DNA of 64,000 bases, from assembly GCA_037783545.1 (NCBI GenBank), contig JBBELK010000671.1, forward strand, positions 186,001-250,000, given 5' to 3'. Positions 1 to 64,000 of this stretch are shown here, one piece after another. This DNA comes from Henricia sp. BOLD:AAB3569 (lineage: Eukaryota > Echinodermata > Asteroidea > Spinulosida > Echinasteridae). Under the pieces are notes generated by a model that worked only from the letters and a program-made list of their open reading frames with translations, was not told the DNA's origin and made no database searches. The stretch's first letter is position 1; every line of letters starts with the position of its first letter. The position numbers were made by a program, and so were the translations under genes.

Positions 1-293
1 AAGGGAAGGATGATAAGTAACAACAAGTGGAATTATGTTAAGGCTATGAGCTTGGGGTTTACGTTTCTCAGCTGGCGTAAGGTCCCCGGAAAGGGACTTG
101 GCTTTCTAAATGGACCTGTGTACCGCACAAGAGCTATGTCCTCGTGAAACAAGGGTCCTACGAGTGACGGGCAAAATCAGAGTCATTAGAACAGATGTGC
201 CGGAGGCGAAGAACTTGGCTATATGCAATATCAGTTTTAAGGATTGCTGTCTTAACATTTAAAGATACATGTAGTATACATGATTGGTAAACT
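1..293. other. Intron sequence, nothing recognised
   Basis: No exon, element end or array is visible. The short open frame here extends into the repeat at 294-737 and is not credible as a gene. Confidence 0.6.
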
Positions 294-737
294 GTTACAA
301 ATAGTTTTATCCCCCGGTGTGATTGAAGATATGCATAATTAAAACCAGCCTGAGCAAAAACCAGCTCCGTACTTCGTCTAACTTTTGAGAAAACAGTCAA
401 AAAAGGGTTTGCAGTCATTTCGCCCTAAAACTACTTCGCCCTGAACCATTTCGCCCAGAACCACGTACTGTGCACGAAGTGGTTTTTGGGCGATGTAGTG
501 TTTGGACGAAGTAATTTGGGGCGAAATGGTTTTGGGGCGAATTGAATTTTCGTCTCATGAGACGAAAACTAACTTTTTTCACTTATTTCTCAAAGACTAT
601 AGCACTTTAGACAAAACCATTTCAAGGGAGGTTTTCTACGCTATACGGTCATCATGTTTATATTGTGTAAGTTAGGCGTAAATCTGTGAACATTTCTGAT
701 TTTCGAGATTACCAATGATGTACATGTATACTGCCTT
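294..737. repeat. Dispersed repeat R1, copy 1
   Basis: This is homologous, in the same orientation, to 8301-8745. Shared landmarks are GTTACAAATNGTTTTA, ACCAGCTCCGTACTTCGTC, a run of imperfect TTTCGCCC/GGGCGAA blocks, and the palindrome TTTTCGTCTCATGAGACGAA near 549. Copy 1 has fewer GGGCGAAATGG blocks than copy 2. It is probably a nonautonomous transposon; the ends are approximate. Confidence 0.8.
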
Positions 738-915
738 TAAGTACATGTACAAGTAGCTAAAAACAAAAAACTGTAGGCTAGTTTACCAACATTCTTCTTA
801 AGGTATGCTATGCCTTTATTTCAAGAATCCGTAAAAAGTTTCATATTGCAAATAATATTGGCCTTTAATCTCCACTTGAAGTTTCATCATTAAAATATCT
901 GGAAAACATGCCTAC

Positions 916-1030
916 CATCAAGCCTGGAGCTTCATCTGCAGCACCTTCATCACTTTTCGTCTTTTTCAGAACACAGGGCAATCTTTGTGAATCTGATGTC
1001 AACTTGCCTTCAACATTTCCAAGAAGCAAT
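916..1030 (-). CDS. NPHP4: NPHP4 exon, window exon 12 (last in the window)
   Basis: The exon is 115 nt, with acceptor tttttgtcatag and donor gtaggc. It completes the Arg codon from exon 11 to give TTER-LLLGNVEG, then reads QRLPCVLKK and ADEAPGLM. The similarity to human TTPRLQL...ILVPVSRDG...GSPGF is modest, but phase, order and spacing fit. It ends at a codon boundary; the next exon should lie left of this window. The ORF runs past the donor to a stop near 865, which I read as intron. Confidence 0.8.
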
Positions 1031-4000
1031 CTATGACAAAAAAATAAAATAATAATAATAATAATAAGAAGAAAACAGTTTACTTTTCCCCTCTTCGCAC
1101 AATGCATTGCATTCGAGTGAGTCATAATTATTCCTCACAAATTCTGCATGCAATCTTCAAAAGAAGAACTACAACTCATTGGGACTGTGGGTGCAACGTT
1201 TAAGCCCAAATCGCCTACATTTCAAGAAGATGCCTTATTCTTGGTGATCTGAGGCAATGTAATGTGTAATTTTTACATATATAAACATGTATGAAAGTCT
1301 GCTGCCTTTATTAAAACATATAAAGTGTGTTACAAATAATACTAATTTTCAGTTATTGTGAAACAGTGGCACCAGATTTGGGCCAAAAGACCAAATTTCA
1401 ATAATTTGTGCTCTGGAGACTAAGTCCAACGAATTTATGCCAAACAAATCATATACCAGGTTCTGATCATGGTATTTAGCTGAAATGTGGTCAGTAGGTA
1501 CAGTACACAATATGACAACAACAGGTTCAGAGAAAAACAAATTTTAAAAACTTTTCTTAAAAATTGAGTTTTAGGGTAAAACAATATCCATGAACTTGCA
1601 GCAAATAATACCAGAATTTTTGGCCAGATTTCTACTGGCAAATACTGGCAGATTTTATTCCCATTTCACCTGGAGACAGAATATTTGCTATGTTTCGTTA
1701 AAAGTTGCGCGTTTAACAAAATTGGCTGATTTTTCAAAGCTTCGTTTTAACCCAAAACTGTCGCCCAGTGTTAAAACACGCAAGCAGAAATGGAAAGATC
1801 GTGTCATAAGCTTTCAAGTGCGCCCTAAATTGTTGAAACTGGGCAAGATTTGCCATTGAGAAATTCTAAATTTCAATACGGGCACCCGCGCGGCTCGCAT
1901 GTCGGCCGAGCTCGAAGAGTGTGGAGTAGGTAATTTCACTGATTTCACTGATATTTGATTTTTTATTTAATATTATTGTAAAAAGAAGGCTCTAGTTTTT
2001 CATGATACCGAAAATTTAACTGTGAATTGTAGTGGAACCCTGTGAAATATCAACAAATTGTCCATCGTTGCCGAGTTTGTAAGCGTTGTCTAGTGGAACC
2101 GTAGAGTCAACCGTAGAGTCTAGTCACCCGTAGTGTGTTTGACCGGCCTAGTAATATTTGTAATAAGGCTCTGGGTTTTTTTTAAACATAGCTCAATTGT
2201 GTCAACCAAGAGGGCAAAAAATTAAAACGAGTCAACACACTTTAAACTAGTAGTTTTGTCATGAAAAATATTTGAATTTATGAGAAATGTAAAGGTCTGA
2301 GTTTAATTCTAACTCTAAACATGTGAAACATTCGTGTATGAAACAATTTCTTCATTTGAGTACAAACTGTAACATTTATTAACTTTTAGTTGTGATATTC
2401 AACTCGTATTTTGCCATGCCAAGTATACTTCAGCAATAAATGTTAATGTTAAGAGCATGGTTCAGAGATTATTTATGCAAATGTTTGAGTTTCTATCACA
2501 TAAATTTGACTTTTTACACTGATTTAAAGACCAAAATAGCAAAATATTATGGTTTTCATCATTACAAGTTTTTGTTTGGTTTGGCAAAATTTGCCTGTTT
2601 TTTATCAGACTTGCTGCATGTGTACAATGGTAATACAAAACAGTACATTGGCTTAATTTTTTTATAATTTAAACCCTACATGTACTATGTTTCGGACATT
2701 AAACTATATATGTTAACAATGTCAGCTTTTGTCTTTTTTATGGCTTTGCATTGGTATTATTAGTCTGTTTCCAGACAAAAATGCATTAACATATAAAATA
2801 AAACAGAAAGTCTGTACTGAAATGGCACCACAAATAGTTTAGCAGTGTAAATGTATTTATTGAACTGAAATATTAGTCAATGTAAACTCAGTTCATTCAA
2901 TTTAGATCTAGTTTTCGAATGCTGCATATGTTGAACTTGATTGCAAATTATGAGCTTCATTGAAGCAATCATCAAAAACAGAGCACTCTACATGTACATG
3001 TACATTGCACAATACTCATGGCATCCCTAAACACTATTAGAAAAGCTTGCATGGGCAGGACTGAAACCCACAACCTCCTGCATGCTACCATACATGTAGG
3101 CACTAAGGCAAACGTCTTAACCACTCGACCCACAAAGATTTTCCCATCTTTTGAACTTGTCCAATGATTAAAAAAAAGGTGTGTTAACACTATACTGTAA
3201 CGTCCGAAACATGCTTATAACCCCAGAAAGTATTATTTATATGCCTCAAATTATTATGAGTGGAATAGTTGGCACTAGTCCGGTCAATTTACGGGAAAAT
3301 TGTGCATGACCTAGAACTAATTGCAATAGAATGCATTCCAACACTGGCTGGTGTATAAAAAATCACTCATTAACATACTAAGAATCCAATATTTTCTAAT
3401 GAGTGGAATTGTGATTTTTCCACGCCAAATTTTGTAAGTTTTTTAATCATTACATTGAGGGCGCTAATTCGTCTGTTACCTATCAGGAATCCGTGCACAT
3501 TATGTATAAAAAGCTTCGGGAAACATGACTACTCGTAGCTGATGAAATATTTCCCTTCGTCTGCTAAAAATGAGGCATTATAAACGAAACAGACATTTTA
3601 TTTTCACATTTCGGGAATTTTGTTCATAGTTAGTGGTCAAACAACTGCCCTACCTGTTTCCTTCTTGTAAATTGGTTTGTAATAATTGTTAATTTTTGCT
3701 TGTGTGGATAAAATAGCACAGTGTTGTGTAGAAAAATTATATAATATGGAGATGGTGATAAGGTCCATGCCAAAAACAACAAAGGAAAATATATCTTAGA
3801 TTTTTTCACTTTAATTTCTTTTGTTAAAACACATGTACTTCTTGTATTATAAATGTGCTTATTACAAAAATAAATCCCAAAATTCAACCATCCTCTGCTC
3901 ATAGAAATAAGAGCGTTTTTCTTAAACGAGCACCTGATTTGGACACTGCCGTCTGCTCGCAATTGGTCGTGTTTACCATGCACCTACCATCGCGAAACAT

Positions 4001-7000
4001 GTAGGTTGGAGTACGTTACCAGACTAGTTTCTGAGACGTCGTCTGCTCGCAAGTGGTCGTATTACTACGCAGCCACTATTACGAAACACACAGACTGAGG
4101 AACGTTACCAGACTAAATTTTAATTCTTAATTTTTGTCTTCAAAAACTGCTTCAAAAACACTTTTCCACTGAAAAGAAACAATTGGATTTTTAATATGTT
4201 GTTTATTGAATGTTGCGGCCTAGATTCATGTTGGAATGATTTCTATTGCAATTAGTTCTAGGTCAAATCGTAAATGGACTTGGTTTGATTAAAAGTTAGG
4301 TTATTTTAAAACAGTCCAGCAATGCCATACAACCTATATAAACACTTCATTGTTACCAGTTTATTATTGAAGAACGCTTCAATTGACTAGTAAAATTGAA
4401 TTTTTGCATCATGCATGTTATTTTTACATTTGAAACTGAATAAAATAATTAGAATATTGTTTTATTGACCTGATAAAATAATAAAATAACAAATACTGAT
4501 ATAATGAAAATAAAATTAATAAAAATGATAATTTTGTGTTAAAGATAGTATACATGATTGGTAAACTTTCTTGGTAATCAATGAGGCTATTAAAAGCCAT
4601 TTTCCACTTAAAACCATTACAAAACATAAGTGATAAACCATGGCTTACTGATTGCATAAAACACCTAATAACGGCCAGGCAGAAAGCGTTTATTGAAGGT
4701 AATAGAAACCAATACCGATCTCTTAGAATAAGATCATAAGAGAAATTAAATTGGCTAAACAATCCTTTTATGCCGGTAGAGTCCGTCACTTGCAGAGTGT
4801 GAACCCTGGGAGGTGGCACAGGGAGGTACAAAATTTGACTAATATAAAGAAAAGTGAACTCACTATTGTTAAGGATATTGATCCTTCTGATTTTAAAATG
4901 ACAGCTAATATGATTAATGGCCATCTTGCCAGTTTTTATCAGACTCATATTGATATTAAAATACTCCCGGCTTATTTTCCTTCACCTGTGCGGCCACACC
5001 GGGTTCAACTTTGGGAAATTTATAAAGGTACACACCGGCCTACCGTTTACATGATTTAGTGATGTAGCAGCATTGACAATACTTGTTTGATGGTCGTTGT
5101 AAAAAAAATCATCAAAATATCCCGTAATTTACTAAAGAAGTGCAAAATGAACAAAAACGGTCAAAAGACGGGTTATACGCTTTACCAGCCGTTGCAACTA
5201 CGCGCGAGCCTCACGACTTTGTCACAAACGATTCGCTCTTCTCCTGCTCAGGATATCTCAAATTTTCTGCTCAGGATTTCACTGGACAGCCCGGACGACC
5301 GAATAGGAATTTCTGTTTTCTTTTGAGGAGTTGGCATCATGTTTTTTCTTCACGAACGTACACCGAAGCAACACGCACGGCCGTGTGTGTGTGCACTCAG
5401 GCTAATTGCCGTGCTGCGCGGGGCAAATATCCTACACTCCACGGTAGCCTGCCGTAGCACGCGCTCGCTCCCGTTCTCCTGACTCTCGAAACAAACAATT
5501 ATGTTCAAATTTTCATATGTTTAACTTTGTTTCATACCTGTATAAATAGTCTCTCTTTTGTCAGTTACTTATAAATATTGGGGGGAAATCGGAGTTGAAT
5601 TTGGTGCAGTTCTGCAGTAACAAACTTTTATACGGCTGGAAATACAACTAACTCACAAGACCACGTGACTTTTCGGAACCAGAATTTGGTTCCGAAAAGT
5701 CACGTGACCTTGAATTTTTCAAAAGTGCTCAAAAACGGCCAAATTTGACAGCATCTTTTCAGGATATATCTAATTTACTCTCGAAGGCGCTTCAGAATAA
5801 TGTATGGGTCTATTTCGAGCCCAAAATAGCCCAACAAAGCCGGTGTGTTCCTTTAAACGGACTCGGGTAACTTAATCAGGTGGACCAGATAATGTACCAG
5901 CCAAGATCATTAAGGAATTTGCTTACGAACTTAGCATTCCAATTACATATGTTTTAATGCATCCTTATCGCAGGGTATTGTACCGAGCCAATGTTATTCC
6001 GGTTCCCAAGCAGACTCCACCGGTAATACATAAATTAAGGCCAATCTCACTTGCCTCTCATTTGGCTAAGATGGCTGAAGGTTTTATCCGTAGGCCTAAA
6101 TGGATTATGGGTTCCATCCGTACTAAGATTGATAGTAGACAATATGGTAATCAAAAGGGCTTATCCACAACTCACTGCCTTGTAGATGTTTTTCATCATT
6201 TGATCTCGGGTACTAGTCGGTCTGGTATACATGTGGGTACCGTACACTTGTACTGACTGATTTTACCAAGGCCTTTGATACGGTCAACCATGAGATAATT
6301 ATTACAAAGCTTTTGAACTTGGATGTTTGTCCTGATATCGTAAAATGGGTTACTGATTTTCTAACACAACGTAAAGACTGGCAGACTTTGTCGGGAGGGG
6401 TGCCCCAGGGAACAAAACTTGGCCCAGTGCTTTTTCTTGTTTACATAAATGATGCAGTTGAACATGCTCACAGCAGATGCTGGAAGTATGTTGCCAAACT
6501 TACATTTGGAGAAATCAGATCTTTAAACGGTACCAGCTATATACATGATGATTTGGACAGTCTTTGTGAGTGGGCTTTGCAAAAATCTTTAAATCCGGCC
6601 AAATGTCAAACTATGCAAGTGTATTTTGGCAGGAGGGAATTACCATCTGCCCGATTTAATATTTCAAATTCTCAAATTGATCAGGCCATAAGTCTTAAAC
6701 TATTTTTCAAAATAACCTTAAGTGGGATTTACACATTGCTGATATGTTAGGTAAAGCCAATACAAAATTATTCATGCTTAGAAAAATGAAAGAAACTGGT
6801 TTGACTCGGAAATAACTTGTTACCGTCTACACAGGCTATGGTAGACCGGGGGCGGATTGCAATATGCGGTCTAAGACCGGTCTATAGGCTTAGCCGGCTA
6901 ACATGGCCCTCACTAAGACCGGTCTATAATTATAGACCGGTTGCAATACCGTAGTCTTAAAGTTACATGTAGACTAGTCTTAAAACTTAACCCCGCGGCG

Positions 7001-10000
7001 ATATTCTCTCGTCCATATCAACACCCAGAAACCCTTCTTATGAAATCTGTTGGCAGATTTGTGTACAAATTGGAAAATAAGGTATGTACATAGTGTTCAC
7101 AGGACATTATTAGAGAAACCAACCGAGAATGACAAAAGCAACTCGCACTTCGCGCTGGTTTCTACGGCTGGAAATACCTTGTTACCGTCTACACAGGCTA
7201 TGGTAGACCGGGGGCGGATTGCAATATGCGGTCTAAGACCGGTCTATAGGCTTAGCCGGCTAACATGGCCCTCACTAAGACCGGTCTATAATTATAGACC
7301 GGTTGCAATACCGTAGTCTTAAAGTTAGACTAGTCTTAAAACGTAAGCCCGCGGCGAGCAGGCTATAATTTTTGGACACCGCGCTACATCTCGTAATCTT
7401 GCATTAAAAAAAGACGAACAAAACGCACATTGTGCCCATTAGAGCCTTTTTAGTGCTATTAGATAACTTTCGCGGTCAGTTTCTCTGCAAAAACTGCACC
7501 ACACACGCGTCATCAAGTAGCTTCGTGAGGACGTTTGTTTGGCTTGAAATCACGCTGCGTCACTTTCCGTTAAGATGTGTGTGTTTTTGGGCTGGCGCAG
7601 CCGTACTTCAGTTAGACTGGTTTATTGCAATGGGCTAAACCAGCGACTAAGCCGAGACTGGCTAAGTTGGATAGCCGACTATAGAAGACCGGTCTTCGAC
7701 CAGCGGCTAAGTCGATTTTATTGCAATCCGCCCCAGTTCTGGAATATGCGTCGCCTGTTTGGCATTCAAGTATTACAAGTAAACAAACTAAACAAATTGA
7801 ATTTATCCAAAAACGAGTTTGCCGCATTATCTTCGGAAGACAATACTGTGGTTATGAACATGCACTCTGTACTTTGTGTCTGGATTACCTTTGCAATAGA
7901 AGAACCGTGATGTGTACACAAATCGCTCCGAGTACATTTAAATCGGGTAAATTTAGCGAGTGGTTCCCTAAACCAAAAAGCTTGCATACTATGAATCTTA
8001 GATCAAGCAGAATAGTGGATGAGTATTAGTGTTCAACTAACAGACTTACTGATAGCCCTGTGCCTTATTTTACAAGACTCATCAATAATGCAGTTTAACA
8101 TACATGTAGCGTGGTGGTGGTTTTGTAGTCGTGTGATTTCTATTGTTATTTCTATATAAGTACTTACAATTTACTACCTTTTTAAATTCTGAGTTGTACT
8201 GATTAATTTTTTATGTGACTTTTTATAGTAAATCACTGTGCAATTCAGCATTTGGGCTGCAAAATAGTGAGAATAAACCAAAATAATCAAAATAATAACC
8301 GTTACAAATCGTTTTAACCCCCTGTGTGATTGAAGATATATGCATGAAAAAAACCAACCTGAGCAAAAACCAGCTCCGTACTTCGTCAAATTACTTTTGA
8401 GAAAACAGTCAAAAAAGGGTTTGCAGTCATTTCGCCCAAAACCACTTTGCCCTGAACCACGGCCTGTGCACGAAGTGGTTTTGGGGCGAAGTCGCATTTG
8501 GGCGTTGTAGTGTTTGGACGAGGTGATTTGGGGCGAAATGGCACTCGGTAGAAGTGGTTTGGGGGCGAAATGGCACTTGGGCGAAATGGTTTTGGGGCGA
8601 ATTGAATTTTCGTCTCATGAGACGAAAACTAATTGTTTTACTCATTTCTCAAAGACTATATAGCACCATGTTTATATTGTGTAAGTTGGGCGTAAATCTG
8701 TAAATATTTCTGATTTTCGAGATACCAATTATGTATACTGCCTTCAGAGGGACACACCGGCTTACTGTTTACATAATGTAGCAATCTAGCATCCTTGACA
8801 ATAATTTTTCGATGGCCGTTGTGAAAACAAATTATCAAAATGTCACGTAATTAACTAGAAATGTTTAGAATTAACAAAAGAGACAAATGTTGGGCTATAC
8901 ATGTGTACACTTATACAGGTGGCGTTCGATATGGGTCGACACGTGTTTAACCTCGATTCCTTGTTTTCCCCTACTCATCACACCTTGCATGATCCCCGAG
9001 GTCAGCGCTGAATCGAGGAAGCAACCCGAACGCAACGTTTTGGTGTCTTTAGCGCCCTCAGTAGGTCTGTGCTGTTTTTTTTCCCCGATATTATTTATCG
9101 CCGTGAACGCGATACGAAGACACGAAAATCTGAGATATTCTCTCCATATCAACACCCAGAAACCCTTCTTATGAAATCTGTTGGCAGATTTGTGTACAAA
9201 TTGGAAAATAAGGTATGTACATAGTGTTCATAGGACATTATTAGAGAAACCAACCGCACTTCGCGCTGGTTTCTACGGCTGGAAATACAACTAACTCACA
9301 AGACCACGTGACTTTTCGGAACCAGAATCTGGTTCCGAAAAGTAACGTGACCTTAAACATTTGAAAAATGCTAAAAAATTTTAAAATTTGACGGCATCTT
9401 TTCAGGATATCTAATTTACTCTGAAAAGCGCTTCAGAATAATGTATGGGTCTATTTCGAGCCCAAAATAGCCCAACAAAGCCAGTGTGTCCCTTTAACAA
9501 TAAGATTGTGTAACGTCCGAAACGAAATTCCTGTGCTAAGAGAAATTTTTTTTGGTATGAATGACCAAACAACTGTTAACGGATAATTTGTTTTCCTGAT
9601 AATGTAATCGTATACTGGATTAATTTATGCTGTGATAGAAAGCTGCCACGAGATTCTTCCAAAATAAAATCATAAATAGCTTTTGCTATCTCTATCTTAA
9701 CTGATACTTCAAAATTAATGTTGTTTCGGACGTTACAAGATTGTTTACGGAAAATTAGATAACTTTTTCATTTGACAAAAACAAGTTTTAAACAACTTCA
9801 CTACAATAACCTAATGTTACTTAATTTTTAGGCATTGAAATGGAGCAACCAATAAGTGTATTTTGACACTGATATTACGTAATTAAATTGTAGTCCCATT
9901 GAATCAAATGGACGGTATGATTGTTAATGGAAAATGTAACGTTCGAAACACTATTTTCAATTTAACCGTTCCATCATGATGGTCCAGATAATTCAGATTC

Positions 10001-13000
10001 ATGAGCACTTTCTTAAAGTATGACTCATAATCATTCATTATCAATTGGAAAGAGAAATATTGTTTCCCCTTTTTATATTTTTCAACCATAACAAAATTAT
10101 CACTTTTTTGGGTTGACAAAATTCCGTTAACTTTTGGGTGTTCAGCGTTACCTCACACACATAAACGAAAGTTGGGCAATTCTCGTTAAGCTACATGTAT
10201 GGGAGATCAATCTAGGTCCATGCTTCAAAGAAATATGCAAATAGATTTCCAATATACCTGTACAAAACTGCAACTTCTCAAAGTGCTATTAAGCTATTTG
10301 GGCTATGTTAAAAAAACTAGAGCCAATGCAATATTTAATAGGCGAAACTTAAAAAGGTAGCTCAACTTTTTCAGCTTTTGCTACGCATGCGCAAAACCGT
10401 GACACACCCCTTTAAAGGCACAGGCTCGTCAGCAATGCGCGCCCGCCAAATGTGTGCCACGCAATACGCAGCTCCATAGCAAAGGCATGGAGCTGCGTGT
10501 TTCGAGCACGAATTTGGCAGGCGCGCATTGCTGACGAGCCTGTGCCTTTAAGTGCATCATCAAATTTGAATGTCCGGTTTAAGTTTTTTTTTGCATTTGG
10601 TTCTCCGCCGCTAAACATGCTAAAAGGGAGGACATGTATGTACATGTATTTGGTGCCAATACTTCTTTGTAGTAAATTCAAAAAGGGGAACTACAACATA
10701 TTTTAATTATTCCTTGGCTTCTGTGGTTTACATTAATACATACATGTATATAATTTGCAAGGTTTTTTGTTCTCTTCCCAGTGGCGGATCCAGCCTCATT
10801 AAAATACAGGAATACAATGGATTTTAGGGGGTCCGACCCCCTGAAATCCATTGTATTCCTGTATTTTAATGAGGCTGGATCCGCCACCTCTTCCAGTACA
10901 TATTGCTGCTGTAAGAGGGTCTAGTTGGAATAATAAAAGTCAACTTTCCAACTAGTTATTTGTAAAAAAAAAAAAAAACAAAGCTAATTTATTTGCCTTA
11001 CCTTTCAGTTGTGACTGTCGGATATCTATAAAATTGGAATGTGAAATATGCTGTTCTTGGCAAACTGGAAGAGAAGGACTGGTCAAACTGAAGCACTCTG
11101 GAATAAAACACATCAAATTAACTTTAAAAAGTATGTGTACACACGAAATGCACAAACAGTACATGTACTTTTCTGTAGCTGTATGATGCATTTGTTCTCT
11201 TGTTATAAATGTGGAAACTTGTATGTATAGTCTGGTTCCCAGACCAAAAGATTCCGACTATTCTATGATGATCTTTAGGTCGGGCAGTCGTCAGTCAGCT
11301 CTATTGTGGGGTACCGTGGCCGAGTGGTTAGGGCCATTGACTCGCAATCATGGGTGAAAACTTGGGGTTGCGGGTTCGAATCCGGCTGCGGTACCTGTGT
11401 CCTTGGGCAAGGCACTCAACCACACTTACTCTATCCTTCGGAAGGGATGTAAAGTCGTTGGTCTAGTGCGTTAGGTAATGGTAACGCACTCTAAAGATCC
11501 CAGAGCATTCTTTCGTTAAGAGCAAGGGGATTCCCCGGTGTCTCTGGCCATTTCTAATTCTAATTCTTCATGGGTTTCCTCACGCTTACGAGTGACAGTG
11601 CAATGAGCACTATTGAGGAATCCTTGGTATGAATACCAGAAAGAAATAATAATAATAATAATAAAACAGGAGGATTGCCTCCCGTTTCCCAACGTTTCTG
11701 GAGTTACCCAAATGCATGTCCAGACGTTATTGTTAAATGTCGGGTACGATTCCTCATTGTTTCAAAAATTTGAATGGCCGCCGCACACCGCCACATGTTT
11801 GATGCAGACAAGGTTTGAATTTGATTTTTGGTTAGATTACATTTTTATTGGCCAGATATGGAATTACCCATGTTTCAAATGGTTGTTGGCCAATTGTTTT
11901 GGCCGCCGGTCCTCATTCATTCTTGTATGTAGAATATGTGGAGCAGGAACCAGTCTAGTGTATGTACTGTAAAAGAGCTGAAACTTTCGGTAGGAATTAA
12001 GGTGGTTTACATGTATTATGAAGAACAAAAACCTAATCAGATTTTTTGAAAGCATAAACATTGTTTCTAGTCAGCATAACATGACAAAATTGATTAAATT
12101 ACATCAAAATGACTCATGTGTATGTTTGCTATTAAGCTTAACAGCCGCCTAACTTCAAGGATCTGCGTGTATTTCCTCAGGGTATTGTAACTGCGCTGGC
12201 CCAAATGTCCAAAAACTTCGCCAGTTTGTCGTTGCTCCACGAGCGCCCGCGAACTTCGTTTGCCATCTTTTCACACGAAGACAACTCGACTCGGCTACTT
12301 CTCTTCACGACGAAATAATGTCAACTTATGCTATGTCGGAAATCGTTGAATGACACTCCGACATCCTTGATATAACAACTAAAAACTAAGCTGTATGATA
12401 ATGACAAAGTGTCGCTAGATAGTTGCAGAAAGTAGAGAAGTTGCAGAAAGTAGAGGAAATACAGAAACACTTTTTTTCAACGTGTGAAGTTTGTATCGGA
12501 CACGCAAAAGAGATTGCTGAATGCAGGATACCAATTACGTTTGTAGTACGTTGTGTTTTCGTAACGGACACCAGCGATCGAGATTCTCAGCTTTGCATCA
12601 CATGAGTCGCGTCGGGGTATCATGCATTTTGTCCAGGCATATATGCCTGCAATGCATGGAACCAGTGGATACCCAGCTGTGTGCGTGTATATGTACTACG
12701 TGTACACGTGTACATAATACGAGCGCGGGCTCCCCTGGAATTTTCGCGTGTCCTTGATGGTGATACCGTGGCAGTCATTTGTACATTTCTCTCCATGTGT
12801 GAGCAAAAGTACGCCTATCCAATTGGTCAAACATTTGACCAATAGAAAACGAGGTCAAAGGTCACCAACTTAATTTGTGTAATGCTTGACCATACCCAAC
12901 CATAATACAATGTTAAGATGGTTGAGAACCAGTCTAGGGATATACACTGTATCTCTGGTGCCCTGACTCCAACATTTAACAAGTGAGTACCGGTATGTAT

Positions 13001-16000
13001 ACCAGCCTGAACCAGACTTTTTCAACTCCATGCTGGTATGAAAGTGTTGCAAGGGCAGGAAATCCAAATGTGGTGATATTTCTCATCTGAAATCAGCTTT
13101 ATCGGCCCCCTTTTTACTTTACTGAGGTAATACTTGCAAAAACTGAACAAAACTTCAATAATTAATAGTTTATTTTATGGATATTTGCACACAGAGCATA
13201 AGTATTGGATCCATTTGTTTCTTGTGTCTTTTTTGTGTCATGCTTGGCCTTGTACATGTACTTGCATTGCAGCATTGTTCATCATGTTGACATGAACCAC
13301 AGTATATTGTTCATTGTAGGACACTAGCATAGATTTATAAAGTCTTAAATAATTATTTTACCTATAAATATCACTACATGTAAGTATCAGTATATTTATA
13401 TCAGGAAGTGCAAATTTGACATAAAAAGTAAGCAGTTACATATGTAGTTTAGCTTAAATTTAGCAGGAAAAATTAGATACCGGGGGTACTGTGATATCAG
13501 GATATTACTATTATTAGCCAGTCCTTGGTTTTGTGTACTGATCTTCTCATAACACCTATCTGATTTATGCCTAAATTAATTAAGTAGGAGATGAGTTTTA
13601 TTTTTAGTAATGCATTCCTTTCAGCTGCTCAATGGCTAGCACATGAAGAATATTGGGGCTTGCATGATACATGTACCGAGTGGCACAAGTAATGCTGTAA
13701 CCGAACATACGAACCGAACGGGATTTTACGGAACTTGGCACTTCCGAACCAACCGGACCGAACCGAACATTTCACTCAGTTCGGCTGTTCAGGAGTGTTT
13801 CACATCTTACATATTTTAGCTGTAAATGTAAAAGGCAGCTATCATGGCTTCCAAACTGTCAAAAACCCACTCGAATTCGAAATTACTTCTTATGCTTGCA
13901 AAAGCGCTTCGTGTTTAACTGTCGAACGCCATACATGTATGCACTGTACAAAGCAATTTTTGTGCTAAATCAGATCCGACATTTTGAGCCTGGCGCTGGC
14001 GCCAACTGTACCAACATGCATGACTCCGTACCGACATGACTTCACAATCGATATCTACACGGACGTCGCTCGATCGGTGCCGATCAAATATTGTATTGGC
14101 TCCATCGCCGCAATGTGCCAAAGCCATAGAGTTACCACGCAGTATGCATACTGCACGATATGCTGATAAACTGTCGATTAATCGGAATGGTTTGATTGAT
14201 AATGCCCTCTAGCGGCGTGGTATACATTTTGCATTGTGAAAATGGTGTATCGGGACAGAATTACCAAACTTTAGCTGAACCGAACCGAACCCGAACTTGC
14301 GGACTTCGTTATAGCATTAGGCACAAGCAATAGCTAAATTGAAAGCTCTGGTTAATATGTATGTATGACAGCAGGTTTAATTCCATATCGATCCAGCCAC
14401 TAAAGTTTTATCTTGTATAGACTATTGTAAGTATGTAAAAGTGCAAGTTTGATGACAAAAACACAAAAGCTTTGAATTTTTCTGAGTTGTCCCTGCAGTA
14501 CATGTAACTATATTAGCTTGCAAAGTTTCAAAAATCAAGCTTGGGGCAAGCTTTCTGGCGAGCAGGTTACAAGCTTGCGGCAAGCTTGCGGCAAGCTTGC
14601 GGCAAGCTTGTGGCAAGCTTAAGTTTGCAGAGAGCTTGCAGAGAGCTTGCAGTGAGCTTGCAGTGAGCTTGCAGGGTTTCAATTATGCAAATTAGCTTGC
14701 CGGCAAGCTTGCTTATAAATGTGTCGGCAAGCTTGCGGCAAGCTAAACTAATTTGCATAATTGAAACCCTGCAAGCTCTCTGCAAGCTCACTGCAAGCTC
14801 ACTGCAAGCTCTCTGCAAGCTCTCTGCAAGCTTGCCGGCAAGCTAATGCCGCAAGCTTGCCGGCAAGCTTGCCGCAAGCTTTCCAATATTTCTGTAAGGG
14901 TAGGGACTGCCGGAGTGAATGAATTCGATACAAATGTGGACAAATGTTTAGTTTTACAGAAAAATGTACAAATAACATGTTGCTGATCTATCTAAAACCT
15001 GTAAAAAAAAATATGCATAATCACAGAGAACTTCCTTCAGAAAAACAAAATCTTATAACAAAGTGGTAAAGTTGCCTGTTGCAATATCAACCCTAAATAA
15101 ATAAATTAACCTACATAATGTTGATTTTCAGTGGATAGTAAATACAATGCAACTGCTATTGGGGTTATGAACAAAGCAAGGCATATTGTTTTTTTGGCCC
15201 TGCAGTTGAATGTTGATAATAATTTTTGTTTAACTAAATAACTTCAACAAGAACAAACAGTAATAAAGATTGCTCACTTCTTACCTTGAAAAAGCCAAAA
15301 ATTGGATTACTATCTCATTACACTGCAAGGGGTCAGTGTTTTCCTGTTGCATATTGATGAGGACATGATCTGTAGGATGAATGACCTCTGCCACTTCACC
15401 TTGCCTGTCCAGAATCTCTGGAAACCCTGCTTGGTATAGGTGTGCAAATGCGACCCGACTCAGACCTGCAGGTCCACTGGAAAAATAGCAATAATATTGA
15501 TGTCATAACTTTCCATATGAATTGTACGTGGGGGTCTTTCTATAAATTAGGGGTCCAATGTTGGTGTCCCCCGTTACATTTTACATCTTGTTTTTATAAA
15601 TTCAGGACACATTCTTTAAATACTTTCCATCTCAAAGAGTGAGTACATAAAGTAAAATTCATACAAAATGGTTTAAAAGCCAATTTAATGATTTTTGTAT
15701 GAAAAATAACACATATCAGGTGTAACGGGGGACACCAAATGTCACACTTTTGGACCCCTAATTTATAGAAAGACCCGTATACTAAGCATGATTTGGCTTA
15801 CATGTGGGCAATTCCAGCGTCACGGACATTACATTTCACAATTTATATTTTTGTGTTACTTTATAAGAGCTCATTTCATATCCATGGATGTGTAAAATTT
15901 GAAATAATCCACAGTTATTACAAAGCCGTCATCCTGGACAGTGTGCATCACATGTAGGAATTTGAGACAGTTTCTATACATCATTTGTTGGATATCATAA

Positions 16001-19000
16001 GTAACCACTACCGTCACGGACATTACATTTGTTGGACATGACATTTTGCATGCCAGTACATTTGTGTGTGAGATTCCTTACTGAATGATTGGTAAGGCAA
16101 TGTATAAATTGCATCTAAAAGAGAATTGTGAAAATAAAGGAGCATGTGCTCTGTAGAACACCAAACGTTACCTCACGGAAATTACATTTTCAACGCCGCG
16201 GACATTTTGTCCACTTTCATAAAATTGTAAAAAAACATCAAAACTATACATTCTTGTCACTGATTTTACCTTAATGATCAAGTGTACATGCTTTCTAATG
16301 GTTTTGATAGTATATTTGTTGTCATACTGTTTAGAGAGCTGGCAATATGCTGATAAATTGATTTATGATTTTTAGTAAATTTCACGACGGCTGACATGAA
16401 ATTATACACAATATGAAAAACTACTTATATGTCTAATATTTTAGGGAGCTCAGATCAATATACAATACTCTGATTTACCTTTCTGAACATGACATGTTAT
16501 TTAATCTGAAATGAAGCAACAAAATTGAAGTACATACTGTACATGTACTACAAAAGTCACGGACATTACACCTGTGCTTGTGATCCATGACAGGGATCCA
16601 CAAATAGTGTATCTGTACATTTTACTGAGGACCCCCAATTTAAAACATACATGAATTTCACATGAATTTCCTCTTTACTGAATAAAAAGTGATGTTCTGG
16701 ACTCGGAACTCGGTCAAACTTTCCATTTTTTACCGTTGCAAGGCATGGCAAAAATTTACATGACGGACGATGACAGCAATTTTCACCTTCAGAATAAGGA
16801 CGTATATACTTGGCACACTATGTGAGCTACGAGCAGTTATCGAGGTTTAAGCTGAGATACAGTGACTTACTTAAATTTGCAAAAAATGTGAAATTTTCCG
16901 CCTGTTCTTTTTTTTTCAGACCATTCGGCTTGCTTGTGCAACATGTAGTTGATGCCAATGCTTTGTGCATTTCGGATCAACTACACGTCGTGATATGGGA
17001 TACACGCACTGCGGTAAGCATGCATTTTACTCAAGTCATCGTGTCGAAAAAAGTCTTCAAAGCGGACGAAATAAATTTGCACTTTTTGAAAGAATGTAAG
17101 TAAACTCGATATCTGCTTGTAGCTGAGATTGTGTGTCAAGTGTATTCGTGGCCATTTAGAGCGTGAATAGTGGTGTTGTTGTTGTTGATGAATAGTGGTG
17201 TTGTTGATAGAAATTAACGAGAAGATGTGTCCCGGCGCGGTGGGTACGCGGTGTACGGTCAAACCCAGCGATCCTGATGTGATTGCATTTTTTTGTCAAG
17301 CTTGATCGGCGTCAAAAACGACACGAAGCAAAGAATCCCTGCATATGACACTTGTCGAAACATTACTAGTACCACAACAGCAATGTTCAGTGGAATTCAT
17401 AATGTATTTGTTTTCAAAAACCAACTACAAAACCGACAACAAACGGCACTCCCGCATATTCAAACACACACGGTCATAGCACATGGCTGATGATTTAGCT
17501 GTCTGAGGTGGGCTTACATGTAGTTGCGTGACGTCACCATCATTGTATCGTGCGGAGCGCTATTGGACGTCCTGATGAGCTGTGCCTGTACTGTACATGT
17601 AGACTGTATACATCCGTCATTCAGCCTCAACATATCATCTTAAAAACAGTATCGGTTCATGTTGTCCATGGTGGGAGAAGGAAGTGATTCCATGATTTGT
17701 TTTTGTTCAACAAATGACTCTTCTTCCTCACAGTAGACAAAGAGATTGTGGTGCCTTGTCTCTTCAGAAATTTCACTGTGCATCCATCATTGTGTATGTG
17801 TGCTATTTGTGCGAAGAATTTTGTGAGGAACATCACACGGACAAAGAAGCCAATCTGAATGAATGTGGCTCTGGTTCATCATCACTACCACAAACAAATG
17901 CAAACCCAACTCGTTTGCATCTTTCAACCAGTAATGCGCGCGCGCCAAATTGGGCTAGCCGGGGCTGGGGCTGGGGTTGTGATGGGGGGGATTGAGCAAG
18001 GGGGAGGGCTGGGCCGGGGGTGGGCTTGGCTAGGCCGGAGAGAGCTTGGCTGGGCCGGGGTGGGCTTGGCTGGGCCGGGATGGGCTTGGCTGGGCCGGGG
18101 TGGGCTTGGCTGAGCTGGGCCGGGCCGGGCCAGGCAGGACTGGGATGGGCTGGGATGGCTTCGGGCCGGGCTGGGAGGACTTCGAGCTGAGCTAGGAGGG
18201 TTTCGGGCTGGGCTTGGAGGACTTTGGGCGGGACTGGCGTGGCTTTTGGCTGTGCTGGAAGAGCTTTGGGCTGGGCTGGGAAAGCTTTGGGCTGGGCTGG
18301 GAAAGCTTTGGGATGGGCTGGGAGAGGGGTTTCGGGCTGGGGGAGGGGTTTCGGGCAAGGTTGGCATCGGGCAGGGTTGGCATCGGGCAGGGTTGGCATC
18401 GGGCAGGGTTGGCATCGGGCAGGGTTGGCCTCGGGCTGGGCTGGGATGGCTTTAGGCTGGGCTGGGATGGCCAATTATTGTTTTCATGATTAAACCTATG
18501 TGGTGAGCTGAATAGCACGTCTCAAAAACAGCACTAGAAGTGCAGGTTGTCGGGGAGGCAATCCTGGCAGAGTGGTGCACCCTCCCTTAGCGGCTCGTAG
18601 CCTCGTGCGGTGGTTGATGCAGCCAGCCTTGCCACATGAGGGGATCATGATATGCACATTACTGCCCAGTAAAAGAAGCTGACATCAGCACTTAGATAAG
18701 AGAAGTCATTGTCTCTACCCCTCCCATGCCTGTAATTATGACCGCAATTTTTAGTTTGTGGCATTTATTGCTTGTTGAAGGTTGCATTGAAATGTTATGG
18801 ATACCAGTGAATTCCCTGGCCCTAAAAACCCTGGGGGAGACATTTCAATCACTGTTCTACTCCAAATATTAAAGAAGTTAAAGCAATTTTAGCGATTTTC
18901 AAGGTCAACCGTGGCCATCTTGGAATTGACCTAGATATCACCCTCTTCCGGTGGCTAGATTTTGGTGGACTTTTATCGTGCCATTCTCCACATTCAGTAG

Positions 19001-22000
19001 AACCAGAAACTGTGAAAAATCGTTTGTTAGAATTTGTTGGAGGTTAGGGTACTTTTTCAATAACTAAGTATACAATAAATCCTTTACAAATAGCGGCAAT
19101 TTTTTAACGTCAGATTTTATCACTTTCCCGAGCTCCGTTTCTGTCCAACCTTTGATATGTTGTTCAGCATGCTTGAAACTACAGGAAATTACAATAAAAC
19201 AATTTGTTTGAGGTTGGTGTATTTTTGGTTCTATATTGACCCGCCTACTGTGAAAAGGCCTTAAATTTTCACAGTTTTACATAACAGATTCATTTAATCT
19301 GCATGACTGCACAAATTTAGCTTGTGCTAAAATTACTACACTGCAGATTGACTTTTGTCTCTCTCTCTCTAAAGAAATGGAGAAAGCTTTTGAGCTTTTG
19401 TTTGCTCGGTATAGAAACGTGAAAATGTTGACAACTTTAGACGGCCCCATAACAGCACATTTATTGTATTAACACTGACACATACGTACATTAAACGGTT
19501 ACATATGGATAATGCATGTTATATCCCAGCCAATTCTCTCCTCCGTTTCGCATGCAGGCACCCAACCCTGTACAAGTCATGTTTCCTCAGCCACGTTTCT
19601 AGAATGCATGCGCCTCAATCCCACAATCAATGCTAAAATGTGTCTCAATGCGCCAGCCAATCTGGCGGCAGCTTTTATCACGCAAAGATGGCGCAAACCA
19701 CGGTCATTAGAGAGGTTTCGCACCGTCACGGATACCGATACGGTTACGTCATGACTCTATGCGCCTCTCGTGACGTGTAACCGTAGTACACATGTTTTTA
19801 TACGCGTGATAGAACGGTTATCGGCCTCCATACGCGTAGCATAAAAACGAATACCGGTTATGCAGATTTGTCGCCTTTTCCGTGATGGATCAATAACTTG
19901 TATGCATTTTTTTTTCATGTATCTTCCGTGAATACATTTTGAATTTAATGCCCACGTGAAAGTGAGGAAAATCTGCTGAAAACAAAGCCAAGCGACTAAG
20001 CGGATTTAGCCGATAGTGTGCATAGTGTACATTCACAGTGCGAAACCTAGTTCAGTGTGCACATTTCCTGGTGGAAAGGCTATTACAAATGAGTATAGCA
20101 TGTTCATCTATTGCCTGAATTTATACCAATTGACATTGGTTTATACTTCGTACTGAATCAAGTTGAAATGGGCAATAAAACATGGCAAAATCCTTATGGC
20201 TGTGTCTTTCTTCCTTTTTTGAGCCAATTAACAATCTTTGCGAAGAACAAAGAAATGAATGTATAGCCTTTCCGCGTTAAAATATTGGTGGCGTCTGTAT
20301 TAATTGTGAAACGCCCAAATTCAATGGCTCTACATTGTACATGTACATTTCCTAGAAACAATGAAAAAACAATATGACATATATAGGCCCATATACACGT
20401 AGATCCGATTCTTTACAAATAACCACTCTTAACGTTAGATTTGTTTTTCAGTTTCACATGCTCTGTTTCCGTCCAACTTTTGATATGTTCTTCAGCATAC
20501 ATGTATTTGTATCTTTTGCAAATTTTGTTTTAAGTTTGGGTATTTTGGTGCTACATTATATTGACCCACCTAATACCATACCAGTAATAGAATATTGGTT
20601 GTAACTGGAACACAGAATGTGCCCTTGAAACATGGGACATTTCTGTAGTGTACATGCATGGTTTTGGAAAATGACTTTACCTTGTAGTGTAGGGTCCAAC
20701 AGGTATGAAGGGTTCATGGACAAGCGTACATGTAAATGGCAGTTCCTCTAGGTCTCCAGTCTGTTCTTTACTATGAGGTGCATCAACCTACACAGAAAAT
20801 TATTTGCATTATACGGATGTAGGGCAATTTAGATTCATTTTACTTTTGTGAAACATAAAAATGAAAGTGTGCTGCGATATAATTGAGCATTGTGTGGTTT
20901 GACAATCCTGAACCAGATTCTTACGTGTGTTCATTTGCACCGATTCATGTCATAACTCTTCCAAAGTGACGTAGGCCTAATAAACAAAGTAGTATCACAC
21001 TTGGTGAATTCATCATACTGACATACACGTAAATGGTTTCTCAGAAAGACAAATAAACTTTTAAAACAAAATGTCTAGTCTCTGGCATAAAACAAACCAT
21101 TTCACCCTAAACTCAATGAAAGTAGGAATATACTGCTTGTAGGTATAAAGTGTGGTGTACAGTAGGCTTGGGCGACTCCAGCATTTTTGGAGTCGACTCC
21201 TATTCCAAAGAAGAATCGCGATTCCATTCAGAATCGATTGAATTTTTCAAAGGAAACATTAACTACATGTAGTGCGTTTAAAACATAGTTTCCATGTAAT
21301 TGTAGCACACACACGCAGACTAAATGCAAGCAACTGTGACGCAAACACCGACAGACATGACAGAAACAATCAGCAAAGTTAACCTTGGGTCAACTTTGCC
21401 GACTGTCTGCATTACTGTTTGCATTGCAGTTATTATGTCTAGTCTGTGGTACTGTCTTCTGCCTTTGTCGCAATGATGTGGAAACCAAACATTGACGATA
21501 CTGCTTATTGTGCAGACGACGACATTTTTGGCACCGAGCGGCACTTAAATGTCTATAAAATGATGTCGGTCTGTGGAAATTATCATAAGTCAAGTGTTTT
21601 GGCTACAAAATTACTAGGTAATTGGGTCATTCCGTGTCAGTTCAACACGCTTTTCGACCGGACCATCACAGATTGAAATTAAATTTGGTGTGCTGATTGG
21701 ACTCCTTGAGAAACCCCAAGAACTAAAATGTTATGTCATTTTATAAATTAATTTTTCAGATACGGGTCAACAAACGTTTGACTAATTATCATGACCTGCT
21801 ACATTAATGACAGCTGTAACTCCACTAAAGATACCATTCACTGAACACTTGAGGATTGTTTGTCTTGACTCATTTGGCTTAGCTGTGGCCCAACACTTCA
21901 ACGCCACATTACATGTACACAGGCGCGGATCCAGAGGGGGCGTTTTGGGGGTCAAAACCCCTCCCTGCTCCGACACCAACAAATATAATGTAATGCATTT

Positions 22001-25000
22001 TGTGTGTGTCCGCCTGTCCGAAACGAGCTGACATAAAAAAACCTGACGGGCAAAACCTCTCCCTGGTGGCAAAACCACCTCCTGGAAAAATTCCTGGATC
22101 CGCCCCTGGTACATGTACATTCAACCAAGAACATGAGCGTTTTGGTCACACCTACAGATTAGCCTTGTACAAGTCTGTGTGCGTGAGCTTGTCTCACTAT
22201 GGTCACTGGCAAAATCTAGGCCCGTACATGTATGACTACTACTTTAGAACTAGAGCTAAATCCCAGCGCAGTGGCATCATTAGCGACCTCACACGGTGAA
22301 CTGTACCGGTAGCCAGCGAATAGGCTGGTAACCGGAATATATTGGTCTGAAAACCAGACTAACCGCGCGAGGCTAAATCACAGCCTTGTTCTTTCTGTAC
22401 ACGACATGTTATGTGTTTCTTTATATTTCTTTATATATTATGCGAAACCCGACATAACATCAGAGCTCACTATTTTCACCCTCGGGTCAAATAGTGCGTG
22501 TGACCCATTTTCAAGCATCAACATTTGTACATGTGTAGTGTATGTATATGTGTCTGTTTATGATACAAAGAAAGTTGAATTAAAGGTAGCAGTATTCCTT
22601 TTCCATTGGATTCATTGGAGTCATGAAAAAATGTCACATTTTGGTGTCCTTTTTTAGGGATAAAATGTTGAGAAACGGCAAATAAAAACAACTAGGCAAA
22701 TCCTTGCACCTTTGTATTATCTTATTTATTACATTGATGAATCACCAACACGCTCACAAATAATTTTGCTAAATTTGGTTTATTAAAATATTTTTTTCTA
22801 CTCAATGAAAATGAAAAAAAAAAATCTCTCCAGTATCAAAAACTGACTTATGGCATCTCTCCATGTCTCTGATGCAATATGGCGACGTCATCACGTAGTG
22901 TTACAACTGTGAGAAAATCAACAAATTGCAAATTGAAGACCAGAAGAAAGCCCTTACATTTTTTGTTCTGCAAGGTTATGACGAGTTTGTGAACTTACCA
23001 ATAGGTACGTACGGAAAGTCTATTTTTCAAACAGTGCCGTATTGATCCGCCAAAACAACCGTTAACCAATGCTTACGTCTCGTGCTCTCCTTTTGAAAAA
23101 TTAGCATCAAAAGTCCCCGCCCATGAAACACGTCTTGTACAGAAAGAACAAGGCTGTGATTTAGCCTCACGTGTGTAGTCTAGTTTTCAGCTCAAGATAT
23201 TCCGGTAACCAGCCTATTCGCTGGCTACAGTTTACCGAGGTCGCTATTGATGCCACCGCGCTGGGATTTAGCTCTATACGGGCCTAGATGATTCACACAC
23301 AGACTTGGACAAGGATAATATCAGATAGGCAGCGCCACTCAGTGGAGCAGCTTGTTATTTTTAAACAACACGCTGCATCCATTTGTGATCAACATTGACC
23401 TTGACGGAATTGTTCTTGACCTGCAAAGCCCTGAGGAAGGTGCATTGCACCGAAAGATTGGTTTCTTCAACATTGTGAGCACTGTTAATATTTTGAATTC
23501 CATCTTTAATACGTTCACAGTGCTATGCAGCATCACATTTGTTTTTAATACATGTATAGACACATGTATACAAGCAGCCAGTGATTAAAGTGAAAAGCAC
23601 ACATGGATTTGGCTTTCTGTCCCCTCCATTTTGCTTAAATTATCTTACTGTGTACACATTTACATCAGGCTTCATGTAGACAGGACTGGGAGCATGTTGT
23701 TGTGTAGAAACGTCTCCAGATGCGACAGCTCTGTGGGAAGGCTTTTCGGGCATCCTTTAAAAAAGCAAAACGGAAAGGGGTCACCAATTTGTGACATGGG
23801 GATCAATTTCTGAAGTTTTAGCACATACTGAAATAAATCATCAAGTATTAATCCCAGATTTCATCAAAGAATACAAACAAATACTTTGGAAGATACAGTA
23901 CATGTAACTTGTGTCATGTATTTTCTGTATGATTAAAAAATGTGTATCTTTGAGGTACATGTACATGTAAGTCATACAAATTTGACTCCTTTAAGGTTTT
24001 AAATGTGACATGCACTTTGCAAGGACACCACGGTTACATTCACCACCACTTTTTTGGCCTTTGCATGTCTTATGTCAGCCTAACGGAATGATTACGATAA
24101 CATTTAAAAGGCATGATTACATATACCTTCAGAATACAGCACACTACATGTACATGTACATGTATATTTAGAGTGTTACTTTTTTTCGAGTTTCGAGTTT
24201 CGAGTTTCGAGTTTCGAGTTTGATCATGTTTTTATGCAAATATGTACTCGAAAAAGTTGTAACTGCCAACATCGAGTTACAACTCGAAAATGTCAATAGA
24301 CGCTCCAATAGACGCTCGTAACCGGGACGGACACTTGCGTTACATTTTAGGCCGTCCTGGTTACGAGCGTATATTGGAAATTTGTACACAGGGTTTTTAG
24401 AAAGGCATGTTGTCACACTATTTGTAACCCTTTTTGGGCCTAAGTAATCTCTTCAGAACAACTGAAACTTATTTCTTTTATTTTGAGACAGACAAAGGTA
24501 TTTTCTGGAAAATATGGTCTGTGTTGCCAAAATGACCTCTTTACTGTGGAAAGACTCACATGTAAAGCTCACTGTACACTTCTATTTCTTACCTGGGTGG
24601 CATACTTGGACTTTTAGGTAAGGGAGACCTACTGTAAATTCCAGACAGTTCTCCCTGAACGGATCCCTGGTCAGTGCCGATGGAGCTTGGTGGCAGTGAT
24701 GCAGCTGATGAATAATGCTCTTTCTGTTCCAAACGACCATCCTGTTTACCATTAAAAAAAAAAACAATTCAGTGTTTGTACACTTTCAAAGTAACCTACA
24801 TACACTCTCAAAATCTGACGAATCAAATATTAAATGAGCCAGTTCCGATTTTCCCAGGAAATGGATTTTGTTCTAACCTCCATGTAACAATCACATAAGG
24901 TACATTTACTACCCCAAAATACTAGCCATGGGAAGAAAACAGGAAAAGTGTAATACAGTGAAACTTGTCTATAGTGGCCACCAAAGGGACCCACAAAATG

Positions 25001-28000
25001 TGGCCAGAATAAGCAGGTGGCCCTTATATAGAGGTTTAGCGTACACATGCAGGAATATCCAAACATCAAAAAACATACCACAGTGCATGTCTATAGTTGA
25101 AAAACAGCTAAAAGTGAAGTGTATGAAAGGTTAATTTCCTCATTAAAAAGTTGAATTTTGTTTAGTTTTTGATAATTTTTTAAAGCTCCTCATAAAATTT
25201 CCCAGAGTAGCTTGATTCATTGAGGCAATTTACTGTGTTTAGCCAGATTATCCAGGTTCAACTGCCATAGGATTGTACACACAGAAATCCTAGTGCCCTG
25301 GCCACTGGCCGCGTTAGAGAGGGGCCCTAATATCAAGGTTCCACCTCCATATGTTTGTGTACAAACTTGGTAGGGACCCAACAAATGTGGCCACTTTATA
25401 GAGGTGGCCTGAAGAGCAGGTTTCACTGTATCTAATAGACTGTGTAAGCCGACCTCGATAACTTGCAGTACAATGCGAGATTCATCCACTCTCGGAGACT
25501 ACATGTATGTATAGGAGCTTTAGCACATGCGGTGATCGTTTTTTCGGTACCATTTTGACTCCGTGTCAAAATTAGCAGTTTCACCTACCGACTCGGGGTC
25601 CACTTTAACAAATTCTTAAAATTGTATTTACTACCTGTACAAAAAAAATATATATAATGTTCAAACATTCTTCTCTGAGATACATGTAAACTGGTAACCC
25701 CAGGCCTTGACGTCTTAAAAAAAAAAACAGTCTGCAAGTGGCACAAATAATTATGCGTGTGTATTTGACGCCAATACGTTGCATTGTAGCCGTTTTCAAA
25801 ACCACTCGATTCGGCTTCGGATGGACTTTGTGATTTTCTTGTCCTGTATACTCAAAATCGATACCCAGTGGTGCAAAACATGCACTTTTTCCCTTGCATC
25901 GACAATGCATACATGTATGTGTAGTTCCAACCTGTCAATCAAGCCGAACCCGCCGACCAATCACAACAGAGCTAGCAGACGGCGCCCACATAGGTCAAAG
26001 TGATGCAATCATTACACAATTACGCGATTTTCTGCCAATACAGTTTGTATGTTGTATGCGCCAGTGACCGGGTGAATTTTGGTTTCAATGTCGGGCGATT
26101 CGCTGTTCAAAGGTAAGCGCATTTTTTATGAATATATGTCATCCCTGCATTACTAGCCCTTCGCTCAGTATGTGCTACGGTAACTGTCGACCCTAAAACA
26201 TAAATACCTTTGAGTTTTCTCCAATGAATCTGTGCTTTCCATGCCGAGTCCCGTTGCTTTGTACGTTGTGTGTCGCCATTTTTTTGCGATGGCTTGTGAG
26301 CACATAGCAACAATATCTAAGGGGCGGGGTTAACTGGGCAATCTCGGAACTATGCATTTATTATGGGGCATGAATAACGTGACCAAAACTCCAGCTAAGA
26401 GACGGGCCAGCATGGACAGACTAACAATTGTTACGTGCATTAGTGTTTTGTGTGTGCATTTTTTAAAGATCGTTACTACAAGGTTACAGTCTCATGTGAT
26501 CAGTTTGTACAGCCATGCCGCAAGAAATAGTTCAATTTTACTTTGTATTTTACAATGTATGATGACTATAAATTACAGCTATATTATTGTCCACTCACAA
26601 TAAGTTATTTTCTTATATCAGTAAGTGTCAACTGCATCACTAATTCATCACTGCATCGCTGATGCATGAAAAATGTGTTCAGAAATTATCACTGAAAATA
26701 TACCCAGTAACTGAGTCGCTGGCTCCGTTTTTGACAATTTTGTTTTTTTTCTTTTCGCCTAATGACCAAGACAATACATATACCACTACAGTGTAAACAT
26801 GGTGTAATTTTAAAAATAAATTGGGAAATGATGCGTTCCAGAAACTGTCCCCCAAAAAACCAAACAGACTTCCAGCTGGCCGAAAATGCACTCACTGCAT
26901 TCTAGAGTTCCCCAAGATCGTCATCCTACCGGTAGTGCCTTCTCCAGGCAATTACAATTACTGCTGGAGACAGTTTGATTGTACAAAGATGAAGCAAAAC
27001 CTTCACAGCTCACACTTTCGACGCCATTTTGCTTCCCCTGGTGATCGCACATTTGCATACATGTACATGTATGCATGCGACGTATTAACCGAATGACACG
27101 TCACATACGCAAGAAGAAGGCACTAGAATGATCTTGGGGAACTCTGGAATGCAGTAAGTGCATTTTCGGCCAGGTTGGAATCTTTTGAGTTGTTTTGGGG
27201 GCAGTTTCTGGAACGCATTGTTTCAAAAATGTAGCGGTATGTATTGCCTGGGTCGTCAGGCAAAAAGAACAAAAATTAAATCGTCAAAAAAGGAGCCAAC
27301 GACCCAGTTACTGGGTCTACACTGAAAAACTACGTTGAAAAAAGAATCCGAAAAAGAAAGAAAAAATGTCCCCCCCACTTTTGGAAATGTTTAAATACTT
27401 CATTGTACTCTCCGGCAAATGTACTGCAGTGAATGTTGTGCCCACCCCTTAGTTTGGGTTCGGTCACATTTTTCATTCCCCAGGGAGGGTATTTTGACCC
27501 ATTGAAATCAAAATGCTTATGCATCTGTTATTAGTGGGTGGGGCTTCCGTCACCTAAATTTTGCCCCATTGTTAGGGATGGTTTTGTTCCAAGCGAGAAG
27601 TGCTAATCCCCACCATTTACATACATGTACCATGCATAGGTGGAAGGGGGAATAGACAGGTGCATCAGTGTGCAGTAGCTTTATTTATCAATAATGTTTT
27701 ATTGTATTTTTGATTTCACAATTTGATTCTGTATTTTGGGGGAAGGGCGTGGCTTTTGCAGTTGAATTAAAGTACATGTACAGCGCAGAAATGCATACTG
27801 TGATGAGGGGAAATCACTACATGTACACATTCCCTATGTGAAACCCCCCTTATGCATATGGCTAATTCACGATCAGGTGTACCATTTAGCAGCAAAAATT
27901 TGTGAAAATTAACTTGCTTAAATCGGTTTATCGCACATATCAGCCGATTGCTACATGTCTTAAGTATGTTTTCGCACAGACTAAATTCCTTCCAAAATAA

Positions 28001-31000
28001 ATGTCAGTTTTGTATTTCATGCTGTAGCGAGTGGAGGTACGGACACTACAGTTTCTGCTTGTAGGCCTATACATGGTGTATCCACTGTGAGGCACTATGT
28101 TATGTACACACCTATAACAGTAGCCATGTGAACACCAACAACATTAATGCTAAGCAAAATTACCATTATGTACATGTATACATGTATATGTAAGGTAAGC
28201 ATTAATTTTTATGTACTATATGTAGTGTCCGTACCCCCTGTTTTAGGTATGTGTTGTAACAATCCTGTACAATAATTCTGGGAGGTTAATATATTTACAC
28301 ATTTAACACTCTTACAGTAGTTTGTGATATAAAGAAATGTTTTCCTGCAGTAAATCCTACAAAATATGCATTGTACACAACGATGTGATTTGTATAACAT
28401 GAGGGTACGGACACTACAGAGGGGTACGGACACTACATTTGATAGAATATTGTGCTGTATTTTTTAATAACAATAAATTATTGGTCAAGAAAATTATTGG
28501 TCAATTTCTAGACTATTTTAGAGATATAGACTATTTAGAGATAGGTATAACTTCCTAATTGTGTACAAATAGGTTCCAGAATTATTTTAATTGACAAATG
28601 TAAATTGTCCAGAAAATCCAACTTGAAATTTCAACAAAACTCCGTAACACCTGTATGAATTCTAAAAGTATCCTGAACAGGTGACCTGCAAAAGTTGAAC
28701 AACAAGTCAGGTTACCTATTCATACAGAAAATTAGAGGGTGTTTTGTCTTTTAACTTGCATATCATGCCCTAGAAAATGTATAGAAATAAAAGTGGGTGT
28801 TCGTAACAATGAAAATTACAATTTGTTAATGCTTCAAATCCTTGTATTTTTGTCAAAAATGCACCGATTTCCATAATTCTTTTGTTATTTTGCTCAGCAA
28901 CTGGTACTGCTTTATACAAGAAATAAACAGTACATTGTACAGTACCCCCTTCCATTTTAATACAAATAGCTGGTAACAACTGACACGTTAAAATGGTACA
29001 CCTGATTGTGAAATGGCCGATAGTGGTATTGCAAAGCTTATCGTTTGCAAGGCTAAACGCATGGCAAAGTCAACAAATTGATGATACAAATGTAGATCCA
29101 TGCTGCGTGTGCACATGCTTTCCGGGTGGTGCACCCCAATCATATTCGCCCACACGACACCTCACCCAAACCTTTGTGGTACGTGTAATTGCCAATTTCA
29201 AAAAACCAAATACCTTGGGCAAAAAGTAAAACTAAAGAGATTGTCCTCGCTCACTGAAACAACGTGGTCATGTTTTTCGAAAGAATTTAGTTTTCTGCAA
29301 TTGTTTTACCCGTTAGTCCTCAAAGCGCCCAAAACTGCACAGCAGCTTTCTCCTCAAAGCGTCCAAAACCACACTGTATTTCTTCCATGTTCAACTTAGT
29401 GAAATTCATGTTTCTGCAAACACACCCTCAATTGATAGGCATGTACTCATAGCTTGACTCATCCCCTTTCAAATATTTTGTTCAGTAAAGGCCTTTTACC
29501 AGGGCACTTTAACCCCAAGATAACCCGGGTAACAGAAAAATTTAACCCCAAGATTACCCGGGTTAAGGGTTCGTTTCGCACGGCAAATCTCGGGGTTACG
29601 AATTACCCGGGTTATCTGGCTAAAAATGCCACTTAACCCGGGTAATTTCTAGCCCTGCTCGGGAGGTGAGTTAACCCACCAATCTCGGGGTTAACGGCGA
29701 CCTTGAGACAATTCTCCGGGTTAACGTTTGTCGTGGGAAACGACAAGAATAGCCTACCCGGGTAGGCTATTTAGCGAGTTAAATTATTGCCGCAATCATG
29801 ATTGGGTCAAAGGTTGCAAGTGCGCCCGCGCTTGAATACATGTAGCACTGTCAAACTGGTACTCTTCTGAAGGTAGTGTACAACAAAATACGCGTGGGGC
29901 CAGTGACAAAGCACACATCGATAAATATTATTAAACATGCGAAATATTAACAGCAAAATTGCCAGCGATGTTTCTGTGTCGTCCGCGCAGCCTGATCGAT
30001 CAATCGATCGATTTTCCACACGCAATGGTTTCTGGGTATTTGTGCTGATTGGTGTACCCGGTTACGTGTGCATGCAGAAATGCCGTGGGAAAAGGGTCGC
30101 TGTTGTACCCGTGTATACGACCCAGGTAAGTGCTTTTCCGGGTTAACGCTTGTCGTGTGAAAAGAAACTCCGGGTTAAATGTAACACGGGTTATTTACCG
30201 CTACTCGGGTAGAAAAGTTACCCGGGTCGGAGGTGGGTAGTGGGAAAAGGCCTTAAGGGTGCTGCTATTGGATAACTCTCGTTACTGACCTTGACAATAA
30301 ACATTACCCAAAAGCTCCGAGGAGTAATAAGACACACTACTTGTTACCACTGAGTGATGATATTGGGTTAAACAGGGATTGCAGTTATTGCTCACACCGG
30401 GTAACACCGACTTACACCGGAACGTTCTTTTAGCCATCACGTGTTACACGAGTCTGCCCCGGTGGCAGCCACCACTACCCGAGCTCGCGGGCGGGTCTGT
30501 GGTGTAAAGCAAGGTGTAATGACGTCACCTAGTAACCGCGAGTAGTAAAAGATGGCGGACAGTTTGGAATCGTGACGCCAGTACGAAAAAAACACAGATT
30601 TATGACACAAAATAGGAGGGAATTGGGCTGTAAATACATTTTGCTGAATCAGTAGATGTCTGTGGGCATTGACAAAGTTTATTTCGGTAGTTTAGGGCTA
30701 CTATTTTTGCGTAACGATAACGGCGTTTATAAAGACCCACCCGGCAACAACCTTTGACCACGTGTTCCCAGAATTCAAAGCGAGACCCTGTGTCGTTCGT
30801 TTTGCATCTTCTGGGGGCTTCCCCCGGTGTAAACCCCCCGTTACCCGGTGTAAGCGTCTCGAACGCCCCTATAGTAGGAATAATTTCACCCATTTCCATA
30901 AAAGAGTTGAGAGTTTACCAATAAACAGAAAAGGGCTAAACAATATTACCTTGAGCTTGACAGTGAAGTTAATTGTACCAGCCGAAAGTCTGGTCATTTG

Positions 31001-34000
31001 ATCCTTGTCACTCGTGTGAGCACTCTCGTTCTTGAAGATAAATGTGTTGTTGGGATTTGGACCAGTACCACCCAGTAGTTGTGCAGAAACATCATAAATG
31101 TTTTCCTTGAAGGCAGGAGACCACTCAGCCCAACGAAGAGCAATTCGTTGCGACTGAGTACGGTTAAAACTGGCAGTCAACTGGAAAAAAAAAAAGATTG
31201 ACATGATCTGTAACCCATGTAGACTTGCATTCCGCTAGTAATTTGCTGTCAAATACACACAGCTGAGAAAGCAGGGGTAGAAATTAGCACTTGTCCGCTA
31301 GTCCGAGACTAGTGGTTTTTAGTAGTCCAATGGGCTAGTTGCATGGTTAATATATGTACATCGTGCTACCTTATGTTTTATGTTTTTCGTTCAGTACATG
31401 TTTTATGTTGATATTAATCATTTTTGCGTTTTGTCTTACGTGAAAATTTTGCACTGTTTTTGTCCTTGGAGCAGTACACGGCCGGCTGTGCATATGCGCC
31501 AGGTTTATTTATTCACCACATTCAACAGCGGAGGGACCGCCAATTACAGGAATGGGAGCAAGTGTGGTCGAGTGCCTTGCTCAAGGGCACAGGTGCCACA
31601 ACCCGTCGCGGCCCGGAATCGAACCTACATTCTAGTACTAGTACAGGAACTTAAGTTTGACGCACTAGACCGCTCGGCCATAACACCCCATGTACCGCGC
31701 AGGGCTTTCCCCCATGATGTTCTTTTCAAACTGCAGATGGTGCTGTGTGGTCGCATGCTGAGCCGCGGGCACTTTGTGTGTTCGCTGTGGTGAGCTTGTG
31801 ATGATTGGTTTCATTTAGTCACGTGTCAATGCATTAGGCCGGTAACTGTAACTGTGCTCTGATTGGGCAATGTGCATGCAGCGCAGCAGCGGCTTGGCTT
31901 GTGCTAGCCTGTACAGGCCCATATGATCGATTGGAACTGTTGACATGCGTTAAGAAAATTTTACCAACAACATGAAAAGGCTGAACTCAGTTTGTTTATT
32001 TGATTTGATTTCAACATTGTAATAATCAGGCAAAAGTATGGCACTGAAACATGTTAAAGTTCAGGTTCTTGTTTGTGTGTTTTAATGTATCTTTGTAAGG
32101 ATTAACTCTGTTTATTTTTTTAATTTGATTTCAACATTGTAATAATCAGGCAAAAGATGGCACTCAAACATTTAGGTTCTTTTTTGTGTTTTAATCCATC
32201 TTTGTAGACTTGAATATCCATCACATGGTACAGATAGATTAGTAAAAAATTGAGGACGACTAGTGAAACATTGGTGTGAATAGTCATGTGGGCTACCAAC
32301 AAATTGAAGTTAATTTCGACCCCTGGAAAGCATCAGCTGTTAAATTAAACAGCACTGTACATTTAGGGTTCTAGCCAAACACCCATCAATACACATGCAC
32401 CCCTTTTGTTAAAAATCTCTCAGAAATCTTGGCAAACTGAGCAAAAATATTCATTTGGTGAAATCTACGCTGGTTATGGGCACACGTACGTCATCCCGAG
32501 ATCTCAGTGAATTTCCACTCTGCAAAGCGACGTGACAATACCCCGAGGAAATCCACGCAAATCTGTGGAGTGAGCTGGCCGTTGTCTTGAGCCAACTCAC
32601 GCCCAAGTCATTTTGATGTAATTTAATCAATGCGGTCATGTTATGCCGAAAAGAAACGATTTCTATACTTTCCAGAAATTGTATTGGGTTCCGTTCCGTA
32701 TGACTGTCCCATTTCTACCAAACTTTCAAACGACGATCTTAATTTACTCCGCAGTTTTTCAAATTAATAACAGGGATGCATGCTGACGAATGTAATGGAA
32801 CCGATTCCCCAGTATGCTTTAAAAAGCAGCCAATCGCCGATGCGGACAACGGCCAGCATTACCGAGTACATGTATCACATGCATGCACGGTGTTTACAAT
32901 CTGCGTGCGTTACATTTGAATGCCTGCAATCATGCTGCAATGCACTGCCAAGCGTCCTGATTGGTCCAGCAGAGGCGACAAGATTTATGTCGTTTGTTCC
33001 ACCGCGAAATGGGGCCTGTTTCAACAGGGCCACTGTACGCAGGAGTTAGGGAGTGCGTTAAAGGGGCACTGTTGCAAGAGGATGCACGTACGTGTACACT
33101 ATCCTTAAATGAACCCAACTGCCATTTGACTACAACTCTGAATCACATAGTACATGTAGTGATGTCTTTATACAAGTACATGTAGACGATACCGTTTTTG
33201 AGCGATTCTGGGAATAAAACTGTTATAAATAAAAAGAGTATCCTAAAAAAAATGTTAAGACATTTCAGCTCTGTCAAATGTACCACGTCGCTACCAATTC
33301 AATCTTCACTTTGAGGAATTGGGTTTTCAGCGTCAACTCGTTAACATTTTGGGTCATTGCAAATGAAACAGTGGTCTTTAAGGCTGCACAACAAAATGTA
33401 TGATAATACTGTATACCCAACTCCAGTTACTTGGATTAACAAAAATATTAACCTTTCTGTCTTGCATGGATGCCGGCAAAGACACGACATACTCCAGGAT
33501 AAACACGACAGATGTTGAAGGATCATCTACCATATATGGTAAAGTGATCTTACTCTTGGCGAGTAATACTGAACCAGCAGCACTTCCACTGAAATAAGAC
33601 AACATTTACAATGTAACATGAATATTTTTGTTATAAATACATGTATGAACAATTTTCTGATTTCGATGTCAACAGTCAAAATTATTTCTTGCATTTATTT
33701 TAAATGTTTGAAATTGTTTATAGGGTCAAAATAATTAATGGGGTTAACAATATTAATTTTGCTCAAAAGCATTTAGGACGCTCTTAAATATAATATGAAG
33801 AGTTATTAAGTATCATACAAAAAATCATTCAAAATTTTGTAATAAGTACCTCAAGCTTTCTGTCTTGCCTTTCAGAAAATAACCAGCAAAATACAACACT
33901 GACGCATTAAATTAGTAAAAGTGGCTTGATTTAGTCAATTTAAAGAAGCGTGTTCAGATTTTTCCAGAAAATGGATTTTGTTTTAAGCTAGCAATCATAT

Positions 34001-37000
34001 TTACTACCCCAAGGAAACAGGAAACTTGCAATCTCCAATTTGAATGTGGAAGCAAAAAGGTTGGTGTGGTCACTTTATGGAACGGATAAATTAGTTTACA
34101 AAACATTGGTTTTTTTTATTATATCCTTGAAAATTTCACAATGGTAATGAGAAAAATATTACAAATTATTTACATACCCCTGCAAAAGAGGGAGCCAAAA
34201 AAAATAATCCGACACATTCCTTTAATACCTTTTTTTTTTACTGTTTATTTTTATTTTTTTTTAAGGCAACTAAGGCAGAAAAGTTTGGGTGCGTTGTACG
34301 TGCAACATTTTTAATGGCATTTACATAACTTACACTATGAGCAACTAACAATGGAAATTGGGCACACACCATTGTTAATAACAATGGTTTGTGCCCAATT
34401 TCCATTGTTAGTTGCTCATAGTGTTATATTTTAGCAAATGAACTCTCCCGGTATCCTATTCCTGATAGAGGAAGAAATTGTGACTTCTGGAAATAATTCA
34501 TTCACTGAACTCAAAATAATTCCAGACACTTTGGCACTTGAAATAACTAATGCCCTTAAAATAATTGTGAACGTTGTGAATAATTTTGGGTGCTTCAGCT
34601 AATTAATTTTATCCACGAAAAAAAAAATTCAATTTATTTTAAAGGAACACACCGGCTTGTTGGGTTTTTTTGGGCTTGAAATATACCAATACATGAACAA
34701 GTAAAGGTCTTTCTGGAATAAACCAAATACATCCTGAAAAGAAACCACAAAATGTTGCCATCTTTGAGCATTTTCCCCAAAAATCAGAGACACGGTCACG
34801 TGATTTATCCAAACCAGATTTCTGGTTGGGATAAATCACTTTGTCTTACAAGTTAGTTTTATTTCCAGCCGTATAAAAGATTGTTCCTGTAGTACTGCAC
34901 CAAATTCAGATTTTTATTCTTCAAAAGAGAGATACCATTATTACCACAAAGAGACTACCATTTTTTATTCAGGTTAAGAAAACAAACTTCTAAATAACTA
35001 TGAAAAATCGAACGGAAGATTTTGATTCAGTGTGTCTGGGTAACAGGAGCATGTTCCACGGTGACAGCATAGGGGCTAATACAAGCCAAAAGCCCCATGG
35101 GCAATTCCATGCAGGTGCGACACGAGGGTCAAAATTTAAAAATATGTTTTCCTTAGAAAATGAAAAAAAAATGTTGCTCTGGACCAAATAGTTTGTAACT
35201 TAGAGCACTCTGAAGTTGATACTACATGTACGTTATGCCCCCAACCATAGTTAAGAACACGTAACATATTTCATTTAGCATTATTCATTAATATAATGAT
35301 ATCTAACTTATTTTTGTGCTAAAATAACAGCCGTCAGGGTCATTTTTTACGAAAATAACTTTTATTTAAGTGACAATAGTATTAGATACCAAAATGAGCT
35401 GTCAAAATAACGCTCATGATTTATGTAATGTCAGTCACAAAAAAATGATGGTTTTTGCAAGAAAACCATACAGGATGGCAAAAAATTAAAATCTGCCTTT
35501 CATAATTTTCTCAGTATGGGATCTGGGTAGCACAATAATGTTGTCAACTGGGCAAATGATTGTTACTTACTCTGCTGAAAAAAAGTGTATTGTCAGTCAT
35601 GATATTGTACCCATGTAATGTCAGTCACGTTTGTACAAATTGGAGAAAGCAAGTTCGCCAAGCTCAGACCGAAACACATTCTACTCTGCAGTAAGCTTCC
35701 CCACAATGTGTGCATGCCTTTGCAAATAGTCATGAGAATTTCGTTTTAGCAGTACATGTAGATATCCTTCATAAAGTATGTACAGATTTTCTAAGCTACT
35801 TTCAGGACCTCCCCTCCTACCAGAAGTTGCTGGATCAATAACTGCAACACTTGCAAAGGTGGAGCCATCTTCAATTAAAATGTTCCTATCAAATTAAGAA
35901 AGCTTTTAAGTTAGTGGAAAGCAACACATTTACATACGTGTACTGAAAACAAAAAAAGGAAATTTTCCTAAAACACGTAGCACTCGCGTCTTCTTATTTA
36001 TTTTCTTTAACTGCCTCCCAAGGTCTAAATGACAATGCCATCTTGTAAATTTATTTTTTTCTTTTGCGATTTTATACATTGTATGTATTTTTAATACATT
36101 TTATGACATTTAATGCATCTTTCAACCCTTAAACATCTTCAAATTATAATTACTTGTTTAAATATGAGCGTGATCCAATTCCGTCCCTCACGCGTGAGAG
36201 ACGGAAATTAAGATACAAATGCCTTTCCTCAGTCAACAATGAAAACTAAAGTGAACATGTTTGTTTACCTTCTACTGATGTTAATACACACACCCAGTTT
36301 CTCACATGTTGAAATTGACTTTACAGTTTTATGCAGAGGTTGTTTTTATGCGTGAGGGACAGATAATCAATAACATTGACAAAAAAGGCAATTGTTTACA
36401 TGCATTTTCAACTATTTCTTGAAAATGTCATACCGGTAGCACAGTGTGCCCAGTCAAATTTATTCTGTTAATTTGTGTAATGTGATTGTAAAATATGGAC
36501 ATTTCTTTAACATATCGAGGTATTATTTTGATTAATTTAAGACATTTTGAAATCTTCATCCGGTGTTTACCAGTTTTGGATCACACTCATATGGCATAAA
36601 CAGTTGATTGACACCTTTCTTGTTAACAAAAAATTTATCGTTTTAGTTTGAAATTGTTGTTGATATTAATACATGTAGGTGTTAACAATCTAATGGGTGA
36701 TGTGAGTCACGGTAATGTCCGTCACGGAAATCATCTGCATATTCGTTAAAAATACACGATATGTTTTTCCTATCTTGCTACATGCATTGGTTACCATTAG
36801 CTACTGTGTCCACATGAATTTAATATGTAGCACTTTTAAGAAGATGTTCGACATTTTTTGATTGCGTCGCTTTTTGTAATGTCAGTCACAGCAGTAAACA
36901 ACCCCCCTAGTTGAAAAAGCGTCGCATGAAAACTCAATGTTTCAATATCGTATTGTAGTTTCCTCTTTCAGCACAGCCATTTCGAACCCGATTCAACTCG

Positions 37001-40000
37001 CATGTACCCCGTCCTGGGTACGAGCCGTCCTGGGTACGAGTTGACCAGGTTTGACAAATTGTATGCCAAAAAGTGATCGACTTGGTAGACTAAATTTGCT
37101 CATAATAATGCACAAAAAGCGTAAAATGCCATTTTGATATCGCGACAATGGAATTGACCAAAATGTGACGTATGACATTGCATTGATGACTGGAATTACA
37201 TACACAAATTGGAAAGGTTGAATGAAATTTTCAAATTTTATGCAAAAAAACGGTACAACGGTCGAGTTGATAAACGTACGAGGTGAAAAACGGCCAACTC
37301 TTCTAGATGATAGAAAAATTCATATACATACTATTGCGCAGCAAGCTTGAAACTAAGGTTAGTTACACCATAGCACATTGTAAATATTCGCGGCGCGAAA
37401 ATTTCAGCACATTTCAGTATAAGTTTTAGGGGGACATGTCCGCTGAAATATTAACTAATCACTTTCCGATCAAATGCGCCACCAATCTCAGTTTCAAATG
37501 AATTTTCTAAAGGGTATTTATACACTAAAATATCTTAAAATGAGTATTACTTTTTTAGGATATGCAATAGAAATCGGTCCCGAAAAACGTCCACCTTTCC
37601 ACGGCCGTAATTAATTCTTTTGTCAAAACTGGGTTTTTTTCTCTTCCAATTGCCAATAAAACTCTTCAACGTGCCTTATCAGAAATTGCAGATGATTTGA
37701 GCATGGTGTTGTGTAATAAAAACAAATCATTTCGAAACGGATCGATGCAATCGATGGTGGTTTCCCTTTTCACCACAGCTATTTTAGCGCATGTATTTGG
37801 GGCATTCTTCGGCCCCTTCAATGAACACCCGCAAACCCTCGAACGACATAGCTGGCATCTTGTTCTACAAACGTGGGATTACGAGCGGGTGCGTGGCGGT
37901 TCGAGGGCGCACAAGCGGGCGTGTGGCTTTTCGAGGGCGGACGAACGGGCGCAAGGCGGGTTGAGCGTTTAGCGGTCGCCTCTAAACCCACGAACACACT
38001 CGAACACGCTCGAGGAATCATGGAAAACTACCTCTTAAAGCATCACTGTATATCCAACCACCAGGTAACCTCCGCGAAGTGAAAAAGGCAGTTATATTAA
38101 TTTGCATTTTATTTGATTTTATACCCACTTGTGCGCCCTCCTATTGTGTCCGCCATAGGCCCTACTTCAAAAAGGCTACGGAAAGTTCCCACTGAGTGGA
38201 AACCCTGCAGGAAGCGGCGGTTGGTAGATATGTGCTCTGATCCCCTACATGTACATGTATGTACCTTGATTCTGATGTTTTTCTTGTTCCCTTCTGTAGT
38301 GCTTCTTGTTTGTCCATGAAGACAGTCTGTAGTTTTCCAACATATCTCCATCCATTATGAACACCAATTTTCAGTCTCCTTTCAGTCAGCACAACATTGG
38401 CTTTATCTGACTGTACTTGCTCCTGTACATGATAAAGAACCAAACTTGGGATGAGATCAAAGTCTTAAGGGCCTTATCGGGATTTGAACCCAAGACCTCC
38501 TACTCACCGGGCAGAAGCTCTACCAGCTGATGATATTAGGAAACTATGCCTTTATGTGTTTAGTCATAGGAAAACTGTTCCTACATGTACATGTAGATGC
38601 TGCCTTAGTTCAACCAGCGCACCCAAGGCTAAATATTATTTCCCTTAGCCCGATCATGTGGACGCTATGACAGCCCAGCCGTCACAGCTGGCCACCCTAT
38701 AGAGGCTGTTTTGGAGGCTGTCAATAGGCTACACAATGATCTCCACGCGCTCGATCGTAAATTTTCTGATCAATTTTTGGCAATGTCTAATCACATTTCT
38801 CATTCTTATTCGTTTGTGAGGAGAAGATCGACATGGGGTACCGTGGCCGAGCGGTTTAGGTCATTGACTTGTAATCATAGGTGAAAATTTGGGACCTCCC
38901 CACGGCTACGGTACCTGTGCCCTTGGGCAAGGCACTCAACCACACTTGCTCCATCCTTCGGAAGGGATGTAAAGCCGTTGGTCCAGTGTGTTAGGTAATG
39001 GAAACGCACTCTAAAGATCCCAGAGCATTCTTTCGTAAAGAGCAAGGGGGATCATCCCCGGTGTCTCTGGCCTTTTCTATAGTTCTAATTAGAATTCTTC
39101 ATGGGTTTCCTCACGCTTGCGAGTGACAGTGCAATGAGCACTATTGAGGAATCCTTGGTATGAATACCAGAAAGAAATAATAATAATAATAATAATAATG
39201 TTGGAGAAGGAACGCGAAGACCTCCATTGCGTCAAATATGTTGTAATTGGAGATATGTGCACTTAAGATTCTACACCTTGTCGAATTCTCCTAGATTAAT
39301 TTTGCGACTTTAGACATCTCTCCAAGACAAAATGTAGTGGCTGCAGTATGTACCGTACTCCCCTCACTACATACATTTCTAAGAAAGCTCTATGCCTGGT
39401 ACAGATCTGCGTTTATTGTGTTATACATACATGTACCATGAATTATGAGTGAAGATGTTTACATGTAATTTCATGTACTCAAGTTGTACATTACTATTTT
39501 GATGGGTTTGTCTAGTTTACCATCTAATGTAACATCCAAATCGAGAAATTAAAAGTTGGACTTTTAAGGTAAAAGGGTTTCTTCCATATATTACTTGGGA
39601 CACTAACTGCAATGATCAAGTTTTGTCAAAACAAAAAAGAAACAAATCTGAAACCTTCGCAAAGTTTGCTGAACTTGATGATCTGAATGAAATGTTAACA
39701 TCATGTAATAAACGTCCGAAACAGAATGGAGCAGTTATCTTTTGTACCATATAAACTAGATCCTTATGAAAACAATCTGATCCATGTAGATAAGTCCAAG
39801 TGGAAGGCATACCACAACGTGTATACGTGTACATGTAGTACAGGTCTACATGTACATAAAACAGATGACAAAAAATGAAGAGTCTAGCCATACATACTTG
39901 TTATGTACATGTACTTACCATGGCGAGGCGATCAAAGTTGAGATGTCTGCATAATTCTTCTTCAAACTGATCAACATTCGGATATACGAAGATTGAAGTG

Positions 40001-43000
40001 TTGTCAATAACAGCCGCAAGGTTTTTTAGAGGTTTCGGTCTGCGGAAATTATCACCACCTGCATCAAAGATCAAAATGAGGATTAATGTGACCTTCGCCT
40101 GGAAGTGGGATACATGTACATGTAGGACACCGAGGAATGTTGGGATCACTTTGAAGTTTGTGACATGTTTTCTGATAAATGTTTTTAAATTGAAACATGA
40201 AACAAGTGATACTGAAATGGACAAACCGGCTATTTTGGGCTTGAAATAGTCCCATGTACATGCAGTGTTCTCCACTACCGGTTAGCAATAGCGCCCGGAC
40301 AAAAATTATAAATTTTCCCCTCTAAAACACTGAAAGTACAGCCAAGTTATTCCAAAATTATTGTATTATGTAGTATCGTTCACTTACCACGCAAATCTAT
40401 CGTATCAATGTCGATAACGGCCATGAGAGTTGCATGCATTTGTTTTAAACAGCGCCCTCAAGTGGTATGTTCACCTCTAGCTCTTCAGGGCGCTGCATGC
40501 TCAGTGCAGCGGCGTAGCTAGCTATGGGCATACATGTAGCTTGGAGCGCACGCATGGCTCATTAATTAGTCGTCGCGGGATTGCAAATAGATGTTACTCC
40601 ATCAAAAATCCTAGTATAATGGCCTGTGTATTTGTGATTCATCCACAAAGTAAATACTGTAAACCTCGACCCAGATTACCGGTACATGTACATGAATAAA
40701 CCAGAAACCAATAATGTCTCGTGTTCCCCACTGATCAAAATCTTGTCCGGGCGTGCTGATCAAGGCGCTGCTGACCGATCGCGAAGGCCAGACCAGGGGG
40801 CTCCCCCGGTAAAATTTAAAAGCGCTCAAAGATGCCATTCCAGGCTCATGTTGGACCTCTAAAAAGAGGGCGAAAAGCCGTATTTCCTGTGTGCAAATGA
40901 GGTCTGCCGATCGGATTTTTCACGTCTAGTGTCTTCGATGTTCTAACACGAAGGACAATGAGTAAAAAAATACCGCCGTGCCGGGCCGTGAAGCACAAAA
41001 AAGGAGGGCGAAAAGCCTTATTTTCCGTGTACAAATACGATTTTCTGCATCTACTGTAACCCTGGCATTGTACATGTATGGATCAAAAGAAGACAATCTC
41101 CCCAAATTCAAATTTGTCTCTTGGATACATATTTGGCCAGTACATGTAGGTACACTTACCCAAACATATTTTAAAGAGTACTCATTAACCTGATGCCTAA
41201 TTTTGGTGAAATCACAATTTTGCACAAAATCACATCCGAGCGCAAATATCGGCAAATTAGCATTGGCCCAAGATGTTTCTTAATCCATTAATATTGCTGG
41301 GATACGTGTACACCAGGCCGGAGCCACAGACAAAGACAATGGTTTTGAAAACGGCAAATTCGTCGTAGATGAACTACAGAGAGCACTGCTCACCGCGCAA
41401 AGATTCACATAATCTGTCCGTTGTTCGCATATTTGGAAGGTAAACTTACGATGAACAATTGTCCTTAATTTTCAACAGGGGTGGAATTATTTTACTTTTT
41501 TATTTGGAATTTGTCTCTCTAGTAACCGAGGATCAATACAATACCTTTTTATTCTCGTGAAATGCGGAGAAATAAACTCTGATTCCCCCTCGGTTTGCAT
41601 CTCAGGAAAATTGACGGTACAAATGTAGCGCCCTGTGATATCAGCCTGGCGAGAAGACGTGGCGAACAATGACCAACCCAGTGGGTGACTGTTCGCCGCA
41701 TGAGGGCGCTGTTCATGACCGTAATCGGCCATAGATTAGGTCGCCGATGCGATAGATATGCACAGTAAGTGAATGATAATGATGCCAGCAGCAAGCAAAT
41801 CATGTTTTGTGACTTTACACGTACATGTAATTTGGGAATGACGCGGTCGTGCTTGTGAAGTGATTTTTTAGGTGGGAATTTTTCTATTTTTGTCCGGACG
41901 GCCAATTCTTTTTGTCTACGGTAGGAGACCTATTTTGTTTGTCTGGGCGGCCGATAAGACGTACATGTACATGTACGTACAGGTACCAGACTTCACAGCG
42001 CTTGGCCTACATGTAATAAGCACTACATGTACGTCATAGGTATGCACCGCATAATGAGGAACGCCTGGAATCGAATGTGCTCGGAATTTCCCGAGCAGAT
42101 TTAGGAAATGTCCCAAGACGATACTGGTGCCAGTAGTGTGTATGGCGCCCTCTCTTGGCGATTGTCGGTGAATGTTGGTTAGCGCGCGGCAGTCAGTGAC
42201 AAACATCACACAGTATCGTCTTGCACCAAGACTAGCCTTAAGTGTGTAAATAATCTTGAGCATAAAATTAGCAGATTTATTTTTTAGTAAAACTGCTTTC
42301 GTTCAAAGTTCCATTTATTTTGCTTTCAGTTTGGGTGGGCCATATGCCATGACTGGCACCTTTGGGTGCCGCTCGTGACACCCTCCAAATGACAAAATAC
42401 CACCTCGTTTGCATTCACAATGCGTGATTGGCTCCTGTGCACTCCTTGTATGACTACTACAGTAGATGCACTGATATTAAATAGAATTTGGACACCAAGC
42501 CTTACAAGTGTACCGGTATGTGATTTCAAGTAAATTACAAAATAGTATGATGTATATGTACCTTCTTTTGAATCCACCACTGCAACACCAGGAACATGAT
42601 CGCCAGCAGACAACAGGACATTTTCTGGCACGAGATGCATGATTTTGTCCATGTAGCGATGAGTGCAGACTGTATAGCAAACCTGGATGTCCGATATCAT
42701 CAGCTTATCACTTCCTATATCAACAAACCAACATTAACATCATTACAAACTAAATGTACTGTGGTGGTTTGATGCAAATGAAAAGCTTTTTTAAGAAAAA
42801 CAGTGCTAGAAATTCAAGATGACGTCAACAGCAAAGGTTTCTATTGTAAATGCCATGCTGCCTTCTACAATGTACATTGTATTTTAGGCACGCCATAGGA
42901 TGCGTGTGATGCATCTAGTGCAGTAGCATGATTGTAGTTAGTGTTTGCATTCCCTGCTCCAGGGATGCCAGTGGCTCTTACCTTCAGGGCCGGAAAAAAA

Positions 43001-46000
43001 TTATAACTGCATGTGCGCACATGGACTCGCCAGCACAGTATACTGTATACTGTAAAAGCTGAAATATTCGCGGTGGTTTTATTTTCGCGCATTTCGCGCA
43101 CCAGACAGAGCCCGCGAAAATATTGTTTGCAACAATTGTGGCGATCCCTCAAACAAAACATAATTTCCATCCGCGAAAATAACAACTCGCGAAAATGTCA
43201 GTGATGTTAAAATGCGCGAAAATATCTGTACGCGAAAATATTGGCTTTTACAGTAGTATACGTACATTGACAGTGTGCAATGCACGCAATGGATATCAGT
43301 ATGTACATGTACATGTATGTGTGATGACTGCTGTATGCCCTACCGGAAAAATCAGTCATCATTTGGTCATCTTTAGGTGATTTGGGCATCATGGAGGGAT
43401 TTGGGCATCATTTAGTCATCACAGGTATCAAAGAGTCATCAAAAGGCATCAGAAAACATTGTTTTGCCATCAAAAGGCATCAAAGTGTCATCCAAAGGCA
43501 TCATTTGGTCATCAAAGGCCATCCAAAACTGGCACAGTGCCCTCTATTGAGTCTATGTACTTCTGATCAATAGTCTGGTTTTGTGGTACTTAAGCCGTGA
43601 ATGATTATGGCCGGGATACAGACATACTACGGTACTGTATGTGTGCAAATCATGTACCGTATTTTCCTGCGGATAAGACGCTCGGCGGACAAGACGCAGG
43701 ACCCTAAAATGACCAAAAAAAATTCAAACGTCAGCAGACAAGGCGCACCCCCGCATAAGGCGCAGGTTTAACCGCACACAGAAGAACACCAGGCGCCACC
43801 CGGTGTCGGTACATTGACACAAAGACGTCATTTTGTTGCCTTTTGGAGCGTTTTTCGAAGCATGAATGAAACCGTAACCACATGGGTGTGTAGAGCCATG
43901 CAGAAAAAACCCAACGTAAATTGATACCGACCTTCATCCATCCATTCAGCCAACGCTGTCCGTTGTTAATAATATGAAGTCCGTCCCAATCAGCGGCCAG
44001 AAACGATGGTCCATGCACTGTCTGAAGAAATTGCAACACGAACCCAGGCCCTCCTAGCCCGAGCATCCGACGTCCCACAACGAGGATCCTTGCTGATACA
44101 GACAGGTAACCAGTCTAAGTCCCCCCGAGCCAGTAGATGTTGCGCCCTCTACCGGTGACTAATACCAAAACTAGCGTCGTCTTTGTAATAATCCCGTCCC
44201 GGGAAGACGTAACAAAATGTTTCATTATATATATAGTTGTGGAAGTTTTTGTAATGTTTTTTTGTTGTTGAATTATTTCCTATTATTCCAAACCTATAAT
44301 TTGTTAATCTCGTTCATAAGATTTTGTTTTTAAGGATCAATTTTTATTTTACAAATGAAATAAACGAAACGGACACATGATCCATTTGTTTTTCTCGTTT
44401 TGTTTTGTTGGTCCCGTAACACCCATGAAGAATGATCATGAGACAATACTGGCAGTCATCCCAGGTGGGATGACCAAGAAGCTGCAGCCCCTAAGCGTGA
44501 ACCGCGTCTTCAAGAACCACATCCGGGTAGAGTGGGAGGACTGGATGTCTGAGGGCATTCACACCTACACTGAGACTGGACGGATGAGACGGGCAACCTT
44601 CACTGATGTTTGTGGCTGGGTTTTGCGGGCATGGGCTGCCGTAAAACCCTCCACAATCATCAATGGATTCAAGAAGGCCAAGATCATCCCAGGCCCAGAC
44701 ATTGCGGAGGAGGAGGCACCTGATCTTCGGGCGGCAGACCTCGACGACGAGCTGCTAGCTATGTTCAACAGCGACAGCGAGGACGAGGAGTTTGACGGGT
44801 TCCCCGACGTCTGAACCAACAATCCAGATCAACAAAAACCAACCGGCTCTTTTCAGAGCCACCACATCATCAAAAAAGAGATCGATATCATGTCGTAATG
44901 TCTGAATAAAGTAACAAATAAGAAGCTAAAAAGGTCAACAAAATTTCCCAAATAATAAAAGAGTACCAACAAGTCCAAGTTCCCAAAGCACTTATTAATC
45001 ACAAATGTAAAAAAATAATTATCCCATCCTTAAATAATACGTTAAGCCTAATCAATACTTCGGATATATTCTCTCCAATAACAACCCTCAAATTCACCAC
45101 ACAATAGAGGTTGGGTTAATGCATTGACTGTCGAATGCATCATCGGAACGAATACTCGGCCACACAGAAAAACGTTTGAACGGCGCCGACGTCTGTTATG
45201 GTTGGACCGAAAGCACCGTCATAAGGGGGGGCTAGACGCATTGCGGCATTGCTGGAATGAAAGCACGGTCATGGGGGATCAACACGTTGCGGCATTGTTG
45301 GAATGAAAGGACGGTCTGGGGGATTGCGGCATTGTTCGAACGAAATACGGTCTCAGTGTCTGAATAGTTCAGCCTTGTTTAACGTTTGACCGCATTATTG
45401 AGTAAGGATTCTTCACACAAATACCGTTGATTTGAACTGGACAAGAAGGTATTTATTATTTCACGCAGTGATCATCAACAAAAAAATCAATCGTCAGCAG
45501 ACAAGGCGCACCGAAAGATAAGACGCACCGACGTTTTGGGGGTCTAAAAAGTCGGATAAGACGCGTCTTATCCGCAGGAAAATACGGTACATGTACATCT
45601 AGGCTGTACATGCATGACATACATGTAGGGCATATCCGGACATCGTTGATCAGTAAGTGAGACAATTTTCCACGTTTGTTTGGAAGCGCTGACTACATGT
45701 ACATGTACATGTACCGGTACCGGTATTGGACCTACCACAAGTTGGTCTGTGCCAGGACCAAGATTAAAGTTTATCTCTCTAATGCATGCCGCAAAACACC
45801 AAAAACAAAGCGTTTAAATGTCTCATCACTTGCTCTAACAGACACACGACATCAGAGACTTTAACAAGTCTTCCAAGAGAACCTATACAAACCACTCCTG
45901 GGCATCCTGAAGATCAATGGCACACCTTCAAAACTGCAGTTACTAATATCTGCACAATTAAGAGGTCCTTGGTTTTTAAAAAGGTAGAAACAAGGACTGG

Positions 46001-49000
46001 TTGGAAGAGAATGACACAAATCTTTGAGCTGTCGGAGCATTTAAGAGAACGGCATTTAAAATGCTGCTGAATAGAGAACAGATCTCGTTACAGACAGGCT
46101 CGAAACATCTGCCAGTCCCACTCAAGGGGGAATGGCTGTGTCGAGCCTGGCACTCTGCAGCGCACGGGGCTGGGGGGGGGGGGGGGGATCAGGAACCACC
46201 AACCCGGAAGACTGAGGCCTAGGGCCTAGGCCACATGAATGGGCCTGGTATGGGAAAGAATTTAGTACATTTAGTTGATGACCATGGCTCAGACCTAGTC
46301 CGCAAAACATACATGTAAGAAGCAGACTGAACAATTTGGTTAATTACCATGCACGGACACCAGGATTTACTTATGATAGTAAACCATGTAAAAATGTTAG
46401 TAGGATGATAAAAACACAAAATTACAAGAGGGGAAAATGTCATATAGTCAGGGAATTTTGCTAAAACCTGGGAACTAAATCCTTACCAAATAATTTCTTC
46501 GCCAATGTGTTAGTGAAGGTGTCTACTAACACCTCTTAAAAAGTTGAAATTCAATTCCCCTAGGAAACCACGTGACAGCTGCTAAAAGTTTTACCTTAAA
46601 AATACAGTACAGACAACAGCCGTTGACAAAGCGCCCATTTGTTTTGAATGGTGTGCGCCTAAGCAGACGACTGTTTTGTGTTTCATACTGGCGCAAATGC
46701 GGGCAGCGCTGTGATTGGATTGGACTCTGGTGCTGCTCCTGTGGTTTTCTGTGGTTCTGAATCGAATTCTGAGGTTTTTTTAAATGATGAAAGGTCAGGG
46801 TCACGTGACTAAGCTGAGAATCGGGGCCATTTCCAAGATGGCCGCCATTGAAATTTACAGGTGCCAGGCGTAGGCCGTGTCAGTTGTATATAGGTATACC
46901 TAGAGTCGGCCGATTTTAAAGATCCTGGTGTTGATACTATGGTTTTACAAGGTGCTGAATCCAATTCCGAGGTTTTTATAACGATGAAAGTTCAGAGTCA
47001 CGTGATTAGGCTGAGGATCAGGGTCATTTCCAGGAACTTGCCTTTTTACCCAGCGTGCACCACCTGAAAACAGCCCGATTTGCCAGGTAGGCCTATAGAC
47101 CGTATCGAATAGCCGCCATTTCGTTTTCGTGGGGCACCTTGTTTGTTACTTAAACCGTTCAACAATGCAAGCACAATATGTGCAATCATGCATGTCCTCA
47201 AGGAACAAAGAAACTGCCCCACAGAATCGCGGCTATTCGATACGGTCTATAGCGCGAAGGCGGGACTGCAGTAGCATTTATGCAAATATAATAATTTAGT
47301 GCAAATCTATCACGCAACTGGTCTATCATTGGTACCGAGTTGCGCTAAACGTCCCCGAAATGTACCACACACACTTTCTTAACAATGTGAACATGATCAG
47401 AGGCTAAATATTCTTGCAAAAGTTGAAGTTTTGCCTTCGGAATTGCTTGGTAATTTCTGGAATCGGCAAGCTACCACTCATATAATCTAATATAAATAAA
47501 AGGAATCGATTTCTACTAGGAATCAATTCCTCAAACATCTGGAATCGCGATTACGATTCCTAAAGTGGGACAGATTCTACCCGATTCCGGCGCCGAATCG
47601 CCCAAGCCCAGTATTATAAGGACGTGGGGTGTTACTGTTATGTCCGAGCGGTCTAGCGCGTCGAACTCAAGTTCCTGTGCCAGTACTAGAATGTGGGTTC
47701 GATTCCGGGCCGTGACGAGTTGTGGCACTTGTGCTCTTGAGCAAGGCACTTAATCACAATTGTTCCGTCCTTCGGAAAGGAATGTAAAGCCGTTGGTCCA
47801 GTGTGTTACATGTAATGCACTTTAAATATCGCAGAGGATTATTTCGTGAAGAGCAAGGGGAGGGATTCCCCGGTGTCTCTGGCCGTTTCTAATTCAACTT
47901 AGAAGTTGATAGTTATTCGAATATATATATTAATAATCTATGTTTATTGATCCCATTCCTGTAATTGGCGGTTCTTCCGCTGTTGGATGTGGTGAATAAA
48001 TAAATAATAGAGCCTTTCAACCGACAGCCATGCATGCATGTGAGGGGGACCCCGACGTTAAACCACCCATTTTCAGTTTAAAACCACCCATTTTCAAATC
48101 AAGTAATTTCATGACGTACATGTAGTGCGTCTCTGTCCCATTGGACGCGGACGCACTTAATGCCGTATTCCACTCGCGCTCGTGGGATAACTAATAAAGA
48201 ACCGTGTGTTTTGGGTGTGACACCTCGAAAAATAGAGAATGTTGAATTGATATTTTTCTAGAAACATAAGTTATTCGCTTTCACATTACACATCAATGGA
48301 AAAAAAAAACCTACATGTACATACCGGTGGCCTGTCTAATCTGTCTGAGAAAGTCTTTCAAAACAGAAGAAAAAAGATTTGACAGGCCACAAGTCCAGAG
48401 GGCACGTTGCACGCCGCTGATCACAGACCAAACGCCAAGTCAGACTGGGGCAAGTCTATGGACGAGGCGCAAAACGGCGGTTTTCACAGTGATTTTATTT
48501 TTGCTGAAATAAAGTAAATGCTATAAAAATGTGTTTGTACAGAAGAAAACAAATTTGCTGAGAACCACGGACTGTATACATGGTACATACCGGTATATAT
48601 TTAATGTCATGCTTTTGTTACTGTTTTTTTTCATTACTCGGACACTCTCGATAAAAGAGTTGAATGCACAAGCGGTTGATATAAAAGTTCCCGACAACCT
48701 TGAGGTTATCTGGATAAAAGCACGCCCAAATCGTCTCCCTAGAGCAATTTCTGTCTTATTCTACGGGGTGTTACCGTATACTTCAAAACTGCAGTTACTA
48801 ATATCTGCACAATTAAGAGGTCCTTGGTTTTCAAAAAGGTAGAAACAAGGACTGGTTGGAAGAGAATGACACAAATCTTTGAGCTGTCGGAGCATTTAAG
48901 AGAACGGCATTTAAAATGCTGCTGAATAGAGAACAGATCTCGTTACAGACAGGCTCGAAACATCTGCCAGTCCCACTCAAGGGGGAATGGCTGTGTCGAG

Positions 49001-52000
49001 CCTGGCACTCTGCAGCGCACGGGGCTGGGGGGGGGGGGGGGATCAGGAACCACCAACCCGGAAGACTGAGGCCTAGGGCCTAGGCCACATGAATGGGCCT
49101 GGTATGGGAAAGAATTTAGTACATTTAGTTGATGACCATGGCTCAGACCTAGTCCGCAAAACATACATGTAAGAAGCAGACTGAACAATTTGGTTAATTA
49201 CCATGCACGGACACCAGGATTTACTTATGATAGTAAACCATGTAAAAATGTTAGTAGGATGATAAAAACACAAAATTACAAGAGGGGAAAATGTCATATA
49301 GTCAGGGAATTTTGCTAAAACCTGGGAACTAAATCCTTACCAAATAATTTCTTCGCCAATGTGTTAGTGAAGGTGTCTACTAACACCTCTTAAAAAGTTG
49401 AAATTCAATTCCCCTAGGAAACCACGTGACAGCTGCTAAAAGTTTTACCTTAAAAATACAGTACAGACAACAGCCGTTGACAAAGCGCCCATTTGTTTTG
49501 AATGGTGTGCGCCTAAGCAGACGACTGTTTTGTGTTTCATACTGGCGCAAATGCGGGCAGCGCTGTGATTGGATTGGACTCTGGTGCTGCTCCTGTGGTT
49601 TTCTGTGGTTCTGAATCGAATTCTGAGGTTTTTTTAAATGATGAAAGGTCAGGGTCACGTGACTAAGCTGAGAATCGGGGCCATTTCCAAGATGGCCGCC
49701 ATTGAAATTTACAGGTGCCAGGCGTAGGCCGTGTCAGTTGTATATAGGTATACCTAGAGTCGGCCGATTTTAAAGATCCTGGTGTTGATACTATGGTTTT
49801 ACAAGGTGCTGAATCCAATTCCGAGGTTTTTATAACGATGAAAGTTCAGAGTCACGTGATTAGGCTGAGGATCAGGGTCATTTCCAGGAACTTGCCTTTT
49901 TACCCAGCGTGCACCACCTGAAAACAGCCCGATTTGCCAGGTAGGCCTATAGACCGTATCGAATAGCCGCCATTTCGTTTTCGTGGGGCACCTTGTTTGT
50001 TACTTAAACCGTTCAACAATGCAAGCACAATATGTGCAATCATGCATGTCCTCAAGGAACAAAGAAACTGCCCCACAGAATCGCGGCTATTCGATACGGT
50101 CTATAGCGCGAAGGCGGGACTGCAGTAGCATTTATGCAAATATAATAATTTAGTGCAAATCTATCACGCAACTGGTCTATCATTGGTACCGAGTTGCGCT
50201 AAACGTCCCCGAAATGTACCACACACACTTTCTTAACAATGTGAACATGATCAGAGGCTAAATATTCTTGCAAAAGTTGAAGTTTTGCCTTCGGAATTGC
50301 TTGGTAATTTCTGGAATCGGCAAGCTACCACTCATATAATCTAATATAAATAAAAGGAATCGATTTCTACTAGGAATCAATTCCTCAAACATCTGGAATC
50401 GCGATTACGATTCCTAAAGTGGGACAGATTCTACCCGATTCCGGCGCCGAATCGCCCAAGCCCAGTATTATAAGGACGTGGGGTGTTACTGTTATGTCCG
50501 AGCGGTCTAGCGCGTCGAACTCAAGTTCCTGTGCCAGTACTAGAATGTGGGTTCGATTCCGGGCCGTGACGAGTTGTGGCACTTGTGCTCTTGAGCAAGG
50601 CACTTAATCACAATTGTTCCGTCCTTCGGAAAGGAATGTAAAGCCGTTGGTCCAGTGTGTTACATGTAATGCACTTTAAATATCGCAGAGGATTATTTCG
50701 TGAAGAGCAAGGGGAGGGATTCCCCGGTGTCTCTGGCCGTTTCTAATTCAACTTAGAAGTTGATAGTTATTCGAATATATATATTAATAATCTATGTTTA
50801 TTGATCCCATTCCTGTAATTGGCGGTTCTTCCGCTGTTGGATGTGGTGAATAAATAAATAATAGAGCCTTTCAACCGACAGCCATGCATGCATGTGAGGG
50901 GGACCCCGACGTTAAACCACCCATTTTCAGTTTAAAACCACCCATTTTCAAATCAAGTAATTTCATGACGTACATGTAGTGCGTCTCTGTCCCATTGGAC
51001 GCGGACGCACTTAATGCCGTATTCCACTCGCGCTCGTGGGATAACTAATAAAGAACCGTGTGTTTTGGGTGTGACACCTCGAAAAATAGAGAATGTTGAA
51101 TTGATATTTTTCTAGAAACATAAGTTATTCGCTTTCACATTACACATCAATGGAAAAAAAAAACCTACATGTACATACCGGTGGCCTGTCTAATCTGTCT
51201 GAGAAAGTCTTTCAAAACAGAAGAAAAAAGATTTGACAGGCCACAAGTCCAGAGGGCACGTTGCACGCCGCTGATCACAGACCAAACGCCAAGTCAGACT
51301 GGGGCAAGTCTATGGACGAGGCGCAAAACGGCGGTTTTCACAGTGATTTTATTTTTGCTGAAATAAAGTAAATGCTATAAAAATGTGTTTGTACAGAAGA
51401 AAACAAATTTGCTGAGAACCACGGACTGTATACATGGTACATACCGGTATATATTTAATGTCATGCTTTTGTTACTGTTTTTTTTCATTACTCGGACACT
51501 CTCGATAAAAGAGTTGAATGCACAAGCGGTTGATATAAAAGTTCCCGACAACCTTGAGGTTATCTGGATAAAAGCACGCCCAAATCGTCTCCCTAGAGCA
51601 ATTTCTGTCTTATTCTACGGGGTGTTACCGTATACTTCAAAACTGCAGTTACTAATATCTGCACAATTAAGAGGTCCTTGGTTTTCAAAAAGGTAGAAAC
51701 AAGGACTGGTTGGAAGAGAATGACACAAATCTTTGAGCTGTCGGAGCATTTAAGAGAACGGCATTTAAAATGCTGCTGAATAGAGAACAGATCTCGTTAC
51801 AGACAGGCTCGAAACATCTGCCAGTCCCACTCAAGGGGGAATGGCTGTGTCGAGCCTGGCACTCTGCAGCGCACGGGGCTGGGGGGGGGGGGGGGATCAG
51901 GAACCACCAACCCGGAAGACTGAGGCCTAGGGCCTAGGCCACATGAATGGGCCTGGTATGGGAAAGAATTTAGTACATTTAGTTGATGACCATGGCTCAG

Positions 52001-55000
52001 ACCTAGTCCGCAAAACATACATGTAAGAAGCAGACTGAACAATTTGGTTAATTACCATGCACGGACACCAGGATTTACTTATGATAGTAAACCATGTAAA
52101 AATGTTAGTAGGATGATAAAAACACAAAATTACAAGAGGGGAAAATGTCATATAGTCAGGGAATTTTGCTAAAACCTGGGAACTAAATCCTTACCAAATA
52201 ATTTCTTCGCCAATGTGTTAGTGAAGGTGTCTACTAACACCTCTTAAAAAGTTGAAATTCAATTCCCCTAGGAAACCACGTGACAGCTGCTAAAAGTTTT
52301 ACCTTAAAAATACAGTACAGACAACAGCCGTTGACAAAGCGCCCATTTGTTTTGAATGGTGTGCGCCTAAGCAGACGACTGTTTTGTGTTTCATACTGGC
52401 GCAAATGCGGGCAGCGCTGTGATTGGATTGGACTCTGGTGCTGCTCCTGTGGTTTTCTGTGGTTCTGAATCGAATTCTGAGGTTTTTTTAAATGATGAAA
52501 GGTCAGGGTCACGTGACTAAGCTGAGAATCGGGGCCATTTCCAAGATGGCCGCCATTGAAATTTACAGGTGCCAGGCGTAGGCCGTGTCAGTTGTATATA
52601 GGTATACCTAGAGTCGGCCGATTTTAAAGATCCTGGTGTTGATACTATGGTTTTACAAGGTGCTGAATCCAATTCCGAGGTTTTTATAACGATGAAAGTT
52701 CAGAGTCACGTGATTAGGCTGAGGATCAGGGTCATTTCCAGGAACTTGCCTTTTTACCCAGCGTGCACCACCTGAAAACAGCCCGATTTGCCAGGTAGGC
52801 CTATAGACCGTATCGAATAGCCGCCATTTCGTTTTCGTGGGGCACCTTGTTTGTTACTTAAACCGTTCAACAATGCAAGCACAATATGTGCAATCATGCA
52901 TGTCCTCAAGGAACAAAGAAACTGCCCCACAGAATCGCGGCTATTCGATACGGTCTATAGCGCGAAGGCGGGACTGCAGTAGCATTTATGCAAATATAAT
53001 AATTTAGTGCAAATCTATCACGCAACTGGTCTATCATTGGTACCGAGTTGCGCTAAACGTCCCCGAAATGTACCACACACACTTTCTTAACAATGTGAAC
53101 ATGATCAGAGGCTAAATATTCTTGCAAAAGTTGAAGTTTTGCCTTCGGAATTGCTTGGTAATTTCTGGAATCGGCAAGCTACCACTCATATAATCTAATA
53201 TAAATAAAAGGAATCGATTTCTACTAGGAATCAATTCCTCAAACATCTGGAATCGCGATTACGATTCCTAAAGTGGGACAGATTCTACCCGATTCCGGCG
53301 CCGAATCGCCCAAGCCCAGTATTATAAGGACGTGGGGTGTTACTGTTATGTCCGAGCGGTCTAGCGCGTCGAACTCAAGTTCCTGTGCCAGTACTAGAAT
53401 GTGGGTTCGATTCCGGGCCGTGACGAGTTGTGGCACTTGTGCTCTTGAGCAAGGCACTTAATCACAATTGTTCCGTCCTTCGGAAAGGAATGTAAAGCCG
53501 TTGGTCCAGTGTGTTACATGTAATGCACTTTAAATATCGCAGAGGATTATTTCGTGAAGAGCAAGGGGAGGGATTCCCCGGTGTCTCTGGCCGTTTCTAA
53601 TTCAACTTAGAAGTTGATAGTTATTCGAATATATATATTAATAATCTATGTTTATTGATCCCATTCCTGTAATTGGCGGTTCTTCCGCTGTTGGATGTGG
53701 TGAATAAATAAATAATAGAGCCTTTCAACCGACAGCCATGCATGCATGTGAGGGGGACCCCGACGTTAAACCACCCATTTTCAGTTTAAAACCACCCATT
53801 TTCAAATCAAGTAATTTCATGACGTACATGTAGTGCGTCTCTGTCCCATTGGACGCGGACGCACTTAATGCCGTATTCCACTCGCGCTCGTGGGATAACT
53901 AATAAAGAACCGTGTGTTTTGGGTGTGACACCTCGAAAAATAGAGAATGTTGAATTGATATTTTTCTAGAAACATAAGTTATTCGCTTTCACATTACACA
54001 TCAATGGAAAAAAAAAACCTACATGTACATACCGGTGGCCTGTCTAATCTGTCTGAGAAAGTCTTTCAAAACAGAAGAAAAAAGATTTGACAGGCCACAA
54101 GTCCAGAGGGCACGTTGCACGCCGCTGATCACAGACCAAACGCCAAGTCAGACTGGGGCAAGTCTATGGACGAGGCGCAAAACGGCGGTTTTCACAGTGA
54201 TTTTATTTTTGCTGAAATAAAGTAAATGCTATAAAAATGTGTTTGTACAGAAGAAAACAAATTTGCTGAGAACCACGGACTGTATACATGGTACATACCG
54301 GTATATATTTAATGTCATGCTTTTGTTACTGTTTTTTTTCATTACTCGGACACTCTCGATAAAAGAGTTGAATGCACAAGCGGTTGATATAAAAGTTCCC
54401 GACAACCTTGAGGTTATCTGGATAAAAGCACGCCCAAATCGTCTCCCTAGAGCAATTTCTGTCTTATTCTACGGGGTGTTACCGTATATTCGCCACCTAA
54501 CAATACTCATGCCGATGAATTGGCCGACTACTTGCTTGATAGTGTAGATAAAATCGGCACTAAGTATCCAGAGGCTGGCATAACGATTCTTGGCGACTTC
54601 AATCAACTTGACATTTCGCAAATTCTTGTTAGCCACAAATTTGCCCAAGTTGTCAACAAACCAACAAGAAACGCACGTATTCTCGATCTGATTGTAACCA
54701 ATGTCTCGGATTATTATCAAGAACCATTGATCTGTGCCCCTGTTGGAACTAGTGACCACTGTACAGTCTTGTGGACACTTACATGTATGTAATGCTTTTA
54801 GAATATGTAATGCTTTTAGAATATGTAATGCTTTTAGAATATGTAATGCTTTTAGAATATGTAATGCTTTTAGAATATGTAATGCTTTTAGAATATGTAA
54901 TGCTTTTAGAATATGTAATGCTTTTAGAATATGTAATGCTTTTAGAATATGTAATGCTTTTAGAATATGTAATGCTTTTAGAATATGTGGACATAAAAGG

Positions 55001-58000
55001 GCTTCACTGTTAAATTTCATCAAATTTGGTACACATTGTACATGTACATATATAATACATTTAAACCTCCCGTTCCTGTAAATGACGACGTCAAGGATAT
55101 GTGGACATAAATTCAACGTCCATTAAAAGGTACCGGTAATATAGTTTAAAAATTAGGTGGAAGTTTCAGTCCCCCTGTTTAGAGACATCGTAACCTGGAC
55201 GTCACTCGTAATGCAATGAAGACGACGTCCAACCTGGGCTAACCGTACACCATACATGTACGTAGACATGGGGCGAATTACAATATGCAGTCTTATACAT
55301 GTAAGACAGGTCTATAGGCTTAGCCGGCTAATGCAGCGTCCACTAAGACCGGTCTACAATTATAGCCCGCTTGCAATATCGTTGTCTTAGAGTTAGACCA
55401 GTCTTCAAATTTAAGCCTGCGGCAAGCAGGCTATAATTTTTTGACACCGCACTACATCTCGTAAATTTGCATGAAAAAAGACATTGTGCCCATTAGAGCC
55501 TTTTTGTAACTCCCGGGGTCAGTTTCTCTGCAAACACTGCACCACACACGCGTCATCAAGTGGCTTCGTGAGTTTGTTTGGCATGAAATCACACAAGGAT
55601 AGCCAGCTGCGTCATTTTCCGTTAAAATGTGCGTGTTCTTCGGCTGGTGCAGCCGTACTTCAGTTAGACTCGTTTACTGCAATGGGCTAAACCAGCGACT
55701 AAGCCGAGACTGGCTAAGTTGGATAGCCGGCTATAAAAGACCAGTCTTAGACCAGTGGCCAAGTCAATTTTACGGCAATCTGCCCCTGATCCGTACGCAG
55801 AGCCCAGTATGTTTTTGCACACCCTCAATTAAACCGAGGATAAAGCATCCTATTGTTAAGAAGTACACAAAGCCAGGTTCGTGGTCTGCAAATGATAATT
55901 ATTGGTTAAAATGAAGGCTGAAAAGTGCTCCAATTTTTCCTGTACATGTAGCGGAGGAATAATTTTCAGACATGGTTGCCTTTGGAATATGCTTATTTAG
56001 GGGTAGTCTTCTTTAGAGCCATTTTTCCGAAAAAAAACAATGGTAAACTTAGTGCAAATTGAAAAGAAAATGAAAGTTCAGGTCTTAAAGGAACACACCG
56101 GCTTTGTTGGGCTACATGTATTTTGGGCTCGAAATAGACTCATACATTATTCTGAAGCGCCTTCTAGAGTAAATTAGATATATCCTGAAAAGACGCTGTC
56201 AAATTTGGCTGTTTTTGAGCACTTTTGAAAAATTCAAGGTCACGTGACTTTTCGGAACCAAATTCTGGTTACGAAAAGTCACGTGGTCTTGTGAGTTAGT
56301 TGTATTCAGCCGTATAAAAGTTTGTTACTGCAGAACTGCACCAAATTCAACTCTGATTTCCCCCCAATATTTATAAGTACTTGACAAAAGAGAGACTATT
56401 TATACAGGTATGAAACAAAGTATGAAAATTCAAACATAATTGTTTGTTTCGAGAGTCCGGGGGAACGGGAGCGAGCGCGTGCTACGGCAGGCTACCGTGG
56501 AGTGTAGAATATTTGCCCCGCGCAGCATGGCAGCAATTAGCCTAAGTGCACACACACACGGGCGTGTTGCTTCGGTGTACATGTACGTTCGTGAAGAAAA
56601 AACATGATGCTAACTCCTCAAAAGAAAACGGAAATTCCTATTCAGTCGTCCGGGCTGTCCAGTGAAATCGTGAGCAGAAAATTGGAGATATCCTGAGTAG
56701 GAGAAGAGCGAATTGTTTGTGACAAAGTCGTGAGGCTTGCGCGATTTGCAACGGCTGGTAAAGCGTATAACCCGTCTTTTGACCGTTTTTGTTAATGTTG
56801 CACTTCTTTAGTAAATTACGGGATATCAAAAAAGTATTGTCAATGCTGCTACATCACTAAATCATGTAAACAGTAGGCCGGTGTGTACCTTTAAACACTA
56901 TTTTTCCACCTGGCGCCATGGCCTGAGAGAGGAGTTGCGAAAAGGGAAAATAGTGTTGCGGACGCAAATTTGCAGTACTGTATGTTAGGGCTTCACTGTT
57001 ACCAAGAGAAAGGGGGAGGTGAGCTGCAAAAAGGGAAAATAGAGGTGAGCTGCAAAAAGGGAAAATAGTGGTGCGGGGCAATTTTGCAGTATGTTATGGC
57101 TTCACTGTTATCCCGAGAGAAAAGGAAAGTGGAGCGAACGCAAATTAATTTGCAGTATGTCCGCAGTGTTCTCCACTGGTACATATTTTGTCCGGGTGCA
57201 CCGATGTCGCTTAGCGGGGGAGTGGGGGCGGAAGACAAGGGGAAAATTTTTGTTATGGCTGAGCATGCAGTGCCCTCAAGAGGTGAACACATTCACCACT
57301 TGAGGGCGCGCTGTTCAAAAAAAATGAATGCAACTGTCATGGCCGTTATCGACGCTGATGCGATAGATTTGCGTGGTAAGTGAATTTACACCTAATTTTG
57401 GAACGAGTTTGCTGGGTCTCTTTTCGCAGTGTTTTAGAGGGGAAAATTTATTATTTTTGTCCGGGCGGAAAATTTTTGTCTGGGTTCTAACTGTTCCTGG
57501 GACGATTTTTTTCGGGCGGCGCACCCGGACAAAACCGGCAGTGGAGAACACTGGTTAGGGCTTCACTGTTGCCACGAGAAAAGGTGGTGCGAAAAGGGAA
57601 AATAGTGGTGCGGGCGCAAATTTGCAAGGGTGTACATGTACAATGTATGATACATCCTGAGATCTCAGGGAATTTCCACTCTGCAAAGCGACGTAACAAT
57701 ACCCTGAGGAAATACACGCAAATCTGTGGAGTGAGCCGGCTGTTGTCTTGAGCCAACTCACGCCCGAGTCATTTTGATACATGTACATGTAATTTAATCA
57801 ATTCGGTCATGTTATGCCGAAAAGAAACGATTTCTATGCTTTCCAAAAATTGTATTGGGTTCCGTTCCTTATGACTGTCCCATTCCTACCAAACTTTCAG
57901 ACGAATGTAATGGAACGGATTCCCCAGTATCCTTTAAATACATGTAGCAGCCAATCGCCGACACGGACAACGGCCAGCATTACCGAGTACATGTATTACA

Positions 58001-61000
58001 TGCATGCACGGTGTTTGCAATCTGCGCGCGTTACATTTGAATGCCTGCAATCATGCTGCAAGGCACTGCCAAGCGTCCTGATTGGTCCAGCAGAGGCGAC
58101 AAGATTTCTGTCGCTTGTTCCACCGCGAAATGGGGCCTGTTTCAACAGGGCCACTACGCAGGAGTTAGGGAGTGCGTTAAAGGGGCACTGTTGCAAGAGG
58201 ATGTGTATGATAGGGCTTAATTCACTAAAGCAAAGAGAACAGGCGGTGCGAAAAAGGAAAATACATGTAGTGGTGTGGACACCAATTTGCAGTAGTCCAG
58301 CGTGCAGCCCAATGTGATTTTTGATCGAACCTCCATTTGGCGTCTAAAGTTTATTTCTTTGCAGATTCATGTAGTTCAGTACCGGTAGGTCTAATTTATG
58401 AATCCAATTGATGACATCATGTCACTACTGAGCAATTTGCGTAATATTACGAAAACTCCTATTTTTATTTATAACTCAGCAACTGGTAACGATAGCATGA
58501 TGAGTTTGGTGTCTAGGTATAGGTTTTCATGGTCAAAGATTTAGATAAGCACATTCTGGGGCAAGCCCCCATTGTACATGTATGTATGCCACTTTCAGGG
58601 CTTAATTGGTTTGTGGCAAGCGTACCAATTTTTTTTGGGGGGGTGGGGAGGAGGTGCGGGAGAAGCATAGTTATAAACGTATGCATAGACGTATGCGAAA
58701 CCTCTCTAATATTTAGTACATTTCATTTTGCCGCATGGACAGAGCCCAATGATTGGGCCAATCGCAACCCTACATGTAAATGTGGCCCTACATGTTGTAC
58801 ATTTTTTTGGTAGATTAATTCTCCTGATGCTTTCATATGATCGGGGTAATTCTCGATTCCTAAGCGATACATCTTTAAATTGCACAATTGCACAGAATAA
58901 AATGCATACCACCCCATGCATGATCTTGACTTGGTCGACAAACCACCTTACGATATTGTTGCATGGTCTATCACACTGAACATGCTGAAACACTGCAACG
59001 CTACTATAGTATGTACCGGTAGTAACCTCCGACTTTTCTAAAGATTTCAACTGTGTTAGTCACCAAATTGTTTTATAAGAAATCCACTCAATTGTAAGAC
59101 ACATAAAAAGTTGCTCTCACCATTGAGGAACAATAATTTAATGAAGAGTGACAATTTGATTGCCATCAGATGCAGGACTAACTGTTATACATGTAAGCTG
59201 GTAAAGACATTGGGAAAACTTACATGTAGGCCACTTGCAGATAAACACCAGATTGATTAAAACATTAGTACTTACCTTCAAGGTCGTCTCCAAGGAAGCA
59301 CAAAGCCCTTGGGGAGCCATGGAAAAGGTTCAATCTCTTGACAGGGGCTGGAGTACTTTGGGATGAATCAGTGAAGTCACCTGAAAAACAACAAGACATA
59401 TGTGTGGGCTTGTGGGCCAGGTCAAGCGGTAACAGAGGGACACTTTTGTAAATGTACTGTAACTGGTATCCAAGGCCAAGTAAAATGATTCTGGTACTAC
59501 GTATGTACATGTATGTAAAGGCTACATGTACCTTATTTAGACTGCAAAACTGAGGGAAAAAAATTGGGGGCAGACGACATCCTGGGACACAAAATTAACG
59601 TCAAATTTTACAAATTGTTTTCAGACATTCATATCATGCTGTTCCCGACATGTTTCCTTTATCTTTCACATTGTAGTCCATGGGCCACGACACTTGTCGG
59701 TACAATTTTGGGGGACAAAGGCTATTCATATTTTTTTGAAAGATGACCACTTTGGGCACATTTTTTGGCATGATGGACATTCTAAAGTGGTAGTTTTATA
59801 CCATTTTGGTGAAAAAAAACATGGTTTTGGGGACAATAAATCACGTTTTTAAATATTTTCCTATACAAAATTTGCAGGCTTAAATGAAAAATCTAAAAAG
59901 TGAATATTGTGAGCAGTGGAAGCGTGGAATTTTTACAAGGTTTGTTTTTCTCAATGGTTGCCATGGCAACAGCCGTTTTTGGGCCAAAAAATTTAATTTT
60001 TGGTAATAAAACTTGCATTTTTATACGTGGTTTGTACCGCTTGTTTCATTTTCTTCTCAAAGGTTGCCATGGCAACAGACATTTTGGGGTAAAAAAAAGA
60101 AACCCACAATTTTTGGCAAATAAAATGTAAAACTCTGTATCTCCAGATTTATGGAATACTGGTGTACTCCAACGGCAAACGCATTCTAAATCGCGGACGT
60201 CCTTGGCAATCGCGGCCCTATTGTTCCTAATGTTAAACGTCCCCCATTTGAATACAGAAACCGACACTATCGTGCGTTCGCGCGCGCACACTGATCGTAC
60301 CCGACATGTACTATGGGAAACAAGACAAAGATGGACGCAACGTGATGCAGGTCAATCCCTTACAGAAATCTTCCAAGCTGCAAGCTTGCGGCTTGCAGGC
60401 AAGCTTGCAGGCAAGCTTGCTTACCTGCTCACCAGCAAGCTTGCTATAATGATAAGTTTGCTGCAAGCTCGCAGCAAGCTTGCCTACATGCTTACCTACC
60501 ACTCGCTTGCCACCCATTTTCTGTTTTTGTCATCAAACTTGCACTTTTGCATACTAACAATACTCTACATGTACAACCTAACAAGATAAAACTGCATGTT
60601 CCTTGCTCTATGAGCAGATGAGCAGCTGAAAGGAATGCATTAATTGCTAAAAAATTTAACTCAGTCCTACAAAATGAATTTAGGCATAAATCAGAGGTGT
60701 TAAAAATAGGAAGATCAGTACACATGCAAAACTAAGGACATGATCGATTGATCGAGAGTGCATGGCTATCCTGATACATGTACATATCACAGCATATTTT
60801 TTTCTGCTAAATGTAAGCTTATAAATGTCAAATTTGCACTTCCTCACACTGATATTTAGTGATATTTGTAGGTAAAATAATTATCTAAGACTAAATAAAT
60901 CTATTCTAGCTAGTGTCCTACAATGAACAATGTCATTATGTGAACATGATGGTGAACATGATGATACACAATACAATGGTTTGTCTACACATACATGTAC

Positions 61001-63466: not shown

Positions 63467-63703
63467 CTTGAAATAAAGACAACAAATAATTAAATTAGAC
63501 CACATTCCAAGCCTGCTATAGAGTGGTTTTACAATATTACAGGTCACTAAACTTCCCCATGTTTGTCCTCCAGATGAAGGGAAAACACAGGAGCCACGTG
63601 CAAAAAATGCACTTTGCACAAACGCTACTTCCCAGACAGCAAGCATACGTCGCACCGACGTCGGCAAAGGTCGGCATAGGTCGGCGAACGTCGCCCGTCG
63701 GTG

Positions 63704-63802
63704 TACGACGTCGGTACGACGTCGGTACGACGTCGGTACGACGTCGGTACGACGTCGGTACGACGTCGGTACGACGTCGGTACGACGTCGGTACGACGTC
63801 AG
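63704..63802. repeat. 11-bp tandem repeat TACGACGTCGG, 9 units
   Basis: Eight exact units plus one with a single change. The unit contains the palindrome CGACGTCG, so the array is CpG-dense and self-complementary. Related GACGTC/ACGTCGG words continue to the right edge. Confidence 0.95.
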
Positions 63803-64000
63803 ATATGGGCCGGCGATTTCCGTATTTACTATACGTCGGCATTAGGTTAGACATTTGGTCAACATGACGTCACTTTAACGTCAATATTTGACGTAAATAA
63901 GGTGTCATATATAACGTCGGTAAGACGTCATATAAAGGTTATCACATTACGTCAGTACGGCGTCGACATACTGCGTCGAATTAACGTGGGTTTAGGCACA
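63803..64000. repeat. ACGTC-rich degenerate repeat running off the window
   Basis: GACGTCA, AACGTCGGTAAGACGTC, TACGTCAGTACGGCGTCG and similar words recur about every 20-30 bp to the end. This is probably the decayed continuation of the 11-bp array or a larger element containing it. Confidence 0.6.

Follow-up and report, generated by a model that had tools for sequence, protein, structure and literature searches.

A pogo-like DNA transposon with histone-type stem-loops behind its two divergent genes

The window, which is the whole stretch of 64,000 nucleotides analysed here (G000:C671:186001-250000, from a 740.7-Mb eukaryote assembly), contains a shortened copy of a pogo-like DNA transposon whose transposase tail is followed by a histone-type 3' stem-loop, hereafter SL1. 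In fuller copies of the element there is also a gene on the opposite strand, and this second gene is followed by a histone-type stem-loop of its own (SL2). This anatomy recurs in two subfamilies and, less surely, in a third, and the stems differ between copies by compensatory changes. SL1 is quite probably a functional 3' end signal, and it would belong to a pogo-like lineage that has come under the replication-dependent histone programme of its host at both levels. S-phase-limited expression is the best reading of these sequences, and the element resembles a divergent H2A-H2B gene pair in which the histones have been replaced.

The copy in the window

The element spans positions 43657-45587 of the window, with perfect inverted termini and TA on both flanks; the perfect inverted repeat, which is 31 nt long, extends slightly beyond the termini (43651-43681 / 45563-45593). 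The features of this copy, called C671, are collected in Table 1. The transposase tail is the one gene remnant recognised in it; this tail is 94-95% identical to those of C254, C46 and C412 and 65% identical to that of C329. The N-terminus of the transposase is absent, and the third catalytic aspartate is missing as well (LQPLSVN, versus LQPLDISVN in other copies). In an earlier, sequence-only reading of this DNA the transposase frame was placed at 44377-44814; its end is supported by the DDE_1 match, but its start is not, homology beginning at about 44425.

When the copies are compared with the window by BLAST, positions 1-663 of C46 correspond to window positions 43769-44421, after which C46 has the 829 nt that have no collinear counterpart in the window. 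Within these 829 nt lie SL2 (at 927), the frame of the second gene and the beginning of the transposase's last exon. The window stretch 44322-44400 resembles positions 845-923 of C46 (86%), which adjoin SL2 in that copy, and the window has no stem there. The window copy is a dead, shortened derivative with an internal deletion, which has kept just the transposase tail and SL1 and cannot give an active transposase. The left 136 nt of the element are 97-100% identical at at least 40 places, the window included (40 scored out of 87 candidates), which indicates that copies were mobilised recently.

Table 1. Features of the element copy in the window
Feature	Position	Strand	Remarks
Left terminal inverted repeat	43657-43681	+	TA target duplication 43655-43656; 31-nt perfect repeat
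5' region of the element	43682-44421	.	In fuller copies, the zone past the 3' end of the second gene
Internal-deletion junction	44422-44425	.	C46 has 829 nt here (664-1492), with no collinear counterpart in the window
pogo-like DDE transposase, C-terminal part	44426-44814	+	Stop TGA 44812-44814; Pfam DDE_1, E 1.5e-8
SL1, histone-type 3' stem-loop GGCTCTTTTCAGAGCC	44845-44860	+	Rfam RF00032, 37.4 bits; compensatory changes among copies
ACCACA, predicted cleavage zone 4-5 nt past the stem	44861-44866	+	Same six bases in many host histone genes
Histone downstream element (HDE) TCAAAAAAGAGA, presumed U7 site	44870-44881	+	Identical in host H2A, H2B, H3 and H4 genes
AATAAA past the HDE, possible back-up poly(A) signal	44905-44910	+	Conserved in 5/5 family-A copies
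Second AATAAA	44954-44959	+	Sequence reading
Right terminal inverted repeat	45563-45587	-	TA target duplication 45588-45589

The stem of SL1 starts thirty nucleotides past the transposase stop, and the order from there is GGCTCTTTTCAGAGCC-ACCACA-TCA-TCAAAAAAGAGA. The Rfam Histone3 model, whose gathering cut-off is 34 bits, recognises SL1 with an E-value of 2.5e-7. When the window was scanned on both strands for stems of six pairs that carry the fixed histone positions, two matches emerged, of which SL1 alone has a TTTC loop. The histone-type stem-loop with ACCA and a purine-rich downstream element, which the sequence-only reading had described 30 nt past the stop, is therefore confirmed; its purine-rich element is indeed like the histone signal, the HDE core matching that of host histone genes.

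The window also contains two long inverted repeats of another kind. The first (10778-10890) is a long hairpin that matches MIR172 below the cut-off in Rfam and looks like a palindromic short element, not like a plant microRNA. The second (15528-15782), for which MIR8007 is below the cut-off, is probably another palindromic element.

Copies in the genome

Queried with 127 aa of the window protein, the genome yielded 16 matches, which fall into 14 loci if the window is counted. SL1 lies past the transposase tail in 11 of these 14 loci, nine of which have six perfect pairs and two have one mispair. In subfamily A, the copies C671, C46, C412 and C291 share an identical perfect stem, from which C254 departs by one base; a deletion in C291 took the stop and left the stem. 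Subfamily B, whose protein is about 65% identical to that of subfamily A, has AGCCCTTTTCAGGGCT at the same place in five loci (C329 at two places, C459, C429 and C495), and the stem of C52 has one mispair. Of the remaining loci, one C4 copy has a half-deleted stem, where HDE-like sequence remains, and no SL1 was seen in the other C4 copy or in C290, both of which have damaged transposase C-termini. The place of the stem-loop pointed out in the sequence-only reading is thus conserved in relatives, 30-31 nt past the stop both in family A and in the diverged subfamily, with a stem that has changed in a compensatory manner.

Indeed, the stems read GGCTCT/AGAGCC in A and AGCCCT/AGGGCT in B, and both differences preserve pairing. 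Between the A copy C254 and the B copy C329, identity amounts to 64% in the last exon and 57% from stop to stem, rises to 26/30 (87%) from ACCA to the HDE, is 70% over the 30 nt that follow the HDE, and then falls to 41% over 100 nt (a stretch that begins 76 nt after the stem start) and 38% over 150 nt. The compensatory stem changes, and the 87% identity from ACCA to the HDE compared with about 40% further downstream, suggest selection on the pairing and on the processing signal. The HDE core of subfamily B is the same as that of the host histone genes.

The B stem pattern occurs at 39 places in the genome and the reversed control at none. Of these, 30 were read: 17 have B flanks and 13 belong to a third repeat, class C. 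The view that class C is an unrelated stem-loop repeat was dropped, since remnants of both genes and its own stem-loops are present. On the + strand upstream of the stem-loop, a remnant resembles by eye the C-terminus of the second gene; the other strand has a weak remnant of the transposase C-terminus (E 0.037 at best), accompanied on that strand by a perfect AGCTCTTTTCAGAGCT in four of these 13 loci. Several of these repeats have a TIR-like end, and the HDE past SL1 is poor. Class C looks like a third, non-autonomous subfamily, a deletion derivative that would have kept both 3' ends; its assignment is less certain than those of A and B.

The stems of the element have the histone-type six pairs, four-base loop, G-C at pair 2 and closing U-A pair, and not all variants reach the Rfam threshold. 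Histone3 exceeds its cut-off only for SL1 of the A copies C671, C46, C412 and C291 and for one C-type SL2 (L082, 35.3 bits). Lower scores are obtained for SL1 of B (33.4 and 32.5 bits), SL1 of C254 (27.6 bits) and one B SL2 (C429, 30.0 bits), and the model does not list, at E up to 1, SL2 of the A copies (CGTCC form) or SL1 of subfamily C.

C329 keeps a transposase frame of 412 aa in two exons, one with an N-terminal HTH_Tnp_Tc5 domain (E 3.3e-6) and one with DDE_1 (E 3e-19), separated by a GT-AG intron of 221 nt; an AG acceptor is present at the same place in C254 and C46. The three acidic residues of the DDE/D domain are all there (NMDE, LVLDSM, LQPLD). As for the ends of the element, both have the perfect inverted repeat and TA in C291, and TA follows the right end in C46, C254 and C412, in which the right ends alone were compared. 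The termini of the B copies were looked for and not found. Viral contigs gave no relative of the N-terminal 235 aa of the transposase.

Other sequences resemble the transposase more distantly. C666, which also matches the transposase from before residue 21, has 26% identity, an 816-aa frame and no second-gene neighbour, and was taken for another transposon family. Dozens of places (e.g., C168:759582, C298:5012936) have frames, many of about 156 aa, whose identity to the transposase is 44-77% across some 30-75 residues that surround the first catalytic aspartate; they may represent an exon of another, related transposon family.

Covariation of the stems

Covariation was measured on 26 distinct stem variants from the SL1 and SL2 loci given by the protein search, the pattern searches and the scans; two SL2 places for which there were no letters and one extra match in L082 (at 1776), which lies outside the ends of both genes, were left out. 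In this set 94.9% of the cells pair, compared with a mean of 87.2 in shuffled sets, none of which (0/500) reached 94.9%. Double-sided changes occur in 14 cells in register (shuffled mean 4.1, 0/500), against 0 to 2 in slid registers, and the covariation score of 0.326 (shuffled mean 0.172) was likewise reached in 0/500. Two of the five measures do not stand out from the shuffles: how many pairs show a double change (3, reached in 235/500) and how many further pair types occur (7, reached in 69/500). The variants found by pattern are limited to two mismatches, so that the count leans towards the pattern; the stems at protein-search loci are free of this bias, and the shuffles ignore how the variants are related.

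The second gene

The protein of the second gene in the A copies matches HIRAN, and no other Pfam family at E up to 10, with 24.4 bits for a cut-off of 24.7 (E 2.6e-5). A phmmer comparison with the PDB matched no HIRAN chain. The gene probably encodes a HIRAN-domain protein. The genome contains 11 matches to it, of which eight are strong (over 120 bits) and three are weak and interrupted by stops.

SL2 is found 23-73 nt downstream and on the same strand in all eight strong matches; at the three decayed ones (38-39% identity), no SL2 was detected with up to two mismatches. In the both-strand scan SL2 reads CGTCCTTTTCAGGACG-ACCAAACGAGAAAAGAGA in the A copies C46 and C291, GAGAAAAAAGA in C412 and AGTCCTTTTCAGGACT in the B copy at C429. 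The sequence downstream of SL2 in A, GAGAAAAGAGA, is purine-rich and differs from the host HDE. The SL2 pattern was found at 16 places in the genome, half of which have no second-gene match, and its reversed form at none. Among the strong matches, five have the form CGTCC/GGACG (C46, C412, C291, C151, C175) and three the form AGTCC/GGACT (C329, C515, C636); C207, one of the places that have no second-gene match, reads GGTCC/GGACC. Pair 1 alone is therefore seen as C-G, A-U and G-C.

The region between the genes

The N-terminus of the transposase (a match from residue 21 or before) is present at five loci, in C329, C515, C290 (twice) and C1202. In all five, the second gene is head-to-head with the transposase, with 320-456 nt between the matched stretches.

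At both loci that were read, the intergenic DNA resembles an H2B promoter. Upstream of the transposase ATG, C329 has CCAAT at -176 and -129 and the octamer ATTTGCAT at -160 and -73, and C290 has CCAAT at -110 and -81 and ATTTGCAT at -54. In the four host H2A-H2B regions that were measured, two CCAAT boxes are followed by [AG]TTTGCAT at -71 to -95 from the H2B ATG. The order of the motifs in C290 is the same as in the host, and C329 has one octamer extra. The promoter stretches, which begin at a conserved block close to where the second gene starts, are 325 nt (C329) and 245 nt (C290) long. In 20,000 dinucleotide shuffles of each, two octamers were never obtained for C329, while for C290 the fraction of shuffles with one octamer was 0.0046 and that with one octamer plus two CCAAT was 0.00035; the two loci are related, so that these observations are not independent. 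Apart from the motifs, the C329 and C290 promoters do not clearly resemble those of the host. In mammalian H2B promoters ATTTGCAT is the Oct-1 site, which serves S-phase transcription (PMC5706932).

Histone genes of the host

Histone genes of the host were found on contigs other than that of the window. The 3' end of H2A is for example AAACCAACC-GGCTCTTTTCAGAGCC-ACCACAAC-TTCAAAAAAGAGATTGATTT, and near relatives of it are present in H2B, H3 and H4. Among the histone genes that were read, the bases after the stem are ACCACA in many and ACAACA or ACACAA in others. A DNA search with the 3' region of the family-A transposon gave matches of 89-96% over about 47-61 nt to the 3' ends of host H2A, H2B, H3 and H4, and one match beside H2B with 79% over 108 nt. 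This likeness fits a capture of the signal without proving it, as sequences under a shared constraint would resemble each other too; the signal may come from a histone gene or from convergence.

The host has matches to SLBP (PF15247), four at two loci. No U7 snRNA was found by pattern or by the Rfam model, which was silent on the control too and is hence uninformative.

Two arrays of histone stem-loops are present on one contig of the genome. In the first (G000:C62:63-334 kb, L007-L020), a tandem array whose units are spaced by about 2.43 kb, the 14 loci read have divergent H2A/H2B matches with stem-loops. Further along (G000:C62:850-891 kb, L055-L066), histone stem-loops recur every 225-460 bp, with a full H3 match in 3/12 loci read and no histone match in most; this second array is apparently a satellite made of H3 3' ends.

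Discussion

The autonomous form of the element would have the order TIR, SL2, second gene (leftward), shared H2B-like promoter, first transposase exon, intron, second exon (rightward), SL1 and TIR. The sequence-only reading was right about the transposase and its stem-loop but gave an incomplete picture of the system, as the divergent second gene with its own stem-loop and the H2B-like intergenic DNA had been missed. Transcription would start from a bidirectional octamer/CCAAT promoter, as in the H2A-H2B pairs of the host, and 3' end formation would rely on SLBP and the U7 snRNP in place of polyadenylation. The transposase mRNA, spliced and ending in the stem-loop, would build up in S phase and be lost rapidly when S phase ends. 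The benefit for the element would be to transpose while DNA is being replicated.

The HIRAN domain of HLTF binds fork DNA and recruits that protein to stalled replication forks (PMC4666394). The HIRAN protein of the element might act at the DNA ends of replication forks, and such a partner would fit a replication-linked mode, in so far as the borderline domain match is correct. The likeness to HLTF consists of this weak Pfam match; unlike HLTF, the second-gene protein is short (125 aa compared), has no other Pfam domain and matches no solved HIRAN chain. In the fullest version of the proposal, the H2B-like promoter and the non-polyadenylated SLBP/U7 ends would confine the pogo transposase and its fork-binding HIRAN partner to S phase, and excision and reinsertion around passing forks could raise the copy number. 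We consider the chances of this version to be about even. The AATAAA past the HDE in family A, the intron, the borderline HIRAN score and the sub-threshold stems all count against the histone-programme explanation. So do the failure to find U7 snRNA, the decayed second-gene matches that lack SL2, the SL2 places that have no second-gene match, the two covariation measures that do not exceed the shuffles, the poor HDE of class C and a promoter read at two related loci.

The stem-loop could serve the translation or stability of the mRNA via SLBP, or be one of two alternative 3' ends, instead of confining expression to S phase. The AATAAA beside the HDE would permit such dual ends, and nematode histone genes carry AATAAA in addition to the hairpin (PMC1924863). 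A polyadenylated form may indeed be made in family A. Against this, the H2B-like promoter provides a second link to S phase, and the explanation appears unlikely.

Another explanation is that the stem-loops are inert: the ends of a histone gene pair would have been captured once and carried along, and the mRNAs would be terminated at normal poly(A) sites, for example the AATAAA at 44905. This hexamer starts 23 nt past the HDE core and is kept in all five family-A copies, and the presence of an intron in the transposase gene points in the same direction. The same place reads AATAAC in most of family B (14/17 copies, the others being AGTAAC in two and AATAAA in one), however, and a signal is found behind both genes. 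The compensatory stem changes and the conservation between ACCA and the HDE, far above that of the sequence further downstream, are not expected either of an inert passenger, and we regard this explanation as quite improbable.

Finally, the idea that the stem-loop arose by chance, or entered the window copy with a separately inserted piece of a histone 3' end (the event that the sequence-only reading had named as fatal to its interpretation), can practically be discarded in spite of the likeness of family A to the host 3' ends, given the presence of SL1 past the transposase tail at the other loci and in a diverged subfamily, the zero matches of the reversed patterns, and the lack of such a stem in five 3' segments (701-1601 nt) of other DDE_1 transposons, chosen out of 51 DDE_1 matches (the frame end is ambiguous in one, L098).

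The element, read as a transposon under histone-type control, shares with the pogo superfamily (IS630-Tc1-mariner) the DDE_1 catalytic domain, the N-terminal Tc5-type HTH, the TIRs and the TA target duplication; the divergent second gene, the histone-type stem-loops behind both genes and the octamer/CCAAT region between them are its own. Excerpts of two pogo papers (PMC7386202, PMC7325037) contain no mention of HIRAN or of a histone 3' end.

With the H2A-H2B pair of the host it has in common divergent genes, CCAAT boxes and the ATTTGCAT octamer between them, and a stem-loop with a purine-rich HDE behind each. The element differs from the pair in that it encodes no histone, is bounded by TIRs and is mobile. 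Replication-dependent histone genes are also intronless, whereas the transposase gene has its 221-nt intron.

Other transposons tie transposition to DNA replication as well: the Drosophila pogo transposase binds PCNA, and Ac/Ds or Tn10 are replication-timed. There the link runs through protein contact or DNA methylation and is not known to involve gene control of the histone type. Searches of the open-access literature, judged by title, gave no paper on a transposon linked in this way to the histone stem-loop, SLBP or HIRAN; the sequence-only reading, likewise, knew of no described pogo element of such an arrangement.

Histone-type 3' ends are generally regarded as almost exclusive to replication-dependent histone genes. 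If the proposed reading is correct, the element would be a transposon that carries this whole package for two genes that are not histones, the first such mobile element known to us. It would make directly testable the old question of how DNA transposons couple transposition to replication. The element would also supply natural target stems of SLBP with variants at pair 1 (A-U, C-G), which may be of use in studies of SLBP specificity.
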